The position numbers were made by a program, and so were the translations under genes. A stretch of 48,864 nt of DNA from Magnetococcales bacterium HCHbin5 (GTDB taxonomy: Bacteria; Pseudomonadota; Magnetococcia; Magnetococcales; Magnetaquicoccaceae). Shown here piece after piece: positions 1 through 48,864 of the stretch. The notes under the pieces are model-generated. The model was not told the DNA's origin. It saw nothing but the letters and a program-made list of their open reading frames with translations, and did no database searches. The stretch is taken from NCBI GenBank assembly GCA_002753505.1, contig PEAG01000019.1:1-48864 (forward strand). The letters run 5' to 3'. Each line of letters starts with the position of its first letter. The stretch's first letter is position 1.

Positions 1-104
1 TTGTAGTCAGGTCGCCCTTCAACAAGGGGATCAGGCTACCGGGCGAACGGACAATTCCCCGGATTGACACTTCTCGGTCAATATGGATGCAAAAACATCT
101 CGGA

Positions 105-164
105 CACACCCCCTGCACCCCGCTGGGGACCGTGACGGTCCCCAGACCCCTGCAATTGTTTAAA
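105..164 (-). repeat. Solo arm of the hairpin repeat family
   Basis: This is one arm of the dispersed repeat seen in full at 23789-24241 and elsewhere. It contains the perfect hairpin GGGGACCG-TGA-CGGTCCCC, the GCAGGGGTC-type border (read on the minus strand) and the AT-rich end next to CAATTGTTTAAAA. The second hairpin of the arm is missing. It lies just downstream of the gltD stop codon, matching the gene-end placement of the other copies. Nothing else is evident in positions 1-193. Confidence 0.75.
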
Positions 165-193
165 AGAACAGGAACAGGAACAGCGACAACCCC

Positions 194-1635
194 TTACGGC
201 AATACACTCTCCCCACCCCGCAACCAACCATCCACACCCTTGGCCGCCTGCCGCCCACCCGCAATGGCCTTCAAAACCAACGACTGACCGGTCGCCATGT
301 CACCCGCCGCAAAAACACCCTCCAGACTGGTCATATGGCGGGCATCCACCTTGACATTGCCCCGCTCATCCAAGGCAACCCCCAAAGCCTCCAACAACCC
401 ACTCTTGACCGGAGCCAGAAAACCCATGGCCAACAACACCAAATCCGCCTCCAGACTGAACGCGCTGTCCGCTATCTCCTGCATCTGCGGACGCCCCCCG
501 CCCTCATTTTCCTGCCAACGCAACCGCACACAGTGCAACCGCTTGACCCGATCCGCCTCCCCCTCAAAATGCTTGGTCAAAATGCTCCACTCCTGACTGC
601 ACCCCTCCTGGTGCGAGGTGGAAACACGCAGTTGAATGGGCCATAGCGGCCAGGGCGTCTCCGGGGAACGATCCTTGGGGGGCTTCGGCAACAACTCAAT
701 CTGGGTAACACTTTTCGCCCTCTGACGCACCGAAGTACCCACACAATCCGCCCCGGTGTCCCCCCCCCCGACCACCACCACATGCTTGCCGGTCGCCAAA
801 ATCTCCTCTTCCCGGGAAATATCTTCGCCAGCCAACCGCCGGTTTTGCTGACCCAAAAACGCCATGGCAAAATGGATCCCCTGCAACGACCGGCCCGGAA
901 TCGGCAGATCCCGGGGCAGCTCCGCCCCACCCGTCAGCAAAACAGCATCCTGCTCCTGACGCAACTGCTCGACCGAGAGATCCACCCCCACACAAACCCC
1001 CGTCCGCACGGTCAACCCTTCCGCCAACAACTGCTCCATGCGCCGGTCAATGACGCGCTTTTCCAGCTTGAAAGCAGGAATGCCATAGCGCAACAGCCCC
1101 CCCACACGGGCATTTTTCTCGTATAACGTCACCGTATGACCCGCCCGGGTCAGCTGTTGGGCCGCCGCCAACCCCGCCGGCCCGGAACCGATCACCGCAA
1201 CCCGCTTGCCGGTCTTTACCTTGGGTGGACGGGGCACAATCAACCCCCGACTGAACCCCTCCTCCACAATGGTCCGCTCAATCTCCCGGATGCTGACCGG
1301 CTCCTGATTAAGCCCCACCACACAAGAGGCCTCACACAACGCCGGACAGACATGACCGGTAAACTCCGGGAAATTGTTGGTGCGATGCAATGTCTCCACC
1401 GCCATCGCCCACTCTCCCCGATAAACCCAATCATTCCAGGAGGGTATCAAATTGCCCAGGGTGCAACCGTTGTGGCAAAACGGAATCCCGCAGTCCATAC
1501 AACGGGAAGCCTGTTCCTGCAAGCGGTCCCGGGCAAACGGCTGATAAAGCGCATCCCAATCGGTAATGCGTTCGGCTACAGGTCTCGCCCTGGGCGTCGC
1601 CCGCTCCACTTCCATAAAACCGGTAATTTTACCCA

Positions 1636-1636
<1 letters not shown>
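194..1636 (-). CDS. gltD: Glutamate synthase (NADPH) small subunit
   Basis: This 480-residue protein supplies electrons from NADPH to the glutamate synthase large subunit for ammonium assimilation in the cytoplasm. The N-terminal region carries the iron-sulfur cysteines ([14 protein letters not shown], then [11 protein letters not shown]). It is followed by an FAD-binding glycine motif ([13 protein letters not shown]) and an NADPH-binding motif ([11 protein letters not shown]), the usual order and length for GltD. The ATG at 1636 overlaps the gltB stop by one base (TAATG), which points to translational coupling. A longer reading frame from 1732 runs inside gltB and is unlikely. Confidence 0.97.
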
Positions 1637-6165
<4,529 letters not shown>

Positions 6166-6615
6166 GACTGGTTCCCAAGCACAAATATATGAATTGGCAC
6201 AAAACGGTTCGAGTATCCTTGACTGAATGGTGCTTGTCAACCTTGCGCAATTTTTTCACCGCCAACTGCTTGATAATGGCTGTGGAAAGAGAGAAATGCA
6301 GGGTCATGGGCGACAAAACAATTCCGGTCCATGGCCGATCAGACCGGTCAAACGGACGGGATCGCCGCAATATTGACGGAACCCCCGCCACCCAACCGGA
6401 GTAGCGTCAATCCATTGTCCCTTGGGCAGCATCCCCGCCCCGGCCCGGCGATTCACAACCGCCGCCAAATCCCGCTGTTGCTGTGATCTCGCCCCTCGCA
6501 CACGGATTGCGTTAATCTGGTCTCAAAGTTGCGTAAACATCCGGCAAGCCATCCGCAGCCGCCGGCATGGTTGATAAAATTTTACTATTATACCAAACCT
6601 TAAGGAGACATCCCC
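6166..6615. other. Divergent intergenic region
   Basis: These 450 bases separate the divergent gltB and the coiled-coil gene. No reading frame here looks coding. An AT-rich patch at about 6570-6600 lies directly before the plus-strand gene and may hold its promoter, but no convincing -35/-10 pair was found. No sigma-54-type GG-N10-GC element facing gltB was seen. Confidence 0.4.
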
Positions 6616-6999
6616 ATGAATCTTTTCGAGCAACAGAGCCCCGCCGCCCAGCCCATGGATCCCGCCGTCTATGCCGTGCAACCGATAGCCGCCCCGACCC
6701 AGATCAATCCCCTGGCCCAGTTGGAAACCCGCATGAGTGGGATGACCGGCACCATTGCCGCCCTGAAAAACAAGGTGACGGCCCTGCAGGAGATTATCGC
6801 TCTGCGGGAGCAGCGCATCACTGCCTTGGAGATGGAAAATGCCGCTGTCAAACAGCAGATGGAGCGGTCCAGTGCCTCCCACGGCCAGCTGTTGGATGGC
6901 CTGAGCAGCATTCTGGCCCGGTTCCCCACCGAAGAGGGCATGGAGACCGCAATCGCCCCCCACGTGGATCTGATGGTCGAGACCATGGGCACGGCGTAA
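6616..6999 (+). CDS. Small coiled-coil protein of unknown function
   Basis: This 127-residue protein is not recognised. The first 35 residues are Pro/Ala/Gln-rich and look disordered. Residues about 37-85 form a predicted coiled coil with heptad-like Leu/Ile spacing (LKNKVTALQEIIALREQRITALEMENAAVKQ in part), and the C-terminus is mildly acidic. There is no signal peptide or membrane segment, so it is likely cytoplasmic. The start is well supported by AAGGAG nine bases before ATG. It stands alone, divergent from gltB and convergent with the DUF4340-like gene. A structural or adaptor role is possible but not shown. Confidence 0.7.
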   Translation: MNLFEQQSPAAQPMDPAVYAVQPIAAPTQINPLAQLETRMSGMTGTIAALKNKVTALQEIIALREQRITALEMENAAVKQQMERSSASHGQLLDGLSSILARFPTEEGMETAIAPHVDLMVETMGTA

Positions 7000-7014
7000 G
7001 CCTGTACCAGACTT

Positions 7015-7038
7015 TTTGGGGGCCAACCGGCCCCCAAA
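7015..7038. terminator. Hairpin between convergent genes
   Basis: A perfect 10-bp inverted repeat (TTTGGGGGCC and GGCCCCCAAA) with a four-base loop sits between the stop codons of the coiled-coil gene (6999) and the DUF4340-like gene (7050). There is no clear U-run on either side, so it may stop transcription imperfectly or protect mRNA 3' ends from both directions. Confidence 0.6.
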
Positions 7039-7049
7039 CCTTCCTTCTT

Positions 7050-8390
7050 TCACTCGGCCGGAAAAAGGGCCTTCACCGTATCCATGAACGCCTCTGTCTG
7101 ATAGTGGGTCAACTCCAACTCCACCGGCCTGTCCGGCGGTGCAACCACCATGGTCTCCCCCTCCTTCCAACACCGAAACACCTGCTGACCCTGCCCCTGA
7201 AACGCAATAATGGTCAACCAAACCTCACCATGCGACCTGGGTGGAACACCACGCCACGCATCCCGCGTCAACATGTCCTCCACACCACTCCAAACCGGCT
7301 TGGGCCACTGACCCTCCTTTTTGGCCATCGTCAGGGTCTTGCCCCGGTGCGTCACCTGCAACTGCAATGATTTGGGATCCTGGATCACCAACGGCTGCAA
7401 GGCAACCAACTCCATGACCGGCTTGTCCAACGCCTCCACCAGCGGCAGATCCAACACCAACGCATCCGGCTCACCCACCCGCCACGCCAACACATTGCCC
7501 TTGTTGCGCCGCAACCGCACCAGCTCCCGTCCACCCTCGCTGGTCTCTATCTCCAGACTCCAGTCCGGCGGATTGTCCTTGAAGGCCTCCTCCGCCTTGA
7601 CCGCCATGAATCCATTGCCATTCAACTGCATCAAACCATTCAGCCAACCATCCACCCGACTTTCCGCAGCCCTGTCCTCCAACGGGGCCAACAACTGCCA
7701 CGGCTTCTCCTTCTCCCGCACCAGAATCATCTGCTCGTCAGCACGTTTGCGAACCACACGCGAGATGGTCTGCGCCGTCGGATTGACAAACAACCGCTTG
7801 TCCCGCAAATCGTCCGGGCTCTGCAACAACCCGCTGACCGCCTGGGGCGACAACAAAACAACCGGCCCCTCCACACCAATCTGCAAATAACGATTTTTAC
7901 TGGCCGGCGCACTCAAACCCAGACTCAATTGCAACGACGTGCCACTCCCATCCTGCACCGTCAACACCGCCGCCGGCTGATCCAAACCAAACTGAACCGG
8001 ATCCGCCACCGAATCCGCCACCTTGCGCTCATAACGCGCCCCCAACAGCTCCAGCAACCGATTGACCGGCGCATCATGGGTCCGGGCCTTGTCCGGCTCT
8101 ATCATTTGCCAACGCCCGGCCACCCCCCCCCCTTCCGCCCGCTCCCCCTCCTGAGCCACCACCACCACCCGGCTCCCCTCCTTCCCCTTCTCCACCGCAG
8201 GCCGCCAAAACTCTATCCGCTTTACCGACTGCGGCTGCATGGCCGTAACGGCACGCGAAGCCTGCTCCGCCTGCACCCGCTGGCTCTCCTGACGGTCCAA
8301 CCACCACAACACCGCCGCTGCCACCAGCAAAATGGTCAACAGGAAAAAATGAACTCTCCAGCCTTTGGAGAGGGATGATGTATCAGACAT
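7050..8390 (-). CDS. DUF4340-like auxiliary protein of a Gld-type ABC system
   Basis: This 446-residue protein has a single N-terminal membrane segment (residues about 13-31, VHFFLLTILLVAAAVLWWLD) followed by a large soluble domain expected in the periplasm. The soluble part has repeated units of the type KRIEFWRP...W.MIEP.KA..D...VNRLL and LFVNPTAQTISRVVRK, the pattern of DUF4340 proteins. It is the last gene of a four-gene operon behind ABC ATPase, permease and GldG-like genes, a common arrangement for DUF4340. The GAGGG motif precedes the ATG at 8390. Its biochemical role is unknown; it probably forms part of the exporter complex. Confidence 0.8.
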   Translation of the reverse strand: MSDTSSLSKGWRVHFFLLTILLVAAAVLWWLDRQESQRVQAEQASRAVTAMQPQSVKRIEFWRPAVEKGKEGSRVVVVAQEGERAEGGGVAGRWQMIEPDKARTHDAPVNRLLELLGARYERKVADSVADPVQFGLDQPAAVLTVQDGSGTSLQLSLGLSAPASKNRYLQIGVEGPVVLLSPQAVSGLLQSPDDLRDKRLFVNPTAQTISRVVRKRADEQMILVREKEKPWQLLAPLEDRAAESRVDGWLNGLMQLNGNGFMAVKAEEAFKDNPPDWSLEIETSEGGRELVRLRRNKGNVLAWRVGEPDALVLDLPLVEALDKPVMELVALQPLVIQDPKSLQLQVTHRGKTLTMAKKEGQWPKPVWSGVEDMLTRDAWRGVPPRSHGEVWLTIIAFQGQGQQVFRCWKEGETMVVAPPDRPVELELTHYQTEAFMDTVKALFPAE

Positions 8391-8456
8391 ACGACCCTCG
8401 CACTAATCGCTGAACCACGTTCCACAACAAAATTGCAAATCCACCCCGGAGACCAC

Positions 8457-9881
8457 TCAACGCGACTTCCGTCCCCTCCAGATGACAACCCCCGCAACCA
8501 AAAGCAACAGAGGAACAGCAAATACCAGCCCCACAAAGAGCAAAGTGCCACTGCCCTGGGATAACACCAGACCGGAATCCACCACATCCTTGGGCTTGAT
8601 GGCGATAAAGTTTTCATCCTCCACCAACCAACGCACCATGTTGAGAAACAGATCCGTGTTGCCAGAAAATCCCACATAGGCATCGGCAACAAAATCGGAG
8701 TCACCCACCACAACCAGCCGCTTTTTCTCCTGCTGCACCGTCACACCCAGCAAAATTGGACCCTTTTGGTCGGTCGCCGCGTTATACTCCACCGTACCGG
8801 CCTCCAAAGGCCCCCCCTTCAACCAACCCCGCTCCGCCCCGGAGAGCAACTGCACCGTCGCCACAGACGCGGGCGACTGCGCGGCGGGCGGCTGACCCGG
8901 TTTGACATCCCCCTCCACCGCAGGCTCCTCCAGACGCAACCCCCGCGCCTCCGGGAAAAACGAGGCCGCCTGCAAACCATTGGTAATGGGATGATCCCCA
9001 TCATATCGATTGACCAGCGGCGTCGTAATCCCGCCACCAAACAGACGCGCCACCGGATCAATGACAATACCCTCCAACAGGGTGATCCCATACGACTTGA
9101 GCAGCGGCTCCAAACCGGTGGTGGTGTTGGGATCACTCATCAATAAAACACGCCCCCCCGCCTCCCACCACACCTGCAACCGCTCCACCTCAATGGGCAA
9201 CAAAGGGGTACGCGGACCCGCCACAACAATGGCCACCGTCTCCGGCGGTATCTTTTCCACCTCCGCCAAGTTGAGCGGAGCCACCTGATACCCCTCCCCC
9301 TTCAACAACGCCGCCGCCTTGGCATAGGACAACCGCTCCTGATTCGCCCGATCCGCCTTGCCGGCGGCAGTCGGGGCCTGGTCCATCAGCACATGTTCCC
9401 CATGGCCCGTGACAAAACGAACCATCTTGGTCGTCCCCTTGGCCAGCCGAATCAATGCGTTGGTGAACGACTCCTCCGTCGTCTCCGTCACCTTTTCCGT
9501 CTTCTCGCCCGCCCGCAACACCACCGTCCCATACATGGCCACATCCGCCTGCCGGGCTGCAACCGGGTCCAGATCCGGATCAATAAAACGGATTTGCAAT
9601 TCGGGATTGGCCGCCCGATATTTTTCCAGCAAGGCGGTCAACAAGGCCCGCTGCTCCCCCTGCTCCTGCACATAAGCGGTGGCCAGAATCCCCTTCGGAA
9701 ATGCCTTGATCGCCTTGACGGACTGCTCCGCCAACGAATGCCGATGGGTGGCCGTCCAATCCCAGCGCACAGGATAACGATGGCTGGCATAGGCCAACAA
9801 GGCCAGCATAAGCAATAAAATCAACCCTACAGAAGAGCTTTGCAGACTCAAAGTGGTCCGCGTGGCGCGATTCATTTTCAT
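8457..9881 (-). CDS. GldG-like ABC transporter auxiliary protein
   Basis: This 474-residue protein has an N-terminal membrane segment (residues about 15-35) and a C-terminal one (SGTLLFVGLVFAVPLLLLVAGVVIWRGRKSR). Between them is a GldG/DUF4350-type periplasmic region, with the family-like start RHSLAEQSVKAIKAF, then PELQIRFIDPDLDP and the core VRFVTGHGEH. The middle (VAIVVAGPRTPLLPIEVERLQVWWEAGGRVLLM) resembles the glutamine-amidotransferase-like fold of this family. It is encoded between the permease and the DUF4340-like gene. The minus-strand start at 9881 has a GGGGGTGG tract upstream; ATG at 9875 is an alternative. Confidence 0.85.
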   Translation of the reverse strand: MKMNRATRTTLSLQSSSVGLILLLMLALLAYASHRYPVRWDWTATHRHSLAEQSVKAIKAFPKGILATAYVQEQGEQRALLTALLEKYRAANPELQIRFIDPDLDPVAARQADVAMYGTVVLRAGEKTEKVTETTEESFTNALIRLAKGTTKMVRFVTGHGEHVLMDQAPTAAGKADRANQERLSYAKAAALLKGEGYQVAPLNLAEVEKIPPETVAIVVAGPRTPLLPIEVERLQVWWEAGGRVLLMSDPNTTTGLEPLLKSYGITLLEGIVIDPVARLFGGGITTPLVNRYDGDHPITNGLQAASFFPEARGLRLEEPAVEGDVKPGQPPAAQSPASVATVQLLSGAERGWLKGGPLEAGTVEYNAATDQKGPILLGVTVQQEKKRLVVVGDSDFVADAYVGFSGNTDLFLNMVRWLVEDENFIAIKPKDVVDSGLVLSQGSGTLLFVGLVFAVPLLLLVAGVVIWRGRKSR

Positions 9882-9897
9882 ATGTGTATACCACCCC

Positions 9898-10665
9898 CTA
9901 GCCGCGAATCCGTTCTGCCATCAGTCGCTGTTGCGCAAACAACAGACCCGTCGCCGCCAGCAACAGGAAATAGACCAAATCCGTACTGCTCACCACCCCC
10001 GTCAAAAAATTCTGGTAATGGTTGGTGAGAGAAAGATAGTTCAATACCACGCTCATGCTGCTCCCCCCCGACTCCCCCACCCAGGAGACCACCCAAAGCA
10101 GCAACAAGACACCAAAAGAGGCCAGTGCCGCAACAATGGGATTATCGGTGGCACTGGAGGTGGCCAACCCGACCGCACCAAAGGCGGCCGACAACAAAAA
10201 CAGCCCCAGCAGACCGGAAAGGGTCTGCCCCAGATCCGGGTTGCCAAAAAGAAACAACAAAAAAACCGGCACACCCAGCAGCATGATGGTTATGGCCAAA
10301 AACAGCAACAACCCAAAATATTTACCCAGAATAATCTCCATCGGTGCCAGGGGCGAGGAGGCCATGGCGGCCCAGGTACCCCGCCGCTTCTCCTCGGCAA
10401 ACAGGCGCATGGTGATCATGGGCATGATCAACAACAATAAAACCGCTGCGTTGCCCAGCATGGGTGCAATGGTCCAGTCGGTCAGAGAGAGTTTGGAGGC
10501 CCCGCCAAAAGACTGAAACTGCATCTCTTTCAGTTGATAATTAAAAACAGCCGCCATGAACATGTAGGCGGTGATGGCAAACAGCACCGCCAACAGCGTC
10601 CAGGCCAACGGCGATAAAAACATGCTGCGCAACTCCCGCAGCGCAATGGTACGTATGGCCCTCAT
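9898..10665 (-). CDS. ABC-2 type permease (GldF-like)
   Basis: This 255-residue integral membrane protein has about six hydrophobic segments typical of ABC-2 permeases. It begins with the family-like cytoplasmic motif TIALRELRSMFLSPLAW, and the segment FAEEKRRGTWAAMASSPLAPMEIILGKYFGLL matches the coupling region of ABC-2 permeases. Its ATG overlaps the ATPase stop codon by four bases (ATGA), and the GldG-like gene follows 16 bases after its stop. It most likely forms the inner-membrane channel of the exporter. The substrate cannot be inferred. Confidence 0.9.
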   Translation of the reverse strand: MRAIRTIALRELRSMFLSPLAWTLLAVLFAITAYMFMAAVFNYQLKEMQFQSFGGASKLSLTDWTIAPMLGNAAVLLLLIMPMITMRLFAEEKRRGTWAAMASSPLAPMEIILGKYFGLLLFLAITIMLLGVPVFLLFLFGNPDLGQTLSGLLGLFLLSAAFGAVGLATSSATDNPIVAALASFGVLLLLWVVSWVGESGGSSMSVVLNYLSLTNHYQNFLTGVVSSTDLVYFLLLAATGLLFAQQRLMAERIRG

Positions 10666-11633
10666 GACACCACCTCCCGGGCTGCCGGGACGGCTGTCGC
10701 CTCCGCATCCTCCTCACGGGTAGTCAAATGCAGAAAAATCTCTTCAAGGGAGCCACCCACAGGCTGCAACTCCCGCAGATCCCAGCCATGGGCGGCCGAA
10801 CGTTGAACCAACTCCGGCAGCGGATCGCTCCCCTTTGCCGGGATAATGGTCCAGCCCCCCTCGCTGGCCTTGACATGGGCCACACCCGGTACCTGTTGCA
10901 ACAGCTCCGGCTCCGGGGGATGGTTCCAACGGATAAAAAAGGAGCCCTGCCCGGCGGCACTCTGCTCCAACCCCTCCAGGGTGTCATTGGCGACGATGCG
11001 ACCCTGGTTGATGACAGCCACCCGGTTGCAGGTCATCCGCACCTCCGGCAAAATATGGGTCGAAAGCAAAACCGAATGTTCGCCGCCCAACTCCCGGATC
11101 AGTTGCCGGATCTCCCGGATCTGGATCGGGTCCAGCCCCACGGTCGGCTCATCCAGAATGACCACCTCGGGACCATGAACGATGGCCTGGGCGATGCCGG
11201 CCCGCTGCCGATACCCCTTCGACAGGTTACGCAACAGTCGGTCCGCCACCTGCTTGAGTCCACACCGCTCCATGGCATGCTCCACCGCCCCCCGCAGCCT
11301 GGCACCGGGCACCCGGCGCAATGCGGCCAGATAGGTCAGATATTCACGAACAGTCATTTCGTCGTAAACAGGTGGCGACTCCGGTAAAAACCCGATTTTG
11401 GCCCGGGCCGCCACCGGGTTGGCAATCATGTCCAGACCGGCCACCTGCACACTGCCCTCGGTGGGAGCCAAAATACCGGCCAGAATACGCATGGTGGTGG
11501 TCTTGCCCGCACCATTGGGGCCCAGAAACCCCATCACTTCACCCCGCTGCACCTGAAACCCGATGGCATCCAACGCCTTGGTTGCGCCATAAAGTCGGGT
11601 CAGGTCGGATATTTCAATCATTGTCTCCGGCAT
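10662..11633 (-). CDS. ABC transporter ATP-binding protein (GldA-like)
   Basis: This 323-residue ATPase has all ABC motifs in order: Walker A (GPNGAGKTT), the signature (LSKGYRQRAGIAQ), Walker B (VVILDEPTVGLD) and the H-loop (LLSTHILPEV). The roughly 90-residue C-terminal extension is typical of the ABC-2/GldA subgroup. GAGGAA sits upstream of the ATG at 11633. It is the first gene of the four-gene operon and overlaps the permease gene by four bases. It should energise the exporter formed with the downstream products. Confidence 0.93.
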   Translation of the reverse strand: MPETMIEISDLTRLYGATKALDAIGFQVQRGEVMGFLGPNGAGKTTTMRILAGILAPTEGSVQVAGLDMIANPVAARAKIGFLPESPPVYDEMTVREYLTYLAALRRVPGARLRGAVEHAMERCGLKQVADRLLRNLSKGYRQRAGIAQAIVHGPEVVILDEPTVGLDPIQIREIRQLIRELGGEHSVLLSTHILPEVRMTCNRVAVINQGRIVANDTLEGLEQSAAGQGSFFIRWNHPPEPELLQQVPGVAHVKASEGGWTIIPAKGSDPLPELVQRSAAHGWDLRELQPVGGSLEEIFLHLTTREEDAEATAVPAAREVVS

Positions 11634-11727
11634 AACAATTCCTCAGTCAATGGATGGCTTTAACAAACGCGCCATAGTAATTCCAATCCCCCACTCCCGG
11701 CAAGAGCCCGCGATCTGCCGCACGCCC

Positions 11728-13290
11728 TCATGATGCCGAACCGCTCGGCCAGCCTCCCAGGGCCTCCTGGGCACCCTTCAATTGGGTCTGGACCGTCTGC
11801 CGGGAGGATTTCACCTGTTCCAATACCGCTCCACTACCCTGCAGAACGGTATGCATCTCCCCAATACCACCCTGCACCAAGCGGGACAAGGCCGCATGGT
11901 GTGTCAACAACTCTGCAATCCTGGCAAACAACGCCCCCTCCTTGCGGGACACCTCGGTCACATTTTCAAATCGCCGACGGGTCTGAACTGTATGCAGTTG
12001 ATCGGTCCGAATATGGACAATGCTGTCCTCTGCCCGGTTGACCAGAGTTTCTGCCACCAACACATTGGCCCGAGCCAACTCCTTGATCTCATCCGTAAAG
12101 ACCGCAAAACTGCGGGTGGCATCCGAGCGAAACGCCTCCGCGCTGGCATTGGTGGCCAACAAATTGATTTGACTTGTCAAGTCTCGCAGATGCCGGATCG
12201 TCCGCCCGCTCTCTGTTGCCGATTCCAGCAACAGATCCGCCCCCTTGTTGAGTTGCTGAATCAGCAGACCGGCCTGCTCCAGAGCCTGGTGCTCCTCACC
12301 CACCAGGCTGCGCATCTGCTCTGCCAGGGAGAGGGCGTTGTCTGCCTGAAGTACCAGATTTTGCACCTCCGTCATTATGGAAGCGACCCGTCCCCGTTCA
12401 CCTGCGATGATCTGCTCCACCTGCTGGCTGGCGGGATCCAACTGCTGGAAAGCCTGTTGCAAGTGCGTCAGCGCATCAGACAGCAGCAGCAAGGATTGAC
12501 TCGTCAAGCTGTTTTTGTTCCGCTCCCGCTCTTTTTGTACCTGAATGATCACCAGAACCAACAAAAACCCCATCACCAGGGCAAAACCCACCGCGGGTAA
12601 AACCACCTGAAATACCCAGTCACGCTGATGCCTGGAGTCCACCGCCAAACTCTGGGGCAGTTGTTTGACCCGCTCCATCACATCCTTGATCCCCCCCTCC
12701 ATGCGACGGACCTCATCCTCCAGGGCGGAAAGATTGCCCTTCAGAAAGGCCATATGCTTGTTGGCCTCCTCCTCCGCCGAGGCATGATCCCCAACGGCAA
12801 TTGTCTCCGTCTTGGACAAAAAATCATACTGGTAGATGCCCCGTATCAACAATGCACCCAGATGCTCGTAATCCCCATGGGATTTTTCGATCCCTTTCAG
12901 CAGGGTCTTGATGGTATCAATCTCTTTCAACCGCGCCTCGGACCGGGCCATCTCCATACCCTTCTGGGCCACATTTCTCCCTTCCAGAATTTCATCCCCA
13001 AACCGCTTGCCCGCCTGGATAAATTTTTCGTTGCTCACCTCAAATTTTTCCCGGTCACCCACCCGCGCAAAAAACAGCACTTCGTTGAACCGCAAGGTCT
13101 GATCCAACTGGTGGCGGGTAATCTCCGTCACCACATTGAACAGGGGAAACTGCTCCCTGTCCACCGAATGGAGGGTCTCGTCATACTGGTAGATGACAAA
13201 CAGGCTGTACCCCCCCACCGCGAGCAAAAAAACAGCCAACAGTCCATACAAAAGCAGCAGGTGGAGAGTGAGTTGCAATTTTTTAAACAT
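11728..13290 (-). CDS. Atypical methyl-accepting-chemotaxis-like membrane protein
   Basis: This 520-residue protein has two membrane segments (residues about 8-33 and 228-250) flanking a largely helical periplasmic domain of about 195 residues that resembles a four-helix-bundle sensor. The cytoplasmic part is a long coiled coil whose tip (about 372-405, LTSQINLLATNASAEAFRSD then SFAVFTDEIKELARAN) resembles the chemoreceptor hairpin tip but with clear substitutions. No HAMP domain is evident after the second membrane segment. The start at 13290 has GAGGG upstream. It is encoded 33 bases after the channel gene on the same strand, so the two are probably co-transcribed. It may signal to CheA/CheW or be a divergent structural relative; coupling is not shown. 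Confidence 0.8.
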   Translation of the reverse strand: MFKKLQLTLHLLLLYGLLAVFLLAVGGYSLFVIYQYDETLHSVDREQFPLFNVVTEITRHQLDQTLRFNEVLFFARVGDREKFEVSNEKFIQAGKRFGDEILEGRNVAQKGMEMARSEARLKEIDTIKTLLKGIEKSHGDYEHLGALLIRGIYQYDFLSKTETIAVGDHASAEEEANKHMAFLKGNLSALEDEVRRMEGGIKDVMERVKQLPQSLAVDSRHQRDWVFQVVLPAVGFALVMGFLLVLVIIQVQKERERNKNSLTSQSLLLLSDALTHLQQAFQQLDPASQQVEQIIAGERGRVASIMTEVQNLVLQADNALSLAEQMRSLVGEEHQALEQAGLLIQQLNKGADLLLESATESGRTIRHLRDLTSQINLLATNASAEAFRSDATRSFAVFTDEIKELARANVLVAETLVNRAEDSIVHIRTDQLHTVQTRRRFENVTEVSRKEGALFARIAELLTHHAALSRLVQGGIGEMHTVLQGSGAVLEQVKSSRQTVQTQLKGAQEALGGWPSGSAS

Positions 13291-13323
13291 GAATCATTCC
13301 CTCACGACAAACCTGTTATCCGG

Positions 13324-15492
13324 TCAGTTAAACAACACAATAGCCGTACTCACCATCAGCACGGGATAGATCACAATGGCAACCGCATCCACCTGGGCCG
13401 CCAAAGAGCGTCTGCCCTTGATGTGCAAGGCACTGGCAATAACGGTCTCGATGATGGCAAAAAAGATGAAGTAATAGGTCATCATAAAAAAGGTGTCGAT
13501 GCGCACCAGATAGCCCACATCCACCTTGTTGACATTGTGAAAGGACATGGAACTCAACAGGGTGGTGACACCCACCGTGAACCGGGAGGCGGTGAACTCA
13601 AAATTGATAAAAAACATCGCATACGCCAGCAGCACCAGGACCAACAACGGCAGCAATTTGATGATATATTGGCCTGTTTTCCGTTCCAGCAATATCTGAT
13701 AGGTGAATTGGGAGTTGTTCAACTGGAACAGCTTGCGATTATATTTCGGGTTGCGATAACTCCATATCCCCTCGTTCTCACTGGTAAACTGGATGTGCTG
13801 AACATCTTTCCATGCCTTCAGCCCCAGATCCTTGCGCAAAAAGGAGTCATCCGATATGTCGGTGACCAGAATCAAGTCCTCCTTGTTTTTTACCTTCGGC
13901 TTGATCCGAATTTTTAACGTCTGCTGATCAAACGGATACTCCTTCAACGGAAACGAGCCATCCAACTGGGCGGTCACATCGTAGGAGATAAAATTGTTGT
14001 TGGTTGCCTTGTCGTAATATTTTTCCCGAATGGCCGCCGCCAGCACCTTGCCATAGGTCATTTCAAAATTCAGTTTTTCGTTCTGGTCTGGATCCCAGCG
14101 GAACCAGAGCAAAAAGTCGGCGACAAAATTGCCGGCAACCGGATCAAACGATTTGATTTCATTGACGTGCAGACCGGTAAAAACCACCGTGGTCCGCTTG
14201 ACAAAACGGCCATCCATCTTGAAGGCCCGCAGGCTGTTCTCTTTGCGTGCTTTGACCAGCTCGGGATATTTGGCATAGGTAAACTGAAACCGGGCCGGCA
14301 CAAATTGACCGTTCTTGACCTCTCCAATGGCAATCGGTCTGCGACTGGAGCCATTGCTGTCAAAGTAAATGGGGCCGGAAATGCTGTCAATGGCATCTTC
14401 CTCGCGGATAATTTTGCTTAAAAATTGCCGGATGGCAGAGCGTTCCGTGCCAACCTGCCGGATGGCGTGGGCGATCAGGCGCACCGCTTCGTAGGAGTGG
14501 GTGGCCACCCAGTCGGGGTTGGTCTGATAGGTCTGCACAAAATTGGCCTCATAGCGTCGCGCACTCTCCCCCAGCAGGTTGGGCAGATAAGGGGTGACCG
14601 CATACACATTTTCGGCATAAATGCCGGCCCCGCGAATAAAATGGGGCCCCCCCATGCTCTCCCCGCCGATAAAATCAGCCGTGACACCCTTGTCCTTGAG
14701 CCATTTGATCACATTGGCCGCACCGCTATAGTTCATGGCCAGAAAGATGATTTCCGACTCGGACAACATTTTCAGATGTGCCGCCAGTTCGTTGGGGTTG
14801 AAGCGGGTGCCATCAATCTTGACCACACCCATCGGTTTGCTGCCCTGGATCTCCAACTCCCGCACAAAAAAGTCTGTCAGCGATGTTCCATAGGCCGTAT
14901 CGCTGTAAATCACAGCAATTTTTTCCCGCATCAACCCGTAAAGGACATAATTGGCCAAAAAGACCGATTGGTAATAATCATCCGGGATAATGCTGAAATT
15001 GCCCGAAAATTTAGCTGTCACCCCCGGATTGGTGGCTGTAGGCGCAATCAGGGGAATCTGATTTTCCTGGTAGACAGGGCTGGCGGCCAGGGTGGGACCA
15101 CTGAAATAGTGGCCAACCACCGCCAGCAGTTTATGGTTGGCCGCCAACTCCCTGGCCGCCTCCACCGCCCGGTTTTCCGTACTCAGGCCACTGCGATCAT
15201 CCGTCACCACCATGCGCAGGGTGATCTTTTCCAACTCATTGTTTCGATTGATCTCATTGACAGCCAATTCGACGCCACGGCGCATGGAGAGTCCCACTTC
15301 CGCAAACGGGCCCGTCAGTGGGGCGGCCAATCCGATGTAGAAGGTCTCTCCCCGCTCGTTCAACAACAACGGCCACAACAGCCGCCAGCCAATCAGGCCG
15401 ACAACCAACAAAAACCAGAACAAAAACAGAACACGTTTGCGCTTTATGAGGGCAAAACGTTCCCTCTTCTGGTCGGCGATGGGCTCAGCCAT
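13324..15492 (-). CDS. Venus-flytrap binding domain fused to a pentameric ligand-gated ion channel
   Basis: This 722-residue protein joins two known modules. After a short cytoplasmic tail and a membrane anchor (about 17-40) comes a type I periplasmic binding domain (about 50-400; FYIGLAAPLTGPFAEVG opens it), as in branched-chain amino acid binding proteins. Residues about 430-605 form a pentameric-channel extracellular domain with the hallmark YPFDQQ at 519-524 in the Cys-loop position; the loop cysteines are absent, as in other bacterial members. Four membrane helices follow: M1 609-633 with its conserved proline, M2 634-655 (RFTVGVTTLLSSMS, very like glycine/GABA receptor M2), M3 663-686 and M4 701-722. 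ATG at 15492 is chosen because AAGGGGA lies upstream; GTG at 15522 lacks such a site. Ligand and ion selectivity are unknown; there is no glutamate at the -1' position. Confidence 0.9.
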   Translation of the reverse strand: MAEPIADQKRERFALIKRKRVLFLFWFLLVVGLIGWRLLWPLLLNERGETFYIGLAAPLTGPFAEVGLSMRRGVELAVNEINRNNELEKITLRMVVTDDRSGLSTENRAVEAARELAANHKLLAVVGHYFSGPTLAASPVYQENQIPLIAPTATNPGVTAKFSGNFSIIPDDYYQSVFLANYVLYGLMREKIAVIYSDTAYGTSLTDFFVRELEIQGSKPMGVVKIDGTRFNPNELAAHLKMLSESEIIFLAMNYSGAANVIKWLKDKGVTADFIGGESMGGPHFIRGAGIYAENVYAVTPYLPNLLGESARRYEANFVQTYQTNPDWVATHSYEAVRLIAHAIRQVGTERSAIRQFLSKIIREEDAIDSISGPIYFDSNGSSRRPIAIGEVKNGQFVPARFQFTYAKYPELVKARKENSLRAFKMDGRFVKRTTVVFTGLHVNEIKSFDPVAGNFVADFLLWFRWDPDQNEKLNFEMTYGKVLAAAIREKYYDKATNNNFISYDVTAQLDGSFPLKEYPFDQQTLKIRIKPKVKNKEDLILVTDISDDSFLRKDLGLKAWKDVQHIQFTSENEGIWSYRNPKYNRKLFQLNNSQFTYQILLERKTGQYIIKLLPLLVLVLLAYAMFFINFEFTASRFTVGVTTLLSSMSFHNVNKVDVGYLVRIDTFFMMTYYFIFFAIIETVIASALHIKGRRSLAAQVDAVAIVIYPVLMVSTAIVLFN

Positions 15493-15518
15493 AGGATTCC
15501 CCTTCCCATTTTCCTGCG

Positions 15519-15887
15519 TCACGGTGCAGCAGACCGGCTGTAGGGTTCCTGAATGGTATTTTGCAATCCACGGGGCGCGGAACCCCGCTGCCGACCCCGG
15601 CTTTGAACTCGCCCCTGGTCATTGGGCTCCAACTCCGTGCCAAGCCCCTCTGTCTGGGAAAAATCCCCATGGCCTGCCGCATCTCCAGGTTCCAATTCGC
15701 GTTCCCGGCCGGAATAGCGGAAATCCATGAAGCCACCTCCCCGGTCGTTATCTCCCGGCTCCCATTCAGAACGGTCCGGTGCCGACCCCGCTTCACAAAC
15801 CACACCCAACAGCCCCATCAGAATCAAAGCAACGACCAACGGAGCGTCACCCCTCCTGCAGCCGATGCTCCTCCTGTTGCCGTTCAT
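15519..15887 (-). CDS. Small exported protein with EPGD-like repeats
   Basis: This 122-residue product is not recognised. A basic N-terminus is followed by a hydrophobic stretch (APLVVALILMGLLGVVCEAGSA) that looks like a Sec signal peptide; the cysteine context is a poor lipobox. The mature part is short, polar and glycine-rich, and repeats an acidic motif three times (EWEPGDNDRG, ELEPGDAAG, ELEPNDQGR). GGAG lies nine bases before ATG 15887; an in-frame ATG at 15920 has no such site. It precedes the channel gene closely, its stop lying 26 bases before the channel ATG, so it may belong to the same transcript. Confidence 0.55.
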   Translation of the reverse strand: MNGNRRSIGCRRGDAPLVVALILMGLLGVVCEAGSAPDRSEWEPGDNDRGGGFMDFRYSGRERELEPGDAAGHGDFSQTEGLGTELEPNDQGRVQSRGRQRGSAPRGLQNTIQEPYSRSAAP

Positions 15888-16265
15888 CCGCTCTGTCTCC
15901 TTTCCATCACCCATGGACACCGTACATCAGCCACTATAGGCCGAGACAAACCTTTTGACCAGCACTACCACACCCACACGCCGCAACACCCCCGAAAAAT
16001 CATGCAAGTTTCTGACCGCATTGCAGATCAAGGCCGAAAAAAATGCTTGTATCGCCCGCTCTCCACAACAATTCACCAGCGATCTTCCCTGCCCCCTCGA
16101 CTGCGGTTCCAGCGCAGCCTGGCAACCGCTCCGCCGGACAATTTCTTTTTCCCAGTACTTGACCTGGAGTAAAAATTCTATAAAATGGTCTGATTTTACC
16201 TGTATCGGCTCCGGCAGTCAGCGGGGTCGATGGTTTGTTCATGTCCCATAGAGAGGTGTTTTTTT
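15888..16265. other. Divergent intergenic region upstream of rpsP
   Basis: These 378 bases separate the sensory cassette from the ribosomal operon. The rpsP promoter is annotated separately. On the minus strand a TATAGT hexamer (complement of 15933-15938) could be a -10 box for the cassette, but no good -35 was seen. No gene-like frame is present. Confidence 0.4.
16159..16186 (+). promoter_or_regulatory. Probable sigma-70 promoter of the rpsP operon
   Basis: TTGACC at 16159-16164 and TAAAAT at 16181-16186 are separated by 16 bases in an AT-rich stretch, about 80 bases before the rpsP start. This fits a vegetative promoter driving the ribosomal/tRNA-modification operon. It was identified by eye only. 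Confidence 0.6.
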
Positions 16266-16529
16266 ATGGCAGTTCGCATTCGCATGCAGCGCAGAGGGTC
16301 CAAAAAAAAGCCGTTTTATGCCGTAGTTGCCGCAGATTCCAAAATGCCCAGAGACGGTCGCTTTCTGGAAAAGTTGGGCACCTATGATCCCCTCAAAGAG
16401 ACCGACAACGTTCGGTTCGAGATGGCCCGCATTGACCATTGGATCGGTATCGGGGCTGTACCTTCCGATACGGTGGCCGGGTTGATCAAAAAGGCAAGGG
16501 GCATGGAGAGTCAAGCAGCCAGCGTTTAA
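16266..16529 (+). CDS. rpsP: 30S ribosomal protein S16
   Basis: This 87-residue protein is a component of the small ribosomal subunit body. It starts with the family-typical MAVRIRMQRRGSKKKPFYAVV and contains the RDGRFLEKLGTYDPL motif; the length is normal. ATG at 16266 matches the family N-terminus, so an upstream in-frame start at 16230 is rejected. It is the first gene of the rpsP-rimM-trmD-rplS cluster, with a likely promoter about 80 bases upstream. Confidence 0.98.
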   Translation: MAVRIRMQRRGSKKKPFYAVVAADSKMPRDGRFLEKLGTYDPLKETDNVRFEMARIDHWIGIGAVPSDTVAGLIKKARGMESQAASV

Positions 16530-16556
16530 GTCATCGACGCTTGAGGATGGGTGGTC

Positions 16557-17099
16557 ATGACCGGCAAAGCGGAAGAGTGGGTTGGCATCGGGCGGTTGCA
16601 TGGTCCTTTTGGTATCAAGGGTTGGGTGCGCGCCACCTCCTTTGCCGACCCACCGGAACATATTTTGGCGTTTTCCAACTGGTGGATCGGTGAAGAGCGG
16701 CAGCTCCCGCGTCAGTCCGGTGACAATGATCTGACAAAGTTCAAGCTGTTGTCGGGGAAACCCCATACCCGGGGGGTGGTGGCCGCTCTGCAAGGCATTG
16801 AGACACCAGAGGCCGCCCAGGCTTTGTCTGGTCTGGACATCTGGGTGCCCCGATCTTTGCTGCCGGAGCCCGAACAGGATACCCACTACTGGGCTGACAT
16901 GGTGGGCTCGCAGGTGGTCGAAAAGGATGGCCGCCTGCTGGGGGTGGTTGATTATCTTTTTTCCACCGGAGCCAACGATGTATTGGTGGTGCGGCAACCG
17001 GATGGTGGGGAACGGTTGTTGCCGTTTATCCGTGACGTTGTGCTGACAGTGAATGTGGAGTCCCGTACAATAACCGTCTGCTTGATGCCGGGGATGTAG
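16557..17099 (+). CDS. rimM: Ribosome maturation factor RimM
   Basis: This 180-residue protein assists 30S subunit maturation, binding near ribosomal protein S19. The N-terminal domain begins with the hallmark VGIGRLHGPFGIKGWVR, and the C-terminal PRC-barrel half follows (DTHYWADMVGSQVVEKDGRLLGVV, then LLPFIRDVV). ATG at 16557 is preferred, with GAGG ten bases upstream; GTG at 16551 is too close to that site. It lies 27 bases after rpsP. Its last bases form the GGGGA that probably serves as the ribosome-binding site of trmD. Confidence 0.96.
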   Translation: MTGKAEEWVGIGRLHGPFGIKGWVRATSFADPPEHILAFSNWWIGEERQLPRQSGDNDLTKFKLLSGKPHTRGVVAALQGIETPEAAQALSGLDIWVPRSLLPEPEQDTHYWADMVGSQVVEKDGRLLGVVDYLFSTGANDVLVVRQPDGGERLLPFIRDVVLTVNVESRTITVCLMPGM

Positions 17100-17101
17100 C
17101 C

Positions 17102-17899
17102 ATTCGCTTCTCTATCGTCACCCTGTTCCCGGAGCTGTTTGCCACCCTGCTCTCCTGCTCCATGCTGAAACGGGGCGTGGAGCGTGGGATACTCCAGGTG
17201 GCACTGGTGCAGTTGCGGGATTTTGCCGAAGATCGGCACCACCGGGTCGATGACGCCCCGTACGGTGGCGGGCCGGGCATGGTACTCAAGCCGGATGTGC
17301 TGGCCCGGGCCGTACAAAGTCTGCAGCCCGATCCGGCGACCGGGGCCGTCGGTGAGCGCGGGCATGTGGTCTACCTCTCCCCCCAGGGCAAACGGTTTGA
17401 CCAGCAGGATGTCAAGCGGTTGGCGGGATTGCCGCATCTGATTCTGGTCTGTGGCCACTATGAAGGGGTGGACGAGCGGTTTATCGCCGCGCAGGTGGAT
17501 GAGGAGCTCTCCCTGGGAGATTTTGTCATGACGGGGGGGGAGATTGCCGCCATGGCCGTTCTGGATGCCGTCTGTCGTCTGCTGCCCGGCGTGTTGGGAG
17601 ATGCGGAGAGTTTTGCCAACGACTCTTTCTACCACGGCCTGCTGGATCATCCACAGTTTACCCGTCCCGCCCGCTGGGAGGGCCCGGATGGTCGGCCGAT
17701 GGCGGTGCCCCCCCTCCTCCTCTCGGGCGATCACGCGCAGGTGGCGGCTTGGCGGCGCAGGTGCGCTTTGCTGCGCACCTTGATCCGTCGGCCGGATTGG
17801 TTGCAACGGGCTGATTTGACACGATCAGAACGCAAGTTGATTGAAATGTTAGCGCGAGACCTGGAAACCCTGGAAAATGCGCCACTGGATATAACCTAA
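17102..17899 (+). CDS. trmD: tRNA (guanine-N1)-methyltransferase, apparent AUU start
   Basis: This enzyme methylates G37 of tRNAs next to the anticodon using S-adenosylmethionine. The trefoil-knot motifs are intact: PYGGGPGMVLKP, VYLSPQGKRF, VCGHYEGVDERFI and SLGDFVMTGGEIAAM. The family N-terminus (RFSIVTLFPELF) is encoded from 17105 onward, but the frame has no ATG, GTG or TTG between the upstream in-frame stop (17033) and the ATG at 17162, which would delete the first 20 conserved residues. ATT at 17102 aligns with the family start and lies seven bases after GGGGA (17090-17094). The 265-residue length is then normal. CTG at 17078 is a less likely alternative. Confidence 0.93.
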   Translation: MRFSIVTLFPELFATLLSCSMLKRGVERGILQVALVQLRDFAEDRHHRVDDAPYGGGPGMVLKPDVLARAVQSLQPDPATGAVGERGHVVYLSPQGKRFDQQDVKRLAGLPHLILVCGHYEGVDERFIAAQVDEELSLGDFVMTGGEIAAMAVLDAVCRLLPGVLGDAESFANDSFYHGLLDHPQFTRPARWEGPDGRPMAVPPLLLSGDHAQVAAWRRRCALLRTLIRRPDWLQRADLTRSERKLIEMLARDLETLENAPLDIT

Positions 17900-17932
17900 T
17901 TTGGACAAACCGCAGGATAAGGAAGCAAGACC

Positions 17933-18280
17933 ATGAACGAACTAGAGCGTTTTCAGGCCTCATTGATCCAGAAAAAGATGCCGGACTTTGCTGCCGGCAA
18001 CACCTTGAAGGTCCATGTCCGGGTGGTGGAAGGCACCCGCGAACGGATTCAGGTTTTTGAGGGGGTCTGTATCGCGCGTCACAACGCGGGCTACTCCTCC
18101 ACCTTCACCGTGCGCAAGGTCTCCTTCGGCGAGGGGGTGGAGCGTATTTTTCCCCTCTATTCGCCCCGGGTGGAAAAGATCGAGGTTGTCCGGGTCGGTG
18201 ATGTACGGCGGGCCAAACTCTACTACCTGCGCGAACTGTCCGGCAAGGCCACCCGCATCAAAGAAAAGCGGACCTGGTAA
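17933..18280 (+). CDS. rplS: 50S ribosomal protein L19
   Basis: This 115-residue protein sits at the subunit interface of the large ribosomal subunit. Family features are clear: [56 protein letters not shown] and the basic end [19 protein letters not shown]. The length is normal. An AAGGA motif precedes the ATG at 17933. It follows trmD by 33 bases in the conserved ribosomal operon. Confidence 0.98.
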
Positions 18281-18292
18281 CACAGGCGTGTT

Positions 18293-18952
18293 GTGGCCAA
18301 GGCCCCACCCCCCCTCCCCGATCTCCAACTGGAACGGCAGGCACTGCAACAGGGCTACCGACTGGTTTGTGGCGTGGATGAGGTGGGTCGGGGGCCGTTG
18401 GCGGGCCCTGTTGTCGCCGCTGCCGTTGTCTTGCCGCTGCACGGTGAAACCCTGGACGCCCTGGTTGGCCTGAACGATTCCAAACAGCTCTCTGCCGGCA
18501 AGCGGCAGCTGTTTTTGTCCCGCATCCAGGCAACGGCACTCGGCATCCAGGTGGGCATGGCAACAGTCCGGGAGATTGACCGCCTCAATATTCGCCAGGC
18601 CAGCCTGCTGGCGATGTCCCGTGCCGTCGCGGGCCTTGCCCTGGCGGTGGATGCCTTTGTCCTGGTGGATGGACGGGATCTGCCAGCCGATCTGCCCTGC
18701 CCTGGTCGGGCCATTGTCCGGGGCGACCAGCACTCCCTCTCCATTGCAGCGGCCTCCGTGGTGGCCAAAGAGCGGCGGGACGCGCTGATGGTTGAACTGG
18801 CCACCCAGGCCCCCGGCTACGGTTGGGAACACAACAGTGGCTATCCAACCGCCGAACATCTCCAGGCCCTGCGCCGGTTGGGTGTGACGGAACACCATCG
18901 ACAAAGCTTTGCCCCGGTTCGACAGTTGTTGGAAATGGCTGGCTCTCGTTAA
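18293..18952 (+). CDS. rnhB: Ribonuclease HII
   Basis: This 219-residue enzyme cleaves the RNA strand of RNA-DNA hybrids and removes misincorporated ribonucleotides. The catalytic motif [21 protein letters not shown] is present, as are [12 protein letters not shown] and the acidic LVDGRDLP and conserved [26 protein letters not shown] matches the C-terminal active-site region. The GTG start at 18293 has a weak AGG upstream. The gene lies 12 bases after rplS, extending the operon. Confidence 0.96.
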
Positions 18953-19006
18953 GAATGCCGGGACATTGATTCTGCAACAGGGTATAGTATCAAGGAGGCT
19001 GCAACT

Positions 19007-19471
19007 GTGGCTCAGCCGGTCCAGACAACAGAACGGATGGCAACCCTGCTGGGTTTGATGGCAGAGGGACGGCTTGTGGAGACGCGGCAATACTGGGACA
19101 ACATGATCCAGACCGAGCCGGGCGTCGCCGCTCAGTGGTATCTGTTGGCGCAACTTTTACAATGCGATACCCTGCAACGGCAACAACAGATTGCGGAGGG
19201 GCTGGGACAGTTGGGGGATGGCCCCAGAAGATCCTTTCAGCGGTTGGTGCAAACGGTACACACTTTTCACCGTTTGCACCGTTTTCTGGCTCAGGTCAGA
19301 CAGGCCAAACCCGACCGGGAGGCCAGTCAGCGGGCTGTCGTGCGTACAGCTCTGACCGATTTATTGCATACGGTGCAACGCTGCAAGGAGGCCAGACCGG
19401 CCCGGAAGGCGTCGACCCGGGCGGTAAGCCAGTTGGAGCTGCTGTTGGCCAAGGCCAACATGGGAGGGTAG
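19007..19471 (+). CDS. Hypothetical helical protein
   Basis: This 154-residue protein is not recognised. It is predicted to be mostly helical and cytoplasmic, without signal or membrane segments. Residues about 12-70 (LLGLMAEGRLVETRQYWDNM, AAQWYLLAQLLQ) resemble one or two TPR-like helix pairs, and the C-terminal half is rich in Arg, Gln and Leu. The GTG start at 19007 is supported by AAGGAGG eight bases upstream. It sits between rnhB and aroQ in a plus-strand run and is probably co-transcribed with them. Confidence 0.7.
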   Translation: MAQPVQTTERMATLLGLMAEGRLVETRQYWDNMIQTEPGVAAQWYLLAQLLQCDTLQRQQQIAEGLGQLGDGPRRSFQRLVQTVHTFHRLHRFLAQVRQAKPDREASQRAVVRTALTDLLHTVQRCKEARPARKASTRAVSQLELLLAKANMGG

Positions 19472-19479
19472 ACTAAAGC

Positions 19480-19992
19480 GTGTCCGATGCCACTGTGGTT
19501 GCCAAAACGATGCGTCTGCTGGTGTTGAACGGCCCCAACCTGAATCTGCTGGGCCTGCGGGAGACGGCCATTTATGGCCGGACCTCACTGGCATCGATTG
19601 AGGCCGACTGCCGTCTGCACCTGGATCGAATGTGTCGGCCAACCGGTCAGCCGCCGCTGATCGATGCGGAGGTGGAGCTGGATTTTTTCCAATCCAACCA
19701 TGAGGGGGTGTTGGTGGAGCGGATCCAGCAGGCCCGAGGGGTTGTTGACCTGATTGTCATCAATCCAGCCGCCTATACCCACACCTCCGTTGCCATCCGG
19801 GATGCCTTGCTGGCGGTGGAGATTCCGGTGATTGAGGTGCATTTGAGCAATATACACAAGCGTGAGCCGTTTCGGCATCACTCCTATATCAGTGATATTG
19901 CGGTGGGGCAAATTGTGGGGTTGGGGCCGGATGGCTATCGTTTTGCGGTTGAGGCCGGGATACGGCATCTCGCCCGCCTGGCCCGGGAATAG
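19480..19992 (+). CDS. aroQ: 3-dehydroquinate dehydratase, type II
   Basis: This 170-residue protein catalyses the third step of the shikimate pathway. It has the type II signature [16 protein letters not shown], the active-site tyrosine region [39 protein letters not shown] and the substrate-binding [17 protein letters not shown]. The GTG at 19480 gives a ten-residue extension before the core [10 protein letters not shown]; the ATG at 19510 is the alternative and lacks an obvious ribosome-binding site. Its position just before accB-accC is a common bacterial arrangement. Confidence 0.95.
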
Positions 19993-20134
19993 TGGTTGTT
20001 GCAGCACGGTTGCAAAACGCGCACACAATATAAGATTCAAGGTTACGTGGGTGCGGGTGGGGTAGACGCTCTGCCGGCGAACCCGCTGATCAACGCCAGA
20101 CTTGTTAGGGTGCTATTCAGGGAGCATGACTTTT

Positions 20135-20626
20135 ATGGATCTCAAAGAAATTCGGCAGTTGATCAAGATGCTTGCCGGTACCGATATTGCCGAGATTGAA
20201 ATTCGTGACGAGACGAGGACGCTGCGTGTCAGTCGTCAACTGCCCGGCACAGGAGAGAGTGGCCATTTTGCGCATCCGCCCATGGTGAGCTATGCACACC
20301 ATCCGGCGGTCCTGCCTCCTCCCCCGGCACCCAGCAGCGGTGGAGCCCCCCAACCGGCCCTTGCCGCAGAACCGGCTTCGACCACGAGCATCACCATCCA
20401 ATCCCCCATGGTTGGCACCTTTTATCAGGCCAACGCCCCCGACGCGCCTCCTCTGGTCGCACGGGGAGACATCATCCAGAAAGGGCAGGTGGTCTGCATC
20501 ATTGAGGCGATGAAGTTGATGAACGAAATTGAATCGGAGCATGCGGGCCGCGTCGTCAGTATTCTGAAAGAAAATGCCAGTCCCGTCGAGTACGGGGAAC
20601 CTCTTTTTATCCTTGAGCCGGTTTAG
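20135..20626 (+). CDS. accB: Acetyl-CoA carboxylase biotin carboxyl carrier protein
   Basis: This 163-residue protein carries biotin between the carboxylase and carboxyltransferase of acetyl-CoA carboxylase. The N-terminal DLKEIRQLIKMLAGTDIAEIEI is typical, a Pro/Ala-rich linker follows, and the C-terminal biotinyl domain has VGTFYQA and the lysine motif EAMKLMNEI. ATG at 20135 is chosen over ATG 20126, which sits too close to the GGGAG motif, and over the further in-frame start at 20102. The stop codon directly abuts the accC start. Confidence 0.97.
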   Translation: MDLKEIRQLIKMLAGTDIAEIEIRDETRTLRVSRQLPGTGESGHFAHPPMVSYAHHPAVLPPPPAPSSGGAPQPALAAEPASTTSITIQSPMVGTFYQANAPDAPPLVARGDIIQKGQVVCIIEAMKLMNEIESEHAGRVVSILKENASPVEYGEPLFILEPV

Positions 20627-21976
20627 ATGGCCATATTCAACAAAATTCTCATTGCCAACCGGGGTGAGATCGCCCTGCGGGTTCATCGTGCCTGTAAGGA
20701 GTTGGGAATACAGACGGTTGCCGTCCATTCGGACGCGGATGCGGAGTCGATGTGTGTGCGGTTGGCGGATGAATCGGTCTGTATCGGGCCGGCCCGTTCC
20801 ATTGACTCTTATCTGAACATCTCCTCCATCATGGCGGCCGCCGAGATCACCGATGCCAAGGCCATCCACCCAGGTTATGGATTTCTATCAGAGAATCCAG
20901 AGTTTGCTGAAATTGTCAAAGCCTCCGGTTTGACCTTTATCGGGCCGGAACCCAGTGTGATCCGTCTGCTGGGTGACAAGGTGCAGGCCCGCAAGGCCAT
21001 GGCGGCGGCCGGGGTGCCGGTGGTGCCCGGTTCGGAGAGTGAAATTCGCAGCGAAGAGATGGCGTTACGGGTTGCCCGTGAGATTGGCTTTCCCATCATT
21101 TTGAAAGCCGCAGCCGGCGGAGGTGGACGGGGCATGAAGGTGGTCCATTCCGATGCCGCGCTGGTGACCGCCTTTACGGTTGCCCGCAACGATGCCCGCC
21201 ATTTTTTCAAAAACGACAAGGTCTACATGGAGCGTTTTTTGACCGATCCGCGCCATGTGGAGATTCAAATTCTGGCAGACAACCATGGTAATGCCATCCA
21301 TCTGGGGGACCGGGACTGCTCGTTGCAACGCCGTCATCAAAAAATTCTCGAGGAGGCCCCCTCCCCGGCCATGACGCCGGAACAACGGGAGACGTTGGGT
21401 CGGATCGCGGCCAAGGCGGCCTTGGCAGTCAACTATACCGGCGTGGGTACCTTTGAATTTTTGATGGACAAGGGGGAGTTTTTTTTCCTCGAAGTCAACA
21501 CCCGCATTCAAGTGGAGCATCCGGTGACCGAAATGATCACCGGAATTGATCTGGTCAAAGAGCAGATTCGGGTGGCGGCCAATCTGCCCCTCTCCATTCG
21601 TCAGGAGGATGTGCTTATCCGAGGCCATGCCATCGAGTGTCGCATCAATGCGGAAGATCCGGAAACCTTTATTCCGTCGCCGGGTCGCATCACCGAATAC
21701 CATCCGCCGGGTGGTAATGGGGTGCGGGTGGATTCTGATGCCTATGCGGGTTATCGGGTACCGCCCCATTATGACTCCATGATTGGCAAACTGATTGTGC
21801 ATGGTGCTACCCGTGCGGAGGCCATTGCCCGCATGCGGCGGGCGTTGGATGAATATGTGATTGGGGGGATTGCCACCACCATCCCGCTGCATCAGCGTAT
21901 TGTCCGTGATGGCCATTTCCGCAACGGGACTTACACCCTCCGTTTTCTGGAGGAATTTTTGAAGAACAACCAATGA
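20627..21976 (+). CDS. accC: Acetyl-CoA carboxylase biotin carboxylase subunit
   Basis: This 449-residue ATP-grasp enzyme carboxylates the biotin of AccB in fatty acid synthesis. Visible motifs are the N-terminal [24 protein letters not shown] in part, the ATP-binding glycine loop [13 protein letters not shown], the active-site stretch [17 protein letters not shown] and [17 protein letters not shown]. The length is normal. ATG immediately follows the accB TAG, and the downstream phosphoribosyltransferase ATG overlaps its TGA, so the genes are coupled. Confidence 0.98.
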
Positions 21977-22590
21977 CTGCGCCCTTCAACCATCTCACCC
22001 TTTTGATCGATTCCAACCACCTGAAACAGGGGGTCAAGGCCATTGCGCAGCAGATACGGGCGGATTTGGCCGACCAACCCGAGGAGGCCGAGCCGGTCAT
22101 GGTGGTGGTTCTCAAGGGTGGTGCTCTGTTCGGAGTGGATTTGCTGCGGGCGTTGCGCCGACCCATGCCGGTGGTCTTTGTGCCCCGTTCCGGTGCGTAT
22201 GAGAGCCAAGTGCCTGGCAGTGATCAGGCGTTGCTGCGGGGGCGTCATCTGATCGTGGTGGATACCCTCATGGACAGCGGCAATACGTTGCGAATCCTGT
22301 ACCGCTGGCTGGAGACCCTTGAGCCTGCCTCGATCCGGTTGGCGGTGTTGTTGCATAAGACGGTGGACTCTGCCAATCCGTTGATTGTCAACTATCTGGG
22401 CTACGAAGTGCCGGATGTGCGCCTGGTTGGTTATGGTTTGGATGAAGAGGAGTGTTTTCGAGGTTTGCCTGCGGTCTACACCTGGTGGCAGGCTCCCTCC
22501 GGCAATCCGTTCTCCCCCGAAACCGTTGCCGCTTGCAGTGACGCCCCCAAAAAGAAAAAAAGCCGGCGGCGTGATGAGCAATCCTGCTGA
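21973..22590 (+). CDS. Phosphoribosyltransferase, probably hypoxanthine type
   Basis: This 205-residue protein has the type I phosphoribosyltransferase fold: [20 protein letters not shown] and the PRPP-binding motif [14 protein letters not shown], followed by VAVLLHK-like and [26 protein letters not shown]. The last stretch resembles hypoxanthine/guanine phosphoribosyltransferases, which salvage purines. The C-terminus adds a lysine/arginine-rich tail (KKKKSRRR). The start overlaps the accC stop (ATGA). The exact base specificity is not certain. Confidence 0.88.
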
Positions 22591-23782
22591 GCTGCTCAGT
22601 CAGATTCTAAGACGGTCCCATTCCCTTTTTCAGGCGGATATGGAGGCGCACCAGGCCCAACTGGCGGCGACCATTGGCGGTGCCCGTGTTCTGGTTACCG
22701 GTGCGGCGGGTTCCATTGGCAGTGCCTTTGTGGAGCAGTTGGCGACCTTTGCCCCTGCGGCCATCCATCTGGTGGATCCCAGTGAAAACAATCTGGTGGA
22801 GTTGGTGCGCAGCTTGCGCTCGGCGGATTTAAAGTTGCCGGAGGAGTTTCGCACCTGGGCCATTGGGATGGGCAGCCGGGAGTTCAGTCGTTTTTTGGCT
22901 GCGGCCCGGCCCTATGATGTGGTGGTCAATTTTGCCGCTTTGAAGCATGTGCGTTCGGAGCGGGATCCCTTCACCCTGATGCGACTGATTGACACCAATA
23001 TTTTTGCCTTGCAGGAGATGTTGGAACAGTTGTCGATCCATCCGCCGCAGCGGGTTTTTTCCGTCTCTTCCGACAAGGCGGTGCAGCCGGAGAGTGCCAT
23101 GGGTGCCAGCAAGGCTTTCATGGAGGCCATCCTGTGGCATCATGCAGAGCGCATCGCCTGTACCAGTGCCCGTTTTGCCAATGTTGCCTTTTCCGATGGC
23201 AGTTTGTTGCAGGGTTTTGTGCGGCGGTGGGAAAAGGGTCAACCCCTGTCGGCTCCCTCTGATGTGCGTCGTTATTTTATCTCTCATGAAGAGGCGGGGC
23301 AGTTGTGTCTGCTTGCCTGTTTTGTCGGCAACAATCGGGAGTTGTTTGTACCTCGGCTGGATCCGGCTGCTGATTTGCATAGTTTTTCCGAGATCGCTTT
23401 GTTGTTTCTGGCCTCCAAGGGGGTGGAGGCCAAAATTTTTTATTCGGAGGCAGAGGCGCGGGCGTTTGCGCGTGGAATCGTCCCTGGCAGCAGCCGGGTC
23501 TGGCCCTGCTATTTTACCCAAAGCGATACGGACGGCGAAAAGTTGGTGGAGTTGTTTGCTGCCCCGGATGAGCAGGTGGATTATTCCCGTTATCATGCCT
23601 TGGGGGTGATCAGCAATCCGCCTTATGGGTATGGGTCGGTTTTGCAAGAGGCGTTACGGCAGCTCCGTCAGATTCGCCAGGGGGATCATTGGGAAAAGGA
23701 GGCGGTGATTGCCGCTTTGCGGCTGCTGGTGCCCTCCTTGCCGCACATCCGGACGGACAAAAACCTCGATCAAAAAATGTAG
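22574..23782 (+). CDS. NAD-dependent nucleotide-sugar dehydratase/epimerase-like protein
   Basis: This 402-residue soluble protein belongs to the CapD/FlaA1-like short-chain dehydrogenases acting on UDP-N-acetylhexosamines. A Rossmann motif (VLVTGAAGSIGSAFVEQL) is followed by DPSENNLVEL, NFAALKHVRSERDP and the catalytic stretch SSDKAVQPESAMGASK. In the last motif the usual tyrosine of YxxxK is methionine, as in part of the CapD group. The long N-terminal membrane region of CapD is absent. ATG at 22574 overlaps the previous gene by 17 bases; a longer reading from 22385 runs in another frame of that gene and is unlikely. The surface polysaccharide it might serve is not encoded nearby. Confidence 0.85.
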   Translation: MSNPAELLSQILRRSHSLFQADMEAHQAQLAATIGGARVLVTGAAGSIGSAFVEQLATFAPAAIHLVDPSENNLVELVRSLRSADLKLPEEFRTWAIGMGSREFSRFLAAARPYDVVVNFAALKHVRSERDPFTLMRLIDTNIFALQEMLEQLSIHPPQRVFSVSSDKAVQPESAMGASKAFMEAILWHHAERIACTSARFANVAFSDGSLLQGFVRRWEKGQPLSAPSDVRRYFISHEEAGQLCLLACFVGNNRELFVPRLDPAADLHSFSEIALLFLASKGVEAKIFYSEAEARAFARGIVPGSSRVWPCYFTQSDTDGEKLVELFAAPDEQVDYSRYHALGVISNPPYGYGSVLQEALRQLRQIRQGDHWEKEAVIAALRLLVPSLPHIRTDKNLDQKM

Positions 23783-23788
23783 CGTTGC

Positions 23789-24241
23789 AAACGATTGCAG
23801 GGGTCCGGGGACCGTCACGGTCCCCGGCGGGGTGCAGGGGCGGAGCCCCTGCTGAACTGCGCGTTTTCCCAAAGCAAATTTTCGCAGAAAATTTGCGCAA
23901 CGCGCACAAAACCGCCCCGCAGGGGCGACCTTGGGAGGGCGGCAGCCCGACGCGCACGGTTATGTTATGGAAAGTGCTTGGGTAAGAAACCAGAGCTTTC
24001 GGGCATTCAGCTTTTTGTTTGACACAAGGCCAGGATTGTTTTTTTTCCAAACCCTCCCAAACTTGGCCAGCTCTCGGTCGGGCTGCCGCCCTCCAGGAGT
24101 GCCCCTGCGGGGCGTTTTGGGCGCGCTGCGCCCATTTGCTGCGCAAATGGGCTTCTGGGAAAGCGCGCCCGTTACATGCAGGGGCTTTGCCCCTGCACCC
24201 CACTGGGGACCGTGACGGTCCCCAGGCCCCTGCAATCGTTT
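23789..24241 (+). repeat. Hairpin-array repeat, full copy 1
   Basis: A 453-bp element consists of a left arm, a core of about 110 bp and an inverted right arm, bounded by AAACGATTGCAGGGG and its inverse. Each arm is a series of short perfect hairpins with three-base loops: GGGGACCG/CGGTCCCC, GCAGGGGC or a variant, a ten-base stem (GCAAATTTTC on the left, GCCCATTTGC on the right), a CCCC/GGGG pair and a GGGC/GCCC pair. The core carries conserved patches CACGGTTATG.TATGGAAA and ACAAGGCCAGGA followed by a T-run. It lies downstream of the dehydratase-like gene. Short frames inside it are not credible genes. Confidence 0.9.
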
Positions 24242-24375
24242 AAAAAGATTAGAAAAGCATGGGCGTGATCATCATGTTGGCGCATATGGGGCTTTGCCCC
24301 TGCACCCCACTGGGGACCGTGACGGTCCCCAGGCCCCTGCAATTATTTAAAAAGATCAAGAAAAGCATGGGTGTG
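24242..24375 (-). repeat. Short hairpin repeat following full copy 1
   Basis: A short arm (about 24284-24351) has the hairpins GGGGC-TTT-GCCCC and GGGGACCG-TGA-CGGTCCCC with a CATATG at its edge. The flank AAAAAGATTAGAAAAGCATG at 24242-24261 recurs as a near copy at 24350-24369, so the unit is partly duplicated with a period of about 108 bp. The repeat reaches the very start of the M50 gene. Confidence 0.8.
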
Positions 24376-24406
24376 TCATGTTCAACCGTACTCAACATCG
24401 ACAGCG

Positions 24407-26515
24407 ATGACCCCCTCTCCATTGCCACCTCTGCGGGAAGATTTGCGGCTAAGCCCAGGCCCTTTGGCCGCCAATGGGGCCCCCTCCTGGACCATTCATG
24501 ATCCCTCCAACAACCGTTTTTATCGAATCGGTTGGCAAACCTTTGAAATTCTCTCCCGCTGGCATTTGGCAACCCCTGACGCCATTGTTGCCGCCATCGC
24601 GGATCAAACAACCCTCAGCCCCAGCGTTGACGAGGTGGAACAGGTGGGTCGCTTTTTGCGCCAGCATATGCTGTTGCAGATCACCGACCAGGCGGCTCTG
24701 AACGCGCTGCTGCTCAAGGCCCGAGCGACCAAACCCCGCTGGGGCCACTGGCTGCTCAGCAACTATCTTTTTTTACGGATTCCTCTGCTGCATCCCGATC
24801 GTCAACTGGGACAGTTGCTGCCGCATCTGCGTTGGCTTTTTTCCACTGAATTTTTACTGGTTGTCCTGCTTTCAGCCCTGACCGGTCTGCTGCTGATTGT
24901 GCGGCAATGGGACTATTTTACCACCACGCTGGTTCACTCCTGGGTGGCGGGAGATATTATTCCGTACGGGATCGCCCTGGTGTTGAGCAAATCCTTGCAC
25001 GAACTGGGTCATGCCTTGACAGCCAAACGCTATGGTTGCCGCATTCCGGTCATGGGGGTTGCCATACTGTTGTTGTGGCCTGTTTTGTACACCGAGACCA
25101 GCGATGTTTGGCGGTTGCCGAGCCGTCGACAACGGTTGGCGGTGGGGGCAGCGGGCATGATGGCTGAATTGGCCTTGGCCGCTTTGGCCACTCTGGCCTG
25201 GGCTTTGCTGGCAGATGGTCCATTGCGCAATGCGGCCTTTTTCCTGGTTACCGTCACCTGGGTTGTGACCCTGGGCGTCAATTTGAATCCACTGATGCGC
25301 TTTGACGGTTATTTTTTGTTGTCGGATTGGTTGGGGTGGGTCAATCTGCAAGAGCGCGCCTTTGCCCAGGGGCGATGGTATGTGCGGGAGTTGTTGTTCG
25401 GGTTGGGAGAGCCACCACCGGAGCCTCTGCCCAAAGGGCGGCAGCGTTTTTTGATTGGTTTTGCCTTGTCGGTCTGGGTTTATCGATTTTTTCTGTTTTT
25501 GGGGATTGCTTTGCTGGTGTATCACTTTTTTTTCAAGCTGTTGGGTCTGTTTCTTTTTTGTGTGGAGTTGTTTTATTTTATTCTGTTTCCCGTTTTGAGA
25601 GAGGTTGGCACCTGGATCAGCAAGCGGCAGGCGGTACGGGTCAATGGTCATACCCTGGTGACTGGTCTGCTGCTGTTGACCGCCTTGACGGCTCTCTTTT
25701 TGCCTTGGCTGCATACGGTGGAGGCTCCGGCTGTTCTGCATGTTTTTCGTCACAGTCAAGTTTTTGTGCCGCAGGCAGCGCGGTTGGAGACTCCGTTGCC
25801 TCAGAACGGTCAGGTGGTGCAGGGTGGTGCGTTGTTGGCGCGTCTTTTTGATCCGGAGTTGGCACATCGGGAGGCCCGGATTGATCGGGAGATTGCCCTG
25901 TTGCGTTGGCAAATTGCCAGTCGGGGTCAGGACAAGGAGTTGATGGAGCAGGGGCAATCCCTGGCGGAACAGTTGTCGACCCGGTTGACCGAGTTGGCGG
26001 CCACGCGCAAGGAGCAGGCGCGTTTGACCTTGACCGCACCGTTTACGGCCACGGTGGTGGATCGTTTGCAGGCAGCGGTGCCGGGGGAGTGGTTGGCGGA
26101 GGGGGAGGTTTTGTTGCGGTTGATTGATCCCAGCGAATGGGTGGTGGAGGCGTTTATCGTTGGCAATCACCCGGGGATTCAGCCCCATGCCGAGGCCGTT
26201 TTTTATGCGGAAAATGCTGATTTGCCTCCATTGCCCTGTCGGTTGCTGACGGTGGATCAGGTCAACATTCAGCGGTTATCGGAGCCGGAGTTGGCTTCCC
26301 GATATGGGGGGCCAATTCTGGTGCGGGAGGAGCATACGGAGGAGTTGATCCCCCGGGAGGCCCATTTCCGGGTGATGCTCGCTCCACAGGCGGCGGTTGC
26401 CCATGTATCGCAACAGATTCGCGGTACTGTCACCCTGACCATTCTGCCAGAGAGTCCGGCCAGTCGTCTTTGGCAGCAGTTTGCCTCGATGGTGCTGCGT
26501 GAGAGTGGGTTTTAG
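24407..26515 (+). CDS. M50-family metalloprotease with PqqD-like and HlyD-like parts
   Basis: This 702-residue inner-membrane protein combines three regions. Residues about 25-95 resemble a PqqD-like winged-helix domain. Next is an M50 site-2-protease-like membrane region with the zinc motif HELGH (198-202) and the downstream NLNPLMRFDGYFLLSD, which supplies the third ligand. After several more membrane segments, the C-terminal third (from about 450) has a HlyD-like split lipoyl/coiled-coil region (EAPAVLHVFRHSQVFVP...). This matches proteins annotated as putative peptide zinc metalloproteases. The start is uncertain: a GTG at 24371 lies within the adjacent repeat, ATG at 24407 lies outside it, and neither has a clear ribosome-binding site. 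No precursor peptide or radical-SAM partner was seen beside it. Confidence 0.82.
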   Translation: MTPSPLPPLREDLRLSPGPLAANGAPSWTIHDPSNNRFYRIGWQTFEILSRWHLATPDAIVAAIADQTTLSPSVDEVEQVGRFLRQHMLLQITDQAALNALLLKARATKPRWGHWLLSNYLFLRIPLLHPDRQLGQLLPHLRWLFSTEFLLVVLLSALTGLLLIVRQWDYFTTTLVHSWVAGDIIPYGIALVLSKSLHELGHALTAKRYGCRIPVMGVAILLLWPVLYTETSDVWRLPSRRQRLAVGAAGMMAELALAALATLAWALLADGPLRNAAFFLVTVTWVVTLGVNLNPLMRFDGYFLLSDWLGWVNLQERAFAQGRWYVRELLFGLGEPPPEPLPKGRQRFLIGFALSVWVYRFFLFLGIALLVYHFFFKLLGLFLFCVELFYFILFPVLREVGTWISKRQAVRVNGHTLVTGLLLLTALTALFLPWLHTVEAPAVLHVFRHSQVFVPQAARLETPLPQNGQVVQGGALLARLFDPELAHREARIDREIALLRWQIASRGQDKELMEQGQSLAEQLSTRLTELAATRKEQARLTLTAPFTATVVDRLQAAVPGEWLAEGEVLLRLIDPSEWVVEAFIVGNHPGIQPHAEAVFYAENADLPPLPCRLLTVDQVNIQRLSEPELASRYGGPILVREEHTEELIPREAHFRVMLAPQAAVAHVSQQIRGTVTLTILPESPASRLWQQFASMVLRESGF

Positions 26516-26559
26516 GTTTATGGGGTCTGGAAACCGCCGTCACGGTCTCCATTAAACTT

Positions 26560-27013
26560 AAACGATTGCAGGGGTCCGGGGACCGTCACGGTCCCCGGTG
26601 GGGTGCAGGGGCAAAGCCCCTGCATGAACTGCGCGTTTTCCCAAAGCAAATTTTCGCAGAAAATTTGCGCAACGCGCACAAAACCGCCCCGCAGGGGCGA
26701 CATTGGGAGGGCGGCAGCCCGACGCGCACGGTTATGTTATGGAAAATGTTGGATAAGAAAGTAAAACTTTCGGATGTTCGGATTTTTTATTTGATACAAG
26801 GCCAGGAATGTTTTTTTTTCCAAACCATTCGATCGGTTGCCCGCTCTCAGTCGGGCTGCCGCCCTCCAGGAGTGCCCCTGCGGGGCGTTTTGCGCGCGCT
26901 GCGCCCATTTGCTGCGCAAATGGGCTTCTGGGAAAGCGCGCCCGTTCATGCAGGGGCTTTGCCCCTGCACCCCACCGGGGACCGTGACGGTCCCCGGACC
27001 CCTGCAATTATTT
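26560..27013 (+). repeat. Hairpin-array repeat, full copy 2
   Basis: This second complete copy has the same border, hairpin order and core as copy 1. It lies between the convergent M50 and cation-transporter genes, so it could affect transcript 3' ends from both sides. Its core is closest to copy 3 (AACTTTCGGATGTTCGGATT), indicating two core subgroups. The 3' flank lacks the short companion repeat. Confidence 0.9.
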
Positions 27014-27065
27014 CAACAGATTGATATGATCCATTGCCTTGAAAAAATTGGGATTGGGATTGGAA

Positions 27066-28811
27066 TCACGGAGTCACCCGTACCACAGCCTCTCCCAGCA
27101 AACGGACATGCGCCCGCAGGGCATGTTCCACCTCTTTTGCAATGGCATTCGCCACCTGAACCGGCAAAGTGGGATCAACCGCAATGGTCACATCGCTGTA
27201 AACCTTGTGGCCGACCCAACGCGCCCGCACCCCGCGCACCCCCCGCACTCCTGGAACATGGTGGGGAGCGTGGGTGATGCTGTCCAGAATTTCCGGCTCA
27301 ATGCCATCGATCAAACGGTGCCAAACCGCCCTGGCTGCATCCTTGACGATAAACAGAATGGCCACCGTGATGCCCACACCCACAACCGGGTCCACCAGGG
27401 GATAACCCATCCAGGAGCCTGCAACACCGATCAATACCGACAGACTGGTAAAACCATCCACCCGGGAGTGATAGCCGTCCGCGACCAAAGCGGCCGAACC
27501 GATCTCCCGACCCACCCGAATTCGATAGACCGCCACCGCCTCATTGCCGATAAAACCGACCAAAGCGGCCAAAGAGACCCACCCCAAATGCTCCATCGGT
27601 TCGGGATGAATCAGCTTGAGAAAGGCCTCATAACCGGCCACACAGGCGGAAAAAAAGATTACCCCGACGATGATCAAACCCGCCACATCCTCTGCCTTGC
27701 CATAACCGTAAGTGAAACGGCGGTTTGGTCCCCGTCTGGCCAACGCGAAGGCAACCCATAACGGAATGCTGGTGGCCGCATCGGCAAAGTTATGAATGGT
27801 GTCCGCCAACAGTGCCACCGATCCGGAATAGAGGACCACCAGAACCTGAATCAACGCCGTGACACCCAGCCCAACCAGGGAAATTTTCAGGGCTCGAATC
27901 CCCTTCTCGCTCGACTCCATGACAGAGTCCACTTTATCGCTGACATCGTGCGAGTGGGCAAAGGTTCCCCTCAACCAGCCCAACAAACCCGTCCCGGCGT
28001 GTGAATGGCCATGACCATCGTGACCATGCGCACCGTGACCCGCATGGTCGTGGCCATGCGGGCCATGACCATGCGCGTGCGCATTGATCGCCTGGCCGTG
28101 CGCCTCATGCCCATGATCCGCCTCGGTAAAGGGAACAATCAGCCGTTGTTGTCCATCCTCCTGTTGGATCTCCAGTCGCACTTCAAATGCGTGGGGCTCC
28201 GGAATCGCCGTTGTTGATTCCAGAAACGCCTGATCCTGGCGAAAAGAGAACAGCTGCCTGGAGCCGTCGGGGCGCACGGTTGTCAGGTTGATCGTCTCCG
28301 TGGCCGGGGGAGTCACTGGTTGGCCATGGTTGTCCAGGAAATAGAGTCGGAAACGGGGGGGCACTCCGACCTCAAATACGCTGATTTCCAACTGTCCATC
28401 CGCGTGGACAACGATGGGTCCGCCATGCTCTCCCGGCTCTGCATCGTGTTCATGGATATGGTTGTGCCCGGCCTCGGTAAAGAGGGTGGCCAATTGCTGG
28501 CGTTTGTTGTCCAACTCCAGTCGAGCCAGAAAGGCATGGGGTTCTGGCACATTGGTCAATGACTCCAAAAATTTTTCGTGTCGTTGGAATCCAAAGTATT
28601 GGCAGAGTTGCCCGGGACGTTCTGTTTCCATGCAGACCGAGTCCGCCTCCGGGGGTGGCAGCGGGCACATCTCGGCATCCAGAAAATAGAGCCGGAAACG
28701 GGGAGGCACTCCGGTTTCAAATATGCTGACCTCCACGTAACCGGTGGCGTGTTGCAGCAAGGGACCGCCCCGCTGGCCGTGCGAAGGAAAAATGGGTATT
28801 TGTGTTGGCAT
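27066..28811 (-). CDS. Cation diffusion facilitator with duplicated N-terminal domain and His-rich linker
   Basis: This 581-residue protein ends in a CDF metal exporter (about 305-575). Its two transport-site motifs are HNFAD in helix 2 and HSRVD in helix 5, the HD-HD pattern seen in Zn/Cd-type transporters. Before it, residues 22-115 and 136-232 are two copies of one domain, each opening with EVSIFETGVPPRFRLYFLD or EISVFEVGVPPRFRLYFLD and ending in LFTEA or PFTEA. Residues 233-272 are a histidine/glycine-rich linker likely to bind metal. ATG at 28811 is used; GAGG lies rather far upstream. It follows a CsoR/RcnR-like repressor gene on the same strand, which suggests metal-regulated efflux. 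The side of the membrane on which the N-terminal domains lie is not proven; CDF N-termini are normally cytoplasmic. Confidence 0.9.
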   Translation of the reverse strand: MPTQIPIFPSHGQRGGPLLQHATGYVEVSIFETGVPPRFRLYFLDAEMCPLPPPEADSVCMETERPGQLCQYFGFQRHEKFLESLTNVPEPHAFLARLELDNKRQQLATLFTEAGHNHIHEHDAEPGEHGGPIVVHADGQLEISVFEVGVPPRFRLYFLDNHGQPVTPPATETINLTTVRPDGSRQLFSFRQDQAFLESTTAIPEPHAFEVRLEIQQEDGQQRLIVPFTEADHGHEAHGQAINAHAHGHGPHGHDHAGHGAHGHDGHGHSHAGTGLLGWLRGTFAHSHDVSDKVDSVMESSEKGIRALKISLVGLGVTALIQVLVVLYSGSVALLADTIHNFADAATSIPLWVAFALARRGPNRRFTYGYGKAEDVAGLIIVGVIFFSACVAGYEAFLKLIHPEPMEHLGWVSLAALVGFIGNEAVAVYRIRVGREIGSAALVADGYHSRVDGFTSLSVLIGVAGSWMGYPLVDPVVGVGITVAILFIVKDAARAVWHRLIDGIEPEILDSITHAPHHVPGVRGVRGVRARWVGHKVYSDVTIAVDPTLPVQVANAIAKEVEHALRAHVRLLGEAVVRVTP

Positions 28812-28865
28812 CGATTCGGGTATCCTCGTTGCGACCGGCAGCCGCAGGTAAAAAATGGGGCGTCG

Positions 28866-29135
28866 CTACAGATATTTTGCCATCGACTTTAACGCCTTCA
28901 ACTGTTCCGTCACCTCGCGCATGGTCATATCCTCCTGGACGTCCAGACAATTGTCGATATGATCGGTCACGTACTGACGTTTGGCGGTGGACAAGGCGTT
29001 GGTGACGGCCTGCAGTTGCTGGGCGACCTTTTCGCACGCCTCTCCGGCCTCAATCATGGCGATCACCTTGTTCAGGTGGCCGGCGGCCCGTTTTAAACGG
29101 GTGACAATTTCAGGATGGCAGGTATGGGCGTTCAT
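28866..29135 (-). CDS. CsoR/RcnR-family metal-sensing repressor
   Basis: This 89-residue all-helical protein (HPEIVTRLKRAAGHLNKVIAMIE) belongs to the CsoR/RcnR/FrmR repressors. Candidate ligands Cys34, His59 and Cys63 form the C-H-C set of copper-sensing CsoR, while the N-terminal HTCH could add ligands as in nickel/cobalt RcnR. Formaldehyde sensing (FrmR-type) is less likely because of Cys63. The ATG at 29135 is preceded by an operator-like palindrome lying between the -35 and -10 boxes. It is encoded 54 bases upstream of the CDF exporter and probably controls it as well as itself. Confidence 0.92.
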   Translation of the reverse strand: MNAHTCHPEIVTRLKRAAGHLNKVIAMIEAGEACEKVAQQLQAVTNALSTAKRQYVTDHIDNCLDVQEDMTMREVTEQLKALKSMAKYL

Positions 29136-29142
29136 GGGTATG

Positions 29143-29172
29143 ATCCTATCCTGGGGGATAGGATGTTGTCAA
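29143..29172 (-). promoter_or_regulatory. Promoter and CsoR/RcnR-type operator
   Basis: On the minus strand, TTGACA (29172-29167) and TAGGAT (29148-29143) are spaced by 18 bases and fit -35 and -10 boxes. A perfect inverted repeat, ATCCTATC and GATAGGAT around a G-tract (29143-29164), overlaps the spacer and -10 box. A/T-rich arms around a G-tract match known CsoR/RcnR operators. The predicted transcript start falls at about 29136, next to the ATG at 29135, so the mRNA may be leaderless. Confidence 0.75.
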
Positions 29173-29205
29173 GGACCACGACAGGCTGATGATCTCTCTT
29201 TACTT

Positions 29206-29285
29206 AAAATGATTGCAGGGGTCCGGGGACCGTCACGGTCCCCGGTGGGGTGCAGGGGCAAAGCCCCATATGCTAACATGATTGC
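29206..29285 (+). repeat. Short hairpin repeat before full copy 3
   Basis: A solo left arm has GGGGACCG-TCA-CGGTCCCC and GGGGC-AAA-GCCCC, then CATATGCTAACATGATTGCGGTC, the inverse of the tail found beside copies 1, 4 and 5. Here it lies to the left of the full element and in the opposite orientation. Confidence 0.8.
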
Positions 29286-29296
29286 GGTCTTCCCTT

Positions 29297-29751
29297 AAAC
29301 GATTGCAGGGGTCCGGGGACCGTCACGGTCCCCGGCGGGGTGCAGGGGCGGAGCCCCTGCTTAACTGCGCGTTTTTCCAAAGCAAATTTTCGCAGAAAAT
29401 TTGCGCAACGCGCACAAAACCTGCCCCGCAGGGGCAGACTCCTGGAGGGCGGCAGCCCGACGCGCACGGTTATGTGATGGAAAATGCTTGGCTAAGAAAG
29501 TAGAACTTTCGGATGTTCGGATTTTTATTTGATCAAGGCCAGGATATGTTTTTTTTCCAGGCCATTCGATATGTTGCCCGCTCTCGGTCGGGCTGCCGCC
29601 CTCCAGGAGTGCCCCTGCGGGGCGTTTGGGGCGCGCTGCGCCCATTTGCTGCGCAAATGGGCTTCGGTGAAAGCGCGCCCGTTCATGCAGGGGCTTTGCC
29701 CCTGCACCCCACCGGGGACCGTGACGGTCCCCGGACCCCTGCAATTGTGCA
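29297..29751 (+). repeat. Hairpin-array repeat, full copy 3
   Basis: This complete copy has the same two arms and core layout as copy 2. It lies between the promoter side of the CsoR-like gene and the 3' end of the J-domain gene. The right arm reaches within 19 bases of the latter's stop codon, so it is the likely end region of that transcript. Confidence 0.9.
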
Positions 29752-29769
29752 AAAGATGAATACCCCCCC

Positions 29770-31722
29770 CTAACCCTTGCCACACCCCCGCATCAAAGTG
29801 GAATAGGCACGGGTAATCTCTTGCGTCTTGCGATGAGCCAACTCCCGCAACTCCAAACCCATGGAGGCAACCATGTCCGGATGATACTTGCGAATGCGCC
29901 GCCGCAACGCCGCCTTGACCCGCTCCGGCGTCGGCTCCCCCTTGAGACCCAATATGCGACGCTCTTGAAAATTTTTCTCCTGCGCCGAAATGCTCGCCTC
30001 CTCACCCTCCTCACAATACCACTCCTCCGGCGGCTCCGGCCGATCCTGACCACGCCGACGCAATACATTCACCTCCGTCTCCAACTCGATCAACCGCGCC
30101 TCCAACCGCGCCTGCTCCAACGACTTGGCCTCCAACCGCTTGTTCTCCTGCTGCAACGTCCGCAACCGCAACTCCAACTCACTACCCTCCATCCCCCCCC
30201 TGCCCGCCTGCTTCAACTGCTTCTCCAACACCACCACCCGAGCCTCCCGCTCACTCAAACGACTGCTCAACGCCCGGTTCTCCAACACCGACTGCTCCAG
30301 TTGCCGCAACGCATCCCGATGAAAAAGCTCCAACTCCATCACCCGCTTCTTCTCCTGCTCCCACTGCTGCTGCAACGACTTGTCATTGTAAATCTGCCCG
30401 GAATATCGCTGAACATCCCCCTGCAACTTGCCAACCTGCTGCTCCAACGCCCGGTTAAGCCCCTCCAACTGCACCACCCGCGCACTCTGCCGCTCCAAAT
30501 CACGCACCAACTCCGCCTGCCCGGTCAAACGATTGGCCAATTGATGGTTTTCCCCCGTCAATTTTTTAACAGTAAAACTGGCCTCCAGATACATGGTCTC
30601 AAATTTGGCCGCCCGCTCCGTCTGCCGATCCAAATCACGCAACAACTCATTGTAGCCGACTATCTTTTCCTCTAACACATTGTTTTCTCTCAGCAACCGC
30701 TGATACTCGGCATAGGAAACCCTGTGGCGGCTCAACCACTCCGCATTCTGCGCCTTCTCCTGCTCCAACCGCTTCAGCAGCTCGCTCTGACCCGCCAACT
30801 TGCCCTGCAAAGCCTCCTTTTCGCTGGTCAATTCACGAATGGCACGGTTCAAACCCTCCAGCTTGCCCTCCAACCGCGCCCCCAACTCCGTCTTCTGGTC
30901 CAAATGCCGGATCACCTCGTCATACTGACTGAGACGGCTGACATACTGTTGCTTCTCTGTCTCCCAAACCTGGGTCTGCGCCTCCAGCGTCCGCAGCCGC
31001 TCCGCCAACAGCGTCGACTGCTCCATCTGCTGCTTGAGCTTTTGCAACAAACTGTTTTTCTCGGCCTGAAACCGCATCGCCAGATTCTGCTGCGACCCCC
31101 CCTGACTCCGCAACGCCGTCAGCTCGTTTTCCAACTGACTCAAACTCTCCAACAACGACTGCTGACCCCGATTGCCCATATCCTCATCCAGAAAAAACAT
31201 GTTGCCCCTGTTGAGAATATAACCCTCCAACTGCTGAACCTTGTCCCGAAAAGTGACCGGATGGCCCTGATACTGAATCACCGTCTCATAAAATATCTCG
31301 TTCTGACTCTCGCTGACGGTAAAATCCAACCGACATTGATGACACGACTGAACCTTGCCCTGCTCCGACTTGGGCACAATGATCACCGCATTGCAACCAT
31401 AGCATTTGGCCCGATAATAGACACTCCGCTCCTGGGTCAAACCGATCCGCTCCACATTCTTGCGGCCCAGCTGCTCATAAACCAGACACTTGCGTTGCCC
31501 AACAATCTCAATCGAATACGGCTTGTTACAGCCGGTACAGTTAAATTTCCAAAACGTCACCGCCAAAGGATAGCTGATGCTCAAAAGCCTGCCACAGGCC
31601 CGGCAATGGGTCGTCAAATAGTGACACTTTCTTGCCGAAGAGTGCTCCCCCTGCCCCATCGGCGGCGGGATCGGTTGACTCCGAGACGGGGTGACTCGGT
31701 GCGCCGCTACTGCAATGCCCAT
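29770..31722 (-). CDS. Zinc-ribbon, coiled-coil and J-domain protein
   Basis: This 650-residue protein has three parts. Residues about 30-150 hold zinc-ribbon-like cysteine pairs (CRACG with CTGC, then CYGC with CHQC). Residues about 165-555 are a very long coiled coil with repeated units such as ELLRDLDRQTERAAKFE and ELVRDLERQSARVVQLE. The C-terminus (about 580-645) is a J domain with HPD at 614-616 and a following RKTQEITRAYSTL helix, so it should stimulate an Hsp70 ATPase. No signal peptide is seen. ATG at 31722 has AGAGG seven bases upstream; a longer frame from 31773 lacks this. It stands alone. A scaffold that recruits DnaK to a target is a reasonable inference, but the target is unknown. 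Confidence 0.85.
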   Translation of the reverse strand: MGIAVAAHRVTPSRSQPIPPPMGQGEHSSARKCHYLTTHCRACGRLLSISYPLAVTFWKFNCTGCNKPYSIEIVGQRKCLVYEQLGRKNVERIGLTQERSVYYRAKCYGCNAVIIVPKSEQGKVQSCHQCRLDFTVSESQNEIFYETVIQYQGHPVTFRDKVQQLEGYILNRGNMFFLDEDMGNRGQQSLLESLSQLENELTALRSQGGSQQNLAMRFQAEKNSLLQKLKQQMEQSTLLAERLRTLEAQTQVWETEKQQYVSRLSQYDEVIRHLDQKTELGARLEGKLEGLNRAIRELTSEKEALQGKLAGQSELLKRLEQEKAQNAEWLSRHRVSYAEYQRLLRENNVLEEKIVGYNELLRDLDRQTERAAKFETMYLEASFTVKKLTGENHQLANRLTGQAELVRDLERQSARVVQLEGLNRALEQQVGKLQGDVQRYSGQIYNDKSLQQQWEQEKKRVMELELFHRDALRQLEQSVLENRALSSRLSEREARVVVLEKQLKQAGRGGMEGSELELRLRTLQQENKRLEAKSLEQARLEARLIELETEVNVLRRRGQDRPEPPEEWYCEEGEEASISAQEKNFQERRILGLKGEPTPERVKAALRRRIRKYHPDMVASMGLELRELAHRKTQEITRAYSTLMRGCGKG

Positions 31723-32091
31723 CGGATACCTCTTTTTGATTAAGATGATGAATGACCACAATAAAAGGTCCAATCACAACCCTGACATGACCGAATACGC
31801 AACATTAATGCAATATAAAGGCCAATCAAAAGCTCCATTTCACAGCGCATCTGCCTGTTTTAATCTTGTAAAACGATTGCAGGGGTCAGCGCATACGGGG
31901 CCATGCCCCTGTGCTTTCCCATGCGCAGCAACCGCATCCTCAGTCAACCCCCAAACCTTGTTTGACTTTTGGGTGGAAACTCCATACAATTCAGCCATTC
32001 TTGCAATGGGACGCTCCGTTTTGCAAACCCTGTCCTCTTGCACATCCATCTCAATCACGCGCCACACTTTCACCAGGGAAAAATCAACGCA
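31723..32091. other. Divergent intergenic region with a decayed repeat
   Basis: These 369 bases lie between divergent genes. Positions 31872-31915 are a degenerate piece of the hairpin repeat (AACGATTGCAGGGGTC, then GGGGC-CAT-GCCCC). No credible gene or clear promoter pair was found in the rest. Confidence 0.5.
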
Positions 32092-32658
32092 ATGGCCCGA
32101 CAATTATTTATTTTGCGACATGCAAAGTCCGCCTGGGATACCAATGCTGCTTCCGACTTTGATCGTCCGTTGGCCAAACGAGGTCAGAAGGATGTCCCAC
32201 TGATGGGAGCCTGGATGCGGGAACAAAAAATGGTCCCCGACTGCGTCATCAGCTCCCCCGCCGAGCGCGCCAGACAAACCGCGTCAGGCGTTTGTCATGT
32301 ACTCGACATCAAAGAGAAAAAAATTTACTGGGACCGTCGGGTCTACGGGGCGGATACCGAAGAGCTGTTGGAGGTGCTCTCCGAACTCCCCAGCAAGGTC
32401 AAGTCTGTCCTGTTGGTGGGTCACAACCCGGGATTGGAGTCGCTGGCGGCCTATCTGGTGGGAGATTTGAGCCAAAAAGCGGCGCAACTCATCTCCCACA
32501 GCGGCGCAACCGAAGGCGAGGCCGGAGAGTATGGCGTCGTTAAAACCGCCACACTGCTCCAGTTGGAGACCGATGAGGAGTGGTCCGCCCTCAAACAGCG
32601 GTGTGCAGCTTTGATCCAGGTCAAATATCCACGGGAACTCTACCCGTCTGCCTCGTGA
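32092..32658 (+). CDS. sixA: SixA-type phosphohistidine phosphatase
   Basis: This 188-residue histidine-phosphatase-superfamily protein begins with the catalytic RHA motif (LFILRHAKSAWD) and has the second histidine in LLVGHNPGLESLAAYL; SSPAERARQTA is also family-typical. SixA removes phosphate from histidine, classically on phosphotransfer proteins. Compared with the short E. coli form it has a slightly longer C-terminus. ATG at 32092 matches the family start, with AGGGA about eleven bases upstream. Its TGA overlaps the ATG of the peptidase gene by one base. Confidence 0.9.
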   Translation: MARQLFILRHAKSAWDTNAASDFDRPLAKRGQKDVPLMGAWMREQKMVPDCVISSPAERARQTASGVCHVLDIKEKKIYWDRRVYGADTEELLEVLSELPSKVKSVLLVGHNPGLESLAAYLVGDLSQKAAQLISHSGATEGEAGEYGVVKTATLLQLETDEEWSALKQRCAALIQVKYPRELYPSAS

Positions 32659-34031
32659 TGGAGGCCATCTTCCACGCGCTGCGCGCCAGTAACGTCGCAC
32701 GCACGCAGCAACTGGAGACCTACCTGCGCATCCCCTCCATCTCCAGCGAACCCCAATATGGGCCCGATGTGGCCCGTTGCGCCCGGCACACAGCCCTTCT
32801 GTTGCAGCAGGCGGGTATGGAGTCGGTCACGGTGCATGAGACAGCCGGCCATCCGGTGGTGGTCGGTCGCTGGGAAAAGGCTCCCGGTTGCCCCACTGTC
32901 TTGATCTATGGCCATTATGATGTCCAGCCGGTGGACCCACTCGATCTCTGGAGTGCAGCACCCTTTTCACCCCGCTATCACGATAACCGCATCTTTGCAC
33001 GCGGGGCCACAGATGATAAGGGCCAAGTGTTGATGCATATTCAGGCGGTGGCAGCCATTCTGCAACAGCATGGCCGCCTGCCGGTCAATGTCATCTTTTT
33101 GTTGGAGGGGGAAGAGGAGATCGGTTCACCGCACCTGCCCGAGTTTATCACCACCCATCGGCGCACTCTGAAGGCGGATCTGGCCCTGGTTTCTGACTCA
33201 TACATGTGGGCAGAGAACAGACCGGCCATCACCACCCAGTTACGGGGATTGGTTTTGTTGGATGTGGTACTGTCCGGCTCCAACCGGGATCTCCACTCCG
33301 GCAGCTATGGTGGCGGGATCGCCAATCCGTTGGAGATGCTGGCCCGCATGTTGGCCACCGTCAAGGACCAGACCGGCACCATTGTCATCCCCGGCTTTTA
33401 TGATGAGGTGCGGCAACCGACTGCTCTGGTACGGCAGCAGTGGGCTCAATTGCCGTTTGACGAGGCACAGTATCTGCAAGCGTTGGGTTTGACCCAGGGC
33501 TGGGGTGAGGCAGGGTACACCCTGTTGGAGCGTATCTGGTTGCGACCCACCTTTGAAATCAATGGATTGTGGGGCGGCTACAATGGACCCGGGGGGAAAA
33601 CCGTGTTGCCCGCCAAGGCCAACGCCAAGCTCTCCTTGCGTTTGGTACCGGATCAGGATCCGGATACCATGGCAGAGCGGGTCAAGGCCTATCTGCTGGG
33701 CATCGCCCCGCCTGGGCTTTCCATCGAAATCAACCGTATTCCGGGTGGTGGCTCTCCGTGTGCGGTGCCGGCCGGCTGGTTTGCGTTGACGGCGGCGCAG
33801 CGGGCCTTGCAGGAAAGTTTTCAGGTCGCTCCGTTATACATTGGTGAGGGGAGTTCCATTCCTGTGGTGGCGGATTTTGCAAAAATATTGGGGATACACA
33901 CCTTGTTGATCGGTTTTGGTCTGCCGGATGCCAATGCCCATGCGCCCGACGAAAGCCTGCATCTGCCCACCTTTCACACCGGAATCGAAAGTCTGGTGCG
34001 ACTGTTTTACCATCTTCGGGACTCTTTTTGA
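32658..34031 (+). CDS. M20-family dipeptidase
   Basis: This 457-residue zinc peptidase has the M20 metal-site motifs: IYGHYDVQPVDP, RGATDDKGQ, LLEGEEEIGSPHL and the late SGSNRDLHSGSYGG dimerisation region, with the end HAPDESLHLPTFHTGI. This pattern is that of cytosolic dipeptidases/carnosinase-like proteins. The start overlaps the sixA stop by one base (TGATG), which suggests coupling. The exact peptide substrate is unknown. Confidence 0.93.
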   Translation: MEAIFHALRASNVARTQQLETYLRIPSISSEPQYGPDVARCARHTALLLQQAGMESVTVHETAGHPVVVGRWEKAPGCPTVLIYGHYDVQPVDPLDLWSAAPFSPRYHDNRIFARGATDDKGQVLMHIQAVAAILQQHGRLPVNVIFLLEGEEEIGSPHLPEFITTHRRTLKADLALVSDSYMWAENRPAITTQLRGLVLLDVVLSGSNRDLHSGSYGGGIANPLEMLARMLATVKDQTGTIVIPGFYDEVRQPTALVRQQWAQLPFDEAQYLQALGLTQGWGEAGYTLLERIWLRPTFEINGLWGGYNGPGGKTVLPAKANAKLSLRLVPDQDPDTMAERVKAYLLGIAPPGLSIEINRIPGGGSPCAVPAGWFALTAAQRALQESFQVAPLYIGEGSSIPVVADFAKILGIHTLLIGFGLPDANAHAPDESLHLPTFHTGIESLVRLFYHLRDSF

Positions 34032-34066
34032 ATTTGAACGATTGCAAGGACTTTTCTTGATCTTCT

Positions 34067-34520
34067 AAAACAATTGCAGGGGTCCGGGGACCGTCACGGT
34101 CCCCGGTGGGGTGCAGGGGCAAAGCCCCTGCTGTCTTGCGCGTTTTCCCAAAGCAAATTTTCGCAGAAAATTTGCGCAACGCGCACAAAACCTGCCCCGC
34201 AGGGGCAGACTCCTGGAGGGCGGCAGCCCGACGCGCACGGTTATGTCGTGGAAAATATTTGGACAAAAAACCAGAACTTTCGAGTTTTTAGCTTCTTGTC
34301 TGACACAAGGCCAGGAGTGTTTTTTTCCAAGCCATGCCCAATTTGGCCAGCGTTCAGTCGGGCTGCCGCCCTCCAGGAGTGCCCCTGCGGGGCGTTTTGG
34401 GCGCGCTGCGCCCATTTGCTGCGCAAATGGGCTTACGAGAAAGCGCGCCCGTTCATGCAGGGGCTTTGCCCCTGCACCCCACTGGGGACCGTGACGGTCC
34501 CCAGGCCCCTGCAATAGTTT
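34067..34520 (+). repeat. Hairpin-array repeat, full copy 4
   Basis: This complete copy lies between the convergent M20 peptidase and XPB-like helicase genes. The core belongs with copies 1 and 5 (TTGGCCAGC before the right arm). Just before it, 34036-34062 holds a fragment resembling the repeat's border and flank (GAACGATTGCAAGG). Confidence 0.9.
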
Positions 34521-34630
34521 GAAAAGATTAGAAAAAGCATGGGCTCGGTCATCATGTTGGCGCATATGGGGCTTAAGCCCCTGCACCCCGCCGGGGAGCG
34601 TGACGCTCCCCGGACCCCTGCCATTGTCTG
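34521..34630 (-). repeat. Short hairpin repeat following full copy 4
   Basis: The same companion unit as after copy 1: an AGAAAAAGCATGGGC flank, CATATG and two hairpins. The outer hairpin reads GGGGAGCG-TGA-CGCTCCCC, a paired change from GGGGACCG/CGGTCCCC that keeps the stem. It reaches to within about 25 bases of the helicase stop codon. Confidence 0.82.
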
Positions 34631-34654
34631 AAAGCTGCACGGACGCAAACCCGC

Positions 34655-36031
34655 TCATCCTCCCCGCTGATAGGCCGCATGCTGACGACGCTTTTCACTG
34701 GTGAATATCTCCGCCGTCCCCTCCGACACCAGCTCATACAAAACCGCCTGCTTGCCAACCCCGGGCCGCAAAATACGCCCCAACCGCTGCACATGCGCCC
34801 GCACCGAACCACTGCCGGAAACAATAATACCCACCGCCACATCCGGCACATCCACCCCCTCATTCAATACATGGGAATTGACCAGGAAAGGCAGATCACC
34901 CGAACGGAACCCATCCAACAACCTTTTCCGCTCGGAAACCCGGGTATGATGGGTGATGACCGGCAAAAAAAAGGTCTCCCCAATGGCATAAGCCGTCGCA
35001 TTGTCATCCGTAAACAATAATACCCGCTCCCCCTTGTGCCGCCGCAACAACCCCCAAACCTCCCGCAACTTGGCCCGGGAGGCCCTGGCCAACCGCTTCT
35101 GCATCCGATAGGCCCGATAGGCCGCCCGCCCCTCCTGGGAACGATAACAAACCTGCACAAACTGACTCCAACCATTGGGCTTGCTCAAGGAGATGCCACT
35201 GCTGCGCGCAAATTCACGATACTGGGCATAAGCCGCATCATAAGCAATACGCTCATCCGGGTCCAAAACAACCGCTACCTGCACCAACCGGTAAGGAGCC
35301 AGATACTCCCCCTCCAGATCCGTAATTTCAGTGCGATAACAAAGCGGACCCAACAGATCATACAGATCCTCTTCCTGCCCGTCAGTCCGCTCAGGGGTCG
35401 CGGTCAAACCCAATCGAAAAGGGGCCATGCTCATGATGGCCGCCAAACGGGTGGTGGTCGCCGGCAAATGATGACACTCGTCACAAATCAACAAACCAAA
35501 CCGGTTGCCAATCTGCTCCATGCGCAAATAAGCGGAATCATAGGTACTCACCGTAATCGATTCCAACTGACTGTCCCCACCCCCCAACAAACCAACGGGC
35601 ACCTTGAAACTGGCCAGCAACTGCTCATGCCACTGCTGCATCAGGTCAAGCGTGGGAACCAGAATCAACGTATCCCGCTGGGTCCGGGCAATGGCCAAAC
35701 GGGCCACCAGGGTTTTGCCGGAACCGGTGGGCAACACCACCACCCCCTGCCGCCCGGCTGCCAACCAGGCGGCAAGAGCCTCGGCTTGATGCGGACGCGG
35801 CTGCAGGGTCTGCTCCAACCGAAAAGCACGCGGCTGAAACTGGCGCGCCTCATCCTGAAACGGAATTTTCAACCGGTGCAAGGTCAATAAAATGGGACCG
35901 TACCGACGCGCCTCCGCCCGAAAACAGTCGGTACGATCATCCCACTTGACATGACCCGCCACCGGTGCCAACTGTTCGCTCGAACCGGTAATCCTTAACG
36001 AACCCTGCTCAAATTGAATCCGTACCGTCAT
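34655..36031 (-). CDS. XPB-like superfamily 2 DNA helicase
   Basis: This 458-residue protein has the helicase motifs Walker A (PTGSGKT, 101-107), a DECH box (LLICDECHH), TATPERTDG, and the C-terminal NEGVDVP and QRLGRILRPG. The N-terminal small domain before the RPHQ Q-motif region and the overall layout match bacterial/archaeal XPB-like and UvsW-like helicases, which open DNA in repair or transcription contexts. It starts 12 bases after the serC stop, so the two are probably co-transcribed. No partner nuclease (such as Bax1) is encoded nearby. Confidence 0.9.
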   Translation of the reverse strand: MTVRIQFEQGSLRITGSSEQLAPVAGHVKWDDRTDCFRAEARRYGPILLTLHRLKIPFQDEARQFQPRAFRLEQTLQPRPHQAEALAAWLAAGRQGVVVLPTGSGKTLVARLAIARTQRDTLILVPTLDLMQQWHEQLLASFKVPVGLLGGGDSQLESITVSTYDSAYLRMEQIGNRFGLLICDECHHLPATTTRLAAIMSMAPFRLGLTATPERTDGQEEDLYDLLGPLCYRTEITDLEGEYLAPYRLVQVAVVLDPDERIAYDAAYAQYREFARSSGISLSKPNGWSQFVQVCYRSQEGRAAYRAYRMQKRLARASRAKLREVWGLLRRHKGERVLLFTDDNATAYAIGETFFLPVITHHTRVSERKRLLDGFRSGDLPFLVNSHVLNEGVDVPDVAVGIIVSGSGSVRAHVQRLGRILRPGVGKQAVLYELVSEGTAEIFTSEKRRQHAAYQRGG

Positions 36032-36042
36032 CTACGGCCCGT

Positions 36043-37131
36043 TCAACCGTGCATGCGCTCAAAATCCGCCATAAAGCTGATCAACGCATCCACCCCCTCC
36101 TCCGGCATCGCATTATAGATGGAGGCCCGCATCCCCCCCACCGAACGATGCCCCGCCAAGGTGACCAACCCCACCTTTTTCGCCTCCGCCAAAAAGAGCG
36201 CATCCTTGCTGGCATCCGCCAAAGTGAACGGAACATTCATCCGGGAACGACTGACCTTCTCCGTCGGACAGTGATAGAAAGAGGAGTTGTCAATGGCTGC
36301 ATACAACTTGGCCGCCTTGCGTATGTTGCGCTGCTCCATGGCCGCCACCCCCCCCTGCTCCTGGGTCCACTGCAACACCAACCCCAGAATATAAATGGCA
36401 TACGTAGGCGGGGTGTTAAACATGGAGTCGTTGTCCGCATGCACCTTGTAATCCAGCATCTGCGGCAGATCCGACCGGCGACCCAACAGATCCCGCCGCA
36501 CAATCACCACCGTCACTCCACTCGGCCCCAGATTTTTTTGCGCCCCCGCATACAACAAACCATAACGGCTGATCTCCATGGGACGAGAGAGCACATTGGA
36601 AGAGATGTCCGCCACCAACGGCACCTCCCCAGACTCCGGTGTATAATAATATTCGGTCCCAAAAATGGTGTTGTTGGAGGTGATATGCAGATAGGCCGCC
36701 TGCGGATTCAACACCAACTCGGCCTGGGTGGGAATACGGGCATAGTTGACCCCCTTGGTGGTGGCCGCCACCCGCGCATCCACCCGCTGCTTTTTGGCCT
36801 CCGCCAACGCCTTCTCCGCCCAACTGCCGGTCAACACATAATCCACACTCTGCTGCTCGGGTTGGGTCAGCAAATTCATCGGAATCATGGAAAATTGCAG
36901 CGAAGCCCCCCCCTGCAGCAACAACACCGCATAACTGTCCGGAATCCCCAGCAAACTGCGCAACAACGACTCTGCCTTGGCAATGATGGCCATATAAACC
37001 TTGGAACGGTGGCTCATCTCCATCACCGACATGCCACTGTCGCCAAACATCACCATCTCGTCGCGAGCCTGCTCCAACACCGGCAAGGGCAACACGGCCG
37101 GACCTGCACTGAAATTATAAACACGTTCCAT
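36043..37131 (-). CDS. serC: Phosphoserine aminotransferase
   Basis: This 362-residue pyridoxal-phosphate enzyme makes O-phosphoserine in serine synthesis. The start MERVYNFSAGPAVLPLPVLE is diagnostic, with GDSGMSVMEMSHRSK, LLLQGGASLQFSMIPMNLL and the cofactor-lysine region YAGAQKNLGPSGVTVVIV. The C-terminal HRSVGGMRASIYNAMP is typical. ATG at 37131 has AGGAG about ten bases upstream. The longer frame to 37212 runs through the terminator of the preceding gene and is rejected. Confidence 0.97.
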   Translation of the reverse strand: MERVYNFSAGPAVLPLPVLEQARDEMVMFGDSGMSVMEMSHRSKVYMAIIAKAESLLRSLLGIPDSYAVLLLQGGASLQFSMIPMNLLTQPEQQSVDYVLTGSWAEKALAEAKKQRVDARVAATTKGVNYARIPTQAELVLNPQAAYLHITSNNTIFGTEYYYTPESGEVPLVADISSNVLSRPMEISRYGLLYAGAQKNLGPSGVTVVIVRRDLLGRRSDLPQMLDYKVHADNDSMFNTPPTYAIYILGLVLQWTQEQGGVAAMEQRNIRKAAKLYAAIDNSSFYHCPTEKVSRSRMNVPFTLADASKDALFLAEAKKVGLVTLAGHRSVGGMRASIYNAMPEEGVDALISFMADFERMHG

Positions 37132-37173
37132 GGATCGATAACTCCTGAATGGGAAAAAAAGATCAAGGGTAGC

Positions 37174-37199
37174 AAAAAAAACCCCGCCGAAGCGGGGAT
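37174..37199 (-). terminator. Rho-independent terminator
   Basis: On the minus strand a CCCCGC-TTCG-GCGGGG hairpin is followed directly by eight Ts. It ends the transcript of the small membrane-protein gene before serC, whose start lies 43 bases further on. Confidence 0.88.
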
Positions 37200-37230
37200 T
37201 TGCACTGCACATTTCATGCTTGCCGGGGCG

Positions 37231-37494
37231 TCAGTGACGGGGCTTTCTCCAGAAGAGAATTTTTCCACAAGCGTCACACTTTTTGATATTTGCAAACAGA
37301 CACAACAAACCAATAACGAAGAGGAGAGGGATGACGATGCGACTGGTCGCAATAATCGGCCCCATCAAGACATCCTGCTTGATGATCTCTCCCGGGTTGT
37401 TCATAATGCCGAACAAAGTGATACCAATGACAAACAAGACGCCAATGACTACAAGAACATGGCTCCGTATCAACGGCTTGGAATGATGATCCAT
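37231..37494 (-). CDS. Small two-helix membrane protein with a cysteine pair
   Basis: This 87-residue protein is not recognised. It has two hydrophobic helices (LVVIGVLFVIGITLFGIM and IVIPLLFVIGLLCLFANI) and a C-terminal tail with CDACGK, which could bind a metal with other cysteines or form a disulfide. ATG at 37494 is preferred over 37506 because GGAGG lies five bases upstream. A strong terminator follows it. It is divergent from comEC, with 82 bases between starts. Confidence 0.65.
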   Translation of the reverse strand: MDHHSKPLIRSHVLVVIGVLFVIGITLFGIMNNPGEIIKQDVLMGPIIATSRIVIPLLFVIGLLCLFANIKKCDACGKILFWRKPRH

Positions 37495-37576
37495 GCTGGC
37501 CTCCATTTTGGGTGTGGACCCCTCAAGCTATGCGGTCATTATCGGCCGATTTGCCCCCCTTGGCAAGGGAAAAAGC

Positions 37577-40135
37577 ATGAAAACCTCCACGACTGAACCG
37601 CTTCCGGAACAACAGCGGCGGGGGTATGCATGGAACCTCAAAGAAGAGAAGCAGATAGAGACCCCCGCCACCAGCCGGCAAGGGGAAAACAGTTACCGAA
37701 ACCCAGGATCGCCACCCCCCATGGACAACAGACCCAACCGAGAAAAACTTTCCGGGCCCACCATCGCCTTTTTTTGTCAGATCAGCACCATCACCCTCTG
37801 CTCGCCGGTCCTGGCAGAGGCTTGGCTGCCGCTGACAGCCATCGCCAGCAGTGTGGCCGGGGTGGGATTCTGGCTCTGGCGACGGGATGGTGGATCGATA
37901 CGCCCGGTTTTGTTGGGCCTTTTGCTGGGCGCAACCGCCATTGCATGGCAAGAGCAGCCAACCCCTCCCCTGCCCGCAGCACTGATCAACCAGCCCATTG
38001 TGCTGCAAGCCCGCATCGTGGAACGACAGGACCGCGCTGATTCCATCCAGTTGATCCTTGACCAGGGGGTGGCCCCGACAGAGATCAACCCGCTCCCTGC
38101 CCCCATTTCGATCCCGGGGGCGATTCAGATGAGTATCCATCAACAACCGCTCTCCGCCATTCCCGGGGATAGGATCAGGCTGCACACCCGCCTCAAACCG
38201 GTGGACTCCCTCCACAACCCGGGCGGCTTTGACTATGGCCGTTTTCTACGCCAACAGGGGATCCTGGCCCGGGGTTCCACCAGCAAACCGGTGGAACAGC
38301 TCGCCTCGGCAACGAGCTGGAGTTGGAACCGCTATCGACAAACCTTGTCGCAGTGGATTGCTGAACAGATACCTGAACAGGATCGGGGCCTGGTCGAGGC
38401 GTTGATGGTGGGCAAACAGGGCCTGCTGGACAGCGACCTGACAGAGGATCTACTGGTCTCCGGCACCTATCATCTGGTGGCCATCTCCGGGCTGCAACTG
38501 AGCCTGGTGGCGGGCTGGAGCTTTTTTGCATTGCGACTGCTGTTGGCGTTGTGGATACCGCTTGCCGGCCGCTGGGATGTAAAACCTGCCGCCGCTGTTC
38601 TGACCCTGTTCCCCACCATTGCCTACGGTTTTCTGGCCGGCTGGTCGGTCTCCACCCAGCGGGCCACCCTGATGGCCATCCTGTTTTTGCTGGCCATCGC
38701 CCTGGGTCGGACCCGACAACTCTGGCGCATCCTGATTCTCACCGCCATGGCCATACTGACCTTTCAACCCTGGCAACTGTTTGCCGCCGGTTTTCAACTC
38801 TCCTTTTTGAGCGTGGTCGGGCTGATGTTTTTCATGCCCTGGCTGCAAAAAGGCTCCGGCTGGCGCAAGCACCTGATCGGCCTGGTCATGACCACCGTTG
38901 TGGCCTCCCTGGTGACTGCTCCCCTCACAGCCCACTATTTTCACCGCTTCTCCCCCCACGGTTTGCTGGCCAATCTGCTGGCAGTTCCCTGGGTCAGCCT
39001 GCTCTCCACCCCCCTGGGATTGCTGGCCCTGCTCGCCCACGAAGCCTACCCCCCGCTGGGGGATTGGCTCCTGCAGGGCATGGGCGCAAGTCTGGAACCC
39101 TATCGACAGGGCATCGCCTGGATCAGCAGCCTGCCCGGCGCATGGCAACGGCTGGCCGGCCCCTCCCTGATCGGTCTGGCTCTCTCGCTGGGATTGTGTG
39201 GCATGGCCGGTCTGCTGGGGATGGCGGGCCTGCGCCGCTGGCGGCTGGCACTGGCCCTGCTCGCCCTGCCCGCCCTGCTCTGGCCCCGCACCACCCCACC
39301 GGGCGATCAGTTGCACTTGGCGATCCTCGACGTGGGACAGGCCCAATCGGTGCTGCTGCAAAGCCCCCATGGCGGATGGTCGGTCTTTGATGCAGGGGGC
39401 TTTGTCTCCCCCCGCTTCAACCCCGGTGAAGCGATTATTTCCGCCTACCTGTGGCAACAGGGTGTCAGCCATCTCAACCGGGTTGTCATCAGCCATCCCC
39501 AGTTGGACCACATGGCCGGCGCGGAGCAACTGCTGCGCAACTTTACCGTGGACACTCTGTGGTTGGGAGATTTTGGTGCAGAGGAGCAGGAGAATGAGAC
39601 CTACGCCCGTCTGATCGCCCGGGCAAACAGACAAGGCGTAACCATCCAACGCCTGCGCCAGGGGCTGACAGTAGAAGATGGCGATGCCCGGATCACCGTT
39701 TTGCCCCCCCTGCCCGAAGCGGAGGCCCGCAACGACAATGATCGCTCGCTTGTGGTAGAGATCCAGCTGGGAAAACAGCGTTTTTTAATCCCGGGTGACG
39801 CCACGGCACGCACAGAAAAATGGTTGTTGGCCCAACAAGCCATCCAGCCCCTGACCCTGTTGCTGGCCCCCCATCATGGCAGCAAAACCTCCAGCACCCC
39901 CGCTTTTATTCAGGCCAGTCAGCCTCAACATGTCGTTTTCAGTGTGGGCCGTTACAATCCCCACCATCACCCCAACGCTCAGGTTCTCAAACGTTGGCGC
40001 GCCACCCCGGCAAAACTGTGGCAAACCGACCAGGATGGGGCGGTCATTGTCCAGAGTGATGGGCAAAATGTGCAGGTCAAAGCCGCAACAGCAGCGCGTG
40101 GTTTGCTGGGGGAGAGTCTGGGTCAGCTATTTTAA
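37577..40135 (+). CDS. comEC: ComEC/Rec2-family DNA uptake channel
   Basis: This 852-residue inner-membrane protein is the predicted channel for single-stranded DNA import in natural transformation. After two N-terminal helices comes a DUF4131-like extracytoplasmic region (PIVLQARIVERQDRA, NPGGFDYGRFLRQQGI), then the competence membrane domain (VSGTYHLVAISGLQLSLVAG in part; RATLMAILFLLAIALGR). A C-terminal metallo-beta-lactamase domain (from about 600) has VFDAGG, ISHPQLDHMAG and APHHGSKTSS; the metal-site histidines and aspartates are largely kept. ATG at 37577 has AGGGA upstream. No other competence genes are in the window. Confidence 0.95.
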   Translation: MKTSTTEPLPEQQRRGYAWNLKEEKQIETPATSRQGENSYRNPGSPPPMDNRPNREKLSGPTIAFFCQISTITLCSPVLAEAWLPLTAIASSVAGVGFWLWRRDGGSIRPVLLGLLLGATAIAWQEQPTPPLPAALINQPIVLQARIVERQDRADSIQLILDQGVAPTEINPLPAPISIPGAIQMSIHQQPLSAIPGDRIRLHTRLKPVDSLHNPGGFDYGRFLRQQGILARGSTSKPVEQLASATSWSWNRYRQTLSQWIAEQIPEQDRGLVEALMVGKQGLLDSDLTEDLLVSGTYHLVAISGLQLSLVAGWSFFALRLLLALWIPLAGRWDVKPAAAVLTLFPTIAYGFLAGWSVSTQRATLMAILFLLAIALGRTRQLWRILILTAMAILTFQPWQLFAAGFQLSFLSVVGLMFFMPWLQKGSGWRKHLIGLVMTTVVASLVTAPLTAHYFHRFSPHGLLANLLAVPWVSLLSTPLGLLALLAHEAYPPLGDWLLQGMGASLEPYRQGIAWISSLPGAWQRLAGPSLIGLALSLGLCGMAGLLGMAGLRRWRLALALLALPALLWPRTTPPGDQLHLAILDVGQAQSVLLQSPHGGWSVFDAGGFVSPRFNPGEAIISAYLWQQGVSHLNRVVISHPQLDHMAGAEQLLRNFTVDTLWLGDFGAEEQENETYARLIARANRQGVTIQRLRQGLTVEDGDARITVLPPLPEAEARNDNDRSLVVEIQLGKQRFLIPGDATARTEKWLLAQQAIQPLTLLLAPHHGSKTSSTPAFIQASQPQHVVFSVGRYNPHHHPNAQVLKRWRATPAKLWQTDQDGAVIVQSDGQNVQVKAATAARGLLGESLGQLF

Positions 40136-40661
40136 AGTCCGCCTTCAACTCCTCCAAGGCATCCAGCAACGGCGAACTCTCCGGCAACAACATGCGCAAC
40201 TCAACTGGTTCCACCGGGGAGTAGAGGGTCACCGCATGGTTGCAGCCCGCCAGGCCGGTGGCCAGTCGAATGGACTCCTGCTGAACCTCCCGCTCTTCTC
40301 CCAGTAAAATACCAATATTTTTCATACCTACCTCTCCCATCTCACCGGACCAATGGCTGTAGGGCAAGGAGACGGTTCCCTGACTTTCCCGCACCATCGC
40401 ACCCAAAAGAGCCAACCCGACCGCTTCAAACGGGGAGCCTTCGGCCGGTTGAGGGGCACCCATCAGACGATGGCTGTGGGCACAATAGAGCCTCCGACCC
40501 GGGGGCAGCGCGGAAAAATCTTCACTCAGCAGGTGTGTTGCGTGCGCCAAACAGAAGAGATGCAACTGGGCCGGACGGGGTATCCGTTCAAAAAGGGACT
40601 CTTGCCAGTGTTCAGGCAACTCTTTCCGGCTGAGCAATATGGTCAATGAATCGATATTCAT
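40077..40661 (-). CDS. Hypothetical protein, possibly DsrE-like
   Basis: This 194-residue soluble protein is not firmly recognised. The second half (MKNIGILLGEEREVQQESIRLATGLAGCNHAVTLY in part) has the alternating strand-helix pattern of DsrE/TusD-like proteins: an initial strand, a helix containing an Ala/Leu-rich segment, and a second strand. The catalytic cysteine of that family is not clearly placed, so this is tentative. ATG at 40661 has AGG five bases upstream. Its 3' end overlaps the end of comEC by 59 bases on the opposite strand. Confidence 0.6.
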   Translation of the reverse strand: MNIDSLTILLSRKELPEHWQESLFERIPRPAQLHLFCLAHATHLLSEDFSALPPGRRLYCAHSHRLMGAPQPAEGSPFEAVGLALLGAMVRESQGTVSLPYSHWSGEMGEVGMKNIGILLGEEREVQQESIRLATGLAGCNHAVTLYSPVEPVELRMLLPESSPLLDALEELKADFKIADPDSPPANHALLLRL

Positions 40662-41013
40662 CTTCACCTACGGACGCGCACCCGACGCATCCCCTCACAG
40701 GAGTGTTGTCTCTGTCTCCTGCAACCGACAGGAGGGCCGTGCCGCAAAAGACATGCAGGATAAATGCCACATCCATCCGGTACAAAGTTTTTTTGCCGGA
40801 AAGGGATCATAATCCTGTGTCAAGGCGCGTTTGCCGGGCCATGCAAGGAAGTTCTGTGTTGATTTCCATGGATTTCTCTTGACTTCCTGGTACACTTTGT
40901 CCAAATTCATCGGGGGTGTTGTTCGTTCGCTCCCAACCCCTCAGGCCGGAGAACAACCCCCGGTCGAATGACACCTTGAACCACTCGCCAAACACAGCAC
41001 GAGGAGATGTTTT
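40662..41013. other. Intergenic region upstream of the aldolase gene
   Basis: These 352 bases hold the control region of the aldolase gene. A TTGACT at 40879-40884 could be a -35 box with a weak CAAATT 17 bases later; this is not convincing. A GAGGAG motif precedes the aldolase ATG. No gene-like frame stands out. Confidence 0.35.
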
Positions 41014-42081
41014 ATGCCTTTGGTATCCATGCGGCAACTACTGGACCACGCCGCTGAAAATAATTACGGCATTCCCGCCTTCAATGTCAACAATATGGAG
41101 CAGGTACGCGCCATTATGCGGGCTGCCCACGACACCGACAGCCCGGTCATCCTGCAGGCCTCTGCCGGTGCGCGTGACTATGCGGGGGAGGCCTTTTTGC
41201 GCCACCAGATTTTGGCCGCCCTGGAGTCCTATCCCCATGTACCCATCGTCATGCACCAGGACCATGGGCAGTCGCCGGCCGTCTGCGTCATGGCCATTCG
41301 CAGCGGCTTTACCAGCGTCATGATGGACGGCTCTCTGCTGGAAGATGGCAAGACCCCGGCCAACTATGACCACAACGTGCGTGTCACCGCCCAGGTGACC
41401 GCCATTGCCCATGCGGTGGGAGTCTCCGTCGAAGGGGAGTTGGGGGTGCTGGGCTCGCTGGAGAGTGGCAAGGCCGGGAAAGAGGATGGCCATGGGGCCG
41501 AAGGGGTGATGGGGCGGGAACGACTGCTCACCGACCCGGAGGAGGCCGCCCGCTTTGTCCAGGCCACCCAGGTGGATGCGTTGGCCATCGCCATTGGCAC
41601 CTCTCACGGGGCCTATAAATTCAGCCGCAAACCCACCGGGGATATTCTTGCCATCGACCGCGTCAAGGAGATCCACGCCCGTCTGCCCAACACCCATCTG
41701 GTGATGCATGGCTCCTCCTCGGTACCACAGGATTTGCTGGCCATCATCAACAGCTTTGGTGGCACCATCCCGGAAACCTACGGGGTACCGGTGGAGGAGA
41801 TCTGCACCGGCATCCGTTATGGTGTCCGCAAAATCAATATTGACACCGACTTGCGTCTGGCCATGACCGCTGCCATCCGTCAGCAACTGGCAAACAATGC
41901 CAAAAATTTTGATCCGCGCAAATATTTGCGTCCGGCCGAGGATGCCGCTTATCGCATCTGCAAAGAGCGGTTTGAACAGTTTGGCACGGCGGGTAACGCC
42001 CCGCGTATTCATCCCATCTCCATGGAAGAGATGGCGATGCGCTACGAGTCCGGGCAGCTGACGCCGCAGGTTCAGTCGTGA
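41014..42081 (+). CDS. fba: Class II fructose-bisphosphate aldolase
   Basis: This 355-residue zinc aldolase interconverts fructose 1,6-bisphosphate and two triose phosphates. Family motifs include [23 protein letters not shown] with the zinc-binding histidine, [36 protein letters not shown] and [13 protein letters not shown], plus [14 protein letters not shown] for phosphate binding. This is the longer subgroup common in autotrophs, where it also acts in the Calvin cycle. ATG at 41014 follows GAGGAG. Its stop overlaps the GTG of the next gene (GTGA), an unusual coupling with the caspase-like gene. Confidence 0.97.
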
Positions 42082-43769
42082 GATCGCTGTTTTCAGCTCT
42101 GTTTGGCGGACGTGCCCTGCTGCTGTTCCTGCTGGGTTCAGGCTTGATCTGCCCGGGGGTGCTGACTGCCAAGACGACTGGCCACTCCAACCCGTGTACG
42201 GTGGCCCGGGAGATGGCTTTCAAGGGGATTGCCCTGTTTGAGCGTCAGGATGCGCAGGGGTTGGCCGCCCTGGAGGGGGCCGCCGCGATGTGCCCGACCG
42301 ACCCGGGTATCGCCTTCAATCTGGGGTTGGCGCACTATCTGTCCGGTCACCTGGAACAGGCGGAATCCTTGTGGGATGCCCTGTTCATCTCCCCCTCGCT
42401 GGTCAATGCACCGAGCTGGGAAAAAACGTTGACCAATCTGGCCTGGATCAAGTTTGAATTGGGCAAGGATAAAGAGGCGTTGCAGTTGGCAACAGAGGGC
42501 TTGACGGTGCATCCGGGCAGTTGGGCCTTGTCCCATACCAAGTTGTTTGCCCTGTTCCGCATGGGACGCTATCTGGAGGCCTACGACTGGTTGACCCGTT
42601 CCGGTTTGACCGGCGTTCGGGCCGACCAGTGGCAGCATCAGGCAGCCGAGTATGTGGTGGAGACGTTGTGGCGCAAATTTCGCGAATGTCTGGTACCGCA
42701 AAAGGACAAGCCGTGTGAGCAGAGCGGAGAGTTGCCGGCCATTCGGCAGGCTGTCAACCTGCTGGTCAAGGAGTATCCGCAGGACACCCACTTTATCGAG
42801 GCCAAAAACCGTCTGCTTGCCGCCCATTTGGACAAAAATGCCGATCTGCCCTATCCTGTGGATCTCCCGCACGAATCGTGGGCAAAGACCGGCAATGTAG
42901 ACGACAACAGCGTACTTCTCGACGACCAGATCAAGGCACTCCCCCCCATCGCTGCCTGGGAAAAACGGGAGGATGCCTTTGCGGTCATCGTGGGAGTCAA
43001 CCACTATCAGCGGTTGCGGGCCCGCCATTTTGCTGACCGTGACGCCCAGTTTATGCAAAAAATGCTGGTGGGGCGAGGGGTATTCAAGGACGATATCGAC
43101 CACGTGCGGCTGCGCATCGATCAGGAGGCCAATCTGGCCACATTGACCGATGACGTGCAATGGCTGGTCCGGCAGGGGCAGCTCAATCCGGCCGCCACCC
43201 TGCTCTTTTATTTTTCCGGCCTGGGTGCCATCCAACCCGGTGCCATTACGCTGGATGATGCCCTGCTGTTGCCGGTGGAGACACGTTTGGAGCAGATCTC
43301 TCCCACCAATACCCTCTCCCTGACCGCCTTGAAAACGGCACTGGGCAAGTTGGCCAACACCCAGGTGGCCATCATTCTGGACACCTGCTTCAACGAAACC
43401 AGAGAGTGTGCCGTTTATCATAATACCAATTTTAGCACGGCATCCGCAGAGTCGGCCGGGAATGGGGTTGGCAACAAGCTGCACGGCCTGGCACCGACGC
43501 CGGAATTTTTTGACACGCCGCACAGCTGGGTTGTGGCCGCCATGCAGCAAAAAACCGAGTTGTACCCGCCAGGACGAATGGGCGGTTTGACCTATTTTTT
43601 GTTGAAGGCCATGTTGGGCGCAGGGGATGGAACGGATGGTGGCCGACCGGATGGTTGGGTCAGTTTGACAGAGTCGGTCGCCTTTGCCAAAAAACATCTC
43701 GACAAGGCGGATGTTTTTCTCTCCAAGCCCAACACAATGCGTTTGACCAGGACCAAAGGAGACAAATAG
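42078..43769 (+). CDS. Exported TPR protein with inactive-looking caspase-like domain
   Basis: This 563-residue protein begins with a signal peptide (about 1-31, hydrophobic [17 protein letters not shown]). Residues about 40-250 form TPR-like repeats ([26 protein letters not shown] in part). Residues about 298-540 form a caspase-like C14 domain: [30 protein letters not shown] and [10 protein letters not shown]. The catalytic cysteine Cys437 is present, but the catalytic histidine, normally in SGHG, is Leu382. It is therefore likely a pseudoenzyme or altered enzyme. The GTG start overlaps the fba stop. The next gene (SUMF1-fold) follows directly, so the two probably act together in the periplasm. 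Confidence 0.85.
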
Positions 43770-44750
43770 GTGTTTTTCCATGGTTTAACCGCCGTCTTGG
43801 CCGGGCGTTGCCGGGATAACGTTGCCCTGCTCTCCTGGGTTGTGCTGTTCGCTGTCGTGTCGGCTCTTGTTTTTCCCCGGCCGGGGGCCGCTTTTGCCGT
43901 TAACGAGTGGGAAAAATTGGATGTAGAGGGTAGCGCAGCTCCCCCTTCGGTGACGGTGGAGGCCGGCAAACCGTGGAAAGAGCCCCTGAGTGGTATCACC
44001 TTTTTGTGGATACCGGGTGGCTGTTTTACCATGGGTTCGGCCCCGGATGCCGAGGGGCGGGATGCCGACGAGGAGCCGTTGCATCCGGTCTGTCTGTCCG
44101 GGTTCTGGTTGGGCGAGCGGGAGGTCACCCAGCAGCAGTGGCAGCGGGTCATGCAGTACAATCCCTCCCGGATGCACCATGAAATTGTCGGTCAAAAGGA
44201 TGAGGGGTTCCCGGTGGAAAATGTTTCCCGGTTGGATGTGGAAACTTTTATCACCAAGTTGAATGCCCACCACCAGGGTACGGTTCTTTTGCGTCTGCCT
44301 ACCGAAGCGCAGTGGGAGTATGCCTGTCGCAATGGGGGTCAGAAGATTCCTTATGCAGGCTACGGGCAGGTGGATCAGATGGGCTGGTATCAACCCAACA
44401 GCAGCGGGACCAGCCATGCCACCGGAACCCGCATGGCCAATCGGTTGGGGCTGTTTGATATGAATGGCAATCTCTGGGAGTGGATCCAGGACAACTACGA
44501 CAAAGAGGCCTATCGGCAGCATGACAAGAACGATCCTGTTTTCAGCAAAGACACCCCTTTTTCGGTCATTCGGGGCGGCAGTTGGAGCGAAAACAGTAAT
44601 GCGTTGCGTTGTGCCAATCGGGGATTTGAGCGGATGACCGGCAAACGACCAGACCTGGGGGTCAGGTTGGCGGCCACAGTGGATCTGCAAGGACCGAACA
44701 CGGGAGGGGGTGCTGCCCGGACCAAAGGTCGGGGAGAGATGCCCTTTTGA
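43770..44750 (+). CDS. Exported SUMF1/FGE-sulfatase-fold protein
   Basis: This 326-residue protein has a hydrophobic N-terminal signal or anchor (about 20-43) and a SUMF1-type domain (about 72-311). Family motifs are FLWIPGGCFTMGS, HPVCLSGFWLGEREVTQQQW, LRLPTEAQWEYACRNGG, LFDMNGNLWEW and VIRGGSWSENSNALRCANR. The final motif lacks the paired active-site cysteines of true formylglycine-generating enzymes, so sulfatase activation is not expected; such domains often serve binding roles. GTG at 43770 directly follows the TAG of the caspase-like gene. C14 and SUMF1 domains are known to co-occur, which supports a joint function. Confidence 0.88.
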   Translation: MFFHGLTAVLAGRCRDNVALLSWVVLFAVVSALVFPRPGAAFAVNEWEKLDVEGSAAPPSVTVEAGKPWKEPLSGITFLWIPGGCFTMGSAPDAEGRDADEEPLHPVCLSGFWLGEREVTQQQWQRVMQYNPSRMHHEIVGQKDEGFPVENVSRLDVETFITKLNAHHQGTVLLRLPTEAQWEYACRNGGQKIPYAGYGQVDQMGWYQPNSSGTSHATGTRMANRLGLFDMNGNLWEWIQDNYDKEAYRQHDKNDPVFSKDTPFSVIRGGSWSENSNALRCANRGFERMTGKRPDLGVRLAATVDLQGPNTGGGAARTKGRGEMPF

Positions 44751-44788
44751 TCCGGGCGGCATGATTGTCCTGACCGGACGGTTGCGCC

Positions 44789-44974
44789 GTTGTGGCCTCT
44801 GTTACTGTGTTTTTTTTAAACAATTGCAGGGGTCTGGGGACCGTCACGGTCCCCAGCGGGGTGCAGGGGCGGAGCCCCTGGTTGTGGCCTCTGTTACTGT
44901 GCTTTTTTTTTTAAACAATTGCAGGGGTCTGGGGACCGTCACGGTCCCCAGCGGGGTGCAGGGGCGGAGCCCCT
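44789..44974 (+). repeat. Tandem duplication of a hairpin-repeat arm
   Basis: A unit of about 92-94 bp (44789-44880 and 44881-44974) is directly repeated. Each unit has GTTGTGGCCTCTGTTACTGT, a T-run, then the border AAACAATTGCAGGGGTC and the first hairpins of the left arm. The second unit runs on into full copy 5. This is a local duplication of unique flank plus repeat arm. Confidence 0.88.
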
Positions 44975-45365
44975 GCATGAGTGGCGCGTTTTCCCAAAGC
45001 AAATTTTCGCAGAAAATTTGCGCAACGCGCCCAAAACCGCCCCGCAGGGGCGACCTTGGGAGGGCGGCAGCCCGACTCACACGGTTGTATTATGGAAAAT
45101 GTTTGGATGAAAAATCAGAAGCTTCGGACATTCAGCTTTTTGTTTGAGACAAGGCCAGGAACGTTTTTTTTCCAAGCCATACCCCATTTGGCCAGCTCCC
45201 GGTCGGGCTACCGCCCTCCAGGAGTGCCCCTGCGGGGCGTTTTGGGCGCGCTGCGCCCATTTGCTGCGCAAATGGGCTTCTGGGAAGGCGCGCCCTTGCA
45301 TGCAGGGGCTTTGCCCCTGCACCCCACTGGGGACCGTGACGGTCCCCAGACCCCTGCAATAGTTT
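44912..45365 (+). repeat. Hairpin-array repeat, full copy 5
   Basis: This complete copy lies downstream of the SUMF1 gene and upstream of queD. The outer hairpin is flanked by T/A (CTGGGGACCG...CGGTCCCCAG) on both arms, so the paired change is shared by the two distant arms. The core groups with copies 1 and 4. Confidence 0.9.
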
Positions 45366-45467
45366 GAAAAGATTAGAAAAAGTATAGGCGCGGTCATCAT
45401 GTTAGCGCATAGGGGGCTTTGCCCCTGCGCCCAACCGGGGAGCGTGACGGTTCCCAACCCCCTGCGA
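45366..45467 (-). repeat. Short hairpin repeat following full copy 5
   Basis: A decayed companion unit has the GATTAGAAAAAGTATAGGCG flank, GCGCATAGGG, an intact GGGGC-TTT-GCCCC hairpin and an imperfect outer hairpin. It ends about 17 bases before the queD start codon. Confidence 0.75.
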
Positions 45468-45484
45468 ACATTCAAATAAACAGC

Positions 45485-45937
45485 ATGAAAATCTGTCGTC
45501 TTTTCACCTTTGAAGCCGCACACCAGTTGCCCTATCACGATGGCAAATGCCAGCGGCTGCATGGTCACTCATACCGGTTGGAGTTGACCTTCAGCGGCCC
45601 GATTCAGCCTCCCCAGCCCGACAATCCGCAATCCGGTTTTGTTGCCGATTTTGGACGTCTGGACCGTGTTGTGCGCACCGAATTGATCGAACCATACCTG
45701 GACCATTTCCAGTTGGAAGAGAGCATCCCGACCCTCGTTTACCCCTCGGCAGAGTCCCTGTCGGCCTGGATCATGGCCTGGTGCATGACCCACATGGATG
45801 CCAGAACAGAGCTGGGCAACATCCGCATTGAAACGGTCCGCCTGTGGGAGACCAGGAATGCCTGGGCAGAGGCCGATCGACAGGACGCACTGCCTTTCAT
45901 CCCAATTTTCACCACCCCTCCCCAGCCTGCACCTTGA
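45485..45937 (+). CDS. queD: 6-carboxytetrahydropterin synthase
   Basis: This 150-residue enzyme acts early in queuosine biosynthesis, converting dihydroneopterin triphosphate to 6-carboxytetrahydropterin. The zinc-binding histidines are visible in FEAAHQLPYHDGKCQRLHGHSY in part, and the catalytic cysteine lies within that stretch (GKCQRLHGH). Further motifs are FVADFGRLD, LDHFQL and SAESLSAWIM. The ATG at 45485 matches the family N-terminus; an upstream in-frame start lies within the repeat. queE follows 19 bases later. Confidence 0.94.
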   Translation: MKICRLFTFEAAHQLPYHDGKCQRLHGHSYRLELTFSGPIQPPQPDNPQSGFVADFGRLDRVVRTELIEPYLDHFQLEESIPTLVYPSAESLSAWIMAWCMTHMDARTELGNIRIETVRLWETRNAWAEADRQDALPFIPIFTTPPQPAP

Positions 45938-45956
45938 CGGCGCAGGAGAGCAAACC

Positions 45957-46616
45957 ATGACCAGCCAGGTTGATGTACCCCAGTCGTATCCCATTTGCGA
46001 CCTGTTTGCCAGCATCCAGGGCGAGGCCACCTGGGCGGGACGGGCCATGCTTTTTTTGCGCTTTTCCGGCTGCCCGCTCTCCTGCCCCTGGTGCGATGAA
46101 CCACGACACAAAGATCCCAACGCCGTCCGTTCCCTGACAGCCCATGCCATTTTGGCCGAGTTGCGGCAGGCGGAGCCAACCCTGTCTGCGCTCTTGCTGA
46201 CCGGGGGAGAACCGCTGGCGATTCCAGGATTGGCGCAACTGGTGGCGTTTTTAAAGGAACAGGGCTATTGGCTCGCCATGGAGACCAGCGGGGTGGGTGG
46301 AACCATACCCCCTGGGCTGGATTGGATCACCCTCTCCCCCAAAACACCGTTGCCAGAGTCGGTATTCGCCCGGGCCAACGAGCTTAAATATGTTGTCGGT
46401 GCCACACCCACCGCCCGCCAGTCGGCAGAAATTCAACAGCGTGCCCGCAGCCATGGCACGGTTTGGGTCCAACCCCAGGCGGACGGTACGCTGAATGCGG
46501 CGGGGCAGGAGCAGATCAATCCTCTGGCTTTGCAGCAGTGCCTGTACCACATCAAGCAGTCGGCCGGGCAGATTCGCCTCTCACTGCAAACCCATAAATG
46601 GGTGGGTCTACCTTGA
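45957..46616 (+). CDS. queE: 7-carboxy-7-deazaguanine synthase
   Basis: This 219-residue radical SAM enzyme makes the 7-deazaguanine core from carboxytetrahydropterin in queuosine biosynthesis. Motifs include LFASIQGEATWAGRAMLFLR, the cluster cysteines in FSGCPLSCPWCDE, LLTGGEPL, and SPKTPLPESVF with NELKYVV. ATG at 45957 has AGGAG eight bases upstream. It forms a unit with queD; the thiE-like gene overlaps its 3' end. Confidence 0.95.
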   Translation: MTSQVDVPQSYPICDLFASIQGEATWAGRAMLFLRFSGCPLSCPWCDEPRHKDPNAVRSLTAHAILAELRQAEPTLSALLLTGGEPLAIPGLAQLVAFLKEQGYWLAMETSGVGGTIPPGLDWITLSPKTPLPESVFARANELKYVVGATPTARQSAEIQQRARSHGTVWVQPQADGTLNAAGQEQINPLALQQCLYHIKQSAGQIRLSLQTHKWVGLP

Positions 46617-47248
46617 AGCCCCCCCTGCCCCGCCTGCTGTTGATCACAGACCGCACCGTCTGCCCAGAGTTGCCCCAGGCGGTTGCAGCGGCCCTGGAGG
46701 GAGGGGTCCGTCATCTCCTGCTGCGGGAAAAGGCGTTGGCCCCGACACCGTTCAAGCAATTGGCCCATCAAATGTTGGCCCTGACCGCAGCCCACGGAGC
46801 CCACCTGCTGATCCATGACCGGTTGGATATTGCCCTGGCAGTGGGCGCGGCGGGACTCCATCTGTCGGCAAACGGCATTCCCACGGCTGAAGCCCGCCAG
46901 GGGTTGGCATCGCTGCCTGGGGGAGGAGTGTTGGGACGATCCTGCCACTCGGTGGAAGCGGCCTGTGCGGCCTTGCAGGCAGGTGCCGATTTTGTCACCC
47001 TCTCCCCGCTGTTTCCCACCCGTTCGCATCCGGGGATGCCCGCCCTGGGATCGGCTGCTTTTGCCTCCATGCGGGCACGCATTCCGGGTGCCGTACTCGC
47101 CCTGGGGGGGATTCAGTTGGATAATGTGGCAGCAGCCCTCGCCACGGGCGCGACCGGTGTTGCCTTGATCCGGGGCATTCTGGACCGTGCGGACCCACGG
47201 CAGGCAGCCGTGGATCTGTTGGCAAAATTGAATGAATACCGCGTCTGA
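46598..47248 (+). CDS. Thiamine-phosphate synthase-like protein
   Basis: This 216-residue TIM-barrel protein resembles ThiE/TenI. Visible motifs are LLLITDRTVCP, HLLLREKALAPTPF, LLIHDRLDIALAVGAAGLHL, GRSCHSVEAACAALQAGADFVTLSPLFPT in part, and LALGGIQLDNVAAAL with GVALIRGIL. ThiE joins the thiazole and pyrimidine parts of thiamine, while TenI-type relatives aid thiazole formation; the distinction was not resolved. Translation may start at ATG 46598, overlapping queE by 19 bases, or at TTG 46613, whose TTGA overlaps the queE stop. Confidence 0.85.
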   Translation: MGGSTLKPPLPRLLLITDRTVCPELPQAVAAALEGGVRHLLLREKALAPTPFKQLAHQMLALTAAHGAHLLIHDRLDIALAVGAAGLHLSANGIPTAEARQGLASLPGGGVLGRSCHSVEAACAALQAGADFVTLSPLFPTRSHPGMPALGSAAFASMRARIPGAVLALGGIQLDNVAAALATGATGVALIRGILDRADPRQAAVDLLAKLNEYRV

Positions 47249-47390
47249 TCCACCCTGTCATTCCCTTTTGTACGCCCATTGCGGCCGACCACTTTCCCCC
47301 GGGAAACCTGGCGGCTGCAACATGCCATCACATTGTTTTTTAGATTTTTTACCAATAATTCCATTTCCAAATCAAAAGAGCATTAATTAT

Positions 47391-47858
47391 CTATGGCCAT
47401 GCCGTGATTGAGCTGATACGGCTTTGGTCGTTTTCCAGTACAAGGAGGGCCGACTCCAGGTGCCGTTCAAGCGATTCAAGACTTGCAAACACCCTGTTGT
47501 GGAACCACTTTTCGCGCAACTCGTCCCATATATGCTCAACCGGGTTGAGTTCGGGAGCATAGGGCGGAAGAAACAGGATGCGCATATTGTATGGCAAATC
47601 AATTGCTTGACTCTTATGCCACCCAGCCCCATCCATGACCATGATGATGCGATCACTCGGATGACGCTTGGCCACCTCCTCCAAGAAGATCTGGGTACAA
47701 TCGCCATTGACATACGGCAGCATGAGACTGTCAAACCCACCGTCCTGCACCGACACTGCGCCATAGGCGTATGTGTATTGGTGCGTCACCATGGCTTGGC
47801 AAACAGGCCGGAACGGCTTGGGGCACCAACATGCCCGAGTATTTCCGATTTCTGTCAA
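47391..47858 (-). pseudogene. Truncated IS630-family transposase
   Basis: The 155-residue frame matches only the C-terminal part of an IS630-type DDE transposase: YAYGAVSVQDGG, IIMVMDGAGWHKS with the second aspartate, and LPPYAPELNPVEHIWDELR with the glutamate. The N-terminal helix-turn-helix and the first catalytic aspartate are missing. The similarity stops at about 47850, where a set of 28-bp direct repeats begins, so the 5' part was lost or replaced. It is not expected to be active. Confidence 0.85.
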
Positions 47859-47951
47859 GAAATGAATATACTGTCCCCCGATTTCAACCTGTCAAGAAAT
47901 GAATATACTGTCCCCCGATTTCCAGAAATGAATATACTGTCCCCCGATTTC
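47858..47951. repeat. Three 28-bp direct repeats
   Basis: Copies at 47858-47885, 47895-47922 and 47924-47951 read AGAAATGAATATACTGTCCC followed by CCCGATTTC. A degenerate relative (GAATATACCGTTCACCGATT) lies at about 48429-48449. They mark the broken edge of the transposase fragment. Confidence 0.88.
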
Positions 47952-47958
47952 CTCCGAT

Positions 47959-48270
47959 GCGACGAGGAGCAACACCACCAGCGACTCAAACGTCTCTCGT
48001 CCGACCAACGCGCCGGGGAACAACGCCACCAGCAACTCAAACGCACATCGTCCGGCCAACGCGACGGGGAACAACGCCAGCACGCACCACCAGCGACTCA
48101 ATCGCCTCTCGTCCGGCCGATGCGACGGAGAACAACGCCAGCACGCACCACCAGCGACTCAATCGCCTCTCGTCCGGCCGATGCGACGGAGAACAACGCC
48201 AGAATGTCCAACCAATTGCACCACAAACGACTCAAACGCATCTCGTCCGGCCGACGCGACGGGGAACCCC
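47959..48270. repeat. Tandem repeat array with 51- and 61-bp units
   Basis: Units start at 47959, 48010, 48061, 48122, 48183 and 48256 with GCGACGGGGAACAACGCC-like sequence and end with CTCGTCCGGCCGA-like sequence. The first two units are 51 bp, the next two 61 bp and nearly identical, the fifth 73 bp, and the last partial. Because 61 is not a multiple of three, long open frames across it switch frame within the repeats and are probably not coding. Confidence 0.85.
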
Positions 48271-48864
48271 CGGCGTGGGCCTTGATCATCGTTTGGTCCG
48301 GTCTGGCCAAGCTGGTCGGGAAGGTTCGAAAATCCCAAATCTTCCCAATCGGGTGTGCGCTCAGACGGCCAGGACCGTCCTCCCGGCGGACGAAACGATG
48401 ATCAATGCCTCGGCGTACCAGACTCAAAGAATATACCGTTCACCGATTTACTGCCGTCAGCGTAGCTGCTCTCGACTCTACCAGACAAATCATCCAGCAC
48501 GGTTAAAATGGATTAACGATTACAATAATGATTACCCAAGGGTTGCTGCATAAGCGTTCCAGTTGATAGCTGGAACAGTTCCAAGAGATTGTAATTTTTG
48601 GAGAAGTCTAAAAATAAAAAACGTCAATGCTTGCTCTGATGGCCAAGTCTTTACTTCGCCTTCAAAAGTATCAAAACAATGACCAGATATTGCAAGGCCA
48701 CACTGAAGGCGTTTTGATTCTTCATGCGACACAAATAATTTTTGGCCTTGATCATCGTTTCGTCCACCGACCATGATTATCGCACGCCAGAAAGGGGTGC
48801 TGTCAGGGTAGAAAAAGAGTAGGCTCGGTTTGGCAAGTTACCGATTGCCACGTCACCAATCACC
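48271..48864. other. Unassigned region at the right edge
   Basis: No gene is recognised. A 22-bp motif, GGCCTTGATCATCGTTT followed by SGTCC, occurs at 48278-48299 and 48744-48765 and inverted at 48388-48409. A short minus-strand frame (48532-48774) has no recognised features. The region looks like a decayed mobile-element remnant. Confidence 0.4.

Follow-up and report, generated by a model that had tools for sequence, protein, structure and literature searches.

The locus and the fusion protein

The window (the whole stretch of DNA analysed here, 48,864 nucleotides of contig PEAG01000019.1 from Magnetococcales bacterium HCHbin5) carries a gene encoding a fusion between a type I periplasmic binding domain (PBP-I, the flytrap) and a pentameric ligand-gated ion channel (pLGIC), here called P0001 (13324..15492, minus strand). 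The gene is a single open reading frame (ORF) of 722 amino acids that starts with an ATG at 15492 and runs without internal stops to the stop codon at 13324, with a GTG at 15522 as an alternative start. Beginning 33 nt past the channel stop, a second gene encodes an MCP-like transducer of 520 amino acids (11728..13290, minus strand), recognised by its MCPsignal and TarH matches. Upstream of the channel gene lies a small ORF of 133 amino acids (15519..15920, minus strand), which has a signal-peptide-like N-terminus and no Pfam match; counterparts with 36-48% identity occur at loci L001, L002, L003 and L005, and this ORF is possibly a third gene of the channel unit. Further downstream, genes for an ABC ATPase, an ABC2 membrane protein and an ABC_transp_aux protein (8457-11633, minus strand) form an ABC transporter set that is gliding-type, GldA/F/G-like, by its domain content.

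All features of P0001 lie on the minus strand. The protein begins with a membrane anchor (15370..15432; residues 21-41), identified by its sequence and by a hydropathic segment at residues 21-39 and showing no evident signal-peptidase site. It is followed by the PBP-I domain (14308..15339; residues 52-395; Pfam PF13458), which matches Peripla_BP_6 with an E-value of 4.7e-45 and 155.2 bits against a cut-off of 31.7, covering profile positions 3-342 of 343, and whose pocket includes residues S131, T154, Y201 and E278. The pLGIC extracellular ligand-binding domain (ECD; 13675..14211; residues 428-606) is delimited by profile, hhalign and tree evidence and bears, at the Cys-loop position, the motif YPFD (13927..13938; residues 519-522), extended to YPFDQQ at residues 519-524. 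Four membrane helices complete the protein: M1 (13609..13665; residues 610-628), placed by hydropathy and by the conserved M1 proline P615; the pore helix M2 (13522..13584; residues 637-657), with R637 at 0', L646 at 9' and K656 at about 19'; and M3 (13435..13491; residues 668-686) and M4 (13330..13386; residues 703-721), both placed by PDB alignment together with hydropathy. The stretch RFTVGVTTLLSSMS, within M2, corresponds to residues 637-650. The anchor, M1, M3 and M4 exceed the hydropathy cut-off and M2, too polar, falls below it, as is usual in pLGICs.

Because no cysteine pair flanks the YPFDQQ loop, and the disulfide of eukaryotic Cys-loop receptors is thus missing, P0001 is better described as a 'Pro-loop' than as a strict 'Cys-loop' receptor. 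We regard this anatomy and the family assignment as practically certain. A first-pass annotation had read from the DNA a type I periplasmic binding domain, a channel ligand-binding domain with YPFDQQ, four pore helices and an extra N-terminal anchor giving five membrane passes, all within one protein, and each of these elements is borne out by the profile, PDB-alignment and hydropathy evidence; it included neither the strand nor the MCP-like gene conserved next to the channel, nor the MscS versions described below.

Channel half, ligand pocket and pore

The same annotation had named three Pfam profiles as a check on its reading. Peripla_BP_6 scored far over its cut-off, whereas the two channel profiles did not reach theirs: Neur_chan_memb gave an E-value of 1e-4 and 23.1 bits (cut-off 28.1), and Neur_chan_LBD an E-value of 0.014 and 15.3 bits (cut-off 26). 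A search of the source genome with Neur_chan_LBD gave no match, nor did it match the controls, so that its outcome carries no information either way. In our judgement these scores are outweighed by the fold-level evidence for pLGIC membership, a Pfam cut-off being a convenience and not a defining criterion. In this regard, phmmer searches against the PDB matched a GLIC/GABA-A chimera over residues 513-713 (E 5.8e-12) and glycine receptors over residues 500-714. A family profile restricted to the ECD found GLIC with an E-value of 1.2e-6 in two collinear segments, namely beta1-2, which is weak when taken by itself (i-E about 60), and the Cys-loop region, and hhalign aligned the ECD with those of ordinary bacterial pLGICs at an E-value of 1.5e-21. 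In addition, P615 is invariant among relatives, and P520, D522 and R604 are present in 18/18 PBP-channels from five lineages. In known pLGICs the aspartate equivalent to D522 pairs with the pre-M1 arginine (R604 in P0001), the two forming the classical coupling pair. AlphaFold2 returned a pLDDT of 47 for the whole protein (8 sequences) and of 41 for the ECD together with the transmembrane domain (TMD; 6 sequences), both from shallow alignments; since these models were not usable, the pentameric state and the placement of the flytrap rest on family membership.

When searched alone against the PDB with phmmer, the transmembrane part found GABA-A and glycine receptors as its best matches (GABA-A alpha-5/alpha-3, E 3.4e-11), in agreement with the likeness that the annotation had seen in M2. 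The TMD of an ordinary bacterial pLGIC, used as a control, also matches GABA-A best (27.8 bits vs 46.8 for the TMD of P0001). The resemblance is thus owed in part to the content of the PDB, and the idea that a likeness to animal anion receptors is peculiar to P0001 is weakened by this control.

The close relatives of P0001 found by searching genome contigs all belong to Magnetococcales and are 74-90% identical, including that of Candidatus Magnetaquicoccus inordinatus UR-1. Among the 48 genomes searched, proteins of the lineage (at least 50% identity) occur in several families of the class, and a paralogue 53% identical to P0001 lies in the same genome, on contig C144. In the flytrap, S131, T154, Y201 and E278 are kept without exception by the relatives (17/17). 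When P0001 is aligned with the LIV-type amino-acid-binding proteins 3td9 and 3ip5, three of these residues (S131, T154 and E278) fall on the Ser, Thr and acidic positions that bind the amino acid in such proteins. The ligand of P0001 is thereby predicted, with fair confidence, to be of amino-acid type, and the guess of an amino acid ligand made from the DNA alone gains support from the invariant putative alpha-amino-acid pocket. The prediction is confined to the P0001 lineage, because most of the MscS versions and the remaining PBP-channel lineages show a drifted pocket motif.

In the pore helix, none of the 17 relatives departs from Arg 0', Gly 4', Met 12', His 15', Asn 18' or Lys 656, and Leu 9' is kept in 16/17; the numbering of Lys 656 (19' in a gap-free count) is unsure, as the HMMER alignment opens a short gap beyond 9'. 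In animal channels a Glu near -1' goes with cation selectivity and an Arg-containing motif with anion selectivity, the anion channels also having a Pro at -2'. The relatives of P0001 have an acidic residue at neither -1' nor -2'; P0001 has an Ala at -2', and at -5' a Glu or Asp is conserved. Since the -2' Pro is absent and an acid is present at -5', a preference of the pore for anions is put forward as a lean only, with the balance tipped slightly in its favour. That P0001 gives a ligand-gated current appears likely.

MscS-borne relatives and the MCP-like partner gene

The search of the class also brought up proteins of about 1000 amino acids that match P0001 over residues 15-550 only. At the C-terminus they carry an MscS channel, which in full-length fusions matches MS_channel_2nd with E-values from 1e-15 to 4e-21. 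A profile built from pLGICs only matches these proteins with E-values down to 7e-22, and the match ends at or before the ECD/M1 border, leaving out the pLGIC pore. Conversely, a profile of the MscS-borne ECD aligns with the ECDs of ordinary, flytrap-free bacterial pLGICs over 162 columns (hhalign probability 98.1, E 7.4e-14), compared with a probability of at most 0.7% for 20 reversed or shuffled decoys; an hmmsearch of the PDB with the same profile gave no pLGIC match. The pLGIC-profile and hhalign matches make it very probable that the MscS-borne domain is homologous to pLGIC ECDs.

The MscS versions are found across Magnetococcia, in Azospirillum (A. brasilense Sp7, on plasmid NZ_CP012915.1, A. 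oryzae, A. argentinense and Azospirillum sp. B510) and in at least 5 genomes of another proteobacterial genus; in the class of genome G164 no MscS fusion was found. Assembly errors can be ruled out as their source by the recurrence of the fusions in many genomes, on complete Azospirillum plasmids and in single-contig genomes. One gene first taken for a pore-less form (L027, 1168-3318) is actually a PBP-ECD-MscS gene with a TAA after the first C-terminal membrane helix. In Azospirillum sp. B510 the fusion gene (L070, 3860-6928; NC_013856.1, AZL_RS21910) is annotated only as 'ABC transporter substrate-binding protein' and adjoins type I secretion genes. Two proteins of 1137 and 1143 amino acids, both from genome G009 (L111, 3856-7269, and L115, 2106-5537), join PBP-I, a pLGIC ECD and an MscS pore to a C-terminal cNMP-binding domain (E 2e-16 and 8e-16, respectively). 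Other arrangements were seen among the pLGIC genes themselves: at L108 a PBP-pLGIC gene and an ordinary pLGIC gene (415-1620 and 1598-3925, both on the minus strand) overlap by about 20 nt and possibly encode a heteromeric pair, and at L110 (2-2488) and L118 (3396-5855) pLGICs carry a long non-PBP, sensor-like N-terminal region that is Cache/MCP-N-like by eye.

In a tree of ECDs, built without the Magnetospirillum magnetotacticum and Bradyrhizobium japonicum proteins of PMC549065, the 21 MscS versions group together (100/98) in a single clade beside the PBP-channel L060 (88/71), so that a single pore swap suffices to account for them. An AU test did not reject a single clade of all PBP-channels (p 0.22), so that the swap may have gone in either direction. 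At the position of the YPFD aspartate the MscS versions have Gly, Ser or Leu (20/20), and the pre-M1 arginine is replaced in 19/20, the alignment near the membrane border being less sure. These replacements fit a changed output. The sensor would, by hypothesis, gate the MscS pore. We incline, if only slightly, to the view that anchor, PBP-I domain and pLGIC ECD constitute a transferable cassette gating two unrelated pores, those of pLGICs and of MscS, the latter at times with a cyclic-nucleotide domain in addition, and joined in the P0001 lineage by an MCP-like transducer.

The transducer encoded next to P0001 is laid out as a membrane helix, a periplasmic helical domain, a second membrane helix and a coiled coil with an MCP hairpin tip; no HAMP domain was found in it. 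Its match to MCPsignal is below the cut-off of 34.6 (E 1.5e-6 and 28.6 bits with hmmscan, 33.2 in the genome search), as is that to TarH (E 0.0017), and the partner of the paralogue passes the MCPsignal cut-off with 37.5. A homologue of the partner lies directly downstream on the same strand at 17/17 distinct loci of the P0001 lineage (family A) long enough to be read, with 23-65% identity and, wherever its start can be told, a spacing of 4-96 nt. The partner gene also accompanies the paralogue on C144 (L114), the copy at L017 seems to be interrupted by a frameshift, and in genome G005, where the downstream side lies past the contig end, an MCP-like gene is located upstream of the channel. The partner profile gave 0 matches at the 21 MscS-fusion loci, about half of which have less than 250 nt of downstream sequence, leaving some twelve as the control, and none at the loci of the four other PBP-channel lineages. 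Mean identity among partners is 42% in the periplasmic domain and 42% in the hairpin tip, the core of which is conserved across them, vs 18-20% in the coiled coil.

We consider it likely, and hold this with good confidence, that the MCP-like gene is a functional partner of the channel, and we infer that it encodes a specialised transducer used together with it. About 30 genes of the genome match the MCP signalling domain with ordinary scores, so that a chemotaxis array is likely present. Both channel partners are among the weakest MCPsignal matches of the genome, and with its score below the cut-off the partner of P0001 may be silent toward CheA/CheW; it may also be just co-inherited within one bacterial class.

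Proposed mechanism and known systems

Starting from the domain anatomy, conservation and gene order read in the sequences, we infer a series of later steps. P0001 would be an inner-membrane, most likely pentameric prokaryotic pLGIC with a tethered amino-acid flytrap, and would supply the sensor in a chemosensory unit of two genes. The PBP lobes would close on a periplasmic alpha-amino acid or a close analogue, and closure would be passed to the ECD below and, through the coupling between the Cys-loop aspartate and the pre-M1 arginine, would open or sensitise a pore that passes anions or is at least not of the cation type. The MCP-like partner would share in the signal: it may contact the channel through its periplasmic domain and the chemotaxis array through its hairpin tip, and the ligand would in this way alter swimming. 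As a whole, a flytrap-gated pLGIC forming a chemosensory unit with an MCP-like partner is in our view the best explanation of the locus, though by a modest measure of confidence, and for chemotaxis as the output of the unit the chances appear even.

Part of the same evidence can be read differently. MscS-type pores usually serve osmotic release, and the occurrence of the sensor on them would suit a valve for osmotic or ion homeostasis that external amino acids open, with no role in taxis and with the MCP-like neighbour serving a separate function; a partner was not found, however, at the MscS loci, some twelve of which extend far enough downstream to judge, and is always present at the readable loci of the P0001 lineage, which makes such a valve distinctly unlikely. 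That very constancy of the partner gene, together with the fact that the periplasmic domain is one of the two best conserved parts of its product, would also be expected if P0001 were a non-conducting flytrap receptor in which the pLGIC part served as a pentameric scaffold relaying conformational change to the MCP-like protein. M2 nevertheless keeps positions 0', 4', 9', 12', 15', 18' and 19' invariant or nearly so, as in a working pore, and we hold this alternative to be very improbable.

A further possibility, doubtful yet of some weight, is that the PBP domain is an accessory modulator and that the true agonist (an amine, a proton or calcium) acts at the ECD interface, which in P0001 retains the full pLGIC layout. 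The N-terminal domain of DeCLIC appears to play such a part, as it tunes gating, with calcium binding both there and in the ECD (PMC12664993). An amino-acid pocket that is invariant in the P0001 lineage, and drifted in other lineages, would nonetheless be needless in a purely structural domain, and we retain the flytrap-gated channel with its MCP-like partner as the preferred reading.

The first-pass annotation had cautioned that bacterial channels with added periplasmic domains might be known already, and rightly so: fusions of PBP-I and pLGIC have been described in two alphaproteobacteria, Magnetospirillum magnetotacticum and Bradyrhizobium japonicum, and a role as chemoreceptors was proposed for them (Tasneem et al., 2004, PMC549065). 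According to two further sources, N-terminal domains on prokaryotic pLGICs occur and are little characterised (PMC9221113, PMC12664993), and terminal domains were set aside in another study (PMC4795631). P0001 is hence a new lineage of a known architecture. Full-text literature searches, judged on titles and abstracts and covering few subscription papers, found no PBP-MscS protein, no pLGIC-ECD-MscS protein and no pair of a pLGIC and an MCP-like gene, and we provisionally regard the PBP-ECD-MscS fusions and the pairing with an MCP-like gene as undescribed.

The MCP-like partner and the MscS cassette raise the interest of the locus beyond that of the known fusion. Little is known so far of what the relatives of neurotransmitter receptors do in bacteria. 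With a named gene pair and few candidate ligands to try, the chemoreceptor proposal made 20 years ago becomes testable in a lineage that keeps both the amino-acid flytrap and the MCP-like partner. In the MscS versions, one of which occurs in the cultured Azospirillum brasilense Sp7, a Cys-loop-type ligand domain appears to have been joined in nature to a pore of another family; these chimeras bear on how ligand domains and pores came to be paired in evolution and are ready candidates for a ligand-gated MscS. Were the cassette reading true, the textbook link between the ligand domain of Cys-loop receptors and a five-fold pore would be non-obligatory in nature.

Among known systems, the fusions of PMC549065 share with P0001 the order of an N-terminal PBP-I domain, a channel ligand-binding domain and four membrane helices, but their neighbours are stand-alone PBP-II or Cache proteins, and the part of that paper accessible to us mentions neither an MCP-like partner gene nor an MscS version. 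DeCLIC from Desulfofustis (PMC12664993, PMC9897478) is likewise a prokaryotic pLGIC in which a large periplasmic domain precedes the ECD; in the accessible portions of those reports, however, its NTD1/NTD2 lobes bind calcium and are not described as PBP-I flytraps, and an MCP-like partner is not mentioned. GLIC, ELIC and the animal GABA-A and glycine receptors resemble P0001 in the ECD, the YPFD-type loop, the M1 proline and the four membrane helices, from which P0001 departs by its added flytrap and N-terminal anchor and by having neither a Cys-loop disulfide nor an intracellular domain (ICD). MscS and bCNG channels have the pore type of the MscS-borne relatives of P0001, two of which also end in a cNMP-binding domain, and the known members carry, to our knowledge, neither a PBP-I domain nor a pLGIC ECD. 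Finally, although their pore is unrelated and homology is confined to the PBP-I domain, AMPA/NMDA and metabotropic glutamate receptors are alike in principle to P0001, as they too place a PBP-I flytrap ahead of another sensor or membrane domain.
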